Positions 1 to 64,000 of a DNA stretch of 64,000 bases are shown here, piece after piece (the stretch's first letter is position 1; each line of letters begins with the position of its first letter). The stretch is from contig NZ_JAUSRH010000005.1 of the NCBI RefSeq assembly GCF_030811715.1, positions 1 through 64,000 of the forward strand. Reading direction: 5' to 3'. The position numbers were made by a program, and so were the translations under genes. The notes below the pieces were generated by a model. The model was not told the DNA's origin. It searched no databases and saw only the letters and a list, made by a program, of their open reading frames with translations. This stretch comes from Sinomonas atrocyanea. GTDB taxonomy: Bacteria; Actinomycetota; Actinomycetes; Actinomycetales; Micrococcaceae.

Positions 1-1
1 C

Positions 2-136
2 CGCACGGACGGTGCCGGGAAGCACGAACGGCCCTGGCCCGCACGGACGGTGCCGGGAAGCACGAACGGCCCTGGCCCGCACGGACGGTGCCGGGAAGCA
101 CGAACGGCCCTGGCCCGCACGGACGGTGCCGGGCAG
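2..136. repeat. 38-bp tandem repeat array (about 3.5 units)
   Basis: Units start at 2, 40, 78 and 116 with an exact 38-bp period. The first three are identical and the fourth diverges after about 18 bases. Each unit carries the arm cacgaacggccctggcc, which can pair with the single complementary arm at 144-166. The array lies just downstream of the minus-strand AhpD-like gene, so it looks like a multiplied half of a transcription terminator. It may continue to the left of the window. Confidence 0.9.
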
Positions 137-166
137 CACCGGTCGTGCGGGCCAGGGCCGGTCGTG
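99..166. terminator. Large nested stem-loop, probable terminator of the AhpD-like gene
   Basis: The 23-base arm 99-121 pairs with 144-166 with two mismatches. Inside it cggtgc (125-130) pairs with gcaccg (137-142). There is no long T run, so this may be a GC-rich actinobacterial terminator acting in both directions. The left arm is the same sequence that is tandemly repeated upstream. Confidence 0.6.
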
Positions 167-175
167 GGAAAGAGG

Positions 176-655
176 CTAGGGCTGGACCTTGTGCCGGCTC
201 ACGATCGAGACGCGGTTGAACGCGTTCATCGTCACCGCCGCCCAGGCCAGCGCGGAGAACCGGGCGTCGCCGAGCTCGGCGCGGGCCTTGGCCAGCGTGT
301 TGAGCCGCTCCTCGTCGTCGGGCAGGAGCGTGACGGCCTCGGCGACGTCGAGCGCGGCGCGCTCGAGCACCGTGAACAGCCCCGCCTCCCGCCACGCCGG
401 CAGGACGTGCAGCTTCCGCTCGGGCACGCCCGCCTCGACCGCGAGCCGCCCGTGCAGGTCGAGGCAGTACGCGCAGCCGTTGATCTGCGAGATCCGCACC
501 GAGGCGAGTTCGACGACGGCGCGCGGCAGCCCGGCGTCGTCCGTCGCCTTGCGCACGGCGAGGGTGAGGCCGTTGAGGGCCTTCCACGCCGCGGGGTCCG
601 ACTTGTCGAGGTAGAAGGAGGGCTCATCAGTGAGGTCCGGGACTGCGTTGGTCAT
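176..655 (-). CDS. Carboxymuconolactone decarboxylase / AhpD-family protein
   Basis: 159 aa with the AhpD-type active-site motif CAYC followed by LDLH (CxxC plus downstream His). This places it with peroxidase-like alkylhydroperoxidase members rather than with true carboxymuconolactone decarboxylase, which lacks the cysteine pair. Such proteins reduce peroxides with the help of a thiol partner in the cytoplasm; the substrate here cannot be told. The ATG start gives the expected family length. It lies downstream of pobA on the same strand, separated by a hairpin at 666-692, so it is probably transcribed separately or only partly by read-through. Confidence 0.85.
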   Translation of the reverse strand: MTNAVPDLTDEPSFYLDKSDPAAWKALNGLTLAVRKATDDAGLPRAVVELASVRISQINGCAYCLDLHGRLAVEAGVPERKLHVLPAWREAGLFTVLERAALDVAEAVTLLPDDEERLNTLAKARAELGDARFSALAWAAVTMNAFNRVSIVSRHKVQP

Positions 656-665
656 GGACCCATCT

Positions 666-692
666 TCGCCCGCGGCCCCTCGCCGCGGGCGA
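666..692. terminator. Hairpin between pobA and the AhpD-like gene
   Basis: Perfect 10-bp inverted repeat (tcgcccgcgg / ccgcgggcga) with a 7-base loop, just downstream of the pobA stop codon. Likely ends or attenuates pobA transcription. Confidence 0.6.
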
Positions 693-709
693 ACGGCGCG
701 GCAGCCCGA

Positions 710-1900
710 CTACTTGCCCTGCCACCCCGTGTAGCACTCGGCGATGTAGGCGCGGCCGTGCTCGGACTCGAGCAGCGAGCGGAGCTCCCCGAGCTGGCGG
801 GCGCGGAAGAAGTCGTGGTTCTCCTCGCTCGGGACGGTGTGGAGGAGCGTGGTCATCCAGTAGGAGAAGTACTGGGCCTTCCAGACGCGGTCGAGGGCGC
901 GGTCCGAGTAGGTGTCGATCAGCGCGGTCGAGCCGGACTTGAAGTAGGAGTCGAGGGACTCGAAGAGGAGCTTGACGTCGTGCAGGGCGAGGTTGAGGCC
1001 CTTGGCGCCCGTGGGCGGGACGGTGTGGGCGGCGTCGCCGGCGAGGAACAGGTTCCCGTGCCGCATCGGCGCCTGGACGAACGAGCGGAACGGCAGCACG
1101 ACCTTGTCCGTGATCGGCCCTTCCTTCAGCTCGAAGCCGTTGCCGTTGACCCGCAGGCGCAGCTGCTCCCAGATCTGCTCATCGGTCCAGTCGGCCGGAT
1201 TGGTGGTCGGGTCGCACTGGAAGTACATGCGCTGCATGGTGTCGGTGCGCTGCGAGATGAGAGCGAAGCCGTGGGCCGAGTTGGCGTAGATGAGCTCGGG
1301 GGCGCTGCGCGGGGCCTCGGTGAGGATGCCGAACCACGCGAACGGGTAGGCGTTGAAGTACGTCTTGCGGCCGGACTCCGGGATCTGGTGGCGGCAGTAC
1401 GAGCGGGACCCGTCGGCGCCGACGAGGATCTGGGCGCGCAGCTCGAAGTCGTGCCCGTCCGCGTCGGTGAAGTAGACCTTGGGGGTGCCGAGCAGGTCGT
1501 AGACGTCGGTGTTGGAGCACGAATAGCGCACGTCGCCGCCGTCGGCCTCGCGGCGGGCGGCGAGGTCGTCGAAGACGTCGTTCTGCGGGTACAGCCACAC
1601 CGACTGGCCCACGAGGCCCTTGAAGTCGATGCGGTGGCCCTCGCCGTTGACCCGGAACTCGGTGCCCTCGTGCTCGTGGCCGTTGCGGAGCACGTTGTCC
1701 ACGCCCGAGTTCACGAGGAGATCCACGGAGCCGGCCTCGAGGATGCCGGCGCGGATGGTGGCGGAGATCTCCGCGCGGCTGCGGATCTCCACGACCGTGC
1801 TCTCGATGCCCGCCTGGTGCAGGAGGTGGGAGAGCATGAGGCCTGCGGGGCCTGCGCCCATGATGGCCACCTGGGTGGTGATGACGGTGCGATCGCCCAT
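710..1900 (-). CDS. pobA: 4-hydroxybenzoate 3-monooxygenase (p-hydroxybenzoate hydroxylase)
   Basis: 396 aa, close to the usual 394 of PobA. It converts 4-hydroxybenzoate to protocatechuate using NAD(P)H and O2. The N-terminal FAD-binding motif GAGPAG is near residue 15, the DG motif (GADGSRSYCRHQ) sits mid-protein, and the second FAD motif LAGDAAHTVPPTGAKGLNLA is characteristic of this enzyme. The start chosen is the ATG after AAAGGAAC; a longer in-frame reading exists upstream but lacks family similarity. An IclR-type regulator lies 160 bp upstream in the same direction, with a TTCC-N7-GGAA palindrome between them, which fits inducible control by 4-hydroxybenzoate. Protocatechuate ring-cleavage genes are not in this window. 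Confidence 0.95.
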   Translation of the reverse strand: MGDRTVITTQVAIMGAGPAGLMLSHLLHQAGIESTVVEIRSRAEISATIRAGILEAGSVDLLVNSGVDNVLRNGHEHEGTEFRVNGEGHRIDFKGLVGQSVWLYPQNDVFDDLAARREADGGDVRYSCSNTDVYDLLGTPKVYFTDADGHDFELRAQILVGADGSRSYCRHQIPESGRKTYFNAYPFAWFGILTEAPRSAPELIYANSAHGFALISQRTDTMQRMYFQCDPTTNPADWTDEQIWEQLRLRVNGNGFELKEGPITDKVVLPFRSFVQAPMRHGNLFLAGDAAHTVPPTGAKGLNLALHDVKLLFESLDSYFKSGSTALIDTYSDRALDRVWKAQYFSYWMTTLLHTVPSEENHDFFRARQLGELRSLLESEHGRAYIAECYTGWQGK

Positions 1901-2002
1901 GATCGTTCCTTTCGGGTTCTTCGGGGCACGGGACCGGCGGGATCCGCTGCGGCGTGCGTCTCCCTCGAGTGTGACGCGGCTCGCTCGCCCGGCGAACTGA
2001 GA

Positions 2003-2017
2003 TTCCGTTGATCGGAA
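2003..2017. promoter_or_regulatory. Putative IclR-type operator upstream of pobA
   Basis: Inverted repeat ttccgttgatcggaa (TTCCG-N5-CGGAA), 102 bp upstream of the pobA start and just after the end of the regulator gene. Spacing and symmetry suit an IclR-family dimer site. The same TTCC-N7-GGAA form recurs at 4797, 12974 and 62887. Confidence 0.55.
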
Positions 2018-2060
2018 CCAGGACGGAAAAACGAGAGCATCGGTATCGCCGCCGCGCCCC

Positions 2061-2810
2061 CTACTCCCCCGGCGCCCCGAGCTGCCGCCCGATCCCGCGG
2101 GCGGCCGTCTTGAGGGGCGGCACCAGCTGCTGCATCCGCACCTCCGCGAGAGGTACGACGACGCCGATCGCCGCCACCGCGCGCCGCTGGCGGTCGTAGA
2201 TGGGAACCGCAATGCCCCACGTGTCAGGATCGACCACGCCGGCGAGCTCGGCGTACCCATGGGTCGCGGCGGCGGCGAGGAGCTGGCGCACGTGCTCGGT
2301 GGTCGCCTTGCCGGTCGGGTCGCGGAAGCGCGCGAGGTAGGCGGCCTGGACGTGCGGCGGCTGGGCGGACATGAGCGCCACCCCCGCGGAGGAGACGTGC
2401 ACCGGCATGCGCCCTGCCACCTTGGCCCGGTTCGCCACGGAGCCGCGCCGCGAGAGGCGCTCGACGAACAGGACGTCGTCCCCCTGCAGCACCGCGAGGT
2501 TCACGTTCTGGTTGAGGACCTGGTGGATGTCGTCCATGAACGGCAGGGCGGCCTGGCGCAGCACGAGCGTGGGCGAGTTGCGGTTCACGAGCTCCCACAG
2601 CCGCAGCCCCAGCTGGACCTTGCCGCCGGGCGCCTGCTCGAGGAGGCGGTGGCCGGCCAGCTGGTTGACCAGCCGGTGCGCGCTCGTGAGCGGCAGGCCC
2701 GCGCGCGCGGCCAGCTCGCCGAGCGGCAGGGAGCTGACGCCCTCGGGGAACGCCTCCAGGATGCGCACCACGCGGTCCACCACCGAGTCCCCGGACCCCG
2801 AGTTGGCCAT
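2061..2810 (-). CDS. IclR-family transcriptional regulator, probable pobA regulator
   Basis: 249 aa. The N-terminal winged helix (LGELAARAGLPLTSAHRLVNQL, about residues 26-47) is followed by the IclR effector domain (from about residue 75, ending LKTAARGIGRQLG). The start at 2810 follows GGAGGGG; an ATG 33 bases upstream would add an unlikely glycine-rich extension. Co-oriented and 160 bp upstream of pobA, it probably senses 4-hydroxybenzoate and acts at the palindrome 2003-2017. PobR proteins of the IclR family are known from other bacteria; whether this one activates or represses cannot be read from sequence. Confidence 0.88.
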   Translation of the reverse strand: MANSGSGDSVVDRVVRILEAFPEGVSSLPLGELAARAGLPLTSAHRLVNQLAGHRLLEQAPGGKVQLGLRLWELVNRNSPTLVLRQAALPFMDDIHQVLNQNVNLAVLQGDDVLFVERLSRRGSVANRAKVAGRMPVHVSSAGVALMSAQPPHVQAAYLARFRDPTGKATTEHVRQLLAAAATHGYAELAGVVDPDTWGIAVPIYDRQRRAVAAIGVVVPLAEVRMQQLVPPLKTAARGIGRQLGAPGE

Positions 2811-2892
2811 GGCTCCCCCTCCGTTGCTGGCGGCCGATTCCATTCAATGGTCCCACGGACAACGGGGGTCAGCTCCGCCCAGAAGGTGGGCC

Positions 2893-3972
2893 TCAGACGG
2901 CGCGCGGGGCACGCGGGCGCACGAGGGTGGCCCACAGGTGCCACAGCATGCCGAGGAACGCCGCCGTGAACGCGGCGACGGCGACCCACAGCTCGGCCCG
3001 GCCGATGAACTCGACGATCGGGAGCCGGTCCGCCCGGCCGAGGTAGATGCCGGCCACGGCATACATGCCGAGGGGGAAGATCACGCTCCACAGGCCGGGC
3101 TCGTACGCGAGCGGGACGCGGTGCACGAGGTGCCGCCACCAGCCGGCGGCCAGGAGCACGGGAAAGAGCCAGGACGCGAACGCCCAGAACACCACCGACG
3201 CCCCGGCCACGAGCCCCCGCGTCGCGTCGGCCATGGGCGCGCCGGCCATCTCGGCGATCCGCGCCCCGGCCAGGACGCTGATCGCCATGGCTCCCATCGC
3301 CACGAAATAGTGCGGCCGCAGGTCCTCGGGCCGGATGGGATAGGTCATGAGCCGCAGGGACACGAAGATGCCCACGGCGGCATAAAGGATGAGCCCCACC
3401 GACCAGGCCACCACGGCGACGAGGGCGAGGGCCGGCCGCCAGTCGTCCCCGGCCGCCGGCTCGAGCGACGCCGAGGCCACCGCCACCGACTGGCTCGCGA
3501 CGCACCAGATGAACCACGACCCGTTCGCGTGCCGCACCACGGGCCGCTCCTCCCGGCCCAGCACCGCGGTCCACGGCACCACATAGCCGAGCACCGCCCA
3601 CACGGCCGCGGACACGGCGAGGAGCGCCGCGGTCGCGCCCAGCCAGCCGGCCATCCCGAGGCGGACGCCGAGCACGTTCGTCCCGGCGATGAACGTGAAG
3701 AAGCCGAACGCCCGCCCTGGGTCGAGGAAGTCGCGGGTCATGTCGGCGCGGAACCCCACGAGCCTCGCGAGGCTCAGGACCAGGATCACCGCGTACGAGA
3801 GGGCGCAGACCGCGAGCAGCGCGGACGAGAGCCAGTAGATGCCCTCGAGCTCGAGGCCCACGGAGATGATCCCCGAGGCCATCGTGAGCGCGAAGTACCC
3901 AGGAGTGAGGGTCTGCACCGCCGCGCCCACGCGGGCTCCGAAGGCCTTCGGCAGGGTCGCGGCGGCGCTCAT
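2893..3972 (-). CDS. TehA/SLAC1-type TDT-family transporter
   Basis: 359 aa with about ten hydrophobic helices and the typical TDT signatures (ALTMASGIISVG near the N-terminus, GFFTFIAGTNVLG, NGSWFIW). The family exports or channels C4-dicarboxylates, sulfite or tellurite-related anions through the membrane. The short C-terminal tail is basic. The start lies 72 bp from the divergent hutD-like gene, so both promoters share that gap. Substrate unknown. Confidence 0.85.
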   Translation of the reverse strand: MSAAATLPKAFGARVGAAVQTLTPGYFALTMASGIISVGLELEGIYWLSSALLAVCALSYAVILVLSLARLVGFRADMTRDFLDPGRAFGFFTFIAGTNVLGVRLGMAGWLGATAALLAVSAAVWAVLGYVVPWTAVLGREERPVVRHANGSWFIWCVASQSVAVASASLEPAAGDDWRPALALVAVVAWSVGLILYAAVGIFVSLRLMTYPIRPEDLRPHYFVAMGAMAISVLAGARIAEMAGAPMADATRGLVAGASVVFWAFASWLFPVLLAAGWWRHLVHRVPLAYEPGLWSVIFPLGMYAVAGIYLGRADRLPIVEFIGRAELWVAVAAFTAAFLGMLWHLWATLVRPRAPRAV

Positions 3973-4043
3973 GGCACCCAGCTTAGGCCGCCTCCGCGCG
4001 GCCTCCCGCCCCGTAGCCTTGGAGCACCGACGGAAGGACGCCC

Positions 4044-4670
4044 ATGCCCGCGCACATCATCCGCTTCGCCGACCTCTCCCCCGCCCGCTGGCGCAACGGC
4101 GGCGGGACAACCGTCGAGATCGCCCGCGGGCGCACCCACACCCGTGCCGACCCGGCCGGCAACGACCGCGCCGCCGGCGAGGACTGGGACTGGGACTGGC
4201 GGCTCAGCATCGCCGACGTGGACCGCGCCGGCGACTTCTCCACGTTCGAGGGCATGGACCGGGTCCTCACCGTGATCGACGGCGAGCTGCTCGTCCTCAC
4301 GGTCGACGGCCGCGAGCACGGGCTCGAGCGCTACCGCCCCCTGAGGTTCGACGGCGGCGCGCCCGCGAGCGCGGTGCTCCCCACCGGCCCCATCCGCGAC
4401 CTCAACCTCATCACCCGCCGCGGGGCCTGCTCGGGGTACGTAACCATCCTCGAGCTGTCCAAGAAGCGCTCCCTCCCGCTCGGGCCGGGCCAGCTCGGCG
4501 TCCTCCTGCAGGGCGACGCCGTGGCCGCGCCGGGTGGGGATACCGCAGACGACCCCGGCACTCCCCTCGCGCGCTACGACACCGTGGTCGGCGGCGAACC
4601 TGCCCCGACCGTGAGCGGCCGCGGCTTCCTGGCCGTGGTCTCGGTGGAGGCCGAGCAGCCGGACGAATAG
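4044..4670 (+). CDS. hutD: HutD-family protein
   Basis: 208 aa, cupin-like HutD family. The motifs WRNGGGTTVEIA at the N-terminus and WRLSIADVDRAGDFSTFEGMDR (residues about 51-72) are diagnostic. HutD is linked to histidine utilisation in proteobacteria, where it may limit hut operon over-induction, but no hut genes are seen here, so the role is open. The start follows GGAAGGACGCCC. A large inverted repeat (4691-4770) follows the stop. Confidence 0.88.
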   Translation: MPAHIIRFADLSPARWRNGGGTTVEIARGRTHTRADPAGNDRAAGEDWDWDWRLSIADVDRAGDFSTFEGMDRVLTVIDGELLVLTVDGREHGLERYRPLRFDGGAPASAVLPTGPIRDLNLITRRGACSGYVTILELSKKRSLPLGPGQLGVLLQGDAVAAPGGDTADDPGTPLARYDTVVGGEPAPTVSGRGFLAVVSVEAEQPDE

Positions 4671-4690
4671 CCCCGGGCGTGCCGACACAA

Positions 4691-4770
4691 CCGGGCATTT
4701 CGACACAACTCAGGGCCCAGATCCGGCCTCATCTGCCGCAGGAGCTGCCGAGTTGTGTCGATATGCCCGG
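4691..4770. repeat. Intergenic inverted repeat with 21-base arms
   Basis: Arms 4691-4711 and 4750-4770 match at 20 of 21 positions as reverse complements (core gcatttcgacacaactc). The 38-base centre is GC rich. A further gacacaaccgggc partly repeats the arm at 4684. It lies between two co-directional genes and could be a terminator, but its length and the outward TTGTGTCG core look more like a dispersed REP/MITE-type element. Confidence 0.75.
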
Positions 4771-4796
4771 CGCCTGGGCGCACCGCCCCGGAGCAC

Positions 4797-4811
4797 TTCC
4801 ACCCAGCGGAA
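4797..4811. promoter_or_regulatory. TTCC-N7-GGAA palindrome upstream of the HD-domain gene
   Basis: ttccacccagcggaa, 45 bp before the ATG at 4856. The same spacing class as the sites at 2003, 12974 and 62887, with an IclR-type gene (5636) just downstream of the target gene. Confidence 0.4.
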
Positions 4812-4855
4812 GCGGACGGTGGCGCGGGCCACGCCCGCCGCGGTGGACTGGTCCC

Positions 4856-5566
4856 ATGGCTCTCAAGCACACCGCGACCGCCAACCACGTGGGCCGCGAC
4901 GTGAGCGCGTCCATCCCCGACGAGGCGGACGGCGTGTTCAGCCTGGCCGACGGGCTCGGGGGAGAGCTCGATGTCGAGCTGGCACGGATCTGGCCGCGGG
5001 CCGTGGTGCACCTGGGCGTGCGCAGCAACGACGCGCACACGCTCTACGCCGTGGCGATCGCCCGGTCGCTGCTCGCGGCGCACCCCGAGGCCGACGCCGG
5101 CGTGGTGCTCCCGGCGATCATGCTGCACGACATCGGCTGGTCCAAGGTCCCCCCGGACGAGGTGCTCGAGGCCATCGCGCCCGGCGGCGGCCGGCCGGAC
5201 CTCGTGCTGCTGCACGAGAAGGAAGGCGCACGGCTCGCCGAGGGGATCCTCGCCGAGGCGGGCGTGCCGCACGAGCGGGCGGAACGGATCGTGGAGATCA
5301 TCGACGGGCACGACTCCCGCCGGGAGGCCCTCTCGATCGAGGACGCGATCGTCAAGGACGCGGACAAGACGTGGCGGCTCACCCCGCACGGGCTGGACAC
5401 GGTCATGGACTGGTTCGGGCTCGACCGCGGGCAGGCGCTCCGCCTGTGCGCCTCGCGCGTGAACGGGCACCTGTTCACCGACGCCGCGCAGGCGCTCGCC
5501 CGAGGCCTTGCGGCCGTCGAGTCGGCCAACCTGTGGCCGGAGCGGGCGGCGCTAGAGTTGCCCTAG
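4856..5566 (+). CDS. HD-domain hydrolase
   Basis: 236 aa. The metal-binding HD motif is in AIMLHDIGWSK (residues about 84-94) with an upstream His (residue about 52) and a downstream GHDSRR and DADK, giving the H...HD...D pattern of the HD superfamily, usually phosphohydrolases of nucleotides or related phosphates. The ATG at 4856 was chosen because upstream in-frame sequence runs back through hutD and the repeat. It is followed 69 bp later by an IclR regulator on the same strand. The specific substrate is not recognisable. Confidence 0.8.
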   Translation: MALKHTATANHVGRDVSASIPDEADGVFSLADGLGGELDVELARIWPRAVVHLGVRSNDAHTLYAVAIARSLLAAHPEADAGVVLPAIMLHDIGWSKVPPDEVLEAIAPGGGRPDLVLLHEKEGARLAEGILAEAGVPHERAERIVEIIDGHDSRREALSIEDAIVKDADKTWRLTPHGLDTVMDWFGLDRGQALRLCASRVNGHLFTDAAQALARGLAAVESANLWPERAALELP

Positions 5567-5635
5567 CCGCGGGGCGCTGGGCCCGGCAGCCCCCGCGACG
5601 GGCGGGGGCAGGCGGTCACGGGCGAGGAGGCGCGG

Positions 5636-6427
5636 ATGGCGGGCGGCAGCAGCGAGCCGGGCCGCACCGTGACGTCCAAGGCCCTCGCGATCCTCTTCGC
5701 GTTCGAGTCCGGGCGCCGGTCCCTGAGCCTGTCCGAGCTGGCCGAGGCGGCGAACCTCCCGCTGAGCACCACGCACCGGCTCGTCGGCGAGCTCGTCGAC
5801 TCAGGTGCCCTGGCCCGGGACCCGCAGGGGCGCATCCAGCTCGGGATCCGCCTGTGGGAGCTGGGCCAGAACGCCGGCCGGGCCCTGCGCGACACGGCCC
5901 GCCCGTACCTGCAGGACCTGTTCTCCCTCACAGGCGAGACCTCCCATCTGGCCATCCGGGAGGGCCACGAGGTGCTCTACATCGACAGGATCTACGGCAC
6001 CAAGCGGGTGCCGCGGGCCTCGCGCGTGGGCGGCCGGCTGCCCATGCACGCCACAGCGGTGGGCAAGGTGATCCTCGCGTTCGAGGAGGACTGGGTCCGC
6101 GACGCCTACTTCAACCGCCAGCTCGAGCAGCCCACGGCCTTCACACACGTCAACCCGGCGCGGCTCGCCGACGAGCTCGTGCAGATCCGCGAGCAGGGCT
6201 ACGCCACCACCGCCGAGGAGGTGCGCCTGGGCTCCGCCTCCCTCGCGGTCCCGGTGTTCCACACCGGCCGGATCGGCGCGGGCCTGGGCATCGTGGTCGC
6301 CTCCTCGCAGGCGGCCGGCATGCTCCGCCACCTCCCCACGCTGCGGGGCATCGCGGCCCAGATCGAGCGGGCCACCGCGCACATCCCGCTCGAGACGCTC
6401 CGCGCGAGCGCGAAGATCGAGAGGTGA
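5636..6427 (+). CDS. IclR-family transcriptional regulator
   Basis: 263 aa. The winged helix (LSELAEAANLPLSTTHRLVGEL) is near residues 32-53 and the GAF-like IclR effector domain includes RLPMHATAVGKVILA and LGIVVASSQAAGMLRHLPTLR. The ATG follows GAGGAGG. The gene is co-directional with the HD gene and is closed by a strong palindromic terminator. The effector cannot be deduced; the neighbouring TTCC-N7-GGAA site at 4797 is a candidate target. Confidence 0.88.
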   Translation: MAGGSSEPGRTVTSKALAILFAFESGRRSLSLSELAEAANLPLSTTHRLVGELVDSGALARDPQGRIQLGIRLWELGQNAGRALRDTARPYLQDLFSLTGETSHLAIREGHEVLYIDRIYGTKRVPRASRVGGRLPMHATAVGKVILAFEEDWVRDAYFNRQLEQPTAFTHVNPARLADELVQIREQGYATTAEEVRLGSASLAVPVFHTGRIGAGLGIVVASSQAAGMLRHLPTLRGIAAQIERATAHIPLETLRASAKIER

Positions 6428-6428
6428 C

Positions 6429-6460
6429 GGACGACGGCGGGCGGCCGCCCGCCGTCGTCC
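6429..6460. terminator. Palindromic terminator after the IclR gene
   Basis: 32-bp perfect palindrome starting ggacgacggcgggcgg immediately after the stop codon; it folds into a stem of about 14 bp with a tetraloop. Confidence 0.75.
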
Positions 6461-6560
6461 GCCCGGCTCCCGTGGTCGGCGCCCAGGAGGAGACCATGTC
6501 CCCTGCCCCGGCGGCTCCTGCAGGGTGAGCATGGGAGGAGGGCCAGGGATCGAGGACACG

Positions 6561-7427
6561 ATGAGGACCACCCAGGCAGGATTCAGCGCCTTCCTCCGGC
6601 GGCACTCCGTGGCCGCCTACTACGTGCTCGCCTTCGCCATCTCCTGGGGCGGGATCCTGGCCCTCCTGGGGCCCGCCGGGATGGTGATGACGGGGGCGAC
6701 GACGCCGCCTGCGGCCGGGGGCGCGCTGCTGGCGGGCCCGGCCGGGGCAGGCATGATCCTCACGGCAGTCCTCGAGGGGAAGGCCGGGTTCCGGGAGCTG
6801 GCGCGCAGGCTGCGCCGCTGGCGCGTTGGGGGCCGGTGGTACGCCGTGGCCCTCCTGACCGGGCCGCTGGTCATGCTCGCGACCGCGGCTGCGATCTCGC
6901 TCGCTGTCCCGGGCTTCTATGGCGGCTTCGCGTCCCCGGGCGACCTGTGGAGCACGGTGGCGGGCGCGCTCGCGGTGGGCGTCTCGGTGGGGATCTTCGA
7001 GGAACTCGGCTGGACGGGGTTCGCGCTGCCGAGGCTGCGGCGGCGGCACGGCATGCTGTCCACCGGGATCCTCATGGGGGTGCTGTGGGGCGCCTGGCAC
7101 TTCCCGATGTTCGCCGGCAGCGCCGATCCTTCCGGCGTCCTGCCGCCCGCGCTCATCGTGGCCGTCTTCCTGTTCGCGTGGCTGCCGCCGTACAGGGTGC
7201 TCATGGTGTGGGTCTACGACCGCACCGGGAGCCTGTCCCTGGCGATGCTCATGCACGCCCCGATCTCGGCCACCACGCTCGTCCTGTCCGCGATGGCCTC
7301 CGAGGCGAACGGGGGCGTCGCCATCCTGTTCCCGGTGCTCGGCTGGGGCGCTGCCCTGTGGGTGATCGTGGGGGCCGTGGGCCTGGTTCAGAGACCGTCG
7401 ACGATGGCGGCGGTCGCCTCCAGGTAG
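6561..7427 (+). CDS. CPBP-family intramembrane protease
   Basis: 288 aa, integral membrane with about eight helices. The CPBP/Abi signatures are FEELGWTGFALPRL (glutamate pair plus aromatic/Arg region) and the downstream GVLWGAWHFP histidine motif, the presumed metal-binding residues of this Rce1-like family. Members process prenylated or bacteriocin-related peptides, but most bacterial ones are uncharacterised. The ATG at 6561 after CGAGG is preferred over a GTG at 6525. The last 40 bases overlap the end of the convergent ParA-like gene, which suggests that the C-terminal tail may have been lengthened by loss of an earlier stop. Confidence 0.8.
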   Translation: MRTTQAGFSAFLRRHSVAAYYVLAFAISWGGILALLGPAGMVMTGATTPPAAGGALLAGPAGAGMILTAVLEGKAGFRELARRLRRWRVGGRWYAVALLTGPLVMLATAAAISLAVPGFYGGFASPGDLWSTVAGALAVGVSVGIFEELGWTGFALPRLRRRHGMLSTGILMGVLWGAWHFPMFAGSADPSGVLPPALIVAVFLFAWLPPYRVLMVWVYDRTGSLSLAMLMHAPISATTLVLSAMASEANGGVAILFPVLGWGAALWVIVGAVGLVQRPSTMAAVASR

Positions 7428-8947
7428 GCCTCCTGCGTCTCGGGGGCGAGGTTCTCGAAGATGATGTCGGCGCCGTCGTCGAGGGCCTCGTCGTGCGGGG
7501 CGACGACGATCTGGCGCACGTAGTGGCCGAAGTGGTCGCGGATGCGGGCCAGGCGCTCCTCGTTGGCGGTGGCGCGGGCCTTGCGGTTCTTCGACGGGAG
7601 GGCCGGCTGGGTGACCAGGAGGATGCCGCGGCTGAGCTTGTCGGCGAAGCCCATGTCCACGAGCGTGTCCACGGTCGCCGCGAGGGTCTTGGAGGAGTCT
7701 TCCTTGTTCATCGCCACGAGCACGATCTCGTCCGCGATCTCCACGGCGGCCTGCCAGGTTCCGGCGGTGGAGGCGTTGCCGGTGTCCACGAGGGCGAGGT
7801 GGTAGAACTGCCGCAGCACCGTGTGGAGCTGCACGAACGCGCTCCCGTCGATGACCTCCTTGTCCCCGGCCTGGTTCTGGGAGGCGAGGACGTGGAACTT
7901 GTTCTCGCCCTGGGCGCGCACGTAGTTGACGAGCTCGTGGGCGTTGGAGGGCTGGGCGAAGCGGTCGATGTTGGCCAGGAGGTCCGCGGCCGTGTGGTCG
8001 TGGCTGGCCTGCATGGCGCGGTCGCCGAGGGTTCCCTTGTTCTCGTTGTTGTCCCAGGCGAGGACGTTGCCGCCGCGGACGCGGCCGAGTGTCGCGGCCG
8101 TGAGGTAGCAGCTCGTGGTCTTCGAGGCGCCCCCCTTGAGGTTCACGAACACGACGCACTTGTGGCCGGCGAGGCCGCGCTGCACCGAGGCGCGCCACTC
8201 GCGGCGGGTCATCTCCCGCTCCCCCGGTGCCAGGCGCAGGGCGCCTCCGGAGAGGGTGTTGACCGCACCCTGCCAGCCCTCGCGCGCTGGGCTCTGGGGG
8301 ACGGCGGGCCTGGAGGCGGCGAAGTCGGCAGCGGTGGGACGGCGGCGCCGCTCGCGCAGCGGCGCCTCGCTGCGGGCGTCGTCGCGGGCGCCGTCGCGGG
8401 CCTCCTCGCGGATCGGCGCGGCTGCAGCCTCCCGGGCCGAGGCGGAGGCAGCCGCCGGGGCATGCGTTGGCGGCGCAGGCGTGGCTGCCGCCCGCTCGAA
8501 CGACGCCGGCTCGAACGCCGGTGCCTCAAACGGCGCCGGCTCAAACGAGGCCGGCTCGAACGAGGCCGGCTCGAACGACGGCGCGTGCGAGGGGAACGCC
8601 GGCGCAACGGCCGCAGGGTCGATGGACGGCGAGGCGTGGGCCGGGGCGTGGGCAGGCGCCGGCGGGACGCCGAGGGACGCGTCGAACCCGGACGGGCCCG
8701 CCGATCCGTACGGGGCATCCACGGCGAACTCGCCGTTGCCGTGCACGAGCAGTCGCTGCTCACCGGCCGGCTCGGAGATCTTCAGGTGCACGGGGGCGTC
8801 GATCTCGGCGGCGGTGGCCACGGCGGTTGCGTGGACGGACTCGCGGGCCGTTTCGAGGTCGGGATAGGCGGTGCGCCAGGTCCTGCCGTCGGAGCCGGTG
8901 ATCTGGGCCTCGCCCGTGACGGACAGCACTGCGTCGATCTGAGTCAT
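7388..8947 (-). CDS. MinD/ParA-like P-loop ATPase with proline-rich N-terminus
   Basis: 519 aa. Residues 1-70 form a small domain, 95-225 are a Pro/Ala-rich linker with five or more FEPAS-type pentapeptides (residues 124-151), and from about 262 a MinD/ParA fold follows. The Walker A is deviant: KGGASKTTS (271-279), with Ser in place of the usual Gly before Lys. A later motif LALVDTGN fits Walker A-prime/B. Such proteins position plasmids, secretion systems or membrane complexes by ATP-driven membrane or DNA binding, but no parB, WXG100 or FtsK-like partner is seen next to it. The start at 8947 follows AGAGAGGGA. A 240-bp gap holding the divergent promoters separates it from the flavodoxin gene. 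Confidence 0.8.
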   Translation of the reverse strand: MTQIDAVLSVTGEAQITGSDGRTWRTAYPDLETARESVHATAVATAAEIDAPVHLKISEPAGEQRLLVHGNGEFAVDAPYGSAGPSGFDASLGVPPAPAHAPAHASPSIDPAAVAPAFPSHAPSFEPASFEPASFEPAPFEAPAFEPASFERAAATPAPPTHAPAAASASAREAAAAPIREEARDGARDDARSEAPLRERRRRPTAADFAASRPAVPQSPAREGWQGAVNTLSGGALRLAPGEREMTRREWRASVQRGLAGHKCVVFVNLKGGASKTTSCYLTAATLGRVRGGNVLAWDNNENKGTLGDRAMQASHDHTAADLLANIDRFAQPSNAHELVNYVRAQGENKFHVLASQNQAGDKEVIDGSAFVQLHTVLRQFYHLALVDTGNASTAGTWQAAVEIADEIVLVAMNKEDSSKTLAATVDTLVDMGFADKLSRGILLVTQPALPSKNRKARATANEERLARIRDHFGHYVRQIVVAPHDEALDDGADIIFENLAPETQEAYLEATAAIVDGL

Positions 8948-9187
8948 CGGTCCCTCTCTCTTCACCCGCGGTGGGCGCCCCTGCCCCGGAGCGGGGCCGT
9001 GCGGTCTGGGGAGACGGGCGGTCCCGCCCCAACAGACCGCCAAGGCAGCTTACGGCATCGGTGAAGGGCATGACAGCTGCATCCCGGCCCGGCGGCCGCA
9101 CAGGTTCGGGTCTTTGGGCCGTGTCGCCCCCGGCGGAGGCAGAACAGAATCTCCCTACAGCCCTGGAGACTCCTGGAGGGGGCCACC

Positions 9188-9739
9188 GTGAAGCGCGTTC
9201 TCCTCGCCTATGGCGCGGCCGGCGGGCAGACCGCGAAGATCGGCGACGTCGTGGCCGAGGTCCTCCGCTCGCACGACATCGAGGCCACCCTCATAGACCT
9301 CAAGACCGTCCACGACGCAGACCCTGCCCCGTACGACGGCGCCGTGGTGGGCGCCTCCGTCCACCTGGGCCGGCACGACAGGCACGTGGTGGACTTCATC
9401 CGGGCGCACGCGGACACGCTCAACCGCATGCCCACCGCGTTCTTCTCGGTGAGCCTCGCGGTCGAGGTGGACCCCGCCGAGGCCAGGGGCTACGTCGAGC
9501 GGTTCGAGCAGGAGACCGGCTGGCGGCCCGACCGGGTGGCACTGTTCGGCGGCGCGCTCGTCTACACCCACTACGGGTTCGTCCGCCGGCACCTCATGAA
9601 GAGGTGGGCCGAGGGGCAGAAGCCCGGGCTCGGCACCGACGTGAGCCGCGACTACGTGTACACGGAGTGGGACGCGGTCCGCCGGTTCGCCGAGGACGTC
9701 GCCGCGGATGTCAACGCCAGCGGGACGCCCCGGGCCTGA
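9188..9739 (+). CDS. Flavodoxin-domain protein, HemG-like
   Basis: 183 aa. N-terminal MKRVLLAYGAAGGQTAKI is a flavodoxin FMN-phosphate loop with an altered T/S-x-T/S pattern. VVGASVHLGRHDRHVVDFI and TAFFSVSLA match the HemG-type menaquinone-dependent protoporphyrinogen oxidase subgroup. It is likely an FMN-binding oxidoreductase. The GTG start follows GGAGGGG at ideal spacing. Two membrane-protein genes follow on the same strand 27 and 55 bp apart, possibly one operon. A haem role is uncertain, as actinobacteria normally use other enzymes for this step. Confidence 0.78.
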   Translation: MKRVLLAYGAAGGQTAKIGDVVAEVLRSHDIEATLIDLKTVHDADPAPYDGAVVGASVHLGRHDRHVVDFIRAHADTLNRMPTAFFSVSLAVEVDPAEARGYVERFEQETGWRPDRVALFGGALVYTHYGFVRRHLMKRWAEGQKPGLGTDVSRDYVYTEWDAVRRFAEDVAADVNASGTPRA

Positions 9740-9766
9740 CCGGCCCGGACAGCCGGGAGAATCCGC

Positions 9767-10399
9767 ATGACCCCACCGAAGGACGTCCCCCCGTACTCCG
9801 CGTTCGTGACGAAGGCCCTCGTCCGGGGCCTCGCCTGGGACGTCGGACTGCCCGTGGTCACCTACTATGCCCTGCATCTGTTCGGCGCGGGCGACTGGGC
9901 CGCCCTGCTGTCCGCCACCCTCGTCGCGGCCGCCCGCGTCGCGCTGGTCGCGATCCGCCACCATTCGCTCAACGCCTTCGGCCTGCTCATGGTGATCGTG
10001 TTCGGACTCGGCCTGGTGCTGTCCTTCGTCACAGGAGATCCGAGGTTCCTGCTGCTGAAGGACTCGATCACCACGGCCGTCGTCGGCCTCACCTTCCTGT
10101 CTATGGCCGCGCTGGGGCATCCCCTGACCCTGGAGGCTGCGCGCAGCTGGAGCCCGGACCGCGCCGCGGAGCTCCTGACCCAGTTCCGCACGAGCGCCCC
10201 CGCCCGGCGATGGCACCTGAAGATGTCGGTGGTGTGGGGGCTGGGAATGCTCGCCGAGGCGGCGGTGCGGGTGCCGCTCGTCTACCTGCTGCCCATCGAC
10301 GTGATGGTGGTGGTCTCGGCCGCCCTGACCGTGGCTGCCTTCGGCGCGCTCATCCTGTGGACCGGGCGGGACCTCAGGCGGCAGCGTGCCTCGGCGTGA
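9767..10399 (+). CDS. VC0807-type conserved membrane protein
   Basis: 210 aa with six predicted hydrophobic helices and a charged cytoplasmic stretch (SWSPDRAAELLTQFRTSAPARRWH). The pattern of an intermediate-length six-helix protein with the motif LLLKDSITTAVVGLTFL resembles the VC0807 family of unknown function. The ATG follows GGGAGAATCCGC. Co-directional with the flavodoxin gene upstream and the MFS gene downstream. No catalytic motif is visible. Confidence 0.7.
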   Translation: MTPPKDVPPYSAFVTKALVRGLAWDVGLPVVTYYALHLFGAGDWAALLSATLVAAARVALVAIRHHSLNAFGLLMVIVFGLGLVLSFVTGDPRFLLLKDSITTAVVGLTFLSMAALGHPLTLEAARSWSPDRAAELLTQFRTSAPARRWHLKMSVVWGLGMLAEAAVRVPLVYLLPIDVMVVVSAALTVAAFGALILWTGRDLRRQRASA

Positions 10400-10454
10400 C
10401 CCACCCGGACAGCGGAACCTTGGCACCGCCTCCCCCGCGTGCAAGCCTCGGACC

Positions 10455-11690
10455 GTGACCACCGTGAGGCGCCCCCGCTGGCTGACCCGCAACGTCGCGA
10501 CTCTCTCCGGTGTGAGCTTCCTGCAGGACGCCGCGAGCGAGCTGCTGTACCCGATCCTGCCGATCTTCCTCACCACCGTGCTCGGCGCCCCGGCCGCGGT
10601 GGTCGGCGCGGTCGAGGGCGCGGCGGAGGGCGCGGCCTCGCTGACCAAGATCGTGGCCGGGCGGCTCGCGGACCGGTCCTCGAAGCGGCGCCTGATCGGC
10701 CTCGGCTACGGGCTCGCGGCGGTGGGCAAGCTCATCATCGCCGTCGCGGGCTCGTGGCCGGTGGTGCTCGTTGCGCGCTGCGTGGACCGCCTCGGCAAAG
10801 GCATCCGCGGCGCACCCCGCGACGCCCTCCTCATGGAGGGCGTGGAAGCGGACAGCCGCGGCCGGATCTTCGGCTTCCACCGGATGGCGGACACTCTCGG
10901 CGCCGTGGTCGGGCCCGCCCTCGGCCTCGTCCTCTACGAGCTGTTCCACCGGCAGATCGCGCCGCTGCTGTGGGTCGCCGTGGTGCCGGCCGTCCTCTCG
11001 GTGCTGCTCGTCGCCGTGGTGCGGGAACAGCGCAGGGCCCCCGCCGCCGTCGTGCGCCAGGGGGTGCCGCGACGCACGACGCCGGCCGCGCACCCGGGCG
11101 GCCCGGCCCGCCTCCCGGCGCGGCTGCGGCTGCTCATCGGGGGGCTGGCGGTGTTCTCGCTCGTCAACTTCCCGGACGCGCTCCTGCTGCTGCGGGCGCA
11201 CGATCTGGGGCTGACGACCGAGGGCGTGATCGGCGCGTACATCCTCTACAACGTGGCGTACGCGGGCCTGTCGTATCCAGCGGGGGCGCTGTCCGACCGG
11301 CTCCCGCGCCACCTCGTGTTCGCCGCGGGGCTCGGCTGCTTCGCGGCAGGCTACCTGGGCCTCGGGCTCATCAGCGAACCCGGATGGGTGTTCCCGGTGC
11401 TGACCGTGTACGGCGGGTTCGCGGCGGCGACCGACGGCGTGGGCAAGGCGTGGGTCTCGAGCCTCGCCCCGGCGCAGGTGCAGGGCCGCGCGCAGGGGCT
11501 GTTCCAGGGGCTCACCGGCGGCGGCGTCCTCGTCGCCGGGATCTGGGCAGGGCTCGCGTGGGGCGACGCCGGCCGCGTGCCGCTGCTGGTGAGCGGGGCC
11601 GCGGGGCTGCTGCTCGCCGTCGGCCTCGTCGTGGCGGGCCGGCGGCTGGGTGCCGCCATTCCGCCGCGCGCTGCTCACCCTGCGCAGTGA
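10455..11690 (+). CDS. MFS transporter
   Basis: 411 aa with twelve helices. The MFS loop 2-3 motif is GRLADRSSKRRLIGLGY and the following DRLGKGIRGAPRDALLMEG is typical of a subgroup often labelled FsrR-like or fosmidomycin-resistance-like. The GTG start at 10455 is chosen because upstream in-frame sequence is low-complexity and overlaps the preceding gene. It is likely a proton-driven efflux pump in the membrane; the substrate is unknown. Confidence 0.82.
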   Translation: MTTVRRPRWLTRNVATLSGVSFLQDAASELLYPILPIFLTTVLGAPAAVVGAVEGAAEGAASLTKIVAGRLADRSSKRRLIGLGYGLAAVGKLIIAVAGSWPVVLVARCVDRLGKGIRGAPRDALLMEGVEADSRGRIFGFHRMADTLGAVVGPALGLVLYELFHRQIAPLLWVAVVPAVLSVLLVAVVREQRRAPAAVVRQGVPRRTTPAAHPGGPARLPARLRLLIGGLAVFSLVNFPDALLLLRAHDLGLTTEGVIGAYILYNVAYAGLSYPAGALSDRLPRHLVFAAGLGCFAAGYLGLGLISEPGWVFPVLTVYGGFAAATDGVGKAWVSSLAPAQVQGRAQGLFQGLTGGGVLVAGIWAGLAWGDAGRVPLLVSGAAGLLLAVGLVVAGRRLGAAIPPRAAHPAQ

Positions 11691-11778
11691 GAACCGGGGA
11701 CGGCGCTGGGGCGGCATCCCCGGACCGCGGAGGCCACGAAGGCTCCCGCGGCCCGAGGCTCGCTTCATGCCTGGTCCT

Positions 11779-11868
11779 CTACATGGGGTCGGGCCAGTTG
11801 CCGATGCCGCTGGCGGGGCCGATCGCGGTGGGTGTGCCGAGGATCGCTCGGCTGCCGTGGACGTTCAT
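11779..11868 (-). CDS. Possible 29-aa small peptide
   Basis: A 29-codon reading frame starting MNVHGSRAILG and ending GNWPDPM, preceded by AGGAG seven bases before the ATG. It lies 83 bp downstream of the cell-surface protein gene on the same strand. No Cys, no signal peptide and no modification genes are adjacent. The ribosome site and the composition, unlike the surrounding antisense frames, are the only support. Confidence 0.3.
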   Translation of the reverse strand: MNVHGSRAILGTPTAIGPASGIGNWPDPM

Positions 11869-11951
11869 GGTGCATCTCCTGGGTTGACATGGGCGCGCGA
11901 AGGCGCGGGGACGATATCTGTCGCCCGTGAAGAGGGCAGACTCGTCCCCTG

Positions 11952-12824
11952 TCAGCCGGGAGTTGAGCCGGGATCGAACGTGCGGGAGGCAGGCGCGGGG
12001 CAACGGGCCGCCCTAGCGCGCCCGAGGACCAGCAGAGCCGGAATGAGCACAGACCCGGTGAGGGCCAGCGGAACCGGCGAGCCCCCGCCCAGCCCGGTGG
12101 CGGTCCCGGATGTCCCCGAGGTCGGCACGGGGGCCAGGGGCACGATCGGCCCGCCGTCCGGAGCCGTGGAATCAGTGCTGGCAGAACCTGCGCGGGCGCC
12201 AAACGGGGCCGAGCCCACGCCGTGCACCGGGTCCCAGGGCGCTGCGCTGCCCGAGACGCGACTGACCCGAGCGGCTGCGGGAGCCGGGGTCGCTGGTTGC
12301 GCGGGAGCCGCTGCGGGAGCGGGAGCTTCGGGGACGGCGCCGGAGGCCCGCGTCCCGGCCGACGCCGGAGGCTCGCGCAAGGACGTGATGTCCGTCGGCG
12401 CTGGGAGCCGGTCCGGGATCGACGCGGGGTCGGCCACGGCGGAAGCGACGCCGTCGCCGAGGGACCGCACCGTGAGGGCGATCTGTGAGGCGGCGCTGTC
12501 CGCGACCGGCGTGAGCGGCCTGAGCGGTCGCGCGAGCAGGGGCGCCGCCGAGGACGGCGCCGCCTCGACGGCCGAGGCGACGGCCGACGTCGTGGTCCGC
12601 ACCGTGGAGGCCACCGCCAGCTGGGCGGTCTGGACCGCGGGCTGGCCGGCGAGCGCTGTCACGGCCGGAACGGGCGCGGGCGGGACTGTTGACGAAACAC
12701 TGGATGCCGAGGCCGCGGAGCCCGAGAGGAGCAGCCATCCGAGGCCCAAGCCGGCGGCGAGGCCGGCCCGTCGAGCGAGGGCGAGCGCGAGCGCACGCAC
12801 TCGTGATCCAGGCGTTGACCGCAC
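11952..12824 (-). CDS. Secreted, membrane-anchored Pro/Ala-rich protein
   Basis: 290 aa. The N-terminus has a basic stretch followed by a hydrophobic core and SGSAASA signal cleavage region (about residues 8-42). The middle is rich in Ala, Pro, Ser and Thr with no recognised domain. Near the C-terminus a hydrophobic segment (VPLALTGSVLIPALLVLG) and a basic tail resemble a membrane anchor or a sorting-type tail without a clear LPxTG. The GTG start follows GGAGGAGGGGGAG; in-frame codons upstream lack a signal. Likely surface exposed; function unknown. Confidence 0.65.
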   Translation of the reverse strand: MRSTPGSRVRALALALARRAGLAAGLGLGWLLLSGSAASASSVSSTVPPAPVPAVTALAGQPAVQTAQLAVASTVRTTTSAVASAVEAAPSSAAPLLARPLRPLTPVADSAASQIALTVRSLGDGVASAVADPASIPDRLPAPTDITSLREPPASAGTRASGAVPEAPAPAAAPAQPATPAPAAARVSRVSGSAAPWDPVHGVGSAPFGARAGSASTDSTAPDGGPIVPLAPVPTSGTSGTATGLGGGSPVPLALTGSVLIPALLVLGRARAARCPAPASRTFDPGSTPG

Positions 12825-12973
12825 CTCCCCCTCCTCCCAGACAAGGGTTCGCTTGCCACGCAGTGCGCCCATGCTAGGCCGCACGAGCCGACACCGCCAG
12901 ACTCGGATCGACCTCATCGGCCAGCCGACCCGGCAGCGGGAACTTGGGCTTGCCCTGGCGGTCGCGCAACCTC

Positions 12974-12988
12974 TTCCGGCCAGTGGAA
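12974..12988. promoter_or_regulatory. TTCC-N7-GGAA palindrome
   Basis: ttccggccagtggaa, about 100 bp upstream of the small gene at 13088 and between divergent genes. Same form as the sites at 2003, 4797 and 62887. Support is weak without a regulator next to it. Confidence 0.3.
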
Positions 12989-13087
12989 GCCGGCCCGCGC
13001 CCGGCTTTCCCCGTCCAAGGCAGGGCCCCTACACTCGACCCCGCAGCCCTGTGGTCGTTAAGCAGAAGCGTCACGAGGAGGACGGTC

Positions 13088-13333
13088 ATGGTCGACGTCA
13101 CCGGCATGCTCCACGCCCTTCGGCCCGAGGAGCTCCAAACGCTCCGATCCCGTGGTCCCGCCCAGATTCTGGACGAGGCGCTGCTGGAGGCCATCGATAC
13201 CGCGGCGGGCGGTCCCGGGGAGGGACGCGGGTACTACGTGGTCCACGGGCACCTCTGGCCGGTGGAGAACCGGGAGTACCACCTCCGGGCTGACGTTGCC
13301 GAGGAGCTGTTCGGGCCGGAGGCACCCGCCTGA
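13088..13333 (+). CDS. Small conserved-looking hypothetical protein
   Basis: 81 aa, acidic, no membrane segment. It begins MVDVTGMLHALRPEE and ends VAEELFGPEAPA. The ATG follows GAGGAGG at good spacing and a strong hairpin terminator follows the stop, so it looks like a genuine monocistronic gene. It is not recognised as any named family. Confidence 0.6.
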   Translation: MVDVTGMLHALRPEELQTLRSRGPAQILDEALLEAIDTAAGGPGEGRGYYVVHGHLWPVENREYHLRADVAEELFGPEAPA

Positions 13334-13354
13334 GGGTCGCCAATGTCGCAGAGG

Positions 13355-13383
13355 AGGGCGGGGGTCGCTACGACCCCCGCCCT
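13355..13383. terminator. Bidirectional terminator
   Basis: Perfect 13-bp stem (agggcgggggtcg / cgacccccgccct) with a 3-base loop, between the convergent small gene and the minus-strand ygc-type operon. Confidence 0.85.
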
Positions 13384-13406
13384 TCCTTCATCCCTGAAGC
13401 TACGGG

Positions 13407-14714
13407 CTAGCCTGCCGCGGGGAGTGCTGCGCCCACGGTGGCGGCCTCTGCGGCCCTCCGCCTCTTCATGAGCACCGCGAAGTAGGCCGCCGCACCGGCC
13501 CCGATGACGCCGATCACGGCCGTGACGATGAAGAACAGGCTGTTGGCGCCCGCGACGTCCTTGCCGAACGCTGCGTAGATGGCACCGCTGATCTGCGGGA
13601 TGACGATGTCGGGGAGGTAGCCGACGAAGGAGATGATCCCGATCGCGATGCCGGTCGCGGCGGCGGGCACGCGGCAGTCGTCGAGCAGGGACCAGTAGAC
13701 GCCGCGGATGGCGTAGAGGAACAGGCCCACGGCCACCACGAGCACGTCTGCCACGGCGGTGGATCCGCTGGGGAGAAGGCTCAGGCCGACCAGTCCTGCT
13801 GCCGCGGCGGTCATGGCGACGGCGAGGACGCGGGACTTGCCGAGCCTGTCGGCGAGGTAGCCTCCGCCGAATCCGCCGATCGGGCGCATCCAGAGCATGA
13901 TCACGGTGACGCCGCCGGCGTTGACGGGCGAGACCGCGAGGTTCACGTTGAGGAATCCGGAGAAGTAGTAGTGGGCCCAGAAGAGGGTGTAGCCGCAGAA
14001 GAGGACGATGCTCATGACCCAGACTTCGCGGATCTTGAGGATGCGGCGCACGGCGGCGAACGTGGACTCGACGGGCTCGTCCCGGGTGGCCTTCTCCTTG
14101 GTGTCCCCGTCCGAGAGGACGAAGAAGATCAGCACGGCGATGGCGATGAGGACCGCGCAGTACATGTAGACCACGGCCTGGAAGCCGGCCTTGGAGGACG
14201 CGAAGTCGGGGGTGCCGCCCCCGGCGAAGACGGCGAAGAGTCCCACGGCGCAGCTGGCGAGGATCGCCTCGACCAGCCCTCGTCCGCCGTCCAGGGCGCC
14301 GAAGTACTTGCCCTCCTCGCTCTTGTCGGCCAAGAGGCTCACGGTCTTGAGGATCGCGCTCCAGAACGTGAAGACGGTTGCGAAGCCCCAGGCGAGGTAG
14401 ACGTACAGCAGCATGGACTTGTCCGGGACCTGGGCGTAGAACAGCCCGGTGACGGCGGTGACGGCCAGCGAGAACACGATCAGGTACCGCACCGGGATCC
14501 TGTCGGCCAGCCAGCCGCTGGGGATGTAGCCGATCACAAAGATGATTCCCAGCATCGAGTAGAGGTCGGCGAGCTCGGAGTTGCTCAGGTGGAACACCGT
14601 CAGGATGGTGGCTTCGAAGTTCTGGCGCAGGTAGACCAGGGGGTAGATCGCCCCGGCGGCCAGGATGAGCAAGGCGAGCTGAAAAATCTTCTTCGATCTG
14701 CCGAGCTTAGGCAT
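13407..14714 (-). CDS. MFS transporter of the YqcE/YihN type
   Basis: 435 aa with twelve helices. RGVYWSLLDDCRVPAAATGIA and SFVGYLPDIVIP are the family signature of enterobacterial YqcE/YihN carriers for sugar-acid-like solutes. The start ATG at 14714 overlaps the end of the kinase gene (ATGCCTAA), which implies translational coupling. It is the last gene of a five-gene operon (regulator, FAD-linked dehydrogenase, SDR, kinase, carrier) and presumably imports its substrate. A bidirectional terminator closes the operon at 13355-13383. Confidence 0.88.
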   Translation of the reverse strand: MPKLGRSKKIFQLALLILAAGAIYPLVYLRQNFEATILTVFHLSNSELADLYSMLGIIFVIGYIPSGWLADRIPVRYLIVFSLAVTAVTGLFYAQVPDKSMLLYVYLAWGFATVFTFWSAILKTVSLLADKSEEGKYFGALDGGRGLVEAILASCAVGLFAVFAGGGTPDFASSKAGFQAVVYMYCAVLIAIAVLIFFVLSDGDTKEKATRDEPVESTFAAVRRILKIREVWVMSIVLFCGYTLFWAHYYFSGFLNVNLAVSPVNAGGVTVIMLWMRPIGGFGGGYLADRLGKSRVLAVAMTAAAAGLVGLSLLPSGSTAVADVLVVAVGLFLYAIRGVYWSLLDDCRVPAAATGIAIGIISFVGYLPDIVIPQISGAIYAAFGKDVAGANSLFFIVTAVIGVIGAGAAAYFAVLMKRRRAAEAATVGAALPAAG

Positions 14715-16164
14715 GGGAGATGGCTCCTTTGTCATCTGTGAGGATCTGGTGGATTCTTTCGAGGATGGGGTCCGTCTGACGGGGTATTTCCCCCGCGACG
14801 GCGCAGAGTTCGGCGTAGAGCGCAGCGTTGTGGGGCGTCGGCTCGAACCGGTCGTGGCGCCGCACCATGTGCTCACGGGCTTCGTCGAAGCCGGTATAGA
14901 TGCCGCAGGCCACGGCGGTGCAGATCGCCGCGCCGAGGCCGGCAGCGTTGCGGACGCCGTTCCTGACGACGGGGACGTTGAAGACGTCGGCGAAGATCTG
15001 CGAGGCGAGGTCGCTGTTCGAGCCGCCTCCGGAGAGGACGAGTGTCTCGACGCCGAGGCTCCGCTCCGCGGCCATCGCGTCCATGTTCCGCTTCATGGTG
15101 AAGGCGATGCCTTCGAGCACGGCCCGGTACATGTGGGCGTAACCGTGGCGTTCGTCGAAGCCGATGAACATCCCCTTCTTGAAGGGCTTGTTCGGCGGAG
15201 CGAGCCAGTCGAGGACGCACAGCAGCCCTTCGCTCCCGGCAGGAACGGCCGAGGCCGCGACGTTGAGGTGCTCCTCACTGCTCAGACCGGCCTCTGCCGC
15301 GGCGAGCGCGATCTCCGTTCCGAGCAGGTCACGGAGCCACGAGACGGTCCACATGCCCCGTCTGATGCCGGCGCACTCGTAGATGTAGCGGTACGGCTCG
15401 GATGCGAAGTTCGAGAAGAAGTTCTGCGGCTCGGGGGCGAACTCCTTTCCCATGACCATGCCCGCGATGTACGTGCCGAGCGAGACCATGCCGGTGCCGC
15501 CGTCCCGGAGTCCCGAACCCAGCGCCTCGGTGGCCTTGTCGTTGGCCGTGTGGACAACGGGCAGGCCCTCGGGGATGCCGGTGTGGCTGGAGAAGGCGCT
15601 GTTGACGTATCCGCCGATGTCCCCCGGCATCTGCAGGCGGTAGAGCATGTCGCGCGGCACCTTGAAGGAGTCGAACGTCTCCCGGTCGTCGAACCAGTCC
15701 CAGGTGCGGACGTCCATCGGCCAGGGGCCGATGTAGTTGGCGACGGTGTCCGTCAGCTCGCCGGTGAGGCGTCCCATGAGGTACCCGGAGGCGGTGGTGA
15801 CATAGGCCACCTCCTCGTTGGTGTGCTCGTAGGGCCTCGACAGCCTGTCGTCCATCCAGCTCTGGACGGGCTCGGCGAGGGTGCCGTCGCTGCGGACCAG
15901 GGCCCTGCAGCAGCGGATGCTGCAGAGCCCGACGCCGACGATCTCGGCGGGGTCGCCCGGGAACGCCTTCATCACCCGGGACGCCGCGGCGACCAAGGAC
16001 GTGTAGAGATCGTCATCCGGGTGCTCAGCGATCCCTGATCCGGGCGTGTGCATGGGCGCCAGCGGCTGGCTCGCCTCGCACACGACCTTCCCGTCCGTGT
16101 CGAAGATGGTGGCCTTCGAACTCTGCGATCCCCCGTCGAGTCCGATGATGTACTTGCCGGTCAT
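14707..16164 (-). CDS. ygcE: FGGY-family carbohydrate kinase, YgcE-like
   Basis: 485 aa. The N-terminal phosphate loop IGLDGGSQSSKATIFD and the C-terminal LSGGGSNSDLASQIFADVF are the ATPase-fold motifs of the FGGY family (xylulose, glycerol, ribulose and related kinases). Gene order and length match ygcE of the E. coli ygc cluster. It should phosphorylate the keto product made by the adjacent dehydrogenases, in the cytoplasm. The ATG lies 26 bp after the SDR stop. The substrate is unknown in E. coli as well. Confidence 0.88.
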   Translation of the reverse strand: MTGKYIIGLDGGSQSSKATIFDTDGKVVCEASQPLAPMHTPGSGIAEHPDDDLYTSLVAAASRVMKAFPGDPAEIVGVGLCSIRCCRALVRSDGTLAEPVQSWMDDRLSRPYEHTNEEVAYVTTASGYLMGRLTGELTDTVANYIGPWPMDVRTWDWFDDRETFDSFKVPRDMLYRLQMPGDIGGYVNSAFSSHTGIPEGLPVVHTANDKATEALGSGLRDGGTGMVSLGTYIAGMVMGKEFAPEPQNFFSNFASEPYRYIYECAGIRRGMWTVSWLRDLLGTEIALAAAEAGLSSEEHLNVAASAVPAGSEGLLCVLDWLAPPNKPFKKGMFIGFDERHGYAHMYRAVLEGIAFTMKRNMDAMAAERSLGVETLVLSGGGSNSDLASQIFADVFNVPVVRNGVRNAAGLGAAICTAVACGIYTGFDEAREHMVRRHDRFEPTPHNAALYAELCAVAGEIPRQTDPILERIHQILTDDKGAISHA

Positions 16165-16190
16165 GGTTGGGTCCTAGTCTGCTGGGGCGC

Positions 16191-16979
16191 TCAGCGCACC
16201 AGATAGCCGCCGTCGACGCTGAGGATGTGGCCGTTGACGTAGTCCGAAGCCCTGCTGGCCAGGAACACCGTGGCGCCCATGAGGTCCTGGGTCTGGCCCC
16301 AGCGGTTGGCCGGGATGTGGTCCAGGACCCGCTGGTTGGCTTCCGGGTTGGCCCGGGTGTCCGCCGTCAGCTCGGTGGCGTAATAGCCGGGCGCGATGCC
16401 GTTCACCTGCACGCCGAACTGGGCCAGTTCGTCGCAGTAGGCCTTGGTGAAGCCGGCGATCCCGTGCTTGGTCGCGGCGTAGGCCGGTGACCATTGGCCC
16501 CCGAGGAAGGTGAACACCGAGCAGATGTTGATGATCTTGCCGCTGCGCTGGCGGACCATGTGCTGGGCGCACTCGTGGGCCATCTCGAAGGCAGCCGTAA
16601 GGTTCAGCGCCACCATGGGGTCCCACTGGGACCGGGTGTACTTGAGGACGTCAGGCTCGTTGATGCTCCGGCCGGCACAGTTCACGAGGATGTCGACGCT
16701 GCCGAACTCCTCGACGCACGCGTCGACGACCTTCTTGGGGTTCCCGGCGACGGTGATGTCGGACATCACGTAGGAGTACTTCGAGCCGGTCTCCGCCACC
16801 ATGGCGGCAGTGCGGCCGTCGTCGGGCATGATGCTGGCCGCGAGGACGTTGGCCCCGGCCTTCGCCAGCGCGAGGGTGAAGGCCTGGCCGAGGCCGGTGT
16901 TGCCGCCGGTCACGATGGCGTTCTTGTTCTTCAGGGAGAAGAAGTTCATCTGGAAGTCGACGATGCTCGACTCGGACAT
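16191..16979 (-). CDS. ygcW: SDR-family oxidoreductase, YgcW-like
   Basis: 262 aa. Classical short-chain dehydrogenase: GGNTGLG cofactor loop (about residues 25-31), NCAGRS, catalytic Ser region and YAATK (Tyr-x3-Lys). It resembles gluconate/2-deoxygluconate 5-dehydrogenases and YgcW, and should oxidise a hydroxyl of a sugar acid or polyol with NAD(P). It lies between the FAD-linked dehydrogenase and the kinase in the same operon. ATG start at 16979 with a GGAG-like site. Confidence 0.88.
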   Translation of the reverse strand: MSESSIVDFQMNFFSLKNKNAIVTGGNTGLGQAFTLALAKAGANVLAASIMPDDGRTAAMVAETGSKYSYVMSDITVAGNPKKVVDACVEEFGSVDILVNCAGRSINEPDVLKYTRSQWDPMVALNLTAAFEMAHECAQHMVRQRSGKIINICSVFTFLGGQWSPAYAATKHGIAGFTKAYCDELAQFGVQVNGIAPGYYATELTADTRANPEANQRVLDHIPANRWGQTQDLMGATVFLASRASDYVNGHILSVDGGYLVR

Positions 16980-17074
16980 GCGTGCTCCTGCTGGGTTCCT
17001 GGTGGTTCATGGGGGGCGTGGCCGAGGCGACGGCTCGGCCCCGTGGGGGGCGGGGCCCTGCTCGGGCTCGGCCC

Positions 17075-18517
17075 TCAGAGCGGGAAGATGGTTCCCGGGT
17101 TCATGATGCGGTTCGGGTCGAAGGCGGACTTGAGCGTCTCGAGCATGTGCAGCGAGGATCCGTACTCCTCCGCGAGGAAGTGGGTCCGGTGCTTGCCCAC
17201 GCCGTGGTGGTGGCACATCGACCCGCCGCGCTTGAGGGTCTCCTCGACGATGATGTTCTGGATCGGGTCGTGGTAGACGGTGCGCTCCTCCGTGGGGTCC
17301 ACGTCGATCTTGTAGTAGTAGACGAAGTACATGTTGGTGCCGTTGAGATAGCTGTGGCTCGAGTGGCCGCCGAGGAGCGTGAACTCGGCCGGGACCTCCC
17401 GGCGGATCCGGGCGAGGGCGCTCGTGTAGATGTCGTTGATGACGCTCCAGTTGCCCGAGATCTCGGTGGTGAAGCCATTGTTGAGGGTCTCGCGGATCTC
17501 GACCCTCTCCTCCTCGATCTTGGACACGTCCCAGTTGAGGTGGTTGAACCAGTCCTCGATGAGCGAGTCCGCGACGCGGTCCACCGCGGGGTACTGCGAG
17601 ACGATCTCCTCGATCGCCGCTCCTGTTGCATCGGCCAGCGGCTGGGGGCCCTCGGCCATGAAGATCAGCACGCAGCGGCCGTCGGAGAAGTGCTTGAAGT
17701 GGTAGAGCCCGTCCTCCTGGTCGTAGAGCCGCGCGACGGAGGGCCGGTACCCCTGCGTGACGACCTCCCGGAGGATCTCGAAGCCCGTCTTCATGTCGTC
17801 CAGGAGGTACCCGTAGAAGCGGTTGTTCTCCGGGTAGTAGCGGAAGATCTTCACGCTCACTTCGGTGATGAAGTTCAGGGCCCCCTCGTTCCCGAGGATC
17901 AGGTGGCGGATGTCCGGGCCCGCAGCGCGGCGGGGGACATTCTTGATCCGGCAGATCTCGCCGTTGGCGAAGACGGTCTCGGCGCCGACGAGCATGTCCT
18001 CGATCCCGCCGTAGAGGGTGGAGAACTGCCCGATGGACCGGGTCGCGACGAGTCCGCCGAACTGGGCGATCGGCTTGGACTGAGGCGAGTGGCCCGTGGT
18101 GTAGCCGATCTTGCGGAGCTCGTCTTCGAGGTCCTGGAGGCGCACGCCGCACTGGACGGTGGCCAGCATGTTCTCGGTATCGATGTCGATGATCTCGTTC
18201 ATCAGGGACCCGTCGATGACGACCGAGTCCTCGACGATGGTCTCGAGGCCGCCCTCCGTGGCCGACCCGCCGGTCTTCGGCACCACCGCGATGCTGTAGG
18301 CATTCGCCAGCTTGAGGACCGACGAGACCTCCTCCGGGGTCCGGGGCTTCACGACCGCCGCCGGCAGCGGGAGGGAGTAGATGCCGAAGACGTTCTCCAC
18401 CTTGTAGTAGCGGTCCACGCTGTTCTCGCGGAGGGTCTGCTCGTCCGTGAGGACGCGCTCGCTGCCGAGGATGTCCACGTAGGCGCTGACGATCTCTTCG
18501 CGTGTGAGGTTAGCCAA
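17075..18517 (-). CDS. ygcU: FAD-linked dehydrogenase, YgcU-like
   Basis: 480 aa, against 484 for E. coli YgcU. VAO/GlcD-type flavoprotein: the FAD-binding N-terminal half contains PKTGGSATEGGLET and TGHSPQSKPIAQFGGLVATRS; the C-terminal substrate domain ends MCHHHGVGKHR and DPNRIMNPGTIFPL. Both halves match my recollection of YgcU. It likely oxidises a 2-hydroxy acid or sugar acid. A TTG at 18517 is chosen as start because it aligns with the YgcU N-terminus; a TTG at 18583 would add 22 unrelated residues. It is the first enzyme gene after the leader terminator (18595-18642). Confidence 0.88.
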   Translation of the reverse strand: MANLTREEIVSAYVDILGSERVLTDEQTLRENSVDRYYKVENVFGIYSLPLPAAVVKPRTPEEVSSVLKLANAYSIAVVPKTGGSATEGGLETIVEDSVVIDGSLMNEIIDIDTENMLATVQCGVRLQDLEDELRKIGYTTGHSPQSKPIAQFGGLVATRSIGQFSTLYGGIEDMLVGAETVFANGEICRIKNVPRRAAGPDIRHLILGNEGALNFITEVSVKIFRYYPENNRFYGYLLDDMKTGFEILREVVTQGYRPSVARLYDQEDGLYHFKHFSDGRCVLIFMAEGPQPLADATGAAIEEIVSQYPAVDRVADSLIEDWFNHLNWDVSKIEEERVEIRETLNNGFTTEISGNWSVINDIYTSALARIRREVPAEFTLLGGHSSHSYLNGTNMYFVYYYKIDVDPTEERTVYHDPIQNIIVEETLKRGGSMCHHHGVGKHRTHFLAEEYGSSLHMLETLKSAFDPNRIMNPGTIFPL

Positions 18518-18594
18518 TTCCGATTCTTCCGTTCCTGAGTTGATGGGCTCGAGAACTCCGCGGCGGCTCGAAAAGGTCCACAAGAATTTGGCAC

Positions 18595-18642
18595 AAAAAA
18601 AGAGAACAGCGATCCCCTTGGAATTGGGGGTCGCTGTTCTCT
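18595..18642 (-). terminator. Intrinsic terminator in the ygcU leader, candidate antitermination target
   Basis: On the minus strand the stem agagaacagcgaccccc / ggggatcgctgttctct (one bulge) is followed directly by seven Ts. It lies between the GlpP-like regulator gene and ygcU, upstream of all enzyme genes. GlpP of Bacillus acts at such a leader terminator before glpD, so this is probably the control point of the operon. Confidence 0.85.
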
Positions 18643-18658
18643 AGGTTTCGAGCAACCA

Positions 18659-18678
18659 TTTCGGGACACGTCCCGAAA
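18659..18678. promoter_or_regulatory. Palindrome tttcggga-N4-tcccgaaa ahead of the leader terminator
   Basis: 8-bp perfect arms around cacg, 16 bases upstream (minus strand) of the terminator. It could be an RNA hairpin bound by the GlpP-like protein or a DNA operator. Confidence 0.5.
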
Positions 18679-18745
18679 CTGTATGAAGTTCTGAAGTGTG
18701 ACGACTCTAACACAGCCTTCAAGCGGCTGTACAGAGGTCTCCGGT

Positions 18746-19345
18746 CTACATGAGCCAAACGCCGCGGTTGGACGACGCCACGGCCACAGCCCCCGCGCCG
18801 AGCGCCCCGATGACGTCCTCCTTGTCGCAGACCAGGCCGCCCGCGATGAGCGGAAGGTCCACGTCCTCGCGGAGCCACGAGATGACGCGGGGCATGCATC
18901 CCGGCAGAATTTCGATCGCGTCGGCACCCGAGAGGCCCACCTGCTTGGGCACGTTGTTGTAGCTGAAGGAATCGACGAGGAAGAGCCGATGGATGGCCAT
19001 CAGGCCCGCGGTCTTCGCGGCACGCACAATCGCCGCCTTCGAGCTGAGAATTCCGTCCGCCTGCGTGCTCGCCTTCAGGAAATCGACGACCACCGGCTTG
19101 CTGGAGAAGCCGTCGAGCAGGTCGACGTCGACGAAGACCGTCTTTCCAGAGGCCTTCAGCGTGCCCACGATTCCGCCGATGGACATCACGGACCCGTAGA
19201 GGACGAAGACCACCGGGCAGGGAGCCTTGAGGACCGCTCGGAGTCCATCGTCGTCCTTGACGCTCGCGATGACCGGATGGCGCGACAGGACGGCGTCGAT
19301 CTCGGCTGATTCCTTGGGCGTGCGGCGTGGCGTGGTCAAGGACAT
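18746..19345 (-). CDS. ygcP: GlpP-family antiterminator-like regulator, YgcP-like
   Basis: 199 aa. TIM-barrel-like GlpP fold: PVVFVLYGSVMSIGGIV, VFVDVDLLDGFS, DGILSSKAAIVRAAK, IEILPGCMPRVISW, PLIAGGLVCDKEDVIGALGAGAVAVASS. Bacillus GlpP binds glycerol 3-phosphate and the glpD leader RNA; YgcP occupies the same place in the E. coli cluster. Here it is the promoter-proximal gene, followed by a hairpin and an intrinsic terminator before ygcU. The start at 19345 is set by AGGAG nine bases upstream; an ATG directly touching that site is excluded. Ligand probably a phosphorylated pathway intermediate. Confidence 0.85.
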   Translation of the reverse strand: MSLTTPRRTPKESAEIDAVLSRHPVIASVKDDDGLRAVLKAPCPVVFVLYGSVMSIGGIVGTLKASGKTVFVDVDLLDGFSSKPVVVDFLKASTQADGILSSKAAIVRAAKTAGLMAIHRLFLVDSFSYNNVPKQVGLSGADAIEILPGCMPRVISWLREDVDLPLIAGGLVCDKEDVIGALGAGAVAVASSNRGVWLM

Positions 19346-19522
19346 GGCTTGCATCTCCTGCTGTGAAGCTCTCTTCCCGCGGACGGCAGCACAGACGCGG
19401 TCCTCGAGAAAGGTCGACTAATCCTACCGCCTTGTCCCGTGGTGAAAGGAAGGAGAGCTGAGCTGCCGGCCGTCGTCGTCCGCGGCTCCGTGCTCCGACG
19501 ACACGCCGGACGAGCTCCACCC

Positions 19523-19549
19523 TAGACAGACCGGTCTGTCTACTAATAC
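19523..19549 (+). promoter_or_regulatory. Perfect 20-bp TetR-type palindrome with adjoining -10 element
   Basis: tagacagaccggtctgtcta (19523-19542) is perfectly symmetric, followed by taatact (19544-19550 region) resembling a -10 box facing the two-gene unit at 19625. The ACCGGT-centred symmetry is typical of TetR-family operators. No TetR gene is in the window, so the regulator acts in trans or the site belongs to a larger regulon. Confidence 0.7.
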
Positions 19550-19624
19550 TGTTCCGAAGCACGGGCTACAGAAGCACGGGTACGGCTGAGAAGGCGCCCC
19601 AGAGCGCCGGAATGGAGCAGGGTG

Positions 19625-20290
19625 ATGGGGGAAAATCCGGGAATGCAGCCACTGTCGGATGAGGAGCTTGCGGCGGAAGGCATCACCGCACTGCCGGACA
19701 AGGAAGTGGCGTCCATCCTCGACCTCAACGCCGACCTGAATCTGGGGATCCAGGCCGCTGCCCCCATCGACCTGGGAGTGGCCGCGAACGCGAATGTGGC
19801 CGCACCCATCGATGCTTCCGCGTCGGCCAACGTCCTTTCGGCCGGCTCTACCGCGGCAGGGGTTGCGCATCAGGGAGCGCTGATCGACCAGGGCATCAAT
19901 GCAGACGCGACCGCCAATTCGGTGCAGGACAGCAGCGTCGGGCACGCGGCTGGGACCGGCACCACCGACGGGTCGACAGCCTCTTCCCCTGCGCCCAGCG
20001 ACGGGACCACGGGCGGTGCCACGACGACGACCGATCCGACCGGAGCCAACGGCAGCCTGCTGGACGTCAACGTGAACCTCGACGCCAATGCCGGCATCGC
20101 TGCCCCAATCAACGGTGCAGCAGCCGCAAATGCGAACGTCGCCGCACCCATCAACGCAGGTGTGGCGGCCAACATCGGGACGGTGGACAGCACGTCCGTC
20201 GCCGATGCCCAGCAGGAAGCGGTCATCAGCCAGCACGTGGACGGGGCTGCGACAGCAAGCTCTGACCAGCACTCGAACCTGCAGCAGTAG
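19625..20290 (+). CDS. Ala/Asn-rich two-repeat protein with RiPP-like leader
   Basis: 221 aa, no Cys and no signal peptide. Residues 1-30 are acidic (QPLSDEELAAEGITALPDKE) and resemble the leader of modified peptides. Residues 31-100 and 145-213 are two copies of one repeat built on LDxNxxL, AAPI(D/N), AANANVAAPI(D/N)A and a closing AxQxAxIxQ segment, joined by a Gly/Thr/Ser/Asp linker (105-143). The ATG at 19625 is seven bases after GGAG. It is followed after 6 bp by a PqqD-M50 membrane protease, so it is likely that protein's substrate or partner. I do not recognise the family. Confidence 0.75.
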   Translation: MGENPGMQPLSDEELAAEGITALPDKEVASILDLNADLNLGIQAAAPIDLGVAANANVAAPIDASASANVLSAGSTAAGVAHQGALIDQGINADATANSVQDSSVGHAAGTGTTDGSTASSPAPSDGTTGGATTTTDPTGANGSLLDVNVNLDANAGIAAPINGAAAANANVAAPINAGVAANIGTVDSTSVADAQQEAVISQHVDGAATASSDQHSNLQQ

Positions 20291-20296
20291 GCTCCT

Positions 20297-22684
20297 GTGA
20301 CGGTGCCTCCGGGACGTGCGCCCGCGCCTGCGGCCCCGGCGTCCTCGGCTCCGGACATCGGCGGCCATGTCCCGGCACGTGCCGAGGGTGTGGAGCTGAT
20401 CGGTGAGCTGAAGGGCTCCGGCTACCGGGACGCACCGGCTCTCGTGCGCCGCGCGGACGGCCAGACCCTGCAGCTGACGCCGCTGCTCTATTCGGTCCTC
20501 TCCGCTGTGGACGGAACAAGCAGCATCTCGGAGATCGCGGGGCGCGTGAGCCAGGGCTCCGGCCGCCTGATCACCGCAGAGAACGTCCGCACGCTCATCG
20601 ACTCGAAGCTGCTCCCCCTGGGACTGCTCGCGCGGGCCGACGGTTCCCAGCCGGAGGCCCGCCGGTCGAACCCGCTGCTGAGCCTGCGCTTCCGCTACAC
20701 GGTCACCGATGAAGAGAAGACGCGGCGCCTGACGGCGCCGTTCGCGGCCCTCTTCCGCCCCTGGGTTGTGGTCCCGCTCGTAGCAGCCTTCCTGGTCGTG
20801 AGCTGGTGGGTACTGGCGGAGAAGGGGCTCGCCTCCGCCACCTATCAGGCGTTCGACAGCCCGGGCCTGTTGCTGCTCGTCGTCGCCGTGACGGTCTTCT
20901 CCGCGGGATTCCACGAATTCGGCCACGCCGCTGCCGCACGCTACGGCGGCGCCACACCGGGCGCCATGGGAGCCGGCCTCTACCTCTTCTGGCCCGCCTT
21001 CTACACCGACGTGACCGACTCGTACCGCCTCGGACGTGGCGGGCGCGTCCGCACGGATCTGGGCGGCCTGTACTTCAACGCCATCGTGACAGTGCTCATC
21101 GCCGGGATCTGGTGGGCGACGCGGTACGACGCCCTCCTCCTCGTCGTCCTGACCCAGATCCTGCAGATGATCCGCCAGCTCACACCTCTCGTGCGCTTCG
21201 ATGGCTACCACGTGCTCGCAGACGTCACGGGCGTCCCCGACCTGTACCACCGGATCCGTCCTACGCTGCTGGGCCTGCTGCCGTGGCGCTGGGGACATCC
21301 CGAGACGAAGGCGCTGAAGCCGTGGGCGCGCGCGGTCGTCACCCTCTGGGTCCTCATCGTGGTTCCCATCCTGCTCGGCAGCCTCGCGCTGATGGTCATC
21401 ACGCTCCCGCGCGTCCTCGCGACCGCCTGGACCAGCACGGTCCGCCGCGAGGACAGCCTTGCTGCCGCCCTCGGCCAAGGCGATTATCTGGGCGCAGGCG
21501 CGCAGGGCGTCATGATCCTCGCCGCCGCCCTCCCCGTCCTCGGAATGGCCCTGATCCTCTTCCGGATGGTGACCCGCGGGGCGCGCAACATGTGGCAGAA
21601 GACGCGCGGCCGTCCGGGCCGCCGCGCAGCCTCCCTGGTCGCCGGGATCGCCGTCGCGGCGCTCCTAGCCTCCATCTGGTGGCCCAGCGGATCGACCTAC
21701 CGCCCCATCCAGCCATACGAGCGCGGCACCGTCGCGGATGCCCTGGCCGCGCGGGCTCCCGTCACGGATCGCCTTGTGCAAGGACAGGAGGGGCGGGTCG
21801 CCGCGATCTGGCCGCAAGGGGCAGCCAAGCCGACGGCGGACAAGCCCCAGCTGGCGATGGTCCTCGTACCCCGCACCGGCCAGGCCCCCGCGCCGGGGAA
21901 CGCCCACGGCGCGGCACCGGCCCCGGCACCGGCTTGGGTCTTCCCCTTCAGCAAACCGAGCTCCCCAGGCGATGGTGGAAATCAGGCCCTGGCCGTCACC
22001 ACCAAGGACGGATCAGTTGTCTACGACGTCGCGTTCGCGATGGTCTGGGTCCAAGACGGCTCCGCGCTCAACGTGAACGAGGCAGACGCGTTCGCCAGCT
22101 GCCGGGACTGCGCCGCCGTGGCTGTCGCATTCCAAGTGGTGCTCGTCGTCGGCCAGGTCCACACTGTGGTCCCGCAGAATCTGGCCGTCGCCGCCAACTA
22201 CAACTGCACCCAGTGCCTCGCCTACGCGGTGGCCAACCAGCTCGTCCTGACCCTCGACGGGCCCCTGAGCCCCGCCGGAATGGCCCAACTCTCCAAGCTG
22301 TGGGACGACATCGGCTCGTTCCAGGCCACCATCCAGGATCAGCCGCTGACGCAGATCCAGGCCCGCCTGGACCAATACGCGGCACAGATCCGGCAGATCA
22401 TCCAGCAGGACCCGTCCGCGACCCACCAGGCGCCGAGCGCCACCCCTTCTGCCCGGGAAACAGCCGGCGCAACACCTAGCGCCCCGCTGCCAACCGCCCC
22501 GGCGGCACCCGGGGCCACCGCGCCAGACACCACCACGGCACCCTCGATGTCAGGGGAAGGAGCATCCGCGCCGCCTGGAACCGAAGCCCCCGCCCAGACC
22601 ACCGCTGCCGACCCCACCGACGCCCCGCAGCCCGCCGATCCCGCCGCAACGCCCGTCCCGGCACAGACCACTCCCGCAAGCTGA
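20297..22684 (+). CDS. PqqD-like domain fused to M50-family membrane zinc protease
   Basis: 795 aa. Residues about 35-115 look like a PqqD/RRE winged helix (LQLTPLLYSVLSAVDGTSS, ISEIAGRVS). Membrane helices begin near 155. The zinc motif HEFGH is at 206-210 and the third-ligand region RFDGYH at 300-305, as in YydH/M50B peptide zinc metalloproteases. After the last helix (about 455-470) comes an extracytoplasmic domain with two C-x2-C pairs (CRDC, CTQC), then an Ala/Pro/Thr-rich tail of about 100 residues. The GTG start lies 6 bp after the upstream stop, with a weak ribosome site, which suggests coupling. Inferred role: recognises the leader of the upstream protein and cleaves or exports it. 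Confidence 0.85.
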   Translation: MTVPPGRAPAPAAPASSAPDIGGHVPARAEGVELIGELKGSGYRDAPALVRRADGQTLQLTPLLYSVLSAVDGTSSISEIAGRVSQGSGRLITAENVRTLIDSKLLPLGLLARADGSQPEARRSNPLLSLRFRYTVTDEEKTRRLTAPFAALFRPWVVVPLVAAFLVVSWWVLAEKGLASATYQAFDSPGLLLLVVAVTVFSAGFHEFGHAAAARYGGATPGAMGAGLYLFWPAFYTDVTDSYRLGRGGRVRTDLGGLYFNAIVTVLIAGIWWATRYDALLLVVLTQILQMIRQLTPLVRFDGYHVLADVTGVPDLYHRIRPTLLGLLPWRWGHPETKALKPWARAVVTLWVLIVVPILLGSLALMVITLPRVLATAWTSTVRREDSLAAALGQGDYLGAGAQGVMILAAALPVLGMALILFRMVTRGARNMWQKTRGRPGRRAASLVAGIAVAALLASIWWPSGSTYRPIQPYERGTVADALAARAPVTDRLVQGQEGRVAAIWPQGAAKPTADKPQLAMVLVPRTGQAPAPGNAHGAAPAPAPAWVFPFSKPSSPGDGGNQALAVTTKDGSVVYDVAFAMVWVQDGSALNVNEADAFASCRDCAAVAVAFQVVLVVGQVHTVVPQNLAVAANYNCTQCLAYAVANQLVLTLDGPLSPAGMAQLSKLWDDIGSFQATIQDQPLTQIQARLDQYAAQIRQIIQQDPSATHQAPSATPSARETAGATPSAPLPTAPAAPGATAPDTTTAPSMSGEGASAPPGTEAPAQTTAADPTDAPQPADPAATPVPAQTTPAS

Positions 22685-22737
22685 CCTCTTGCACCGTGCG
22701 AGAAGGGCGCGGAAGGTGGGCGGTTTGGACATCGGCC

Positions 22738-22920
22738 CTATCGCTGGTCCGAGCTTCTCCGGCCTAGATGCTTCATGCACCGCCGGGCAAGGCTCTTGCT
22801 CAGCCCTGCGCGGCGCGCCAGATCCTCGGCTCTGATCGCCGCCCACTTGTCAGGGGCCTCTTTCAAGAGAATGGTCTCGACGCGTCTGACGGCCCAGACT
22901 GGAAGGGCTGCCTGGCTCAT
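22738..22920 (-). CDS. Small HTH-like protein
   Basis: 60 aa, basic. IRAEDLARRAGLSKSLARRCMKHL has the spacing of a helix-turn-helix, preceded by VRRVETILLKEAPDKW. No effector domain. The ATG follows GGGGGCC. It is convergent with the M50 gene and downstream of the NTF2-like gene. It could be a free-standing DNA-binding protein or a remnant of a larger regulator. Confidence 0.5.
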   Translation of the reverse strand: MSQAALPVWAVRRVETILLKEAPDKWAAIRAEDLARRAGLSKSLARRCMKHLGRRSSDQR

Positions 22921-23001
22921 CCGGCCCCCACGGGACCGGCGTCTGGCACGTGGACGTGCAGACTGCCCGTGGTTCCCGTCTGCTCCATGTCCTTCCTCAC
23001 C

Positions 23002-23334
23002 TCAGGCCTCGGGCAGGGATGTCATGTGGAGGGACAGGAGCCGCCATTTCCCAGTCGGCCCCAGGCGCCAGAGGCCGCTCGTCGCTGACTGGATGGAGCG
23101 CGTGACCCCTTCGGAGGTGCGCAGGTCCAGCTGCACTGTCCCCCATCCTGCCGCGGTGCCGGCGCCGAGGGAGCAGGCCTTCTCGAGCTGGTGGCTCATG
23201 GACCGGTACTGCACCGTCCGGGCCAGGACGTACCCGCGGAGGCCTTCGGCAGTGTCCCGTCGCCCAGTCGAGTGCGTGTAGATGAGCTCCCGATCGAAAA
23301 ACTCGTCCCAGCGCGCCGGGGCTGGCGCAGCCAT
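23002..23334 (-). CDS. DUF4440 / NTF2-like (SnoaL-type) small protein
   Basis: 110 aa. FFDRELIYTHSTGRRDTAEGL and the terminal strand W(R)LLSLHMTSLP fit the cone-shaped NTF2/DUF4440 fold, often found as accessory enzymes or ligand-binding proteins. A stop codon lies only ten codons upstream in frame, so the N-terminal helix of the fold is shorter than usual; the protein may be truncated. It is downstream of the esterase gene end by 53 bp but reads the same way, so might be the last gene of the 4-alkylphenol operon. Confidence 0.65.
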   Translation of the reverse strand: MAAPAPARWDEFFDRELIYTHSTGRRDTAEGLRGYVLARTVQYRSMSHQLEKACSLGAGTAAGWGTVQLDLRTSEGVTRSIQSATSGLWRLGPTGKWRLLSLHMTSLPEA

Positions 23335-23387
23335 CCATGCGCACCGCGCCGCCTCAGCCTACGCAAGCTCCTCCAGGAGGGTTCTGC

Positions 23388-24812
23388 TCACGGCTCCGCC
23401 CGCCGGACGGGCTCACCGCGCCCGAGATCGGGCACCCGTGCTGTGCGCACCTGGCCGCCGGCGAGCCCGACGGCGCGGACCTCCCCCGGGCCGGTGGTCA
23501 TGGACTCTCCTGCCAGCGCCCGCACGAGCGGCTCACGCCAGACCGCAGCGACCGCGACGAAGGTGGCATCGTCGAGTCCGGCGAGCATGGGGGCGTCACG
23601 CCACTGCGAGCGGTCTCCGAACAGGAACGGGAGGTCGAAGCAGTGGGCGGCGCCTGCTCCCGCGGGCGCCTCGACGTCCAGCCGCGACACGTGCACGGGA
23701 ATACCGGCCCCCCTCAGCTCTGCTGCCAGTTCACGCGCTGGCGACGAGAACTGGTACTCCGTCATGTCCGAGGTCATGCGTTCCCAGGCGCTGCTGGCGG
23801 ATGGCCGATCGTCCGGCCTCTTGAAGTGCCGGGCGCGGAACCCTGCGGCGGCCTGCTCGGGCAGTTTCTCGGCGGCGCCAGGAGGGATGAAGGCGCGCGC
23901 CTCGTGGGCGGTGGTCGAGAGGAGGACCTCGCGGATGTCGCCCAGGCGCCCGACCGCGGCGCGCCAGTCCTGGACGTCGCCGGCGAGCCGACCCCCGGCC
24001 AGAGGCTGGACCCCGAGACCGCGGCCGGCCCACGCACGGTTGATGGTGGACGAGGCGGCCACGAGGCAGGCGGCGTCAGCGTCAGCCGGGTCGGCGCCGC
24101 CGAGGGCTTCCGCGAGCAGCCGGCGGCGCTCAGCTGAGCCGTTCGGACCAGGCGGTGGCTGGTAGGGAAGGCTGAAGAGTGCGAGGCGGCGGATGCGTCC
24201 GGCCAGCGAGGGATCCTGCGCGGCCGCGAAGGCGAGCCAGGCCCCGGCGGACTGGCCCGCGAGGGTCACGTTCTCCGGGTCGCCGCCGAAGTGCGCTGCG
24301 TGCTCGATGGCCCAGTCCACTGCGGCGAGAACGTCGGACACGGTGGCGACAGTCCCGTCGGGGCCAGGCAGGAAGCACGCTGCGGCGCCGAGCCGGTACG
24401 CGGGAACAACGACGACCGCATCTGCGGCCTCGGCGAGCACCGAGCCATCGTGCCAGCGGACCGACGCACCCCCTGAGACGTACCCACCGCCGGGCAGGAA
24501 CACGACGACGGGCGCGGCGGGACCAGCACCGGCGGGAGCGTACACGCTCACTTGGAACGCGTCGTCCTCCTGCTGCACCTGGGAAGCCGCCGGACCGAGC
24601 AGCCAGTCGAGTCCGCCCGGCTGTTGCGGGAAGACCATCTGCTCCTCGGTCGTGCCCACTGGCGCAGGAGGGACAGGCACCGCTCGCGGGGAGAGCCCGC
24701 CGTCGTCCGCTGTCCCGAGGCGAGCCCACCGGCAGCGGGTGATGACGACGCCGCCTGCTCCATGCGGATCACCCAGAGAGCGGGACCGCTGCCCCGCTTC
24801 CGCGGCGCTCAC
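23388..24812 (-). CDS. Type-B carboxylesterase (alpha/beta hydrolase)
   Basis: 474 aa. Catalytic motifs: FLPGGGYVSGG oxyanion loop, GQSAGAW nucleophile elbow, and AHCFDLPFLFG with the active-site His, as in type-B esterases. The GTG start overlaps the stop of the monooxygenase gene (GTGA), which sets the start and implies coupling; it restores a normal N-terminal strand. In the context of a Baeyer-Villiger enzyme that makes aryl acetates, the likely reaction is hydrolysis of 4-hydroxyphenyl acetate to hydroquinone and acetate. Specificity is inferred from the operon only. Confidence 0.85.
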   Translation of the reverse strand: MSAAEAGQRSRSLGDPHGAGGVVITRCRWARLGTADDGGLSPRAVPVPPAPVGTTEEQMVFPQQPGGLDWLLGPAASQVQQEDDAFQVSVYAPAGAGPAAPVVVFLPGGGYVSGGASVRWHDGSVLAEAADAVVVVPAYRLGAAACFLPGPDGTVATVSDVLAAVDWAIEHAAHFGGDPENVTLAGQSAGAWLAFAAAQDPSLAGRIRRLALFSLPYQPPPGPNGSAERRRLLAEALGGADPADADAACLVAASSTINRAWAGRGLGVQPLAGGRLAGDVQDWRAAVGRLGDIREVLLSTTAHEARAFIPPGAAEKLPEQAAAGFRARHFKRPDDRPSASSAWERMTSDMTEYQFSSPARELAAELRGAGIPVHVSRLDVEAPAGAGAAHCFDLPFLFGDRSQWRDAPMLAGLDDATFVAVAAVWREPLVRALAGESMTTGPGEVRAVGLAGGQVRTARVPDLGRGEPVRRAEP

Positions 24813-26788
24813 GGGATCGGCTCGTACTGGGCCGGGTCGAGCTCGCGAGTCAGCTTCCAGTATTCCAGGACCGGAAGGGGCCAGATCTGGGACACCCGCC
24901 CGAACCTGTTCTTGTACCAGGTGTGGACGCTCGGGTGGCCCCAGGCCTTGGTGGCGCTTGCAGCATCGAGGCGTTCGTAGAACCCATCGAGCACCTCCTG
25001 CTTCAGGTCGAGCGCGGCCCAGCCCTGCTCGAGTTCGCGGCGGATGCCGTCGAGGGCGTACTCGAGGCCGTACTCGATCATGGAGAACAGGCTGCCGTTG
25101 ACCACGTGGCCGGTGTTGGGTCCCGAGACGATGAACAAGTTGGGGAAGCCGGGCACGGTCATGCCGAGGTAGGCCTTCGCGTCTCCGCCCCAGTACTCGT
25201 GGAGATCGCGGCCGCCGCGGCCTGTGATGCGCAGCGGCTCGAGGAACTCGCTGGCCTGGAATCCCGTGGCGTAGACGACGGCGTCGAGTCGGTGCAGCGT
25301 GCCGTCCCCGTCCACGATGCCCTCGGGAACGAAGTGGTCGAGCCCGGAGGTCACGAGGGTGGTCTGGGGCTTCCTGAGGGAGGCCGCCCAGACGCCGTTG
25401 TCGCGGAGCATGCGCTTGCCGCCGAGCAGGTAGTCCGGGGTGACTTTCTCGAGGAGGTCCGGCCGACCGGCGTACTGCTCGGCAAGGATCGCGCGAAGCG
25501 ACTCCTGAACCCTGTGGTGGACTTCGGAGATCGAGTCGCTGCCGGCCCACTCGGGGTCGATCACCGTGGTGTGCTGGCGCCCCTCGACGCCGAGCCAGTG
25601 CTGCCACAGCCGCAGCCACTGGCCGAAGTGCGGCAGGTGGTCCGAGAGCCAGAGGACGGCGTCTGGCATGTCGTCGTAGTACATCGGAGTGGGCAGCATC
25701 CAGGGCGAGCTGCGCTGGAAGACCGTGAGGGAAGCGACCCGGTCCACGATCGCAGGGACGATCTGGTAGGCGCTGGCTCCTGTGCCCACCACCGCGACCC
25801 TCTTGCCCTCGATGTCGACTCCGTGGTTCCATTCCGCCGAGTGCATCTGGGCGCCGGTGAATGACTCCCGGCCCGGAGTGGCGGGGATCTTGGGCCGGTC
25901 GAGCTGGCCCACCGCCGTGAAGACGGCGTTGACCCGGTGGACGGTCGTGGTGCCGCCCACGAGTACGCGCACGTCCCATTGGCGGGAGTCTTCGTCCCAG
26001 GTGATGGACTCCACGTCCGCCCCATAGACGATGTCGTCGAGGAATCCGCCGCGCTCCGCGACCGTGCGCGTGTAGTCGTGGATCTCGTGGCCCTGGGAGA
26101 ACTGCTGCGGCCAGTCGTCGCGCTGGGCGAACGAGAAGGAGTACGCGTAGTTGGGAGTGTCGAGGCGCACGCCCGGGTAGGTGTTCTTCCACCACGTGCC
26201 GCCCACGTCGTGGCCCTTCTCGAAGACCGTGACCTCGATCCCGGCCTGCTTGAGCCGGTATGCGGTGGCCATGCCCGCGACTCCGGCGCCGATCACGGCA
26301 GCCGAGAACGTCCGGCCCGGCGCGACCTCCTCGACGCGCCACCGCGGGCGGCCGTTCGCCTGCGGTGCGAGGGCCATGTCGTGCTTGAGGAGTGGGCGGT
26401 ATGCGGCGTCGGCGCCGTTGGTGATCCAGTCGACCACGGAGTCGGCCTCCTCGTCGCTGAGGGTGCGGACGCGGGTGATGCGCTCATCGCGGACCCGCTT
26501 GAGCGCGGCGAGCGCGAGCTCGCGCGCCTCGGCCTGCTGCTCTTCGCTCATGCCTCCGTGGGGCTTGCCGACGGTGTCGACGGGCGGCTGCGGGGGGCGG
26601 AGGTCGTCGCGCAGGATGCCGAAGTCCCCGGTCGCGGCTGCGAGGGCGACCATGAGCGCCGGAAGCTCGACCGACTTGACGGTTTGGGCGAGGAACGCGT
26701 CGTCCTCGGTGATGGGGGTGTACTGCTCGCGCGTGTAGAGGTCGTCGACCTCGCAGGCGAGGTCGACGGGTGCCAGCGATTCAGTCAC
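24809..26788 (-). CDS. Type I Baeyer-Villiger monooxygenase, 4-hydroxyacetophenone-monooxygenase-like
   Basis: 659 aa. An N-terminal extension of about 155 residues precedes the first dinucleotide motif GAGVAG; this extension is typical of 4-hydroxyacetophenone monooxygenases (about 640 aa) and not of cyclohexanone monooxygenases. The BVMO fingerprint FTGAQMHSAEW (FxGxxxHxxxW) and the NADPH motif GTGASA follow. It inserts oxygen beside an aryl ketone to give an aryl ester, using FAD, NADPH and O2. The next gene is an esterase with a 4-base overlap, and a VAO-type oxidase lies 117 bp upstream. Confidence 0.88.
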   Translation of the reverse strand: MTESLAPVDLACEVDDLYTREQYTPITEDDAFLAQTVKSVELPALMVALAAATGDFGILRDDLRPPQPPVDTVGKPHGGMSEEQQAEARELALAALKRVRDERITRVRTLSDEEADSVVDWITNGADAAYRPLLKHDMALAPQANGRPRWRVEEVAPGRTFSAAVIGAGVAGMATAYRLKQAGIEVTVFEKGHDVGGTWWKNTYPGVRLDTPNYAYSFSFAQRDDWPQQFSQGHEIHDYTRTVAERGGFLDDIVYGADVESITWDEDSRQWDVRVLVGGTTTVHRVNAVFTAVGQLDRPKIPATPGRESFTGAQMHSAEWNHGVDIEGKRVAVVGTGASAYQIVPAIVDRVASLTVFQRSSPWMLPTPMYYDDMPDAVLWLSDHLPHFGQWLRLWQHWLGVEGRQHTTVIDPEWAGSDSISEVHHRVQESLRAILAEQYAGRPDLLEKVTPDYLLGGKRMLRDNGVWAASLRKPQTTLVTSGLDHFVPEGIVDGDGTLHRLDAVVYATGFQASEFLEPLRITGRGGRDLHEYWGGDAKAYLGMTVPGFPNLFIVSGPNTGHVVNGSLFSMIEYGLEYALDGIRRELEQGWAALDLKQEVLDGFYERLDAASATKAWGHPSVHTWYKNRFGRVSQIWPLPVLEYWKLTRELDPAQYEPIP

Positions 26789-26840
26789 AGTGCTCTCCTC
26801 GTGTGAAGGGCCGCCCGGGTGAGCAGCGTCACGTCCACAT

Positions 26841-26885
26841 CCATAATAGACAATAAAATGTAATGATGTGCTAATAATGCATTCT
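26841..26885 (-). promoter_or_regulatory. AT-rich promoter-like stretch upstream of the monooxygenase
   Basis: The only strongly AT-rich segment in this operon (aataaaatgtaatgatg region), between the VAO and monooxygenase genes. On the minus strand it offers tattat as a -10 candidate. A separate promoter for the monooxygenase-esterase pair is therefore possible; exact boxes are not assigned. Confidence 0.35.
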
Positions 26886-26905
26886 ATCGGTGGGCCCCGG
26901 CGACC

Positions 26906-28516
26906 TCAGCCGGCCGAGGAAAGCAGAGGGGCGGTCGCGTCAGACGAGCGGGCCGCCCGGAACCGGGCCGGCCACACGCCCTGCTTGCCGGGGGCAATGA
27001 TGCCCTTCGGGTCCACGGCGTCCTTGAGCAGCTCCTGGAACCGGAGCGCCGCGTGGTCGTTGAAGTCGAATCCGCCGGCGATCCGGTCCATGTAGTCGAC
27101 GTGGCTGCGGTACGGCGCGTAGCCGCGGGCGCGGGCCGCATCGAGGAGCCGCACATACAGCTCGCGGGCGCGGGCGAGCATCTCCTCGTTGCCGCGCTCG
27201 AAGAAGATCATCGTCACGTGGACCATGTGGCGCGGGTACAGGTGGTAGCCGATGTACAGGTCGAAGCCGCACTCGGCGTACAAGGCCTTCGCCTCCTGGT
27301 AGAACTCGTAGACCTCCTCGCCGCGCGCCGGGATGATCGGCGCCGCGTCGATGTGCCCGCCGTTCTCCGACGCCCACGCGACGGTCGAGAGCGGCCGGAG
27401 CGTGGGGACGCCGGCCATCTGGGTGCGGTCGGCCTCGGCGATGCGCTCGTGCTCGAGCGCTCGGCCGTCCTCCCCCTCATAGATCCGCGCATCGACCACC
27501 GCGTCCGGGATCGCGGCGGCGACACGTTCGCGCACGATCTCGAGGCGCCGGCGCACGAGGCCCGGGTCGCCATACAGGCCGAACTTGGCGTTCCACTGCC
27601 CGATCCCGAACTCCCGGCGCATCTCGTCGAGCCGCCAGTCGGGGATCGAGCCTTCGCCGTCCCAGAAGTCCTTCCGCGCCCCGCGCATCGTCGCGGCGCG
27701 GACCACGTTGCCGCACAGCGCGTTGTTCTGGATGATGTCCTCGCGGCGCAGCTGCGTCAGAACGTCGATGAGTGCCGGGAGGTCCTCCTCGCGCTCAACC
27801 ATGACGTCCCCGTTCGCGAACGCCTGCGGAGCAGGCATCAGCCACAGGCCGCCGGAGACGACGACGCCGAGGTTGGACTGGGTGAACAGCCCGTCCAGCG
27901 TGGGCCCGAAGCCGCCCTGGAAGATCGGGCCGAGGTCTGAGTCCCCCATGGCACCCATGCCGGTGCGCAGCAGGTCGCCGTCGGGCAGCACGACCTCGAG
28001 CCCACAGAGGCTCTTGACGTGGTCCCCGAGCGGCGTCATGCCGTAGCCGCGGTCGAGCATGTTGCCCAAGATCGAGCCCCAGCCGAGGGCGGGGACGCTC
28101 ATCCAGAGATCGAGGCCGTGCTCCTTGATGTACTCGAACAGGTCGAAGAACGTCACGCCCGGCTCGACCACGGCGTACCCGAGCCTGCCGTCCACTGAGA
28201 GGATGCGGTTCATCCGGGAGAGGTCGAGGGCGACCATCCCGTGGTCTCGCGGCTCGGGGCCGCCGTAGCCGAGGTTCCTGCCCCGGGAGAACGTCCACAG
28301 CGGCGTCTCCGTCTCGCCGGCGAGGCGCACGACAGCCTGGACCTCCTCGGTGCTCCCGGGCCGGACGCCGGGCCACGCGGGGCGACCGCTGTTGAGCGGG
28401 TAGGGGTCGAGATAGCCGCCCTCCCCGCCGGGGCGGACCACGTTGTCGGGGCCGACGATCTCGGCGGCACGGCGGAGGAACTCCTCGCGGGGATCTGTGG
28501 CGGGATGGCTGGACAT
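26906..28516 (-). CDS. VAO-family 4-alkylphenol / eugenol-type oxidase
   Basis: 536 aa, close to eugenol oxidase and vanillyl-alcohol oxidase. FAD-binding segment with TFSRGRNLGYGGPEPR, then VPALGWGSILGNMLDRGYGMTPLGDH and GFGPTLDGLFTQSNLG, and the cap domain with FDLYIGYHLYPRHMVHV. VAO-type enzymes oxidise para-substituted phenols (4-ethylphenol, eugenol, vanillyl alcohol) through a quinone methide. With a 4-hydroxyacetophenone-type monooxygenase and esterase next in line, the substrate is probably 4-ethylphenol or 1-(4-hydroxyphenyl)ethanol. A divergent LysR regulator starts 80 bp away. Confidence 0.88.
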   Translation of the reverse strand: MSSHPATDPREEFLRRAAEIVGPDNVVRPGGEGGYLDPYPLNSGRPAWPGVRPGSTEEVQAVVRLAGETETPLWTFSRGRNLGYGGPEPRDHGMVALDLSRMNRILSVDGRLGYAVVEPGVTFFDLFEYIKEHGLDLWMSVPALGWGSILGNMLDRGYGMTPLGDHVKSLCGLEVVLPDGDLLRTGMGAMGDSDLGPIFQGGFGPTLDGLFTQSNLGVVVSGGLWLMPAPQAFANGDVMVEREEDLPALIDVLTQLRREDIIQNNALCGNVVRAATMRGARKDFWDGEGSIPDWRLDEMRREFGIGQWNAKFGLYGDPGLVRRRLEIVRERVAAAIPDAVVDARIYEGEDGRALEHERIAEADRTQMAGVPTLRPLSTVAWASENGGHIDAAPIIPARGEEVYEFYQEAKALYAECGFDLYIGYHLYPRHMVHVTMIFFERGNEEMLARARELYVRLLDAARARGYAPYRSHVDYMDRIAGGFDFNDHAALRFQELLKDAVDPKGIIAPGKQGVWPARFRAARSSDATAPLLSSAG

Positions 28517-28596
28517 GTTCGCTTCTTTCGTTGTTCTCGCTAGTTCTTGTGCGACTGGCCCGGGGAGCCACCACGGCAGGCCGCTAGGCTGGGCGC

Positions 28597-29577
28597 GTGA
28601 TCCCCGAGCAGCAGCCCGCCCTCACGCTGAGGCAGGCGTGGCATTTCGTCGTGGCCGCCGAGTCCGGCACACTGGCCGAGGCCGCGCGCCGGCTGCACAT
28701 GGCGCCGTCCGCCATCTCGACCTCGGTCGCCGAGCTCGAACGCGCCGTGGGCTCTGAGCTCCTCGTCAAGCGCCGGGCCAAGGGGGTCTCCCTCACGGCC
28801 ACAGGTCGCGAGGTCCTCGGCATGGCCAGGGACCTGCTCCGGCTCGCCGACTCGATCGCGGCGCTCTCCCGCGAGGACCGCTCGCAGCTGCGCGGGCCGC
28901 TCACGGTGGGCTGCGACATCACCCTCGGGCCCACGATCATCCCGGCGATGCTGAGCGACTTCGCCCGGCAGTGCCCGGGGGTCGAGGTGGACTTCGTGGA
29001 GGGCTTCCACGAAGACGTCCAGGAGCGGCTGCTCGCCGGCGCGCTCGACGTCGCGTTCGTGTACGACGCCGCGGTGGACCCCGCGCTCACGACGGTCGCC
29101 CTGGCCACCGCCGCACCCCACGTCCTCCTGCCTGCGGAGCACCGGCTCGCCGAGTCCGCGACCGTCCGGCTCTCGGACATCGCCGAGGAGCCGCTCGTGC
29201 TCTTCGACTCGCCGCCCCTCGGCAGCCGGGTCCTGCAGCTGTTCCACGAGGCGGGAGTGGTGCCGACCGTCCGGCACCGCTCCCGTTCCTACGCGACGGT
29301 GCGGTCGCTCGTCGCAGTGGGCCGCGGCGCCGCTGTCCTGTACCAGCAGAAGGCGCTCGAGGCGCCGTACGCCGAGCTGGGCGTGCGGCTGCGGCCACTG
29401 TCCGTGCGCGGCGCGCTGGCGCGCCCGGTGCAGGTGGCCCTCGCTGCGCCCCGCAGCACGCGCCCTTCGGTGCGGGCACGCGCCTGGATCGACGTTGCGC
29501 TCGAGCTGTTCACCGGTGACGGGGCGGCCGACGGCGTGCCCTCCGACGGTGCGGACCGCGCCGTCGGCGCGGACTGA
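28597..29577 (+). CDS. LysR-family transcriptional regulator
   Basis: 326 aa. N-terminal HTH (SGTLAEAARRLHMAPSAISTSVAELERAVG, residues about 25-54) and a periplasmic-binding-like effector domain (LTVGCDITLGPTIIPAML onward). GTG start. It is divergent from the VAO oxidase gene, with which it shares an 80-bp promoter region, so it probably controls the alkylphenol operon. The gene ends only 19 bp from the convergent FMN monooxygenase gene, with no clear terminator between. Confidence 0.88.
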   Translation: MIPEQQPALTLRQAWHFVVAAESGTLAEAARRLHMAPSAISTSVAELERAVGSELLVKRRAKGVSLTATGREVLGMARDLLRLADSIAALSREDRSQLRGPLTVGCDITLGPTIIPAMLSDFARQCPGVEVDFVEGFHEDVQERLLAGALDVAFVYDAAVDPALTTVALATAAPHVLLPAEHRLAESATVRLSDIAEEPLVLFDSPPLGSRVLQLFHEAGVVPTVRHRSRSYATVRSLVAVGRGAAVLYQQKALEAPYAELGVRLRPLSVRGALARPVQVALAAPRSTRPSVRARAWIDVALELFTGDGAADGVPSDGADRAVGAD

Positions 29578-29596
29578 GCAGCGCACGGGGCCCCAC

Positions 29597-30931
29597 TCAG
29601 GCGAGCGCGGACTCGCGCCTGGACGAGGGGTACGGCAGCCCGAGGTTCTCGCGGAGCGTGGACCCCTCGTACTCATGCCGGAAGTAGCCGCGCTCTGCGA
29701 GCTCGGGGACGAGCGTGTCGCAGATGAGCGCGAACCCGCCGGGGTTGAACGGCGCGTTGAGGTTGAAGCCGTCGCACGCGCGGGCCTCGAACCACTCGAT
29801 CATGCGGTCGGCGACGGCACCCGGGGTGCCGGCCATCCACTGGTGCCCGGTCGAGCGGGCCAGATCCACGATGAGCTCTCGCAGCGTCATGCCCTGGTCG
29901 ACGCTCTTGCGGCGGTAGATGTGGTAGCGCGAGCCGCGGGAGGGGTCCTCGGTGAACCACCCGGCCGGGATGGACTCGTCGAGGTCGAGGGAGGACAGGT
30001 CGAGCTTGAGGTCCGCGCCGACCTGCTTGCGGCCATTCTCCATGTGGATGTTGCGCGCGAGCTCCATGGCGAGCTCGTCAGCCTCGGCCTGCGTCTCGCC
30101 CAGGATGGGCAGGATGCCGGGGATGATCTTGACGAGTTCGGGATCGCGCCCCTTCGCGGCGGCCTTGGCCTTGAAGTCGGCATAGAACTCGATGGACGGC
30201 TGCAGGAGCGGCTGGGCCGTGTAGATGCCGTCCGCCACCGACGTGCCGAGCTCCACCCCGGGTCCGGACGAGCCAGCCTGGACGAGCACCGGCCGGCCCT
30301 GCGGCGAGCGTGGTCCGGGCAGGGGGCCCTGGACGCGGAAGTGCTCGCCGACGTGGTCGATGGTGTGGATCTTGGACGTGTCGACGTACCAGCCCGATTC
30401 ACGGTCGTTGATGACGGCGTCGTCCTCCCAGCTGTCCCAGAGCTTCTGGACGACCTCGACGAACTCGGTCGCGCGGCGGTAGCGGGTGGGGCCGTCGGGG
30501 GCCTCGGTGAGGCCGAAGTTCTGGAAGCCGTCCGAGCTCGTGACGATGTTCCAGCCGGCTCGGCCGCCGGACATGTGGTCGAGCCCGGCGAGGAGCCGTG
30601 CGACGTTGTAGGGCTCGTAGAACGAGGTTGAGATCGTGCCGATGAGGCCGATGTTGTTCGTCACCGCGGCGAGCGCCGCGAGCGTCGTCATGGGCTCATA
30701 GAAGCCGTTCATCTTGATGTCGCCCCGCATCACCGTGTTGGCGTGCGCGATGTCGCCGAAGAACACGGCGTCGAGCTTGGCCGCCTCGGCCATGCGGGTG
30801 AGGTCGGCGACGAAGTCGAAGTTGGCGAGCTCGTCCGCCCGGCTGCCGTCCATGCGCCAGCTGTCCTTGTGGTAGCCCGCCGGCAGCATGAACGTGGTGA
30901 GCACCATGTGGTGTCCGCGCGAGTTGGTCAT
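29597..30931 (-). CDS. NtaA/SnaA/DszA-family FMN-dependent monooxygenase
   Basis: 444 aa. Bacterial-luciferase fold, NtaA subgroup: FFGDIAHAN, YEPYNVARLLAGLDHMSGGRAGWNIVTS, QAGSSGPGVELGTSVADGIYT are hallmark segments. These enzymes use FMNH2 from a partner reductase to cleave C-N or C-S bonds in chelators, sulfides or sulfonates. No dedicated reductase is adjacent; the flavin reductase fusion at 35739 could serve. The ATG follows GAAAGGAAC. Expressed away from the MHS transporter behind it, with an AT-rich promoter region at 30980-31060. Confidence 0.85.
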   Translation of the reverse strand: MTNSRGHHMVLTTFMLPAGYHKDSWRMDGSRADELANFDFVADLTRMAEAAKLDAVFFGDIAHANTVMRGDIKMNGFYEPMTTLAALAAVTNNIGLIGTISTSFYEPYNVARLLAGLDHMSGGRAGWNIVTSSDGFQNFGLTEAPDGPTRYRRATEFVEVVQKLWDSWEDDAVINDRESGWYVDTSKIHTIDHVGEHFRVQGPLPGPRSPQGRPVLVQAGSSGPGVELGTSVADGIYTAQPLLQPSIEFYADFKAKAAAKGRDPELVKIIPGILPILGETQAEADELAMELARNIHMENGRKQVGADLKLDLSSLDLDESIPAGWFTEDPSRGSRYHIYRRKSVDQGMTLRELIVDLARSTGHQWMAGTPGAVADRMIEWFEARACDGFNLNAPFNPGGFALICDTLVPELAERGYFRHEYEGSTLRENLGLPYPSSRRESALA

Positions 30932-31125
30932 CGAGAGTTCCTTTCAGCGCACCGGGCCGCATCGCCGCGGTGATCCCTTCCATCGTGGCCGCGAGACTTC
31001 ATCTCGTAAACCATCGAAATTAGGATGATATGTTCTGAAAAATCGTCTTTATAGCGCACGACGGCGCCGAGTCCCCTGCGCGCACGGGCCGCGGGGCGGC
31101 GTCGTGCGCGGCGGGGCAGAGACGT

Positions 31126-32511
31126 TCAGCCCGAGGTCGCGGCACCCTCCGGGGCCCGGCGAGGAGCCCGACCCTGGGCGCTCTCGCCGTCGGCACCGGG
31201 GTGCGCACCCTCGCGGCTCAGGAAGACCGCGACGAGTCCGGCGACGAAGATGGCGGCCCAGGCCACACCCACGAGCACGAACGAGCCGCCGCCCACCATG
31301 ACCAGGACGGTCGCGAGCATCGGGGTGAGGCCGGCGCCGAGCGTCGAGGCGGTCTGGTACGAGAGCGAGGCACCCGTATACCGGACGGCGGCCGGGAACT
31401 GCTCCGAGATGTACGCCCCGATCGGGCCGGCAAGGAGGCCTTGGACGACGCCATTGCCCACGATCACGGCGACGGAGAAGCCGAGGAGGGTGCCGTCGTG
31501 CATGAGGACGAGTGCGGGGTAGACCCACAGCAGGCCGAGGATCCCGCCCGTGGCGAGCACAGTGCGGCGCCCGAGCCGGTCGCTCAGGCGGGCCGCGGCG
31601 AAGCACACCACGATCGTGACGACAGCTGCCACACCCTTGACGTTGAGGATGCCCTCGCGATTCACGCCCTGCTCGTACGCGACCGAGACGCCCCACGAGG
31701 TCAGGAAGCCCTGGCAGGTGTAGAAGCCGAGCGATGCGACGAGCGCGAGGAGCAGCGGGCGCCAGTGCTTCCGGAACACCTCGACCACAGGCAGCGCCTT
31801 GCGGTGGTGTGCCTCGACAGACTCGGCGTCGAGCTGCTGGAAGACCGGCGACTCGGCCACCTGGAGCCGGATGACCATGCCGATGAAGATCAGCACGGCA
31901 GAGAGCAGGAACGGGATGCGCCAGCCCCAGTCGAGGAACGCGTGCCCCGTGACGGCCGAGACGCCGGAGACCACGAAGGTGGCCACGAGGCCACCGGCGG
32001 GGCCGCCCGAGTTGGCGAACGCGGCCGCGAGGCCGCGCTTGGAGGCGGGGGCGTGCTCGAGGGCCATGAGGGTCGCACCGCCCCACTCGCCGCCCACAGA
32101 GATGCCCTGGATGATGCGCAGGGCCACGAGGAGGATCGGCGCGGCGAGCCCGATGCTCGCCTGGGTGGGGAGGAGGCCTACGGCGACCGTGGAGAAGCCC
32201 ATCATGAGCATCGAGATCACGAGCATGCGCTTGCGGCTCACGCGGTCGCCGAAGTGGCCGAACACGACGCCGCCGAGCGGCCGGGCGACGTAGCCGACCG
32301 CGAGCGTGCCGAACGAGGCGAAGAGCCCGACGGCCGGCGGGAGGTTCGAGAAGAAGACCTTGTCGAAGATGAGGGACGCGGCGGTGGCATACAGGATGAA
32401 GTCGTAGTACTCGATGATCGAGCCGATGGCGCTCGAGGCGAGGATACGGCGCAGGTCCTTGGTGTTGAGCGTGTCAGAGGGGCGCTCGGCACGCGACGGT
32501 GAGTGCTTCAT
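31126..32511 (-). CDS. MHS-type MFS metabolite:H+ symporter
   Basis: 461 aa, twelve helices. SAIGSIIEYYDFILYATAA at the N-terminus and GHFGDRVSRKRML plus GGEWGGATLMALEHAP are the metabolite:H+ symporter signatures (carriers for aromatic acids, dicarboxylates, osmolytes). The ATG at 32511 is preferred to one 17 codons upstream, which has no family similarity. Divergent from the HpaB-type hydroxylase, so likely imports that enzyme's substrate or precursor. A 7-bp inverted repeat in the shared promoter region suggests common control. Confidence 0.87.
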   Translation of the reverse strand: MKHSPSRAERPSDTLNTKDLRRILASSAIGSIIEYYDFILYATAASLIFDKVFFSNLPPAVGLFASFGTLAVGYVARPLGGVVFGHFGDRVSRKRMLVISMLMMGFSTVAVGLLPTQASIGLAAPILLVALRIIQGISVGGEWGGATLMALEHAPASKRGLAAAFANSGGPAGGLVATFVVSGVSAVTGHAFLDWGWRIPFLLSAVLIFIGMVIRLQVAESPVFQQLDAESVEAHHRKALPVVEVFRKHWRPLLLALVASLGFYTCQGFLTSWGVSVAYEQGVNREGILNVKGVAAVVTIVVCFAAARLSDRLGRRTVLATGGILGLLWVYPALVLMHDGTLLGFSVAVIVGNGVVQGLLAGPIGAYISEQFPAAVRYTGASLSYQTASTLGAGLTPMLATVLVMVGGGSFVLVGVAWAAIFVAGLVAVFLSREGAHPGADGESAQGRAPRRAPEGAATSG

Positions 32512-32534
32512 AGGGGTGCCTTCTGCGGGGGAAA

Positions 32535-32570
32535 GGTGATCGGTTTCACCACAGGATGACACAGATCACC
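32535..32570. promoter_or_regulatory. Inverted repeat GGTGATC-N22-GATCACC between divergent genes
   Basis: Perfect 7-bp arms 22 bases apart in the gap between the MHS transporter and the HpaB-type hydroxylase, near the transporter start. A candidate operator; the regulator is unknown (the FCD-type half of the fusion at 35739 is one possibility). Confidence 0.35.
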
Positions 32571-32657
32571 CCACCGCAGAACATTGTGAGCTCGAAAAAA
32601 CATTATTTGCCGATTCTGCAGCTCTGGGTCCTGACCCCTTGCGCCCCTCGACTCAAG

Positions 32658-32686
32658 TTTGTAATCTCTAGCACAGAATGTATTTT
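32658..32686 (+). promoter_or_regulatory. Possible promoter of the HpaB-type operon
   Basis: tttgta and tattttc hexamers 17 bases apart in a locally AT-rich stretch, about 33 bp before the GTG start. Both hexamers are weak matches. Confidence 0.35.
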
Positions 32687-32718
32687 CTTGCCCTAGGGCA
32701 CGACACAAGGAGGTCACC

Positions 32719-34215
32719 GTGGCAGCACGGACCGGAGAGCAGTACCGAGCCGGACTCGCGGACTCGCGCGAGGTGTGGCTCGGCGACCAGCGCATCGACG
32801 TCGCGACCCACCCGGCATTCGCGGGGTCGATCGCTGGCATGGCGGCGTACTTCGACTACCAGCACAAGTACGCGGACGACTGCCTCATGGTGGAACCGGA
32901 GACCGGCGAGGAGCACAACGTCTCCCTCCTGCGTCCGCGTACCGCGGAGGACATCGAGCGCCGCCACCGTGCGTTCGACCGCCTGGCCCGCTACTCGAAC
33001 GGCATGCTCGGCCGCACCCCCGACTACGTCAACGTGGTGCTCGCCGGTCACGCGAGCCGCAAGGACATCTACGACCGCTCGGGCGACCCGGTCTACTTTG
33101 AACGTCTCGAGGCCTACTGGCGCCTCGTCCAGGAACAGGACCTCGCCCTCACGCATACGATCGTGCACGCAGCCATCGACAAGAGCGTCGGCGAGCTCCA
33201 GGGCATCAACGAGGACCTCACGCTGCGCGTCGTCGAGCGCACCGAGGCTGGCCTCGTGGTCCGCGGCGCCAAGATGCTCGCGACCCTCGGGCCGATCGCC
33301 GACGAGCTGTACGTCTACCCGGCGGTGCCGATCCAGAAGGGCTACGAGGAGTACGCGCTGTCCTTTGCGATCCCCGTCGCCACGCCGGGCGTCGTGGCCG
33401 TGTGCCGCGACCACTACGGGGTGGACATGGACATCGTGGACCGGCCGTTCTCCTCGCGCTTCGACGAGCAGGACGCCGTGATCATCTTCGACGACGTCCT
33501 CGTCCCGTGGGACCGCGTGTTCATCGACGGCGATCTGGGCGTGTACAACGCGATCAACGCCGCGACAGCTACCGGCAACACGCAGCAGCAGACCGCGATC
33601 CGCGCGTGCGTCAAACTCGAGTTCGCCTACGACCTGTGCACCCAGATGGCCAAGGTCACCGGCACCGAGGGCAAGCCCGAGACGGCCTCGATGCTGGGGG
33701 AGATCTACTCGTACCTGCGCATCGCCCGCTCCGTGGTGGCCGACGCCGAGAACCGCGCCTCCGACTGGGGCGGCGGGGCATTCTTCTGCCACGACGACAT
33801 CTCGTCGCTGCGCACCGTCATGCCGATCTGGATGGCCCGGGTCAACGACGTCATCAAGGCCATGGGCTCGCACAATCTCCTCGCGACCCCGACCGCCCGC
33901 GCCTTCGAGGACCCGCGCCTCGGCCCGCTCCTGCACAAGTACCTGCCCGGTGCCAACGGGATCGCCCCCGAGGAGCGCGCCCGGATCTTCCGCACCGCCT
34001 GGGACTTCGCCGGCTCGGCCCTCGGCAGCCGCATCGAGCTGTACGAGCGCTTCTATCTCGGGTCCGTAGCCCGCGCACGCGCCCTCGACCACAAGAAGGC
34101 ACAGGCCAAGGGCGAGGCCGGCGCGTATGCCGCGATGTTCGCCGAGGCCGGCATTGCGCCCGTCCCGACGGCCTCCGACGAGCTGGACGACTTGGCAGCT
34201 GCACCGACGAGCTGA
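32719..34215 (+). CDS. HpaB-family FADH2-dependent phenol hydroxylase (oxygenase component)
   Basis: 498 aa, about the usual size. The 4-hydroxyphenylacetate 3-hydroxylase family acyl-CoA-dehydrogenase-like fold is shown by SLLRPRTAEDIERRHRAFDR, GMLGRTPDYVNVVLAGHA, DDVLVPWDRVFIDGD and NLLATPTARAF. It hydroxylates a phenol with FADH2 delivered by a separate reductase; the substrate may be 4-hydroxyphenylacetate, a chlorophenol or nitrophenol. The GTG follows a perfect AAGGAGG. Downstream, co-directional MmgE/PrpD and flavin-reductase genes complete the operon, the latter supplying FADH2. Confidence 0.88.
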   Translation: MAARTGEQYRAGLADSREVWLGDQRIDVATHPAFAGSIAGMAAYFDYQHKYADDCLMVEPETGEEHNVSLLRPRTAEDIERRHRAFDRLARYSNGMLGRTPDYVNVVLAGHASRKDIYDRSGDPVYFERLEAYWRLVQEQDLALTHTIVHAAIDKSVGELQGINEDLTLRVVERTEAGLVVRGAKMLATLGPIADELYVYPAVPIQKGYEEYALSFAIPVATPGVVAVCRDHYGVDMDIVDRPFSSRFDEQDAVIIFDDVLVPWDRVFIDGDLGVYNAINAATATGNTQQQTAIRACVKLEFAYDLCTQMAKVTGTEGKPETASMLGEIYSYLRIARSVVADAENRASDWGGGAFFCHDDISSLRTVMPIWMARVNDVIKAMGSHNLLATPTARAFEDPRLGPLLHKYLPGANGIAPEERARIFRTAWDFAGSALGSRIELYERFYLGSVARARALDHKKAQAKGEAGAYAAMFAEAGIAPVPTASDELDDLAAAPTS

Positions 34216-34246
34216 CCCGGCCGACCTCAGGAAGAGACAGGAGACG

Positions 34247-35692
34247 ATGATGAGCGCACCCGCAGACACCGGGCGCCAGTATGCCGAGAACATCGGCGAC
34301 GAGCCGGGCCCCAAGGCTGCGCGGGCGGAGCTCACCGGGCGCCTGGCCTCGCACGTGGTGGACACGCGCTCGGCCGACGTCTCGCAGGAGGCCAGGGAGC
34401 GCGCCGTCCTACGCGTCCTGGACGCGGTGGGCTGTGCGCTCGCGGGGCACCGCGCGCCGAGGGCGGCGGAACTCGTGGCGCTCGCTGCGTCGTGGGGCGG
34501 CCGGCCGGACGCCCGCATCCCCGGCACCGATGTGAGGGTGCCCGCGCGCACCGCGGCGTGGGCAGGCAGCATCCTGACCCGCACGTTCGACTTCGAGCCC
34601 GTGAGCGCCGAGGGCCCCAACGGGCAGGAGGTCGCCGCGCACATCACCGGGACCACGGTCCCCGTGGCGCTCGCGGAGGCCGAGCGGCGCGGGGCGAGCG
34701 GCTCCGAACTGCTCGACGCGCTCGTGCTCGCAGACGATGTGACGGCACGGCTCGCCGTCGGCAGCGGCTTCGACGTCTACTCCGGCCAGGACAACACCGG
34801 CACCGTCAACGGCGTCGGGGCGACGGCCCTGGCCGCGCGCCTCGCCGGGCTCGACGCGCACGGGCTGGTAGACGCGTGGGGCATTGCGGTCCAGCAGCTC
34901 GGCGGTTCCGTGGCCCCGATCTTCGACCACGCGCCCGCGTTCCGGCTGCCGATGGCGTTCGCCGCGCAGGCGGGCGTGACCGCCGTCGAGCTCGCGGCTA
35001 TCGGGTACCGCGGAGAACAGGACCCGCTCGCGGGCCGCTTCGGCTTCCTCGACCGGTTCTGCGCGGAGGCGCGGGCCGATCACATGCTCGAGCGGCTCGG
35101 CGAGGTGTTCTGCGCCGACCGCGTCATCAAGCCGTGGAGTTCGTGTCGCGCGAGCCACCCCAGCCTCGACGCCGCGGCCCGGCTGCACGCCCGGGGCGTG
35201 CGCCTCGCCGACGCCGCCCGCATCCGCATCCACGTCACGCCGCGCACCGCGGCCGGGTTCGTGGGCGCTGGATGGGCCCCCGGGCGCACCCCCGAGGTCG
35301 ACGCCGCGTTCAGCCTCCGCTTCACGGCCGCGGCCGCGCTCGCACACGGCACCGTCCGGCCGGAGCACCTCCTCGCTGCCGCCGACCCCGCACTCGGCGC
35401 CGCCGCAGCCGCCGTCGAGATCGTCCCCTCGCTCAACCCAGGCGAGTACCTCACCGCCGAGGTCGAGGTCCTCACCCACAGCGGTGCGACGTTCCGCGAA
35501 CGCGTCGACGCACCGCTGGGGGACCGCCACCGCACACCGCTCACGCCGGCCCAGGTCGAGGAGAAGTTCCTCGCGAATGCCGAGTTCGCGGGCCTTCCCG
35601 CGGACCGTGCCCGCCGTGCTCTGAGCCTCGCCCTGGGCCTCGCCGACGCGCCAGGCGTCGGGCCGCTCCTCGACGCGATCACACTTCCGTGA
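34247..35692 (+). CDS. MmgE/PrpD-family protein
   Basis: 481 aa. The MmgE/PrpD fold is seen in LRVLDAVGCALAGHRAP, NGVGATALAARLAGLD, FRLPMAFAAQAGV and KPWSSCRASHPSLDAA. The family includes 2-methylcitrate dehydratase, cis-aconitate decarboxylase and iminodisuccinate epimerase. In this operon, between a hydroxylase and its reductase, it may isomerise or dehydrate a product; propionate genes are absent, so PrpD function is unlikely. Two tandem ATGs (34247 and 34250) follow AGGAG; the second has the better spacing. Confidence 0.82.
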   Translation: MMSAPADTGRQYAENIGDEPGPKAARAELTGRLASHVVDTRSADVSQEARERAVLRVLDAVGCALAGHRAPRAAELVALAASWGGRPDARIPGTDVRVPARTAAWAGSILTRTFDFEPVSAEGPNGQEVAAHITGTTVPVALAEAERRGASGSELLDALVLADDVTARLAVGSGFDVYSGQDNTGTVNGVGATALAARLAGLDAHGLVDAWGIAVQQLGGSVAPIFDHAPAFRLPMAFAAQAGVTAVELAAIGYRGEQDPLAGRFGFLDRFCAEARADHMLERLGEVFCADRVIKPWSSCRASHPSLDAAARLHARGVRLADAARIRIHVTPRTAAGFVGAGWAPGRTPEVDAAFSLRFTAAAALAHGTVRPEHLLAAADPALGAAAAAVEIVPSLNPGEYLTAEVEVLTHSGATFRERVDAPLGDRHRTPLTPAQVEEKFLANAEFAGLPADRARRALSLALGLADAPGVGPLLDAITLP

Positions 35693-35738
35693 CCCTGTTG
35701 CCCCACGAACCTATGAGTTCTGTCCAAAGGAGGACACC

Positions 35739-36887
35739 ATGACCGCCCAGCCCCTCGCCGCCGAAGGCCCCATCGTCGATCCCGTCGTGTTCCGCAATGT
35801 CGTCGGGCACTTCGCCTCCGGCGTCACGGTCATCACCACCGTCGTAGACGGCAAGCCGTACGGCACTACGGCCTCAGCCGTCTCGTCGCTCTCGATGGAC
35901 CCGCCCATGATGCTCGCGTGCCTCAACCGCTCGTCGTCGACCCACGACCGCGTGGTCGAGGCCGGGGTATTCGGCATCAACATCCTCGCCGAGGAGCAGG
36001 CGGCGCTCGCCTTCCAGTTCGGCCGCAAGGGCGGCGACAAGTTCGAGGGCGTGGGCTACACGATCTCCGAGAACGGAGTCCCACTGCTCGACGGCGCCCT
36101 CGCGACGATCGAGTGCCGGATTGCCGAGACCGCCACGGGCGGGACCCACACGGTGTTCCTCGGTCTCGTGGCCGAGGCCAGCGCCGCAGACCGGCAGCCG
36201 CTCGCCTACTACCGGGGCACAATGGGCCGCCTCGAGCGGGTCCTCGAGGTCAAGGCGTACGACGGCGTGCGCGACTGGGTGCTCAGGCGCCGCACCCCGC
36301 TCGGCTCCGTCCTGGACCCGGTGGCCATCGGCGAGGCGATCCGCTCCGAGCCCGAGCAGGTGCAGAACGCGCTCGTGAAGCTCACCGCCGAGGGGCTCGT
36401 GTCCCGCAACGACGAGGGCCTGCTCGAGCCGCAGCCCATCACCGCCCAGACGACCGACGCCGCCTACGATGGCCGCGCGACCATCGAGTCCGGCGTCATC
36501 GCCTCCCACCTGGGCCGGCTCACGGACGACGACGTCGCCGAGCTGCGCCGGATTGTCTCCGAGCTCGAGGCGCTGCGTGCCGAAGAGGCGGGTGACCTCG
36601 ATGTGTTCCTCGGCCTCAATGTCGCGTACCACGACCGGCTCGTGGCCGTGGCCGGCTCCGCGGCCCTCGTGGACGCCTTCCGCCGCCTCGGCATCGGGAC
36701 GGTGTGGCGACAGGCGCTCACGGCCGAGGAGTGGTCGCGCCAGCTCGAGACGGGCCATGTGCGCGACCTCACCGAGGCCCTGGCCGCCCGCGACGTCGAC
36801 GCCGCGCAGGAGGCCCTCGCCGCCCATACGGCGTTCGGCAAGAAGCTCGCGCGCGACGTCATCGCCCGGCACGGCGGCACCGTCTGA
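35739..36887 (+). CDS. Flavin reductase fused to a GntR/FCD-like regulatory half
   Basis: 382 aa. Residues about 12-172 are an HpaC-type flavin reductase (FRNVVGHFASGVTVITT, GTTASAVSSLSMDPPMMLAC, GINILAEEQ, YYRGTMGRLE). Residues about 175-240 look like a GntR-type winged helix (IGEAIRSEPEQVQNALVKLTAEGLV) and 243-375 like an FCD ligand-binding domain (ATIESGVIASHLGRL, DLDVFLGLNVAYHDRLVAVAG, ALAARDVDAAQEALAAHTAFG). It would reduce FAD for the HpaB-type enzyme upstream. In Acinetobacter the reductase of 4-hydroxyphenylacetate hydroxylase has a MarR-like C-terminal half that senses substrate; here an FCD domain may do the same, or also bind DNA. A strong terminator follows. Confidence 0.85.
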   Translation: MTAQPLAAEGPIVDPVVFRNVVGHFASGVTVITTVVDGKPYGTTASAVSSLSMDPPMMLACLNRSSSTHDRVVEAGVFGINILAEEQAALAFQFGRKGGDKFEGVGYTISENGVPLLDGALATIECRIAETATGGTHTVFLGLVAEASAADRQPLAYYRGTMGRLERVLEVKAYDGVRDWVLRRRTPLGSVLDPVAIGEAIRSEPEQVQNALVKLTAEGLVSRNDEGLLEPQPITAQTTDAAYDGRATIESGVIASHLGRLTDDDVAELRRIVSELEALRAEEAGDLDVFLGLNVAYHDRLVAVAGSAALVDAFRRLGIGTVWRQALTAEEWSRQLETGHVRDLTEALAARDVDAAQEALAAHTAFGKKLARDVIARHGGTV

Positions 36888-36904
36888 CCCAGCGGCTGAA
36901 GAGC

Positions 36905-36941
36905 AAAGGGGGCAGGACGCGACCAGCGCCCTGCCCCCTTT
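36905..36941. terminator. Terminator after the flavin reductase fusion
   Basis: Perfect 12-bp stem aaagggggcagg / cctgcccccttt with a 13-base loop, beginning 18 bp after the stop codon. Confidence 0.85.
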
Positions 36942-36961
36942 CGCGCCCCGGCGTTCCCCTC

Positions 36962-37407
36962 TCAGAACGTGATGACCGACCGCGCGATCGCGCCGGTCTC
37001 CTGCCGCGCGTAGGCATCATTGATCGCCTCCGAACGAGGTGACCGGCTCGCCGTCGCGCGTGAGACGGGCGGGGGCACCGGCCGGCGCCTGGCCACGCCG
37101 GGGTCGAGGCAGCGGAAGGGTGCCCCGCGCCGGCACTCGCGGCATACGCCGCAGAAGTCGCCTTCAGTGGCCGCGGTCGCCGACCGCGAGGTCCCACACT
37201 CCCCCGCCCACTTCGATGACCGTCCCGGCCATCTCGTGCCCGGCCACCATCGGCACCGGCCGCCCCCGGTCCACCGACGCGACGAGATAGTCGGAGGGGC
37301 ACAGGCCCGCGGCCGCGACTTCCACGAGCACCTCGTCGTGGAGCGGACGATGCCGTCGCGCAGGTGCACGAGCTGACCGGGGGCGGGGTAGGCACGCTCG
37401 GCGCCAA
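36962..37407 (-). pseudogene. Decayed zinc-dependent alcohol dehydrogenase
   Basis: Reading the minus strand in three frames recovers pieces of one medium-chain dehydrogenase: an N-terminal piece with DEVLVEVAAAGLCPSDYLVAS and MVAGHEMAGTVIEVG, a structural-zinc piece GDFCGVCRECRRGAPFRC in another frame, and the C-terminal piece INDAYARQETGAIARSVITF ending at the stop. The nucleotide-binding domain (about 200 residues) is missing and frameshifts separate the pieces. Not functional. It is bounded on both sides by strong terminators (36905-36941 and 37409-37436). Confidence 0.85.
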
Positions 37408-37408
37408 G

Positions 37409-37436
37409 AGGGGCCGGGTCTACCGACCCGGCCCCT
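37409..37436. terminator. Terminator of the SsuABC-type transporter operon
   Basis: Perfect 12-bp stem aggggccgggtc / gacccggcccct with a 4-base loop, 30 bp beyond the stop codon of the ATPase gene. Confidence 0.85.
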
Positions 37437-37466
37437 CCGCCCGCTCAGAAGCTTGCTGCCCGGCGC

Positions 37467-38303
37467 TCAGTCCTTGCGCAGCCGGTGCATGATGCGGGCA
37501 CGCGCCTCGGCGAATCGGGGGTCCGCCTTCGTCTCGAGCTGGTCGCGCTGGTCGCCGAACCCGGTCTCGATCACGTCCACGACCGTAGCGGGCTTGTTGG
37601 CGATGACCACGACCTTGTCCGCGAGGTAGAGGGCCTCGTCGATGTCGTGCGTGACGAGGAGGACCGTCACGCCGAGCTCCTGCTGGAGGTTCAGCACAAG
37701 GTCCTCGAGGTCGAACCGGGTCTGCGCATCCACAGAGGCGAACGGCTCGTCCATGAGCAGGACCTTCGCCTCGTACGCGAGCGCCCGAGCGATCGCGACG
37801 CGCTGCTGCATCCCGCCGGACATCTCCCACGGGAACTTGTGTCCCTGGCCCGCGAGGCCCACGGCCGTGAGGTTCTTCTCCGCGGCAGCGTTCCGCTCTG
37901 CCTTGCCCATGCCCTTGCCCTGGAGCGGGAAGGCGACGTTCTCGAGCGTCGTCATCCACGGCATGAGGGAGCGGCTGTAGTCCTGGAACACGACCGCGAG
38001 GTCGGGGTGGGGCCCGTCGATGACGTCACCGGAAACCGTGATAGTGCCCGACTGCGGGCGGAGGAGCCCGGAGAGACACCGCAGCAGGGTCGTCTTCCCG
38101 ACGCCGGACGGGCCCACGATCGAGACGAACTCGCCGGCGGCGATGTCCAGGTCGAGGTCGGCAAGGATCGGATTGAGCGAGGCGCCGACGCCGTAGCTCA
38201 TGCTGAGCCCGCGCACCGTCATCACGTCCCCGCCACGCGCGGGGGCGTGCTGCGCCGCCCCCTGGGCCGGGGCTGCCTGGACGGGCTGGTCCTGAATGGT
38301 CAT
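37467..38303 (-). CDS. ABC transporter ATPase, SsuB/TauB type
   Basis: 278 aa. Walker A GPSGVGKTT, Q-loop VFQDYSRSLMPWM, signature SGGMQQR, Walker B VLLMDEPFASVD and switch His THDIDEA are all intact. It energises uptake of a sulfonate/nitrate/aromatic-type anion. The start at 38303 follows AGGAG at 5-base spacing; an alternative ATG at 38357 overlaps the permease stop (ATGA) and would add 18 low-complexity residues. Last gene of a four-gene importer operon read toward the terminator at 37409. Confidence 0.88.
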   Translation of the reverse strand: MTIQDQPVQAAPAQGAAQHAPARGGDVMTVRGLSMSYGVGASLNPILADLDLDIAAGEFVSIVGPSGVGKTTLLRCLSGLLRPQSGTITVSGDVIDGPHPDLAVVFQDYSRSLMPWMTTLENVAFPLQGKGMGKAERNAAAEKNLTAVGLAGQGHKFPWEMSGGMQQRVAIARALAYEAKVLLMDEPFASVDAQTRFDLEDLVLNLQQELGVTVLLVTHDIDEALYLADKVVVIANKPATVVDVIETGFGDQRDQLETKADPRFAEARARIMHRLRKD

Positions 38304-38353
38304 GGGAACTCCTGCAGTGGCTTGAGACCGGGGTGAGGTGGACGGCGTCGTGC

Positions 38354-39190
38354 TCATTGGGCACCCGAGGCGTGGTACCAGCTCAGTACGCGGCGCTCGA
38401 TGAGGACGAACAGCATCGAGAGGATGTAGCCGACGATGCCGACGAGGAGCGCACCCGCCCAGGTCTCGGGCACCTGGAACGTGGCCGAGGAATTGAGGAT
38501 GTAGAAGCCGAGGCCCTCAGTTGAGGCGAACATCTCGGACACGACCATGACCGTGATCCCGATCGGCAGCGCCACGCGGATGCCGGCCATGATCTGCGGC
38601 AGCGCCGCCGGGAGCACGACCCTTCGGAAGTAGAGCCCGCGCGGGATCCGGTAGACCTGCGCGAACTTGCGCACGGTGGGCTCGACGCCGAGCACGCCGT
38701 CGATCGTGTTCAGCAGCACGGGCCACATGCACGCAAACGCGATGGTGCCCACCTTGGGCCCCTGCCCGATGCCGAACGTGCCGATGATGAGCGGCACGAG
38801 CGCGGCCTGCGGGATCGAGCGGAAGAAGTGGATGATCGGGTCCACGACGTCGCCCAGCCACTTCGCCTCCCCCAGCAGTATGCCGAGGGCGATCCCGACG
38901 ACGATTGCGATTGCGAGGCCGCCGAACAGGTTGCCCAGGGAGTAGGTCGCTCCCGCCGCGATCACACCGTTGCCGAGATCCCGTACGAGGGCTTCGAGGA
39001 TCGTCTGCAGCGGCGGGACGAAGAAGTTCGTGCTCCTGGCCGTCGCGAACCACCAGGCGGCCGCGACGACCACGATCAGCCACGCGCGCTGGACGATCGC
39101 CCCGGCCACGGTGGGCCGGGAGCGGCGGGCGCGGCGCGGCGTCGTGCGAGCGGGACGGGGACCGGCGGCGCGGAACGTGGTGCTAGTCAT
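38354..39190 (-). CDS. ABC transporter permease, SsuC/TauC type
   Basis: 278 aa, six helices. The BPD-type permease EAA loop is VRKFAQVYRIPRGLYFRRVVLPAALPQIMAGIRVAL. A basic Arg/Pro N-terminal tail precedes the first helix. It overlaps the end of the second permease gene by 8 bp and the alternative ATPase start by 4 bp, so the operon is translationally coupled. Together with the next gene it forms a heterodimeric channel, unlike the single-permease SsuC systems. Confidence 0.88.
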   Translation of the reverse strand: MTSTTFRAAGPRPARTTPRRARRSRPTVAGAIVQRAWLIVVVAAAWWFATARSTNFFVPPLQTILEALVRDLGNGVIAAGATYSLGNLFGGLAIAIVVGIALGILLGEAKWLGDVVDPIIHFFRSIPQAALVPLIIGTFGIGQGPKVGTIAFACMWPVLLNTIDGVLGVEPTVRKFAQVYRIPRGLYFRRVVLPAALPQIMAGIRVALPIGITVMVVSEMFASTEGLGFYILNSSATFQVPETWAGALLVGIVGYILSMLFVLIERRVLSWYHASGAQ

Positions 39191-39959
39191 CGATCTGCCT
39201 CTTCCAGGTCAGTGCGTGGCCCTCGACCTTCTGAAGGATGACCGCGAGGGTCCACCCGACGAAACCGGTGAACAGTAGGTACGCGAAGGCGAGGTCCCAG
39301 CTGGCGTTCTGCTGCATGAGGGTGATCTGGCGCCCGATGCCGGGGGCCTGGGAGATGACCTCGACACCCACGGCGACAAGGATGGAGATGGCCGAGGAGA
39401 TCCGAACACCCGTCGCGATGAACGGCAGCGCGCCCGGGAGGAGGACCCGGCGGAAACGGAGCAGCGGTGGGATGCGGAACACCGCGACGGTGTCCGCGAC
39501 GGCGGCCTCCTGACGCCGGGCACCGTAGATCGTCTGGATCAGGATCGGCCACAGCGCGCTGAGGGCGACCACCACGATCTCCATCCGGGTATTGGACCCG
39601 AGGAGCATGATGACAACGGGCATGAGGGCGAGCACGGGGAACGAACGGCCGAAGTCGATGAGGATCGCCGTGGAGCGGTCGAGGAAGCGCACCGATCCGA
39701 TGAGCAGACCCAGCACCACCCCCACCAGGGTGGCGATGACCCATCCGGCCAGGGCCGCGAGGAGCGTCCCTCCCAGTGCCTGCCAGAACGCGGGGCTCAC
39801 GACCGAGGCCGCGACGGCTGCGCAGACCGCGCCGACCGCGGGCACCATCGAGGGAAGGAGCCCAGCGGCGACCACCGCCTGCCACACCCCCAGCAGCAGA
39901 GCGACCGCGAGCATGCGCTGGCCGAGGAGCCGGAGGTCTCGGGAGCGGAGCAGTGTCAT
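39183..39959 (-). CDS. ABC transporter permease, SsuC/TauC type (second)
   Basis: 258 aa, six helices; EAA loop VADTVAVFRIPPLLRFRRVLLPGALPFIATGVRI. It is a paralogue of the neighbouring permease, with an 8-bp overlap. The ATG lies 6 bp downstream of the binding-protein stop codon. Two distinct permeases in one operon point to a NitT/TauT importer with asymmetric membrane domain. Confidence 0.87.
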   Translation of the reverse strand: MTLLRSRDLRLLGQRMLAVALLLGVWQAVVAAGLLPSMVPAVGAVCAAVAASVVSPAFWQALGGTLLAALAGWVIATLVGVVLGLLIGSVRFLDRSTAILIDFGRSFPVLALMPVVIMLLGSNTRMEIVVVALSALWPILIQTIYGARRQEAAVADTVAVFRIPPLLRFRRVLLPGALPFIATGVRISSAISILVAVGVEVISQAPGIGRQITLMQQNASWDLAFAYLLFTGFVGWTLAVILQKVEGHALTWKRQIDD

Positions 39960-39965
39960 CGGGTG

Positions 39966-40967
39966 CTACTTCCCCGCCGACGCCCGCTGCGGCGCCTGCT
40001 CCCACAGGATGTCCTTGACCGAGACCGCCTTCTGGAGGAGGCCGAAGTGCTTCATGGCGTCCACGCCGTCCTGGGCCTCCTTCACGTTGAACGTCACATC
40101 GGCCGGGACGAACGTCTTGGGCGCCTTGGAGATGTCCGCCTGGTTCACATCGGCGTAGACCTTGCGGACGTTGTCGAGATGGCTCGGGTCGCTGTAGTAG
40201 GCCACCGCCTCGGTCATGGCGTCGTCGAACTTCTTCGCCGTCGCGGCGTTCTGCGCAAGCCACTGCGTCGTCGACGTCCACACCGTCACCGGCATGTTCG
40301 CCTGGTACTCGCGCACGGGGTTCGAGATGCTCACGTAGCCGGCCGCAAGGATCTGGTGGTAGAAGCTGTCCGCGGCGACGACGGCGTCGACGGTCTTGCG
40401 CTCGAGGGCTGCCTGCATGCCCGCGTAGGGGACGGCGACCTCCTTGACGGTGTTCACGTCGACGCCCGCTCCCTCGAGGGCCTGCAGGACCGGGATGTCC
40501 CCGCCGGTCTTGACCCCGACGACTCCGATCGTCTTGCCCGCGAGGTCCTTGAGGCTCTTCACCGGTGAATCCTTGGCGACCAGGACCCCCGAGTTGTCGG
40601 ACTTTGCGTCGACCATGCCGTTGCCCCCGATGACCTTGACCGGGACACCCTTGGCGGCCGAGGTCGCGACGTTGATCCAGGAACCGATGCCGATGTTGAC
40701 GTCGCCGGAGACGACCTGGGCCAGGAGGGCAGCGGGATCGGCGCCGCGAACGATCTCGACATCGAGGCCGTGCTTGGCGAAGTAGCCCTGCTGCTGGGCG
40801 ATGTACGCGGTCTCGAATTGGATCGGGGCGACGGCCACCTTGATCTTCGCGGTCCCGCCCGGTGCAGCTGCCTGGCCGTCACCGCCACAGGCCGCGAGAC
40901 CGAAGGATGCCGTCGCGGCGACGGCGAGGGCTGCGGCGCCCCGGAGGAAAGAACGTCGAGTGGTCAT
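39966..40967 (-). CDS. ABC transporter substrate-binding lipoprotein, SsuA/NMT1 type
   Basis: 333 aa. Twin-arginine-like start MTTRRSFLRG, hydrophobic core and lipobox LAAC (Cys about residue 27) mark a lipoprotein. The body is a NMT1/THI5-like binding protein (APIQFETAYIAQQQGYFAKHGLDVEIV, KTIGVVGVKTGGDIPVLQALEGAGVD). It captures the ligand outside the membrane and hands it to the two permeases. The ATG follows AGGAG with 8-base spacing. The ligand is unknown; neighbouring monooxygenases suggest a sulfonate, taurine-like or aromatic compound. Confidence 0.88.
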   Translation of the reverse strand: MTTRRSFLRGAAALAVAATASFGLAACGGDGQAAAPGGTAKIKVAVAPIQFETAYIAQQQGYFAKHGLDVEIVRGADPAALLAQVVSGDVNIGIGSWINVATSAAKGVPVKVIGGNGMVDAKSDNSGVLVAKDSPVKSLKDLAGKTIGVVGVKTGGDIPVLQALEGAGVDVNTVKEVAVPYAGMQAALERKTVDAVVAADSFYHQILAAGYVSISNPVREYQANMPVTVWTSTTQWLAQNAATAKKFDDAMTEAVAYYSDPSHLDNVRKVYADVNQADISKAPKTFVPADVTFNVKEAQDGVDAMKHFGLLQKAVSVKDILWEQAPQRASAGK

Positions 40968-41052
40968 GAGTTGGTCTCCTGCGTGTTCCGGCGGCGGCGC
41001 CGCGAGGTGCTGGGCAACGGAAAAAGGCCCGAGTAGGAACTGGTGCATCTTC

Positions 41053-41070
41053 GGAATGAAAATGCATTCC
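41053..41070. promoter_or_regulatory. Inverted repeat upstream of the importer operon
   Basis: ggaatg-N6-cattcc about 86 bp before the binding-protein start, in an AT-richer stretch that should hold the operon promoter. Candidate operator. Confidence 0.4.
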
Positions 41071-41152
41071 TTTCAACGTAATGTAACCTTGCTCTTACCG
41101 TGTTGCAAGGGTCACAGTCGATGGGGCCGCAGCGGCCTCTAGGAGTGCGACC

Positions 41153-41592
41153 ATGACAATCGCCCACCAGCCAGCCCTTCCCCCGCTCCTAGCGGAGCCT
41201 CTCGGCCTGTTCATCGACGGCGGCTTCAAGGCCAGCACCGGTGGCGACTTCACCGTGGTGGACCCCTCAACCGGCGCCCACTGGCGACCACGACGCTCGC
41301 CTCGCCGGCCGACGTCGACCTCGCGGTGCCAGGGCATCGAGATGCTGCCTGGCCAGCGCGAACGACAGCGACTACGGGCTCAACTCGATCGTCTGGACCC
41401 GCGATCTGAGCCGGGCCCTCCTGTTCGCCGAGCGGGTCAGGGCCGGCAATGTCAGGGTCAACACTGCTTCCGGCATGGACCCCAACCTGCGCTTCGGGGG
41501 GATTCAAGCTGCCGGGCTGGGGCCGCGAGAACGGCCCGGAGGGCATCGAGGCGTACACCGAACTGAAGACAGTGACCGCCAGCCTCGCCTAG
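41153..41592 (+). pseudogene. Aldehyde dehydrogenase remnant with large internal deletion
   Basis: The first 40 codons give an aldehyde dehydrogenase N-terminus (GLFIDGGFKASTGGDFTVVDPSTGA). After a frameshift near 41280 the sequence jumps to the C-terminus (ASANDSDYGLNSIVWTRD, VRVNTASGMDPNLRFGG, then after another shift GWGRENGPEGIEAYTELKTVTASLA and a stop). About 350 codons containing the catalytic Cys and Glu are gone. Not functional. Confidence 0.9.
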
Positions 41593-42461
41593 GCACGGCG
41601 CGTCGGGGGCTGGAAGCCACCTCGATCTCGTCGAGGTCTTCCAGCACCCGGAGCTCTCCGTGGAAGTGCTCGGCCGCCCGCCTCCACGTCGCCGGCGACG
41701 CCCCCTGCGGGACCAGGTGGTGCAGCCCCAGCAAGCGCACCCCGGCCCGCTTGGCGAGCTGTCCGGCCTCCTCAGGGGTCGTGTGGGCGAGGCGGTGGTG
41801 GCGCATCGAGGCGGCCACGTGCTCCGGGGCCGCGCCTGCATGCATCGCCTCGACCGCGGCGAGGTCGATCGCCTCGTGGAAGAGGACGTCGGCGCCGCGG
41901 GCGAGGAGCTCAAGGTTGGCACTCGGGCCGGTGTCCCCGGAGACGACCACCGATCCGTAGCGAGATGCGACACGGAAGGCGAACGCCGGCGCCACGGGCG
42001 CGTGCTGGACAAGTGTCGCGGTCGCCGTGACCCTGGCGTCGCGGAAGACCTCGAACGGTTCCATCGGCGGGTGCGGGTTCTCGTCGGGGTCGTATCCTCG
42101 CCCCTCCGGGAGGGCGATGTCCTGGGCCCGCAGGAGCAGCTCGACCATCTCCGACGTCCCCTGAGTGGGGCCTGGAGCGGAACGCGAGGCCGCCCATGAC
42201 CATGACCGAGTTCAGATCGATGGTGTGGTCCGAGTGCATGTGGGTCAGGAAGATCCCCGCGAGGTCGGGGAAGCGCAGGCCGGCTTGGACGTACCGCTCG
42301 CCAACGCCTGAACCGCAGTCGATGAGATAGACGGAGCCGTCCACCACGACAGCCGCGGCGATGCCAGCGCGGCGCGCCCCTGGGCCGGCGGCGCGCCAGA
42401 GCGGGCCGCCCGCCGTGCCGAGCGCAATCGCCCGCATGCCGGCGCGCTCCCGCCCGGTCAC
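41504..42461 (-). pseudogene. MBL-fold hydrolase broken by deletion and frameshift
   Basis: The first part (to about 42180) carries the metal motif LTHMHSDHT and MVMGGLAFRSR; the second, in another frame, resumes at EMVELLLRAQDIALPEGRG and contains VVSGDTGPSANLELLARGADVLFHEA. About 50-60 codons expected between them are missing. The GTG start overlaps the stop of the FAD hydroxylase gene (GTGA), showing that it was once part of that operon. The C-terminal end runs into the antisense aldehyde dehydrogenase remnant, so its true stop is probably lost. Confidence 0.82.
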
Positions 42462-44182
42462 GGCTGGGCCGGGCTGAGGAGTGCAGTGCTGGAGAACTGC
42501 TCTCCGAGCCGCGGCAGCACGGGCGCGAGAGCGGCGTAGGCCTCCTCACGGGAGCCTGCGGCCACCACGGCGGCGACGTAGCGGTCCGGACGCACCAGCA
42601 GCTCGTAGCCCACCGCTGCATCGAGGATGCCCGCGTCGACGGGGCCTGCCACCGAGCGCACCGCAACCGATTCGGCTCCCGGGCGTGTCACGGCGAGTTC
42701 ACCTGGGCCAGTGACGGTGATCCATGCGAACCCGGACCCGATCAGGTCGTCGAGCCTGGACACCGTTCCGCCGGCCGCAGGCACGACGTCGGGCTGGGGC
42801 AGGGCGCGTCCGAGCAGATCCGCGGCCGCCGCCGGGGTGCCGGGGGCAACCGGCACAGCCAGACCTTCGTGGTAGCGCGGCTGGCGGAGGAACTTCATGG
42901 TCGTCAGCCACGTCTTCAGCCGCGGGAGGATTTCGAGCGCGGGCACGGCGGCGTCGCGGAGCACGCACACGAACGAGTTCGTGCTCATGACGACCGCGCC
43001 GATGCGCTTGGACAAGCGGACCATTTCTGCTGCGTGGGGCTTGCGCTCCGCCTCGTACGAGTCCATCAGCGAGTCGCCGGCGCGTCCGTGGACGGCTTCG
43101 GCCACACGCCAAGCTGCGGCCGCGGCGTCGCGCAGGCCCGCGTTGAGGCCTTGGCCCGCGAAGGGCGGCATGAGGTGGGCGGCGTCGCCCGCGAGGAGGA
43201 TCCTGTCCTGCCGCCACCGGGCTGCCACGCGCTGCTGTGCCGTGTAAACGGCGGCGCGGCGCACCCTGAGCCGCTCCACGTCTTGGTATTCGCCCACCAG
43301 GGCTCGGATCGACGCGGGCGAGAGCATCGCATCCTCGTCCTCGCCGGGCAGGAGCATGAACTCGTAGCGGCGTCGCCCGTGGACGCCCGGCACTACGACG
43401 GCGGGCCGAGTTCCGTTGCAGTGGAACGACGCATACGGCTCGCCGGCGCCTGCATCGAGCAGGTCCACGACGATCCACTTCTCCACCTGCGTCGAGCCCT
43501 CGAGCCCGATCCCGAGCGCCTTCCGGGCGAAGCTGCGGCCGCCGTCGCACGCGAGGAGCCACTGGGAGCGGAACGTCACGGTGGTCGGTGGGCCGACGGC
43601 CGGGTTTGGCAGGCTCTCGGCTCCGGCGTGATGGACGTGGTCTCTCCTGCCGGCCGATGCCAGCGCGAAGGCCTCGTCCTGGGCCAGATCGCCCCGGAAG
43701 CCCTCGCTGCGAGGACCCCGGCGGGCCGCCGTGAGCTCGACGAGGCCATCCGCTTGGACGAGTTCCGTGGCCTCGGTCGCGAAGTGCAGCTGGATTCCGG
43801 GCCGCGCCGCTGCGGCCTTCCACAGCAGGCCCTCCATGACCGGCTGGTCGAATTGGCTCTTGCCAGGCTGGCCGAGGCGGGGGCGCGGCGGGCGGACATC
43901 AGCCAAGACCTGCCCCCGCCTGCCCGTGTACCGCGCACCGGTGCCGAGGAGCGTCTCCGGGGCGAGCTCTGGCAGGACGCCGAGCTGCTGCATGATGCGC
44001 AGCGCCTCATCGGTCGCGCTGATCGCGCGCGGCTCGTCCCCGGTGCCGGCGTGCTGCTCTACCACCGCGACGCTCAGGCCGGCGTCTGCCATCAGGCAGG
44101 CTGCGGTGAGGCCGGTCGGCCCGGCGCCCAGGACGACCACGTCAACGTCGACACTCTCGCTCACGGGAATCGGGGCAGTCAT
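42458..44182 (-). CDS. FAD-dependent aromatic hydroxylase, MhpA-like
   Basis: 574 aa. Flavoprotein hydroxylase: VVVLGAGPTGLTAACLM near the N-terminus, DG motif CDGGRSFARKALG and second FAD motif LAGDAAHLMPPFAGQGLNAGLRDA, then a thioredoxin-like C-terminal region. It is closest in plan to 3-(3-hydroxyphenyl)propionate and resorcinol-type hydroxylases and should add a hydroxyl ortho to an existing phenol, making the substrate of the extradiol dioxygenase gene upstream. The ATG at 44182 lies 5 bp after the FAH stop codon. Regulated with the GntR operon. Confidence 0.85.
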   Translation of the reverse strand: MTAPIPVSESVDVDVVVLGAGPTGLTAACLMADAGLSVAVVEQHAGTGDEPRAISATDEALRIMQQLGVLPELAPETLLGTGARYTGRRGQVLADVRPPRPRLGQPGKSQFDQPVMEGLLWKAAAARPGIQLHFATEATELVQADGLVELTAARRGPRSEGFRGDLAQDEAFALASAGRRDHVHHAGAESLPNPAVGPPTTVTFRSQWLLACDGGRSFARKALGIGLEGSTQVEKWIVVDLLDAGAGEPYASFHCNGTRPAVVVPGVHGRRRYEFMLLPGEDEDAMLSPASIRALVGEYQDVERLRVRRAAVYTAQQRVAARWRQDRILLAGDAAHLMPPFAGQGLNAGLRDAAAAAWRVAEAVHGRAGDSLMDSYEAERKPHAAEMVRLSKRIGAVVMSTNSFVCVLRDAAVPALEILPRLKTWLTTMKFLRQPRYHEGLAVPVAPGTPAAAADLLGRALPQPDVVPAAGGTVSRLDDLIGSGFAWITVTGPGELAVTRPGAESVAVRSVAGPVDAGILDAAVGYELLVRPDRYVAAVVAAGSREEAYAALAPVLPRLGEQFSSTALLSPAQP

Positions 44183-44187
44183 GGCGT

Positions 44188-45042
44188 TCAGGCGTCCAGA
44201 GTCACCGTGTTGGACAACGTGCCCAGGCCCGTGATCTCGACCTCGACCACGTCGCCCGCAGACAGGAAGCCCTTGGGCTCCATGAAGAGGCCCACTCCGC
44301 CGGGGGTGCCCGTGACGATCACGTCGCCGGCGGAGAGCTTCGTCCAGGCCGTGACGAATTCGATGATCTGCGGGATCGAGAAGTACAGGTCTGCCACGGA
44401 GGCGCTCTGCCGCACCTCGCCGTTGACCCGCGTCTCGAGCTTGAGCTGGTCCACGTCCCCCAGGTCGGCGGCCGGGACGAGGTAGGGGCCGAAGGCACCC
44501 GTGCCGGGGAAGTTCTTGCCGGGGGTCCACTGGGTTGCGGCAAGCTGCCAGTCGCGCACCGAGAAGTCGTTGTACGCGGCATAGCCAGCCACGTAGTCCC
44601 AGGCGTCCGCGGCCTTCACTCTGTAGGCGTCCTTGGAGACGACCAGGGCCATCTCGCCCTCGTAGTCGTACTGCGTGGTCGAGGCCGGCATGAGGGCCGG
44701 GGCGCGGTGGCCCATCTGGGAGTCCGCGAAGCGCGTGAAGACTGTGGGGGCCTTCTGGTTCGTCTTTCCGGTCTCCTCCTGGTGGCTGACGTAGTTCACC
44801 CCGATGCAGAGGATCTTGGCCGGATCAGTGATCGGCGGCAGCAGGGTGACCGCGGCCTCGTCGTACGCCGGGGCCTGGCGGGCCTGCTCCTCGGTCAGGG
44901 CGCCGAAGCGCCCGTCGACGACGATGTCCTTCAGCGCCGGGGCGATGCCCGCACCCGTCGGGCCCAGGTCATAGACCCGGCCGTCCAAGGACACTCCCCA
45001 GGTCGCGGCGCCGTCGGGGGTCGTAAAGGAGACGTAGTTCAT
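44188..45042 (-). CDS. Fumarylacetoacetate hydrolase-family protein
   Basis: 284 aa. FAH fold: KILCIGVNYVSHQEETGK, YEGEMALVVSKDAYRV (metal-binding E-x-E region), YAAYNDFSVRDWQ and TGTPGGVG. In meta-cleavage pathways this family hydrolyses acylpyruvates or acts as hydratase/decarboxylase on ring-fission products. It follows the extradiol dioxygenase by 50 bp and precedes the hydroxylase by 5 bp. ATG at 45042 after a GAAAGG-type site. Confidence 0.88.
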   Translation of the reverse strand: MNYVSFTTPDGAATWGVSLDGRVYDLGPTGAGIAPALKDIVVDGRFGALTEEQARQAPAYDEAAVTLLPPITDPAKILCIGVNYVSHQEETGKTNQKAPTVFTRFADSQMGHRAPALMPASTTQYDYEGEMALVVSKDAYRVKAADAWDYVAGYAAYNDFSVRDWQLAATQWTPGKNFPGTGAFGPYLVPAADLGDVDQLKLETRVNGEVRQSASVADLYFSIPQIIEFVTAWTKLSAGDVIVTGTPGGVGLFMEPKGFLSAGDVVEVEITGLGTLSNTVTLDA

Positions 45043-45092
45043 GGAAGGCCTTTCGAATCGGTGCGGTGTGCAGGGGTGGCCGGAGCCGGGGG

Positions 45093-45968
45093 TCAGAAGT
45101 GGTGGTCGACGGGCGGGATGCCGAAGGTGCGGAAGTCGTCGGGTCGCCGATCGGACCACATGTTGTACCAGTTCTCGTCCTGGCCCCAGACGACGGGCTC
45201 GCGGTCGTCGTCGTAGATCTGCTCGAGGTCGGTGTAGAGCTCGACCACGGCGCCCGAGGACTCGACATAGTAGGCGGCGATGTTGTGGCCCGCACCGTGC
45301 CGTACCGGCCCCCAGATCAGCTCGCGGCCCTTCCGGTTCAACCGGTCGCCGAGCTTGGCGAGGTCCCCGACTGACTGGGTCTGCCAAGCGTGGTGGTGGA
45401 AGGTGCCGCGACCCTTGATGAGGGCTATCCCGTGATGATCGGGGTTGCAGCGCATGAAATACGCGAAGTCGTCGCCGATCACGTCGGAGAGGCGGAAGTC
45501 GAACACCCGGGAGAGGAACAGCATCATCCCGCGCACGTCGACCGGGTGAAAATTGATGTGCCCGTAGCGGTCGGGGCCGAACGAGAGGGGCCCTGCCTCC
45601 GCGGGCGCCATTCCGGTGTAGACCTCGAAGATCCACCCCTCGGGGCCTACGAAGGCGAAGCCGTCCGCGACCCCCGCGCTCAGGGGGCGGCTGGAGAGGA
45701 TCTGGACGTTCTCCGCCGCGGCCCTCCGCCGCACTTCAGCGAGGGCGTCGCCGTCGCGTGCGATGAGGCCGAGTGAGTGGATGCCGTTCCGGCTCGACTC
45801 GACGTAGACGAGCTCATGGTGCACGGCGTTCGCCGCGAGATACACGCCCCCGTCGGTGCGCTCGGTGACGCGCAATCCCAGAATGTCGGTGGCATCGGCC
45901 ACTGACGCGTTCAGATCGGTGGTCTGGATGGCCACGTGGCCCATCTCGCTGATCAATCCCCAGGACAT
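45093..45968 (-). CDS. VOC-fold extradiol dioxygenase
   Basis: 291 aa, two VOC modules. The C-terminal module carries the metal ligands in GHINFHPVD, GTFHHHAWQ and VVELYTD (His, His, Glu), as in type I extradiol catechol dioxygenases such as BphC/2,3-dihydroxybiphenyl-type enzymes. It should open a catechol-like ring with Fe(II). First gene of the operon behind the GntR gene and its putative operator 46024-46047. Confidence 0.85.
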   Translation of the reverse strand: MSWGLISEMGHVAIQTTDLNASVADATDILGLRVTERTDGGVYLAANAVHHELVYVESSRNGIHSLGLIARDGDALAEVRRRAAAENVQILSSRPLSAGVADGFAFVGPEGWIFEVYTGMAPAEAGPLSFGPDRYGHINFHPVDVRGMMLFLSRVFDFRLSDVIGDDFAYFMRCNPDHHGIALIKGRGTFHHHAWQTQSVGDLAKLGDRLNRKGRELIWGPVRHGAGHNIAAYYVESSGAVVELYTDLEQIYDDDREPVVWGQDENWYNMWSDRRPDDFRTFGIPPVDHHF

Positions 45969-46023
45969 CCGTGCTCCTTCGCTCGGCTCACTCCGGCTTC
46001 AAGGAGACACTATCGCAAAGATT

Positions 46024-46047
46024 GTGCATTATCCAGCGATAGTGCAC
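46024..46047. promoter_or_regulatory. Inverted repeat GTGCATTATC-N4-GATAGTGCAC, putative GntR operator
   Basis: 10-bp arms with one mismatch, between the GntR-family gene and the dioxygenase operon it precedes, about 56 bp upstream of the dioxygenase start. A second overlapping symmetry cactatcgc...gcgatagtg (46008-46044 region) is also present. Fits an FCD-type GntR dimer site. Confidence 0.6.
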
Positions 46048-46049
46048 AT

Positions 46050-46739
46050 TTAGTTCGTCTTGAGCCCCACCTCTCCCGCGCTGCGGACGGCGGCCATGGT
46101 CGTCTGATAGTGGGTGCGGAGCAGCGCGGCCGTAAGGCGGGGGTCGCGCGCCAGTGCGGCGGCAAGGATGTCGCGGTGCTCCTGCTCGATGTCCCGATCC
46201 GCGTAGCGGGTTGCAGCCCCCGCCCAACGCCCGTAGAGCTGGCTCAGGTCGGAGAGGACCAGCGTGAGGTCGATCAGCACCGGGACCCCGCACGCCTCAA
46301 CGAGCTTGGCATGGAAGGCTTGATGCGCCTCGTTCCATGCCTCGGTGTGCTCGTCCGGGTTCTCGGCCTCGCGGCGCTGGGTCCGCTCCAGCGTATGGTG
46401 CGCGGCCATGAGCTCGGACTCCCAGTCGAGGGTGCCGCGTTCGATCGCAAGGCGAGCCGCGAGTTCCTCGTTGACGCACCGCATCTCGGTGATGTCCTCG
46501 AGGTCGGCCAGGGAGAGCTCGGGGACGAAGAATCCCCGGTTGGGGCGCAGCAGCACGAGCCGATTGCCCACCAGTCGCGTGAGCGCCTCGCGGACGACCG
46601 TACTGCTCGTGTCGTAGTGCTCCGAGAGGGCCGTCAGCTGCAGCTTGGCCCCCGGCGTCCAGCGGCCAGCGAGGATGTCGCGTCGCAGCGCATCGTACAG
46701 GTGCTTCGAGAGCGTCTCCGCGTCGGTCTTCTTCGCCAT
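46050..46739 (-). CDS. GntR-family (FCD) transcriptional regulator
   Basis: 229 aa. N-terminal winged helix (LSEHYDTSSTVVREALTRLVGNRLV) and FCD effector domain with metal/ligand residues (RCVNEELAARLA, AHQAFHAKLVEACG, EQEHRDILAAALARD). ATG start at 46739. It precedes the ring-cleavage operon on the same strand with the operator 46024-46047 between, so it probably represses that operon until an aromatic metabolite binds. Confidence 0.88.
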   Translation of the reverse strand: MAKKTDAETLSKHLYDALRRDILAGRWTPGAKLQLTALSEHYDTSSTVVREALTRLVGNRLVLLRPNRGFFVPELSLADLEDITEMRCVNEELAARLAIERGTLDWESELMAAHHTLERTQRREAENPDEHTEAWNEAHQAFHAKLVEACGVPVLIDLTLVLSDLSQLYGRWAGAATRYADRDIEQEHRDILAAALARDPRLTAALLRTHYQTTMAAVRSAGEVGLKTN

Positions 46740-47397
46740 GGCCGGATTATAGCAAGGGCGTCAGAAAACAGAACAACCGGTCAAATATATCCCTAGTCCG
46801 TGGCGATCTTTCCCAGAGGCTCACGGGCCTTCTACAGGTGCGTCACGAGCTCGACGACGAGCGCGGCCGCGCCGCCCATCTCGCCGAGAACGGGCATGTC
46901 ACCGCCCGCCGAGACGAACTGGTCCGAGGAACCACGGCCCGGGAGCGCCTGCGCCCTCCGGAATGACTTCCTTCGGAGGGCCCTCGCACCACTATTTCTC
47001 ACGACGTCGGGGGGGCATCATCAGGTCGACTAACGTGAAAGGAGCGGGACCGGCATACGAAGGGGTCAAAAGTCTCTTGACAATTCGTCGCCGCCAAGGT
47101 TGCCCAAATGGGAAAAGGTAGCTGCTTCAGCATTCGCATTCGCCAGTGACGGAGTGACCGGTTACGCGTGCCTTTCTGAAGCGGTTAAATCGCTGCCGCC
47201 GGGTTATGATTCCGTTTGCGGGCAGTCACGCCCGTGACGCTATTGGGGGAAGCGGATATGTCTGTGACCACTGGCTGGCGCAATGCGCCGCCGCTGCGGC
47301 TTGGTGCTCTACGCCTTGCTCCCTCAGCGCCCATCGACGCACCCACCCCGCACGATTCACATTGCACGTCGGTGAGGTGTCCTCTGAAAGGACTCTC
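46740..47397. other. 658-bp intergenic region with an MHS-transporter relic
   Basis: No convincing gene. 46849-46886 is identical to 54739-54776 inside the MHS transporter gene (the GGEMGGAAALVVE-encoding stretch), a shard of a second copy. gccctccg...cggagggc (46956-46985 region) is a terminator-like hairpin. From 47200 a possible promoter (tatgat) and a short frame from 47258 (begins MSVTTGWRNAPP) lie in the leader of the TM2 gene; I do not count it as a gene. Confidence 0.6.
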
Positions 47398-48351
47398 ATG
47401 AGCCATCCTAACCTCGCGCCTTATCCCCCAAGTCCCGGCTACGGGAAGATACAGCCGAGCAGCAAGTCATTCCTTGTGACCTGGTTGCTGTCCCTCCTCG
47501 TCGGCGTCTTTGGCGTGGACCGGTTCTACTTGGGCAAAATCGGCACCGGCGTCCTCAAATTGATCACCTTCGGCGGATTCGGCATCTGGGCACTTATTGA
47601 CCTGATCCTCGTCCTAGCCAACAAGACCCGGGACAAGCAGGGGCTGCCGCTGGAGGGTTACGACAAGCACAAGAGGATGGCCCTAATCGTCACCGCCGCC
47701 CTCGTCCTGCTGAGCATCATCGTCAACTCTGCCCGGGCTGCGTCCACTTCCACATCAACGCCCGCTGCCTCCTCTGCACCAGCCGCCGAAACCTCTGCCA
47801 CCGCTGCAGCCACGGCAACCCCGACAAGGGATCCTGCTGCCGCAGCTGCGGAGGCCTCGGCGTCCGCCAAGGCCGAGGCAGACGCCTCTGCGAAGGCCAA
47901 AGCCGACGCCGACGCCAAAGCCAAGGCCGATGCGGAGGCCGCCGCTAAGGCCAAGGCCGACGCGGACGCCAAGGCGAAAGCCGATGCGGAGGCCGCAGCC
48001 AAGGCCAAAGCCGATGCCGCAGCAAAGGCTGCTGCTGACGCTGCTGCAGCCGCTGCGGCCGGGACGCTGAGCCAGCAGAACGCTCTGCAGAAGGCTGAAG
48101 ACTACCTCGGTTACACGGCCTTCTCACGCACAGGCCTGATTCAGCAGTTGGAGTTCGAGAAGTACTCGGCCGCGGACGCGACATGGGCCGTCGATCGGGT
48201 CAAGGCCGACTGGAACAAGCAGGCAGCCCTGAAGGCCAAGGACTATCTGAATTTCACTTCCTTCTCCCACGCTGGACTGGTTGACCAGCTGGTCTTCGAC
48301 GGCTTCACGCCCGCTCAGGCAGAGTACGGAACCAGCCAAGCCGGTCTGTAG
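47398..48351 (+). CDS. TM2-domain protein with Lys/Ala/Asp coiled region and two Ltp repeats
   Basis: 317 aa. Residues about 20-75 are a TM2 domain (SFLVTWLLSLLVGVFGVDRFYLG, then a second helix FGGFGIWALIDLILVLANKTRD), followed by a third helix near 95. A long Ala/Lys/Asp repeat (KADADAKAKADAEAAAK type, about 150-220) looks like an extended helix. At the C-terminus two host-cell-surface Ltp repeats follow (ALQKAEDYLGYTAFSRTGLIQ and ALKAKDYLNFTSFSHAGLVDQL). Ltp repeats occur in phage-encoded lipoproteins that block superinfection. Likely surface exposed. The ATG follows GAAAGGA and a strong terminator follows. Confidence 0.85.
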   Translation: MSHPNLAPYPPSPGYGKIQPSSKSFLVTWLLSLLVGVFGVDRFYLGKIGTGVLKLITFGGFGIWALIDLILVLANKTRDKQGLPLEGYDKHKRMALIVTAALVLLSIIVNSARAASTSTSTPAASSAPAAETSATAAATATPTRDPAAAAAEASASAKAEADASAKAKADADAKAKADAEAAAKAKADADAKAKADAEAAAKAKADAAAKAAADAAAAAAAGTLSQQNALQKAEDYLGYTAFSRTGLIQQLEFEKYSAADATWAVDRVKADWNKQAALKAKDYLNFTSFSHAGLVDQLVFDGFTPAQAEYGTSQAGL

Positions 48352-48369
48352 AGACTCGCCTCGGACTCA

Positions 48370-48400
48370 GATGCCCCGGTCCTAGTCGGACCGGGGCATC
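48370..48400. terminator. Terminator after the TM2-Ltp gene
   Basis: Perfect 13-bp stem gatgccccggtcc / ggaccggggcatc with a 5-base loop, between convergent genes. Confidence 0.88.
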
Positions 48401-48451
48401 GTCTTCCGCCCGGGACTCGATGCTTAGCAGCACACAATCCGAGAATGCGGC

Positions 48452-48862
48452 CTACACGTGGGTGACGAGCGGGTCCGGCCCCGCCTTCTCCACCCCGCCT
48501 GCCCGCTCCACCGGGAAACCATTGCGGACCCAGTATTCGTATCCGCCGATCAGCTCGCGCACGCTGAACCCCTCGGCGAGCAGACGACGCGCGGTGTGGG
48601 TCGCACCGTTGCAGCCGGGCCCCCATCCGTAGACGATGAGGGTCCGGTCCGACGGCAGGCTGGCCAGCCCGTCGTCCAAGACCAGGGCATCCTTGGGCAG
48701 GTGCAGGGCGCCGGCAACGTGGCCCTGATCCCACGACGATTGCCGGCGTGTGTCGACAATGACGGCAGTACCAGCGGCCTGCGCCTCGGCGGCTGCGACG
48801 ACGTCGATCTCGTACGCCAGCTTCGCGTCCACGAACGCCAGCAGATCACTCTGCGCGACCAC
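48452..48862 (-). CDS. Rhodanese-like domain protein
   Basis: 136 aa. Single rhodanese domain: VIVDTRRQSSWDQGHVAGALHLP (CH2A-like), LIVYGWGPGCNGATHTARRLL with the Cys in the active loop, and GGYEYWVRNGFPVE. Such proteins carry sulfur or act as accessory binding domains. The GTG at 48862, after GGGGAG, starts 2 bases before the end of the aldolase reading frame, so it is the last gene of the amino-sugar operon. Its role there is unclear. Confidence 0.82.
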   Translation of the reverse strand: MVAQSDLLAFVDAKLAYEIDVVAAAEAQAAGTAVIVDTRRQSSWDQGHVAGALHLPKDALVLDDGLASLPSDRTLIVYGWGPGCNGATHTARRLLAEGFSVRELIGGYEYWVRNGFPVERAGGVEKAGPDPLVTHV

Positions 48863-48864
48863 CG

Positions 48865-49503
48865 CTACTCCCCTGTCTGCACCGACCGACCGGAGGTCCC
48901 CATCAGTTCCGCGAGCTTGGGGAGCTGGGACGGGTCCTCGAGCGCCGATCCGACCGCAACGACCTTGGCGCCGGCGGCAAGGAAGTCGGCCGCGTTCCCG
49001 GCGTGCATCCCGCCGGTGGTGACGAACTTGGCCGCGGGGAAGGGGCCTTTCATCGCCTTGATCCACTCGGTGCCCAGCACGGAGGCGGGGAAGGCCTTGA
49101 GCCAGGTCAGGCCTTCCTTGAGCGCGATCTGGACCTCGCTGGGCGTCGCCACCCCGGGCAGCGGCAGCAGCCCGGCATCTGCCGAGGCGCGCACCACCTC
49201 GAGGTCGAACCCGGGAGCCACGGTGAAGTGGGCGCCGGCCTCGATGGCCTGCTGCACGTGCCCGGCCGTGACGACGGTGCCCGCGCCCACGACCTTGCCC
49301 CGCTCGCGCCCGGCCGCGGCCACGACGCGCAGCGCCTCGACGTCGTCGGGGGTCTGGATGGGAAGCTCGACGACGTCGATGCCGAGGTCCCAGGCGGTCG
49401 TCGAGACGGCGAGGCTCCTCTCCACCCCGATGCCGCGGAGGATCGCCATGAGCGGCGCTCCGCCGAAGATGCTGCTGAACTCAGAGTTGTCGATCATCGC
49501 CAA
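48865..49503 (-). CDS. eda: KDPG/KHG aldolase
   Basis: 212 aa. Class I aldolase of the Eda family: VVELPIQTPDDVEALR, VGAGTVVTAGHVQQAIEAGAHFTVAPG, and the Schiff-base Lys in WLKAFPASVLG. It splits 2-keto-3-deoxy-6-phosphogluconate to pyruvate and glyceraldehyde 3-phosphate. TTG start at 49503 with AAAGGA seven bases upstream; an ATG two codons later is possible. Directly behind the KDG kinase gene. Confidence 0.88.
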   Translation of the reverse strand: MAMIDNSEFSSIFGGAPLMAILRGIGVERSLAVSTTAWDLGIDVVELPIQTPDDVEALRVVAAAGRERGKVVGAGTVVTAGHVQQAIEAGAHFTVAPGFDLEVVRASADAGLLPLPGVATPSEVQIALKEGLTWLKAFPASVLGTEWIKAMKGPFPAAKFVTTGGMHAGNAADFLAAGAKVVAVGSALEDPSQLPKLAELMGTSGRSVQTGE

Positions 49504-49515
49504 GGATGGGTCCTT

Positions 49516-50448
49516 TCAATCGGTGGAATGCGTGAGCGCTGCGGCCGCGGCAGCGGGAGGATCTGCGACGAAGTCGCTCATCGAGAGCAGGACCAGTCTC
49601 GCCCGTTCGTGCCCGGCGCGGAGCCGACCGGAGGCGTCCGCCCCGTTCATGTCGGCGGCGAGGTAGCCCGCGGCGAACGCGTCGCCGGCGCCGACCGCCT
49701 CCAGGACCTCGGTCGGGATCGCGGGCTCGAACACGGTGCCGTCCCGGCCGAGCTCGGTGGCGCCGACGTCGCCGTCCTTGACCACGATCCTGTGCGGCCC
49801 CGGCAGGAGGACCCGCACGTCCTCCGGCGTGGCGCAGCCCCACAGGGCGTGCGCCTCGTCGAGGCCGACGAAGACGACGTCGGCCCGGTTGGCCAGCTGG
49901 CGCAGGACGTCGGCGGCCGCGCCCTCGGGCCACAGGGACGGCCGGTAGTTGACGTCGAAGGTCAGTGTGGCCCTGCTGGCAGCGACGCGCTCGATCACGG
50001 CGTCGACCAGCGCCGCGCAGGTCGCCGACAGCGCGGGGGTGATGCCCGAGAGGTGCACCACGTCGGCGTCCTCGAGCGGGACGCCCGCGAGGGTCTCGGG
50101 GCTCATCCGGGACGCGGCAGACCCGCGCCGGTAGTACAGGACCCCGTGGCCGGGGTCCTTGAAGTAGACCCCGGTGGGGGCCTCCGGGTCGGCCGTGACC
50201 CACCGCGTGTCGACGCCGCGGCTCCGGATCGACTCCACGATCCGGCGTCCGAGGACGTCGTCGCCCACGGCGCTCACCCAGGCCGAGTGCACCCCCAGAT
50301 GGGCGGTGTGGCAGGCGACGTTGGACTCGGCGCCGCCCGGGTGGAGGCGGACGTCGTCGGCCGTGGCGAGGGACTCGGCACGCGCGGGAGTCACCATCAT
50401 CATCGTTTCCCCGATGGTGATCAGGCGTGGGTTCGAAGTGTGCAGCAT
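49516..50448 (-). CDS. kdgK: PfkB-family 2-keto-3-deoxygluconate kinase
   Basis: 310 aa. PfkB fold: ITIGETMMMVTP, HPGGAESNVACHTAHLG substrate region, FDVNYRPSLWP, and the catalytic GAGDAFAAGYL near residue 260. It phosphorylates 2-keto-3-deoxygluconate to KDPG, feeding the next gene's aldolase. The pair (kdgK, eda) fixes the end of the pathway in this operon and so constrains the substrate of the upstream PLP enzyme. Confidence 0.87.
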   Translation of the reverse strand: MLHTSNPRLITIGETMMMVTPARAESLATADDVRLHPGGAESNVACHTAHLGVHSAWVSAVGDDVLGRRIVESIRSRGVDTRWVTADPEAPTGVYFKDPGHGVLYYRRGSAASRMSPETLAGVPLEDADVVHLSGITPALSATCAALVDAVIERVAASRATLTFDVNYRPSLWPEGAAADVLRQLANRADVVFVGLDEAHALWGCATPEDVRVLLPGPHRIVVKDGDVGATELGRDGTVFEPAIPTEVLEAVGAGDAFAAGYLAADMNGADASGRLRAGHERARLVLLSMSDFVADPPAAAAAALTHSTD

Positions 50449-50454
50449 GACTCC

Positions 50455-52023
50455 CTATTCTCCGATCTGCTCGCGCCTCAGGCCGCGTCCCGGCGCGCCG
50501 TCAACGAGCGCGCCGCCCGCGAGCACCGGCCGGCCGGCCACCAGGACGTCGTCGATGCCCACCGCCTCGCCGAGCGGCTCCTCGTACGTGGCGGTGTCGG
50601 CGACCGTCTGAGGGTCGACGACGACGAGGTCGGCGATCCACCCCGGCGCCACCCGACCGCGGCGCCCCAGACTGAAGCGAGCCGCCGGGGCCGTCGAGAG
50701 GTGGCCGGCCGCCTCCGGCCAGGACCACGTCGGCGTCTCCCGCACGAATTCGCGCAGGTACCGCGCGAAGGTCCCGCGGGCCCGAGGATGCGGGTGGGCA
50801 CCGACGAAGATGCCGTCGGAGCCGCCGATGTGCCCGGGGCTGGAGAAGATGGCCGCGAGCTCGGAGGTCGGCCGCTCGTGGCGCACTGCCATGATGGCGT
50901 TGACCTCCAGGCGGGAGGCGGCCAGCACGTCCAGCGCGAAGTCGACGGGATCGGTGCCGTTCCGGGCGGCAGCCGCATCGAGGGTGAGGCCGTGGGCCCA
51001 GTCGAACTCGGGGGCGGCGATGTGGGCCAGCGTGATCATCGAGGGCCACTCGGGCCCCAGGCTCGCGTTGCGCTCCACCTTCGGGAACCACTCGCGGCGC
51101 AGCAGGTCCCGCTGGGCAGGGTCGCGGATGGCCTCGACGACGGCCTCCGCGGGCAGCAGCGAGAGGTCCGGCGGCAGCAGCGGCATGGCCAGCAGCGTGC
51201 AGCCGCGGGTGTAGGGGTACGCGTCGAAGGTGGCGTCCACGCCGGCGCGGGCGAGCGCCTCGAGCTGCGCGGCGACGATGTGCGCCTGGGCGTGGAAGTG
51301 CGAGATGTGGACGCGGGCGCCGGAGGCCTCGGCGATGCGGGCGATCTCCTCGATCCCCGCGGCGGAGTTGGCCTCGTATCCGCCGCGCATGTGGGTGACG
51401 TAGACGCCGCCGGCCTCGGCCACCGGCGCGCACAGCGCCGCGATCTCGTCGGTGGTGGCGAAGATTCCGGGGGCGTAGTCGAGTCCGGTGGACAGCCCGA
51501 CCGCGCCGTCGCGCATGCCGTCCTCGACGAGTGCGGCCATGGCGGCGCGCTGCTGCTCGTCGGCCGGGGCGGTCGAGCGCCCGCAGACCTCCCAGCGGAC
51601 CGTCCCCGCGGGAATGAGGTAGGCGGAGTTCAGCCGCGATCGGCCGTCCGCCGCGGCGAGGTAGGCGGCCACGCCACCGCCGGCGTAGAGCGGGTGCGGG
51701 CCGTTGATGGCGGCGAAGTAGTCGCTCGCGTAGGCCCCGTCGCCCGGGGCGTAGGAGACCCCGTCCTGGCCGGCGATGACAGTGGTCACCCCCTGCTTGA
51801 GCAGGGCCCGCTGCACCGACTCGTCCTCGAGGAGGCCGTCGGCGTGCGAGTGGGCATCGATGAATCCGGGCAGCACGTACCGCCCTGTGCAGTCGAGGAC
51901 CTCGTCACCGGGCTCGGGGGCGATCTCCCTGATCTCGGTGATCAGGTCGCGTTCGACGGCGACGTCGGCCTTCCGCATCCCCGTGCTGTCAACGAGTGTG
52001 CCGCCGCGCAGGAGCAACCGCAT
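50455..52023 (-). CDS. D-aminoacylase / N-acyl-D-glucosaminate-type deacylase
   Basis: 522 aa. Amidohydrolase superfamily, D-aminoacylase group: FIDAHSHADGLL (metal HxH), GLDYAPGIFATTDEI, THMRGGYEANSAAGIEEI, HISHFHAQAH and SSPGHIGGSDGIFVGAHPHPR. It hydrolyses the N-acyl group of D-amino acids; with kdgK and eda downstream, N-acetyl-D-glucosaminate is a reasonable substrate. ATG at 52023 with GGAAAGG upstream. Co-transcribed with the PLP lyase gene 26 bp before it. Confidence 0.85.
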   Translation of the reverse strand: MRLLLRGGTLVDSTGMRKADVAVERDLITEIREIAPEPGDEVLDCTGRYVLPGFIDAHSHADGLLEDESVQRALLKQGVTTVIAGQDGVSYAPGDGAYASDYFAAINGPHPLYAGGGVAAYLAAADGRSRLNSAYLIPAGTVRWEVCGRSTAPADEQQRAAMAALVEDGMRDGAVGLSTGLDYAPGIFATTDEIAALCAPVAEAGGVYVTHMRGGYEANSAAGIEEIARIAEASGARVHISHFHAQAHIVAAQLEALARAGVDATFDAYPYTRGCTLLAMPLLPPDLSLLPAEAVVEAIRDPAQRDLLRREWFPKVERNASLGPEWPSMITLAHIAAPEFDWAHGLTLDAAAARNGTDPVDFALDVLAASRLEVNAIMAVRHERPTSELAAIFSSPGHIGGSDGIFVGAHPHPRARGTFARYLREFVRETPTWSWPEAAGHLSTAPAARFSLGRRGRVAPGWIADLVVVDPQTVADTATYEEPLGEAVGIDDVLVAGRPVLAGGALVDGAPGRGLRREQIGE

Positions 52024-52049
52024 TCGTGCGCCTTTCCGTGGAGAGATGG

Positions 52050-53363
52050 TCAGAAGAAGGTCTGGACGAGGTCGACCACGCGGTCGTCGACCTGCGAGGC
52101 CACGACGGGCAGGTAGCGCCACTTGTCGAACGTGGTGCAGGGGTGCGAGAGCCCCAGCGCCACGACCGAGCCGAGCGCCACGTCGTCGCCCGCCAGCCCC
52201 AGGTAGCTGTGCTGGTCGTTCATGGCGAGGACCGAGGCATCCGTGAGCGGCGACCACGCGCCGTCCAGATCGGCCGCGACGGCGCGGGGCACCGGCAGCC
52301 CCTCGTCGAACGGGAAGTCCCGCTTCCCGCCGTCGAGCAGCGCCAGGCCGCGCTCGGGGTGGGACACCACACGGGCGACGCCGCGCATCGCCGAGCGCAG
52401 TCGGCTCGCCGTTGTTGGGGTGGCGGCTCGGGCGCTCCCCTCGTCGAACGGGGAGATCTGGCGGTAGAACCCGTCGTCGTGCGTGATGTAGGCGCCGCTG
52501 CGCAGTGTCCACAGGGTCCGCGAATCGCCGGCGCGCGAATCGTTTGCCATCGCGCTGCCGAACACGTCGGCCACCACGTCGGGGTAGGCGCTTCCGCCCG
52601 CGGTGACGTAGAGGTCGCCCTCGCCGTCGTAGAGGTCGGCCAGGGCCTGGTGCAGGTCGACCTGCCGCTCCACGTAGGAGCGCACGGCCTTGAGGGCTTT
52701 GTCCGATCGGTCGTGGGCGAGGGCGCCCTCGTAGCCGGAGACCCCCGCCAGGCGGAGGACTTCCGAAGCGGCAGCCCGCCGCGCGACGTCGTGCGCCTCG
52801 GCGAGCGTCCGCGCCCCGGTGCGCCCACCGGGGGCGCCGAGCTCGACGCAGACGTCCACCGGCCGCGGCGTGCCGGCCCGCCGGAGCCCCCGCTCCATCG
52901 CCTCCAGGGTCGCGATCGAGTCGGCCCAGCAGACGAAGCTCAGCTCGGGGTCCGCCAGCTCGCCGGCGAGATAGGCCAGCGAGCGCTCGTCGACCACGGA
53001 ATTGGCCAGCATGATGGAGTCCAGGCCGAAGCTGCGCGCGGTGCGGACCTGCCCCATGGTCGCGAGGGTGATGCCGAGGCTCCCGGCGTCGAGCTGCCGC
53101 TGCCACAGCGAGGGAGCCATGGTCGTCTTGCCGTGCGGCATCAGCTCGAGCCCGCGGCCCGAGCACCACTGGGCCATCACGTCGACGTTGTGCCCGATCA
53201 GCTCGTCGTCGAGGACGACGATCGGCGTCCAGAACTCCGAGAGCCGCGGCCCGCTGGCGAGGAACTCGCCCACCGTCATCCCGAACGCGCGGGCCGGGAT
53301 CCCCTTGTCGCGTGCGGAGAGGCGGGCGTTGCCCAGCTCCTCCAGTCGCAGCTTCCTTGGCAT
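52050..53363 (-). CDS. Fold-type III PLP ammonia-lyase (D-serine dehydratase / D-threonine aldolase-like)
   Basis: 437 aa. Alanine-racemase-like N-terminal barrel with PHGKTTMAPSLWQRQLDAG (PLP-binding Lys) and a C-terminal beta domain with HPERGLALLDGGKRDFPFDEG and LGLSHPCTTFDKW (metal-binding His/Cys as in D-serine dehydratase). It likely removes ammonia from a D-configured beta-hydroxy amino acid. D-glucosaminate dehydratase of Pseudomonas belongs to this structural class as I recall, and its product, 2-keto-3-deoxygluconate, is exactly what kdgK needs. Followed by the deacylase and preceded by RidA, which would hydrolyse the imine intermediate. Confidence 0.83.
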   Translation of the reverse strand: MPRKLRLEELGNARLSARDKGIPARAFGMTVGEFLASGPRLSEFWTPIVVLDDELIGHNVDVMAQWCSGRGLELMPHGKTTMAPSLWQRQLDAGSLGITLATMGQVRTARSFGLDSIMLANSVVDERSLAYLAGELADPELSFVCWADSIATLEAMERGLRRAGTPRPVDVCVELGAPGGRTGARTLAEAHDVARRAAASEVLRLAGVSGYEGALAHDRSDKALKAVRSYVERQVDLHQALADLYDGEGDLYVTAGGSAYPDVVADVFGSAMANDSRAGDSRTLWTLRSGAYITHDDGFYRQISPFDEGSARAATPTTASRLRSAMRGVARVVSHPERGLALLDGGKRDFPFDEGLPVPRAVAADLDGAWSPLTDASVLAMNDQHSYLGLAGDDVALGSVVALGLSHPCTTFDKWRYLPVVASQVDDRVVDLVQTFF

Positions 53364-53390
53364 GTCTTCCCTTCGAGTGTCAGGTGTTCC

Positions 53391-53783
53391 TCAGCGGCCC
53401 TCGGGCACCGCGGCGACGACGTCGATCTCCACGAGGATGTTCGCCAGCTGCGAGCCGACCGTGGTGCGGACCGGGTAGGGCTCGGAGAAGAACTCCTGGT
53501 AGGCCTCGTTGAAGGCGGCGAAGTCGGCCAGGTCGGCGAGATGGACGGTGGTCTTGACGCAGTCGTCCAGCGTGAGGCCGCGCTCGGCCAAGATGGCCTG
53601 GATGTTGCGCAGCACCTGGCGGGTCTGCTCGCCGACCGAGTCGGCGACGGCGCCCGTGGCCGGATCCTGCGGGCCGAAGCCGGCGGTGTAGACGAATCCG
53701 TTGGCCTCGATCGCCTGGCTGTAGGGGCCAGCGGGCTGCGGGGCGTTGGTGGTGCGGAAAGCGGTCTTGGTCGTGACGGTCAT
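53391..53783 (-). CDS. RidA-family enamine/imine deaminase
   Basis: 130 aa. RidA/YjgF motifs: AGPYSQAIEANGFVYTAGFGPQDP, QTRQVLRNIQAILAERGLTLDDCVKTTVHL, and PVRTTVGSQLANILVEID with the conserved Arg. It hydrolyses reactive 2-imino acids released by PLP lyases, here that of the next gene. ATG at 53783. Confidence 0.9.
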   Translation of the reverse strand: MTVTTKTAFRTTNAPQPAGPYSQAIEANGFVYTAGFGPQDPATGAVADSVGEQTRQVLRNIQAILAERGLTLDDCVKTTVHLADLADFAAFNEAYQEFFSEPYPVRTTVGSQLANILVEIDVVAAVPEGR

Positions 53784-53821
53784 GAGGTGTCCTCTTCTCT
53801 CTGAGTCTCGGTACGTAAGGT

Positions 53822-55192
53822 CTAGTGGCTGGAGGTCTCGGTGGCGGTTGCCTCGGCCGCGGTGTCGTGGAGCCGTCCCGCGTCCTCGGTGTCCGGCCGG
53901 AAGGAGGCGTAGGCGGTGGCGACGACGCCGATGAGGGCGATCACCGCGACGTAGATGATCACGGGCCACACACTGCCGAAGGCGGCGGAGAGCGCGGTCG
54001 CGATGAGCGGGGCGAAGCCGCCGCCGATCGTGTTCGAGATCTGGTACCCGATGTTGACCCCGGTGGTGCGGGCCTCGACGTCGAACATCTCGACGAGCAT
54101 CGTCTGGAGCGTGCCCTGCATGGCCACGCCGGGGATCACGAAGCCGATCACCATGCCGAGCCAGATCAGGATCGCGGTCTGGGTGCTGAAGAGCGCGAAG
54201 GTCGGGTAGACCAGCAGGGCGAAGGCGATGCACGCCCCGATGTAGACCTTGCGGCGGCCGATCCTGTCCGAGAGGCTTCCCCACATCGGCGCGACGAAGA
54301 TCTGCAGGACGCCGACGATCATGGTGCCGATGAAGCCCACCTGCGCCTGGGTGCCCTTGGACACCATGTAGGCGAGGCCGAAGGTCAGCACGATGTACCC
54401 GGCGATGCTCTGCGGCAGGCCGATGAGGATGCCGAGGATGGCGTTCTTCGGGTGCCGGAAGACTTCGCGGAGCGGGGACTTCCGCTTGGCGCCCGCAGAC
54501 TCTCGGTTCGCCGACAGCTCCTTGAACTCCTCGGATTCCTCCAGCTTGGACCGCAGCACGATCGCCACGATGGCCAGGACCAGGGCGAGGAGGAATGGGA
54601 CGCGCCAGCCCCACTCCATGAAGAACGACTTGGGGCCGGCGCCGAAGGCCGCCATCAGGCCGGCCGAGGCGACGTTGGCGATGCCGGCGCCGCTGATCAG
54701 CAGCGCGCCGTACAGTCCGCGCTTGCCAGCCGGGGCGTGCTCGACGACGAGCGCGGCCGCGCCGCCCATCTCGCCGCCGACGAACAGGCCCTGCAGCATC
54801 CGGAAGAAGAGCAGGAGGATCGGTGCGGCGATCCCGATGGTGCTGGCCGAGGGGATCAGGCCGATGGCCGCCGTGGAGATGCCCATGCCGATGACCGTGA
54901 TCATCAGAGTGGTCTTCCGGCCCATGCGGTCGCCGATGTGGCCGAAGACCAAGCCGCCGATCGGCCGGAGCAGGAAGCCGAACGCGAAGCTGGCGAATGA
55001 GGAGAGCGTTCCGACCACCGGGTTGGCAGCCGGGAAGAACACCGCGGGGAAGACGGTGGCCGAGGCCAGCCCGTAGAGGTAGTAGTCGAAGTACTCCATG
55101 AGTGTACCGATCGCGCCGCCAGCGACCGTGCGGCGCTGCTTCGCTGAGATCGAGCGCCACCCCGATTGCGGTACCTGGTATGCCTGTGCCAC
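53822..55192 (-). CDS. MHS-type MFS transporter
   Basis: 456 aa, twelve helices. GGAIGTLMEYFDYYLYGLASA, GHIGDRMGRKTTLM and FVGGEMGGAAALVVEHAPAGKRG are MHS-family signatures. First gene of the amino-sugar operon, so probably imports the (N-acyl) D-glucosaminate or related substrate with protons. GTG start after AAGGAGG. Divergent from the DauR-type regulator across a 150-bp promoter region. A 38-bp piece of this gene recurs at 46849-46886. Confidence 0.88.
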   Translation of the reverse strand: MAQAYQVPQSGWRSISAKQRRTVAGGAIGTLMEYFDYYLYGLASATVFPAVFFPAANPVVGTLSSFASFAFGFLLRPIGGLVFGHIGDRMGRKTTLMITVIGMGISTAAIGLIPSASTIGIAAPILLLFFRMLQGLFVGGEMGGAAALVVEHAPAGKRGLYGALLISGAGIANVASAGLMAAFGAGPKSFFMEWGWRVPFLLALVLAIVAIVLRSKLEESEEFKELSANRESAGAKRKSPLREVFRHPKNAILGILIGLPQSIAGYIVLTFGLAYMVSKGTQAQVGFIGTMIVGVLQIFVAPMWGSLSDRIGRRKVYIGACIAFALLVYPTFALFSTQTAILIWLGMVIGFVIPGVAMQGTLQTMLVEMFDVEARTTGVNIGYQISNTIGGGFAPLIATALSAAFGSVWPVIIYVAVIALIGVVATAYASFRPDTEDAGRLHDTAAEATATETSSH

Positions 55193-55278
55193 GAGAGCCT
55201 CCTTGCCCCGATGTGTGCAGATGCGGTGAGTGCGGGCGGCGAGTCGGCCTGCCCTTCGATGACGAAGCTAGCACCCTC

Positions 55279-55307
55279 TTGAACAGTCTGTCTACGGCTA
55301 ATACAAT
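55279..55307 (+). promoter_or_regulatory. Sigma-70-type promoter of the DauR-like gene, with TGTCTA repeats
   Basis: TTGAAC (55279-55284) and TACAAT (55302-55307) with 17-base spacing, about 36 bp before the ATG. TGTCTACGG (55289) and TGTCTATGG (55309) are direct repeats one promoter turn pair (20 bp) apart and overlap it; read on the minus strand they give TAGACA -35-like boxes for the transporter operon. Likely site of autoregulation and operon control. Confidence 0.6.
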
Positions 55308-55342
55308 TTGTCTATGGCCTTCGCGGCGCGTAGGACTGACCC

Positions 55343-56083
55343 ATGAGCGAGGTAGACATGACCCTGACTTCGGCCCAGCCGGCGGCGGACCACCCGCTCG
55401 CCCGCATGGGAACGTACGAGTCCGTGGACGAGATCCTCGCCGTGTTCCGCCCGGCCATGCACGCGATGGCCGCGGCCGTGGGGCCCGGATGCGAGGTGGT
55501 GCTCCACGACCTCTCGGCGCCCGACGTGGACCTCGGCCATACGATCGCGGCGATCGAGAACGGGCACGTGACCGGGCGCGAGGTGGGCGGCCCGTCGTCG
55601 AGCCTCGGCGCCGGCGTGCTCCATAACCAGGGCGCGGACCACAACGCGTTCGGCTACCGCGGCTTCACGGCCGACGGCCGCGAGCTGCGGTGCTCCTCCG
55701 TGTACTTCCGCAACTCGGCCGGGCGCATCATCGCCGCCCTCTGCATCAACTTCGACGTCAGCACGATCCAGCGCCTGCAGTCCCTCCTCCAGGGCCTGCT
55801 GCCGGCGGCCGCCTCGGACTCCCCCGAGCAGCCGAACGAGTTCTTCGGCCGGGACCTCGTGGCGGTGATGGACGCGATGGTCACCGAGGCCATCCGCGAG
55901 GTCGGCAAGCCCGTGGACCAGATGAGCCGCGACGACCGCATCGCCATCCTCACCAAGCTCGACCAGCAGGGCGTGCTGCAGATGCGGAAGGGCATCGACC
56001 GCGTCGCGGCGCGGCTGGGGATCTCGCGGGTGACGGCGTATTCGTACCTCGACGAGGCGCGGAACCAGCCCGGGGGCGAGTGA
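55343..56083 (+). CDS. YheO/DauR-type transcriptional regulator
   Basis: 246 aa. N-terminal YheO-like PAS domain (about residues 25-140: PGCEVVLHDLSAPD, ENGHVTGREVGGPSSSLG, YFRNSAGRIIAALCINFD) and a C-terminal HTH (DRIAILTKLDQQGVLQMRKGIDRVAARLGISRVTAYSYLDEA). DauR of Pseudomonas, of this type, represses D-arginine catabolism. Divergent from the amino-sugar operon, it is its likely regulator. A truncated duplicate lies at 60137-60677, beyond the TerD module. Confidence 0.87.
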   Translation: MSEVDMTLTSAQPAADHPLARMGTYESVDEILAVFRPAMHAMAAAVGPGCEVVLHDLSAPDVDLGHTIAAIENGHVTGREVGGPSSSLGAGVLHNQGADHNAFGYRGFTADGRELRCSSVYFRNSAGRIIAALCINFDVSTIQRLQSLLQGLLPAAASDSPEQPNEFFGRDLVAVMDAMVTEAIREVGKPVDQMSRDDRIAILTKLDQQGVLQMRKGIDRVAARLGISRVTAYSYLDEARNQPGGE

Positions 56084-56140
56084 CGGCACTGGCCGACAGC
56101 GCGCGTACGGGCAAAGGGTCAGTCCGGGTAGAGGGTCCTA

Positions 56141-56755
56141 CTAGGCCTCTTTGTCGAGGAAGGTGACGCTAATCCCGCCGGCTTTGAACAAGCCGGTGAG
56201 CATTGATTTGGTGTTCTCCGCAGCGCGCTTTCGAAGTTCTGAGTCCTCGGCGGCCGCTGCCAACTTGGATTCAGCGAGCTTGTAGAACTGGGCTTGTTGT
56301 GGCGTCTCCATTGCATCGGCAATCCGGTCGAGGACGCCGCGGTCCTGGGAGAAAACATAGGATCGGTCGTGGTCAAGGTTCGGCTTGTCGAGCTGCGCCT
56401 TCGGCAGCCGCACCGTTGCTGACTTGCCGTCGGAGGAGACCATCACATCCTGATCCACGAGACCAGCGAGGTCGACATAAGCGTCGACGGTGCCCGCCGC
56501 GACAAACAGCGTTCGCCGACCCGCAATGACTGAGGGGACCCAAGTCACGTTGTCTTCGACGTCGACCACTACCTGCAGGTTACCGACAGCAGCGTGGTAC
56601 TGGCTGATGTCATTGATCGACTTCAGAAGTGCCGGCTGGCTGCGGTCGACCCGTTGCGGCTGGAACGGATTCAATCCAGACGCATTTGCCACGAGAAGCC
56701 CGGCAAGTGCCACGCCGATCACGACCGTTGCAGCGCGCCAGAGAAACGAAATCAT
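56141..56755 (-). CDS. DUF4230-type membrane-anchored protein
   Basis: 204 aa. One N-terminal transmembrane helix (FLWRAATVVIGVALAGLLVA), then a soluble domain with LQVVVDVEDNVTWVPSVIAG, VDLAGL and VRLPKAQLDKPNLDHDRSYVFSQDRG, matching the DUF4230 plan. Orientation puts the domain outside the membrane. It is the last gene read on the minus strand after the TerD and DUF4236 genes (131 bp gap) and ends convergent with the DauR-like gene. Function unknown. Confidence 0.75.
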   Translation of the reverse strand: MISFLWRAATVVIGVALAGLLVANASGLNPFQPQRVDRSQPALLKSINDISQYHAAVGNLQVVVDVEDNVTWVPSVIAGRRTLFVAAGTVDAYVDLAGLVDQDVMVSSDGKSATVRLPKAQLDKPNLDHDRSYVFSQDRGVLDRIADAMETPQQAQFYKLAESKLAAAAEDSELRKRAAENTKSMLTGLFKAGGISVTFLDKEA

Positions 56756-56886
56756 TGAAGCCCCCTCAGCCCCCTGAAAAGCCCGGGATCCTCCCCGTTC
56801 TTCTTTGGAGGGCGCTCACAAGCTGATTCGGCCCAACTGTAGCGCAGGCCCGGCGCACCGCCCTGCACGCGAGAGCGTCAGACCAT

Positions 56887-58182
56887 TCATCGGGTCATTC
56901 GCACCCGCGAGGTCCAGGCACTGCCATCCCAGTAGCGGAAAGGCGCCACCCCTTCAGGGTCTGGGTAGAAGCCGGGGTCTCTTGGCGTGTCATTGGTCTC
57001 CGCGCTGAGAGCTGCTGCTGATACCGCAGGAGAGTCCACTTCAGCCGTGAGGTCGATGAAGCCCGCGTGGGCGACTGCGGGCGCCGGTCGCGTCTGGCGT
57101 GCTTTGGTCCGCTCGGCGCGGAGTCTTTCTGCCTCGGCTTTCTTCTCTTCGCGGGCCCGCGCCTGCTCCTCCCGTTTGGCGGCAGCGGCCCGGTCCTTCT
57201 CGGCAGCCGCACGCTGCTTCTCCTGTTCCTTTGCAATGGTCACGGCGCCCTCGCGGCGCTGGAGGTCCGTCAGGGCCTCCCTTAGGCCCGGGTAGCGGGA
57301 GTTCTCGGCAAGGATCTTCTCCAGGTCCATGCGAGCCCGCCCGAAGGTGCCCTCCTCTGCTTGGATCTCGGCCCGTAGGGCCAACGCCGCGTGACGGATG
57401 TCGGCGCCGAACTTCTTGGAGGTGGTCAGCGGCTTAAGGCACTCCTTGGCTGCGGTGTAGTTCGTCAGGTTCATCTGCGCTTCGGCCCGAAGGAGCGCCA
57501 GGCCTGCCGTGAGCTCATTCTGGATGGCTAGGCCATCGGTCAGTTCAACAACCTCTTCCCAGCGTCGATTCTCACCGTAGAGCTCCGCCAGGCTGAGGGC
57601 CGCCGGGACGCTCGGCACGGCGTCCTCGACGAGTTGCGCTGCTTCCTGAAGCCGCCCAAGTGCCTGCAAAGCCTCGGCCCCGGCCAACCGCAGAAGCGTC
57701 TCCCCCAGCGGCAGAGAGGCCGAGATCCCGTCGTAGATCGCCAGCTCGTAGTCGAAATCGGGGAGGTACTTCTGGACGAACGGGTGGTGGACAATGTCGC
57801 CGGGGGTCGAGACGGCGTGCTGGAGATAATCGGCGGCTCGCTCGAGCTGTTGGACCTCGAGCATCCTGAGTCCGAGAAGGGCGTGGGCGACCTTCTCGAA
57901 CTTCGGGTGGAAGCGGACGGCGTCGTCGACGTCCAGCGCCTTGCGCTCGACCACTGCGGCGAACAGGGTCTTCTCCTCGCGTGAGGACAGCAGTCCAGGC
58001 TTCGGTGCCGATGGCGGGGGTGGTGTGTACCTGGGCCGTGGGGCGCTTCGAGCCCGGCTGCCAGACCGTCCTGATCCGGAAGAGCTTGAGATTCTGCGTC
58101 CGTTGATCGAGACGCCCGAGGCGGAAACCCTGACCCTCATGCCTGGAACCATCTGGAAACTGGTGCTGCGTTTGAACCCCAT
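56887..58182 (-). CDS. DUF4236-TPR-like-DUF2510 protein
   Basis: 431 aa. The N-terminus (MGFKRSTSFQMVPGMRVRVSASGVS) is a DUF4236 segment; residues about 60-310 form helical TPR-like repeats; 310-370 is a charged coiled coil (KEQEKQRAAAEKDRAAAAKRE); the C-terminus PGFYPDPEGVAPFRYWDGSAWT is a DUF2510 motif. The ATG directly follows the stop of the TerD-like gene (TAGATG), with GGGGGAG as shared ribosome site, so the two are coupled. It may be a scaffold or sensor for the TerD/T5orf172 protein. Confidence 0.78.
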   Translation of the reverse strand: MGFKRSTSFQMVPGMRVRVSASGVSINGRRISSSSGSGRSGSRARSAPRPRYTPPPPSAPKPGLLSSREEKTLFAAVVERKALDVDDAVRFHPKFEKVAHALLGLRMLEVQQLERAADYLQHAVSTPGDIVHHPFVQKYLPDFDYELAIYDGISASLPLGETLLRLAGAEALQALGRLQEAAQLVEDAVPSVPAALSLAELYGENRRWEEVVELTDGLAIQNELTAGLALLRAEAQMNLTNYTAAKECLKPLTTSKKFGADIRHAALALRAEIQAEEGTFGRARMDLEKILAENSRYPGLREALTDLQRREGAVTIAKEQEKQRAAAEKDRAAAAKREEQARAREEKKAEAERLRAERTKARQTRPAPAVAHAGFIDLTAEVDSPAVSAAALSAETNDTPRDPGFYPDPEGVAPFRYWDGSAWTSRVRMTR

Positions 58183-59901
58183 CTACTCCCCCTTGGCTAT
58201 CGCCAGGCTACGGCGGAATTCTTCCGCCTCGGCCTCCTCGTTGAACTCCAACACTGTCTCCCCCGCCAGTTGGCGGACGGCTTCGAGGACCTCATGCGGG
58301 GTCGCATAGAAGAACTCCCTGCGCTGGTTAATCCTGTTCACCCGCCTGTGCTCGAACTCCCGATGTAGCCGGCTCTCCAGCCCGAGAGCGTCCTGGCTGA
58401 AGAACAAGGCATGGACGTCGTACAGGAACGGGACTCCGGCGCCGCTGAGTTCACGAATGCGTTCCGTCGGCTCCATGCGGCGGGTCATGCCGATCTTGAC
58501 GATTCGATCGCCGAAGGCACCCAGATTGGAGATGACGTACACGTACCCGGCCCGAAAGTTCGCCTGCCGGTTCTCGATGTCCTTAAGCTGGTGCTCGGCC
58601 TCCTCAAGCTTCCCCTGCATTTCAGCGATGGCAGCCTCGTCACCCTGGCGCTGCGCGATCTCAAGGGCAGCCTGAAGCTTGTCGCGCTCCCTCTCGAACG
58701 CCGCCCGGGCTTCGGCCAGCTCCTTTTCGGCGCGTTCCTGCTCGCGCCGCTCTTCTCGCTCTGCGCGCAGTCGCTCCTTCTCCTCGGCGACCTTGACCTG
58801 ATAGTCCGCGGCCAGACGCAGCTCCTCCAGCCGGAGGGCGTGGTACTCCGGGGTGATGCTGATGGCCATCGACTTCCCAAGCCGCTCGATCGCGCCCTTG
58901 GCCTTCTCCAACCGCTCGGACACCGGCTCCAGATTGAAGGCGCGGACGGTGCGGACGCAGTTGTCTGCCTCGGCGTTGTAAGCCCGGAGCATCAGTTTGC
59001 ACTGCTCGCGGACCATGCGCGCGCCTTCCGTCAGACTGCCGTTGACAGCCCAGTTGGTGGCACCGGTGACGGCCCTGCCCTTGGCCAATTCTTTGTACTG
59101 GGCCTTCAGCGCGTCCAGTCGCTCCTTGTACTGCACAGCGCTGTCGAGAGGGTGGGCGAACTCGTAGATCCCGACGTCTTGGAGGAACACCGTCTCACGC
59201 GTCTCGACGATCTGCCGTTCGAGGGCGGCCAGCTGCTGGCGACGCTCTTCGATGGCGTGCTCAAGCCGGTCCAGCTCGAGGCGATGCGACGACGGATGGG
59301 CGGCGTCCGGGACGGGCGTCCCCGTGGACTCGAGCGCCACGGCCTGTCCGCTCTCCCCCTCGTCGGCCAGGTCCACCCCGAAGTGCTCGAGCAGGGCAGG
59401 GAGGCCATCGTTCCAGCCCTGCCACACCGACCGGACCTTCCACTCCCCATTGCGCCGGTAGATCTCAGCAGCGAGAGCGGATGTCTCCGAACCCTCCACT
59501 TCCAACGGCATCTCAAACCTCTGGCCGGCGGGAGTCGAAACGGCCAATGCGAGGTCGGGCGTCTGCCGGAGAGGTGCTCCGTTCTCTGTGGCCACCGCAA
59601 TCAGGACCGATTGCCCTGGCGCGGCCAGTCGACTCAAGTCAAGGTTGGCCCTCTGGGTCGTCCGGTCCCCGGCAGAGGTTGTCCCCTCGTAGCTCGCTGA
59701 CCCAGAGAGTATAGACGGCTGGTTGTAGTAGAGGAGGTGGTCGTTAGAGGCGACCTTCTGGCTCTCATCCACGACGGCGACGAAGAGGTCGACCTCGTGC
59801 GAAGCGCTCCTCAACGAGCGTGCCGCTTCGATGACAATGCGCTCCCCTTGGGGGTAGACGAGCAGTGAGTTGGCCCCCCGCGCCAACAGAGTCCTCGGCA
59901 T
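58183..59901 (-). CDS. TerD-like / DUF4041 / T5orf172 (GIY-YIG) protein
   Basis: 572 aa. Residues 1-180 resemble a TerD domain (LLARGANSLLVYPQG, EVDLFVAVVDE, LLYYNQPSIL, AAEIYRRNGEWKVRSV). Residues 205-445 are coiled coil with a DUF4041-like core (YKELAKGR, ALRLEELRLAADYQVK). Residues 451-545 form T5orf172/GIY-YIG: GYVYVISNLGAFGDRIVKIG, MTRRMEPTERIREL, LESRLHREFEHRRVNRINQRREFF. TerD domains bind calcium in stress/tellurite systems; T5orf172 domains are nuclease-like and often in phage-defence genes. The start at 59901 matches the TerD N-terminus; a GTG at 59925 is possible. Confidence 0.83.
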   Translation of the reverse strand: MPRTLLARGANSLLVYPQGERIVIEAARSLRSASHEVDLFVAVVDESQKVASNDHLLYYNQPSILSGSASYEGTTSAGDRTTQRANLDLSRLAAPGQSVLIAVATENGAPLRQTPDLALAVSTPAGQRFEMPLEVEGSETSALAAEIYRRNGEWKVRSVWQGWNDGLPALLEHFGVDLADEGESGQAVALESTGTPVPDAAHPSSHRLELDRLEHAIEERRQQLAALERQIVETRETVFLQDVGIYEFAHPLDSAVQYKERLDALKAQYKELAKGRAVTGATNWAVNGSLTEGARMVREQCKLMLRAYNAEADNCVRTVRAFNLEPVSERLEKAKGAIERLGKSMAISITPEYHALRLEELRLAADYQVKVAEEKERLRAEREERREQERAEKELAEARAAFERERDKLQAALEIAQRQGDEAAIAEMQGKLEEAEHQLKDIENRQANFRAGYVYVISNLGAFGDRIVKIGMTRRMEPTERIRELSGAGVPFLYDVHALFFSQDALGLESRLHREFEHRRVNRINQRREFFYATPHEVLEAVRQLAGETVLEFNEEAEAEEFRRSLAIAKGE

Positions 59902-60136
59902 ACCTCCGACCGTACCTGAAGCCACTCAACAGGTCAGCGATCGTCGACCGAGTCTCCCTCCGGCGACGCTGTCATCGTGACCTCCCTTGGTCTTTGTCCC
60001 TTTCGGGCCTGGGCCGCGCGCCGGGACTTCTCAGTGCCGCTCCCGACCAGGTTCTTCGGAGCGGTCGGGAAGGCCTCTGCAGCAAGGCGCTGGATCGCTT
60101 CCCACTCGTCCTCGAAGCGAGGACGGTGTCCGACCG

Positions 60137-60677
60137 AGTGGTGCTGCACGACCTCTCGGCGCCCGATGTGGACCTCGGCCACACGATCGCCGCGATCGAG
60201 AACGGGCACGTGACCGGGCGCGAGGTGGGGGGCCCGTCGTCGAGCCTCGGCGCCGGCGTGCTCCACAACCAGGGCCCGGACCACAACGCGTTCGGCTACT
60301 TCCGCAACTCGGCCGGGCGCATCATCGCCGCCCTCTGCATCAACTTCGACGTCAGCACGATCCAGCGCCTGCAGTCCCTCCTCCAAGGGCTGCTGCCGGC
60401 GGCCGCGTCGGACTCCCCCGAGCAGCCGGACGAATTCTTCGGCCGGGACCTCGTGGCGGTGATGGATGCGATGGTCACCGAGGCCATCCGCGAGGTCGGC
60501 AAGCCCGTGGACCAGATGAGCCGCGACGACCGCATCGCCATCCTGACCAAACTCGACCAGCAGGGCGTGCCGCAGATGCGCAAGGGCATCGACCGCGTCG
60601 CGGCGCGGCTGAGGATTTCGCGGGTGACGGCGTATTCGTACCTTGATGAGGCGCGAAATCAGGCCGCACGCGAGTGA
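60137..60677 (+). pseudogene. Truncated second copy of the DauR/YheO-type regulator
   Basis: Nearly identical in sequence to 55496-56083, but the first 50 or so codons are missing, the preceding sequence is unrelated, and 48 bp (16 codons, between HNAFGY and FRNSAGR) are deleted in frame. The C-terminal HTH is intact apart from single changes. No start codon with a ribosome site fits. Same orientation as the intact copy, which it would pair with as a direct repeat of about 0.5 kb flanking the TerD module. Confidence 0.88.
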
Positions 60678-60853
60678 TGGTTGCTCGGCTCCCGATCGGC
60701 GACCGAATGGAAAGCTTTCATGGGTCGAGGACGCGACGAGAATTGACTTATGTCAAGTTGCTTTCCTGCCAGACCTCAACGGCCGCCTACTGCTTGAGTA
60801 GTGAATGAGCATCGTGTATCGGTTCGCCTCTCATATGTGGCGGTAACTTAGCA

Positions 60854-61954
60854 CTACCTGAGGCTCGACGCCGAAGTTTCCACAGGAACGCCCGCGTACT
60901 CCGACACTCGCAATAAAAGGGGAATCGAAGCGGCTGATGAATGACGCGTATCGAATGGACCGACAACCACTTTGCGGATCGGCAATTTCGCGAAGGCTGT
61001 GGTCGAGAATCCTGCGCCGCCACCCATTCCCGTGAGCCGCAGGTAGGGAGTAATCCCAAACCTGCTTGAACGAAATTGGATTGCGCCGTCATCCGGCGAT
61101 TGGATCACGAGCCGCACTTCGCGCTCTTCGACGAAGCTTGGCTCCTTACAGTAAGCAAGACTCTCCGCAAGAACCACTGCATTAGCTCTGCACGCCTCAC
61201 ATCCACTTGAGGCTAGGTGGGCACACTTGAAAATAGTTGCTATGTACCCCAGGCATTCCGCCAAGAAATTGCGTTGGGCGTGTTGATCATATAGAACCTT
61301 CGCCCATTTTGGACTCATGTCATCCGGCCGATTCAAAGTCTCGACGCTCGTGAGAACAGCCAACTGGGCCGAGCTGTCAAGCACGACGGCATGCCCCTGC
61401 CCTCCCCCGTACGCACGCCATTGAGCGAGCGAATTCTCAGCGAGAGAAGCTGACGCTACGAACAACCCGCGCTGGCCTGCAGTCGCCTCCGCCAGCTTGC
61501 GGAGACTCACGAAATAGAGCTTCAGGCGTGGGTCAATGTTTTTTGAGTCCTCGACCTCCTCTAAGAGTTGATCAAGGACATTCAGGCCGTAGGATAGTTC
61601 AATTGAATCATTGAGCGAGCTCATCGAAGTCGCCCAAAGGCAGTTTCTGCCCACAATTCCTATTAGCCCGGCCGAGTCGGTATAGTGCCATATCTCGCCG
61701 GCGCCTTCATGCATGGCCAACCCGGTTGACGGCTGAATCACCACCTGGAGATTCTTCTCATCATCGGCCGAGGTTTCCGTGGGTTTCGAGCCCAAGGAGA
61801 CACTCGCCCTAGAAATCAATTCAAAATGGTTTGGGTCAACGATGGGCAGGGCAATCGGCCCAGGTAGACTCAATTCACCGTCACATGAAGGGTCAGTCCC
61901 GCAGTTGAGCCTGAGGCGCCTCGGGGCACCTTCGGAGTGTTCTTCATCATCCAT
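60854..61954 (-). CDS. DUF2971-family protein
   Basis: 366 aa. WHYTDSAGLIGIVGRNCLWATS, MSSLNDSIELSYG, ENSLAQWRAYGGGQGHAVVLD, and YCKEPSFVEEREVRLV are the DUF2971 signature set. GC and codon use are visibly lower than in neighbouring genes, a sign of recent transfer. N-terminal 85 residues are variable. DUF2971 genes are common in defence and accessory islands, function unproved. The ATG at 61954 follows a GTG at 61957; either may start it. Confidence 0.8.
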   Translation of the reverse strand: MDDEEHSEGAPRRLRLNCGTDPSCDGELSLPGPIALPIVDPNHFELISRASVSLGSKPTETSADDEKNLQVVIQPSTGLAMHEGAGEIWHYTDSAGLIGIVGRNCLWATSMSSLNDSIELSYGLNVLDQLLEEVEDSKNIDPRLKLYFVSLRKLAEATAGQRGLFVASASLAENSLAQWRAYGGGQGHAVVLDSSAQLAVLTSVETLNRPDDMSPKWAKVLYDQHAQRNFLAECLGYIATIFKCAHLASSGCEACRANAVVLAESLAYCKEPSFVEEREVRLVIQSPDDGAIQFRSSRFGITPYLRLTGMGGGAGFSTTAFAKLPIRKVVVGPFDTRHSSAASIPLLLRVSEYAGVPVETSASSLR

Positions 61955-61957
61955 CAC

Positions 61958-63001
61958 GCCCCCATTACCTTCACCCGCTTGAGAGGGGAGCCAGAGTGGC
62001 GGCCTCCCGCGCCCCTAACCAATATGGACGACGCTTCCAAAATTGTACAAGAAGAGCGCCCCAACGCGCACACTCTACAACACCGCTAAGTCATGGCTCG
62101 ATTCAACGGGCTGCCCGCGCATCCGTTCATGATCTGGTGGGCGGCTCTCTTCGTCCCGGCCTCGCAAGGTGCCAACCAAACGAATGGGCCTGTTTAAGCT
62201 GCATTTCGCAGTCCTCTCACGCGGTTGCGATTAAACACGTCTTGAACGAAGCACAGCAGGCAGTGCCAGCACCGCCCTGATGGTCATCATCCGCTGCGCA
62301 CCATCCGATGCCCCGATCGAGCTGGGCCTTTCATCGGCGCATGGCCTTCTGCAGCACCCTCGCCTGCCCCATTGAAGTCGAGCGTCGCCGGCCTTCGGGC
62401 TGCGCCCCGGTGCCTTGGCGACGGCTGCAGGGGGCGGGCGTCCAGATCTTGGTCGGGACTGAGTCGTGCCTGGACGGCCTCACGGTCGGAGACGCCTTCG
62501 AGGCTCGCCGCGCGCTCTTGACGGCGCTCGGCCGAGTCGTGCCGGTGGGGACTTCGTTGGCCAGCGCGTCCGCGGCGCCTACCCTCCGCCTCTGCGTCCT
62601 ACTGGCTGCCGGGCGCAGTGGTGGCGAGTCTGGGCCAGACCGGGCGCCGGACCCGCCGGGCGCAAAGCAACGTGCGGTGCGCGCCGACGGCCAGCGGCCA
62701 TCGAACCGATCGCGCGCCGTCCGCCGGCCGGAACTCTGTGGAGGCCGACCGTGCCACCCTCGAAAGGCCAGGGCGGCGCGGTCGCTGTCTCTTATCGCTA
62801 TCTCTATTCACCAGGGCAAGCACTGGACCGGAACATGATGCTTAGGGCGCCGAGCCGGTCCAGGGCCGCCAGCCTTGCCAAGCTACTTCCACTCAGTGGA
62901 AGGTGACCCAGCACACTTGTCGGTGATCAGGACCACACTGGATCTAGACGCACAAGCCCGGCCCCGAGCCGCGCCGAAGGCCACCAGATCAAGGAGTGCT
63001 G
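61958..63001. other. About 1 kb with no supportable gene
   Basis: Short frames at 61996-62280 and 62308-62838 on the plus strand lack family similarity, good ribosome sites and a normal actinobacterial codon pattern. Probably decayed DNA joining the DUF2971 island to the P450 locus. The last 120 bp hold a palindrome (62887-62901) and presumably the P450 promoter. Confidence 0.6.
62887..62901. promoter_or_regulatory. TTCC-N7-GGAA palindrome upstream of the P450 gene
   Basis: ttccactcagtggaa, perfect 6-bp arms (ttccac/gtggaa), 101 bp before the P450 start codon. The best of four sites of this form in the window; likely an IclR-type operator. Confidence 0.55.
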
Positions 63002-64000
63002 ATGTCACTGGAGACTCAGGGAACCGGCTGCCCGTTCGGGTTCGGCGCCCAGGCGGGCACCGACACCGGTGCGGCGCCCGCGAGCGCCGGCCGGACGCCG
63101 TCGGCCGTCCACAACGCCAGCCACCACGGCTACGAGCCGTTCCAGATGAAGAACCCGTTCCCGGCGTACGCGGCCCTCCGCGCCGAGGAGCCGGTGATGT
63201 ACGACGAGCGGATCGACCTCTTCGTGGTCACCCGCTACGACGACATCAAGGCCGTCTTCGATGACTGGGAGACCTTCTCCTCCGAGAACGCCCAGGCCCC
63301 GGTCCGCAAGCGCGGCCTGCAGGCCACCCAGATCATGAACGAGGGCGGCTTCACCGCCTACTCGGGCCTCTCCGCCCGCATCCCCCCGGAGCACACCCGC
63401 ATCCGCGGCATCGTGCAGAAGGCCTTCACGCCGCGCCGGTTCAAGGTCCTCGAGCCGTTCATCCGCCAGAACGTCGCCGACCGCCTGGACGCGATGATCG
63501 CGCGCGGCCAGGACGCCGCCACCCACCACGGTGAAATCGTCAAGGACCTCGCCTACGAGGTCCCCACCATCACCATCCTCACGCTCATCGGCGAGGACCT
63601 CGCCAAGCTGGACGACTACAAGCGCTGGTCCGACTCGCGCGCCGCGATGACCTGGGGCGACCTCACCGACGAGGAGCAGATCCCCCACGCGCACAACCTC
63701 GTCGAGTACTGGCAGGCCTGCCTCGCCCTCGTCGCCAAGGCCCACGCCGAGGGCGGCGACAACCTCATCGCGGACCTCGTCACCGCCCAGAAGGACGGTG
63801 CCGAGATCTCCGACCACGAGATCGCCTCCGTGGCCTACAGCCTCCTCTTCGCCGGCCACGAGACCACCACCACGCTCATCTCCAACGCCCTCCGCCTCCT
63901 CGCAGCAGACGAGAAGACCTGGCAGAAGCTCGTCGAGGACCCCAAGAAGATCCCGGGCGCCATCGACGAGGTGCTCCGCTACTCGGGCTCGATCGTCGCC
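63002..64000 (+). CDS. Cytochrome P450, CYP116-like (runs off the window)
   Basis: First 333 codons only. NPFPAYAALRAEEPVMYDER, FVVTRYDDIKAVF, then the W/C-helix region PPEHTRIRGIVQKAFTPRRF and the I-helix oxygen-binding motif LLFAGHETTTTL. DEEQIPHAHNLVEYWQACLALV and EVLRYSGSIVA recall CYP116-type enzymes, some of which carry a fused ferredoxin-reductase tail; the C-terminal haem Cys lies beyond the window. The ATG follows AAGGAG. A TTCC-N7-GGAA site lies about 100 bp upstream. A likely role is O-demethylation or hydroxylation of an aromatic compound. Confidence 0.88.
   Translation, partial: MSLETQGTGCPFGFGAQAGTDTGAAPASAGRTPSAVHNASHHGYEPFQMKNPFPAYAALRAEEPVMYDERIDLFVVTRYDDIKAVFDDWETFSSENAQAPVRKRGLQATQIMNEGGFTAYSGLSARIPPEHTRIRGIVQKAFTPRRFKVLEPFIRQNVADRLDAMIARGQDAATHHGEIVKDLAYEVPTITILTLIGEDLAKLDDYKRWSDSRAAMTWGDLTDEEQIPHAHNLVEYWQACLALVAKAHAEGGDNLIADLVTAQKDGAEISDHEIASVAYSLLFAGHETTTTLISNALRLLAADEKTWQKLVEDPKKIPGAIDEVLRYSGSIVA

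Follow-up and report, generated by a model that had tools for sequence, protein, structure and literature searches.

What is a two-gene unit for, when it pairs a leader-bearing repeat protein with a membrane protease of the kind that matures peptides and no modifying enzyme lies beside it? The question is raised by a locus of Sinomonas atrocyanea (NZ_JAUSRH010000005.1, assembly GCF_030811715.1), situated at 19523-22684 of the window, i.e., of the whole stretch analysed, which covers positions 1-64,000. The forward strand encodes there a two-repeat protein of 221 aa (19625..20290) and, after a gap of 6 bp, an RRE-M50 membrane protease of 795 aa (20297..22684), positions and spacing being those given by the first-pass annotation, a model's reading of the letters. 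For the repeat protein the ATG start at 19625 is preferred; an alternative GTG start is found at 19622. Proteases of the RRE-M50 type have so far been linked to small peptides that undergo modification, while here the same parts are tied to amyloid-patterned repeat proteins and to a substrate-like outer domain, with no adjacent modifying enzyme. The reading favoured here, for which the chances appear about even, is that the unit exports a beta-rich protein under the guidance of its leader and assembles it at the surface, with a substrate-like domain as seed or anchor.

The putative substrate opens with an acidic leader (residues 1-31; 19625..19717, forward strand) carrying a conserved E-L ... 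LPDKEVxS motif. This leader, already noticed in the first-pass annotation, is real. Residues E14, L15, L23, P24 and S30 are invariant in 28 aligned substrates; the motif is common to long and short substrates, and the short precursors of relatives have a leader of the same type with a similar motif. Two repeats follow on the same strand, the first at residues 33-107 (19721..19945, containing the beta-unit 60-107) and the second at residues 147-221 (20063..20287, containing the beta-unit 174-221), separated by a Gly/Thr/Ser-rich linker (19946..20062) whose length and sequence are highly variable among relatives. The duplication, also proposed from the letters together with its Gly/Thr-rich linker, was borne out by hhalign (E 4e-25, 44% identity over 75 aligned columns). 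Within the beta-unit, every even column between 16 and 48 is more conserved than every odd one (50 long units, p 5e-7), and this region contains no Lys or Arg in the same 50 units. The AlphaFold model of the repeat protein has a mean pLDDT of 53 and two long low-confidence strands, and a Foldseek search with this low-confidence model gave no match; likewise, the protein matched no Pfam family at E up to 10, the curlin repeat included, and nothing among the PDB sequences.

The protease starts with a predicted RRE/PqqD-like winged helix (about residues 29-112; 20381..20632, forward strand), for which the AlphaFold model shows three strands followed by three helices over residues 33-105 (mean pLDDT 69-93 per ten residues). 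The domain is thus RRE-like by its predicted fold and weakly so by profile: of the PqqD/RRE-like assignment made earlier, the fold held, while PF05402 (PqqD) matches four of 28 protease homologues (best E 0.0064) and misses the window protein. The RRE domain has no sequence relative in the PDB, and Foldseek of the whole protease model returned GdmN and TruD at probability 0.94-0.97 with E 0.14-0.83; no convincing solved relative was obtained for the RRE domain, the repeat protein, the C-domain or the whole protease. The description of the enzyme as an HEFGH membrane protease stands. The zinc motif HEFGH (residues 206-210; 20912..20926, forward strand) is present in 28 of the 30 aligned proteases, with HEIGH in L030 and HEFGR in L002, and is followed by RFDGY (21194..21208, forward strand), in which R300, D302, G303 and Y304 are invariant in all 30 and whose Asp we take to be the probable third zinc ligand of M50 enzymes. 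Both the HExxH and the downstream DG motif of the M50 type are therefore in place, the match to the Pfam M50 model itself lying below its cut-off. The membrane part (residues 153-461; 20753..21679, forward strand) comprises six or seven segments, and the predicted helices suggest that residues 257-300 form two of them, which would place the N-terminus inside and the C-terminus outside the cell. The protein ends with a Pro/Ala/Thr-rich tail, predicted to be disordered (22412..22681, forward strand).

Between membrane part and tail lies a predicted outer domain (about residues 547-705; 21935..22411, forward strand) with two CxxC pairs, at 602/605 and 637/640. A cysteine-paired outer domain had been recognized in the first-pass annotation, which missed its role as a second key part of the system, separate in relatives and itself substrate-like. 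The outer location is predicted from hydropathy and charge, and from the signal-type starts of the separate CxxC proteins. A hydrophobic stretch within the domain itself (residues 607-618) counts against this topology call.

The gene pair recurs, and homologues of the protease, which might have been expected to occur mostly without the repeat protein had the first reading been wrong, generally have a substrate beside them. Complete substrate genes lie directly upstream of the protease in 25 of 27 related loci, the other two preserving the tail only. In a class sample of 36 genomes, the window's genome included, eight contain nine protease loci, with substrates adjoining the protease in eight of these and a contig end interrupting the ninth; the remaining 28 genomes gave no match. 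None of eight other genomes of the family sample, one of them from the same genus, gave a match, and the distribution of the cassette across both samples is patchy. No third gene is conserved across the 28 loci compared (flanks of up to 6 kb, several shorter), the largest clusters reaching eight loci, and the same comparison revealed no conserved modifying enzyme, transporter or immunity gene; in this respect the core of the earlier reading, a leader, an RRE and an M50 protease without an adjacent modifying enzyme, is sustained. One mixed cluster of eight loci, apparently short-chain dehydrogenases, includes the window and switches between the upstream and the downstream side from locus to locus. 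The neighbours scanned in the window (an FGGY kinase, a short-chain dehydrogenase, two FAD oxidases, an FMO-like monooxygenase and a G3P antiterminator) are all on the strand opposite to the unit. PADLOC found no defence-system match, and this identity was dropped; a virus link was also dropped, a scan of viral_contigs with two peptide patterns having found no relative. No description of the pairing was met in a search of the open PMC literature, which does not prove it unpublished.

Comparison of the relatives points to two architectures of the same parts. In split relatives, one to five short precursors with the same leader type carry one beta-unit each, and the CxxC domain is a separate protein in 10 of 12 loci, mostly with a signal-type start; the available stretch of the other two (L066, L030) has no CxxC gene. 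In the window's clade the CxxC domain forms part of the protease, a fusion that is a single change on the tree (30 rows) with support 100/100 and that accompanies the two-repeat substrate in all 28 fused loci with a whole substrate. The very large repeat substrate highlighted at first is present in the window and is, by these sequences, a derived fusion, the more divergent relatives using short single-unit precursors.

The likeness between the CxxC domain and the substrate was assessed with a substrate matrix built from 14 short cores and compared with 257 unrelated ORFs, whose best score was 12.5. In 39 of 40 proteins (30/30 fused and 9/10 separate) the segment that scores best with the matrix coincides with a CxxC and is in register with it, the CxxC domain of L029 being out of register. 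The CxxC domain of the S. atrocyanea protease scores 28.1 bits, against 12.5 for the best unrelated ORF, and none of 2000 column-permuted matrices reached this score, also when only the 8 divergent cores were used. Its first CxxC unit (residues 591-614; 22067..22138, forward strand) is weakly substrate-like in register and its second (residues 625-648, VPQNLAVAANYNCTQCLAYAVANQ; 22169..22240, forward strand) strongly so. In total, 22 fused and four separate CxxC proteins score above 12.5, the other 14 of the 40 staying at or below that value. Since hhalign of the repeat profiles against the CxxC domain gave no significant similarity (probability 0.5%), the likeness could be a convergence of beta-strand patterns.

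From these features we infer a possible sequence of events. In the cytoplasm, the RRE domain would bind the repeat protein at its leader (EL...LPDKEVxS), which the M50 centre would remove. Whether via the protease or by some other route, the repeat part would then arrive at the cell surface; we know of no M50 protease shown to export a chain of about 20 kDa, which counts against passage through the protease. Outside the cell, the alternating-residue beta-units might fold or stack into a beta-rich polymer, seeded or anchored by the CxxC domain acting as a putatively disulfide-stapled look-alike of a substrate unit, analogously to CsgB for CsgA or to long for short chaplins. In relatives, the same parts would work as separate proteins, namely short single-unit precursors, protease and CxxC protein. 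Such a scheme suggests an undescribed way to build an extracellular coat or fibre of protein. The wider proposal is a class of actinobacterial extracellular protein polymers not described before, in which a dedicated RRE-M50 protease would recognise, trim and release leader-bearing beta-repeat subunits and would also display, as a fused domain or a partner protein, a disulfide-stapled subunit copy that seeds the polymer where it exits; it is advanced tentatively, its chances falling somewhat short of even. If true, it would link leader-guided peptide maturation with functional amyloids, provide a compact Gram-positive counterpart of curli assembly, and turn RiPP-style leader guidance to the assembly of a structural protein rather than a natural product; because the form present in the window consists of two genes only, the reading is easy to test.

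Several known systems resemble parts of the unit. In curli, the CsgA repeat has alternating small residues and a minor substrate-like partner, CsgB, sits at the cell surface. The substrate described here shares with such functional amyloids the alternating small residues and the regular Gln/Ser/Asn positions, and may have a comparable substrate-like partner at the surface, which the matrix scan suggests and hhalign does not; it differs in lacking a Pfam or PDB match and a visible Sec-type signal and in its Gram-positive host, and amyloid formation is a prediction from its residue pattern. Chaplins are described, in the part of PMC7766987 available, as small secreted beta-rich surface proteins, the long ones with two domains and anchored, the short ones with one, for which disulfides matter. 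Chaplins and rodlins of Streptomyces thus offer a parallel to the two-unit and one-unit forms, whereas RRE-M50 leader guidance was not met for them in that part of the source and the repeat protein has no Pfam match. On the protease side, DapP (NF041824), the M50-type RRE-peptidase of daptide clusters, is predicted, according to the portions consulted of PMC10036551 and PMC12338566, to remove the leader of adjacent precursors, and in both systems the precursors are encoded alongside the protease. The NCBIfam model daptide_HExxH (NF041824) aligns to residues 45-318 (9.4e-30). The window protease differs from DapP in its extra outer CxxC domain and in the type of its substrates. Genes for an oxidative decarboxylase, an aminotransferase or a methyltransferase are not conserved with the unit, nor are DapB, DapC, DapD and DapM genes in the 28 loci compared. 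Daptide membership is ruled out by the score (104 bits, cut-off 300) and these missing genes. In one daptide cluster, export is the task ascribed to proteins distinct from the protease, TfDapT1T2 (PMC12338566, in part). Membership of the epipeptide systems is ruled out in the same manner, NF058609 (EpeP/YydH/LiaK) giving 35 bits where its cut-off is 225 and neither a radical-SAM epimerase nor an EpeAB-type immunity gene being conserved with the unit, besides its large repeat substrate.

These proteases nevertheless underlie an alternative that we regard as unlikely, in which the protease matures and exports repeat peptides acting on other cells as antimicrobials or signals and the CxxC domain is an immunity protein or chaperone. 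The protease aligns to the maturation proteases of both daptides and epipeptides (YydH/LiaK), and EpeP, an M50 membrane protease, is considered to export its peptide EpeX as well as cleave it (PMC10885120, PMC7614699, as far as the available text goes). Several variable short precursors per locus recall bacteriocin clusters, and a BTAD-type activator adjoins L046 and L050, with similar proteins beside L047-L049. Against such a peptide system speak the absence of a conserved immunity or transporter gene from the flanks compared, the lack of Lys and Arg in the long units and an outer domain that looks like the substrate itself; moreover, substrates that comprise two units joined by a long linker and measure about 210-335 aa better fit a structural role. 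A conventional RiPP, whose core would be modified by an enzyme encoded elsewhere before the M50 protease takes off the leader, is quite improbable: leader, RRE (supported by the predicted fold) and leader protease do follow RiPP logic, but no modifying enzyme is conserved in the flanks of the 28 loci, the SDR-like cluster of eight loci keeps no fixed side, and the core, which is rich in Ala, Asp, Gln, Ser and Ile, showed no noticeable modification motif in common.

M50 proteases often act in regulated intramembrane proteolysis, and the repeat protein might accordingly be a stress sensor cut to release a signal. We give this very little credence, as the substrate has no Pfam domain, the protease possesses a domain of the RRE type and relatives use short leader peptides in several copies as substrates.

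Upstream of the two-gene unit, between divergent operons, lies a perfect 20-bp palindrome (TAGACAGACCGGTCTGTCTA; 19523..19542), a TetR-type operator that the first-pass annotation had noted at the promoter and that is not conserved with the two genes. By chance, 0 such sites are expected at up to three mismatches (100 shuffles). When 67 loci were scanned at up to five mismatches, every copy came from a locus of the window's own genome, and the 58 loci from elsewhere had none; the palindrome is therefore outside the conserved unit and belongs to a genome-wide operator set. This genome has five such sites at up to two mismatches; leaving aside the one at this locus, TetR-like genes start at three of the four, with Pfam TetR_N confirmed for two. 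At the locus described here, the palindrome may serve the divergent operon.

The cassette lies on contig 5 of a 4.23 Mb genome and comprises the repeat gene (19625-20290, + strand) and the protease gene (20297-22684, + strand), flanked on one side by a divergent operon and on the other by genes on the opposite strand. The divergent operon (14707-19354) encodes a G3P-antiterminator-type regulator, an FAD oxidase, a short-chain dehydrogenase and an FGGY kinase, and probably serves sugar or polyol use. The protease is present in single copy in this genome, in which the daptide-protease model weakly matches one other place (1.2e-4). The closest relative of the protease is that of Sinomonas susongensis (locus L002), at 85% across 468 columns from an alignment of the N-terminal 470 residues (78% in the contig scan).

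The cassette is real and recurring. A scan of genome contigs recovered 27 loci, all actinobacterial, and a complete two-repeat gene is directly upstream of the protease in 24 of them. Three short precursors occupy this place in L027, and L022 (contig end) and L002 (similarity breaks inside the repeat) show just the final part of repeat 2. These loci are close relatives by design, hence samples chosen independently of the cassette were added. In a class sample of 25 genomes, seven have matches at 1e-10, of which six are strong and that of G031 is to a distant M50 protease; in 36 class genomes, which take in the earlier 25 and the window's own, eight match at 1e-20, with nine protease loci. Substrates adjoin the protease in eight of the nine (G000, G015, G021, G026, G034, G046 twice, G047), and in G023 the contig ends just upstream of it; the CxxC domain is fused to the protease or encoded beside it in eight of the nine, none being seen for G046 contig 163. 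Four of five other genomes in the genus sample encode a shorter protease, at 41-42% identity, together with two to five short precursors each. In the family sample none of the eight other genomes matches, including one of the same genus, which counts against wide conservation. At L002 (5824-8388) the substrate gene lacks the leader and the first repeat and is broken inside repeat 2 beside an aminotransferase-like stretch, and the protease carries HEFGR in place of HEFGH; this double loss would fit decay of the two genes together, although the join could stem from an assembly error and a single case proves little.

From an architectural perspective, the relatives are either fused or split. Among the 12 split loci compared, ten encode a separate CxxC protein (L027, L029, L045, L046, L047, L048, L049, L050, L051 and L065), in most cases with a signal-type N-terminus as judged by eye, and none was seen in L066 and L030. 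Of the 42 proteases in the tree, the 30 of fused form are set apart from the rest by a single branch (support 100/100), against 10.6 changes on average with shuffled labels. The two-repeat substrate accompanies all 28 fused forms with a whole substrate gene (the window, 24 loci, L041, L042 and L067), and short substrates accompany all split forms with an upstream region to inspect, the precursors of L045, if any, lying beyond its contig end. No other observation speaks as strongly for a joint function of substrate and CxxC domain as this coupling of CxxC fusion with the two-repeat substrate.

The CxxC domain also resembles the substrate in register, and the two are likely homologous. With a first matrix of 52 units (50 from long substrates and two from L027), the best window falls at a CxxC that lines up with Ser/Thr-x-x-Ser in 27 of 27 domain-bearing proteases (the second CxxC in 25, the first in L009 and L012); only 14 of the 27 scores are higher than every one of 100 shuffles of the same protein, and that of L026 is at the shuffle mean. 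A second matrix, built from 14 short cores alone, gives 28.1 bits at residue 625 of the window protease, compared with a mean of -5.3 (s.d. 4.5, maximum 12.5) on 257 other ORFs, a set from which substrates, M50 proteases and CxxC-pattern ORFs were taken out and in which some loci overlap. Across the 40 CxxC domains of the fused and split loci in the tree, this matrix scores highest at a CxxC, in register, for 30 of 30 fused proteases, related rows that are not independent counts, and for nine of ten separate proteins (not L029), with scores above 12.5 in 22 and four, respectively. None of 2000 column-permuted matrices reached the window score, also with parity kept or with 8 divergent cores only; the counts were 0-12 of 2000 for L046, L047 and L049 and 7-43 for L045, L050 and L027, and L029 failed (87-461). 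By hhalign, repeats and CxxC domain showed no significant link, the best repeat 1 alignment being nonetheless in the same register.

Repeats 1 and 2 align with each other at E 4e-25 (hhalign, 75 columns, 44% identity). Across 28 aligned substrates (25 two-repeat forms and the three short ones from L027), E14, L15, L23, P24 and S30 of the leader and N55, N57, P61, A64, N69, S72, Q83 and Q89 of the core are invariant. Linker length varies greatly. The long unit follows the pattern SxAxAxAxQxxxIxQxIx and next GxAxAxAxQxSxIxQ, with a period of 18 residues, and Lys and Arg are absent from the 50 long units. Within columns 16-48 of these units, conservation is higher at every even position than at any odd one (mean entropy 0.53 vs 2.11; p 5e-7), and the 14 short cores, which are the precursors matching one regular expression, others being omitted, behave alike in columns 16-30 (0.59 vs 2.54; p 6.5e-4) and share N, A, N, S/T, S, A, A, A and Q at fixed spacing. 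Such alternation is expected where beta-strands present small and amide residues on one face, as curlin-type repeats do; AlphaFold places strands in these units at low confidence only. Pfam and NCBIfam gave no meaningful match for the repeat protein or the short precursors scanned. Two Streptomyces plasmid precursors at L030 (3515-3742 and 5413-5673) have an LLPERAVLS leader, of the cassette type, and different, Gly-rich, Cys-containing cores.

The AlphaFold model of the protease (28 sequences; mean pLDDT 64.6) is confident for the RRE-like region and most of the membrane part, with dips below 50 at 123-136 and 218-237, and has a disordered tail. The CxxC domain is mixed, with strands at 576-586, 589-593, 607-618 and 641-653 and helices within 659-704, residues 590-645 being largely below 50. 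If residues 257-300 form two segments, hydropathy and charge predict a cytoplasmic N-terminus and an extracellular CxxC domain; the hydropathy scan also marks 607-618, within this domain, as hydrophobic. The whole model has no Foldseek match at E 0.001; GdmN, a PF02543 member, and TruD are listed with E values of 0.14-0.83 despite probabilities of 0.94-0.97, and the ranges aligned are not given. Fused RREs are reported for PF02543 carbamoyltransferases in PMC12710340. Proteobacterial plasmid matches to the M50 region (H4, H6, H7, H9-H13), several annotated as HlyD-type or biotin/lipoyl-binding, are possibly M50-HlyD fusions, an exporter-like relative. At L050 (4618-6903, the same place as L037) a protease relative continues, in one 761-aa frame, into a MinD/ParA-like ATPase stretch (GGVGKTT; named by eye).

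The proteolytic half of the cassette belongs to a known kind, and neither the substrate nor the outer domain has a match among the families searched; no description of the cassette was found in the literature searched. Leader removal in daptide clusters is a predicted task of the RRE-peptidase, with export by separate proteins (PMC10036551, PMC12338566), and EpeP is thought to perform both cleavage and export (PMC10885120, PMC7614699). By analogy, the cassette protease may cleave the leader, export the substrate, or both; passage of a chain of ~20 kDa across the membrane would be the weakest step. The residue pattern, multiple subunits and substrate-like outer domain suggest that the product may be a polymer.

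No third gene recurs generally in the flanking DNA of 28 loci, which extends to at most 6 kb and is much shorter in several. Clusters comprise 8 loci at most, and nearly all those of this size are confined to Geodermatophilaceae, besides one mixed cluster of 8 that takes in the window and apparently consists of short-chain dehydrogenases. A BTAD-type activator is encoded at split loci L046 and L050 (Pfam), and a similar-looking one at L047-L049, which suggests developmental or growth-phase control of these split cassettes. Three TetR-like genes that resemble one another (L053, L054 and L055) carry at their start a copy of the window's palindrome with 2 mismatches, TetR_N being confirmed for L053 and L055; two of the three adjoin sigma-factor-like genes, named by eye.
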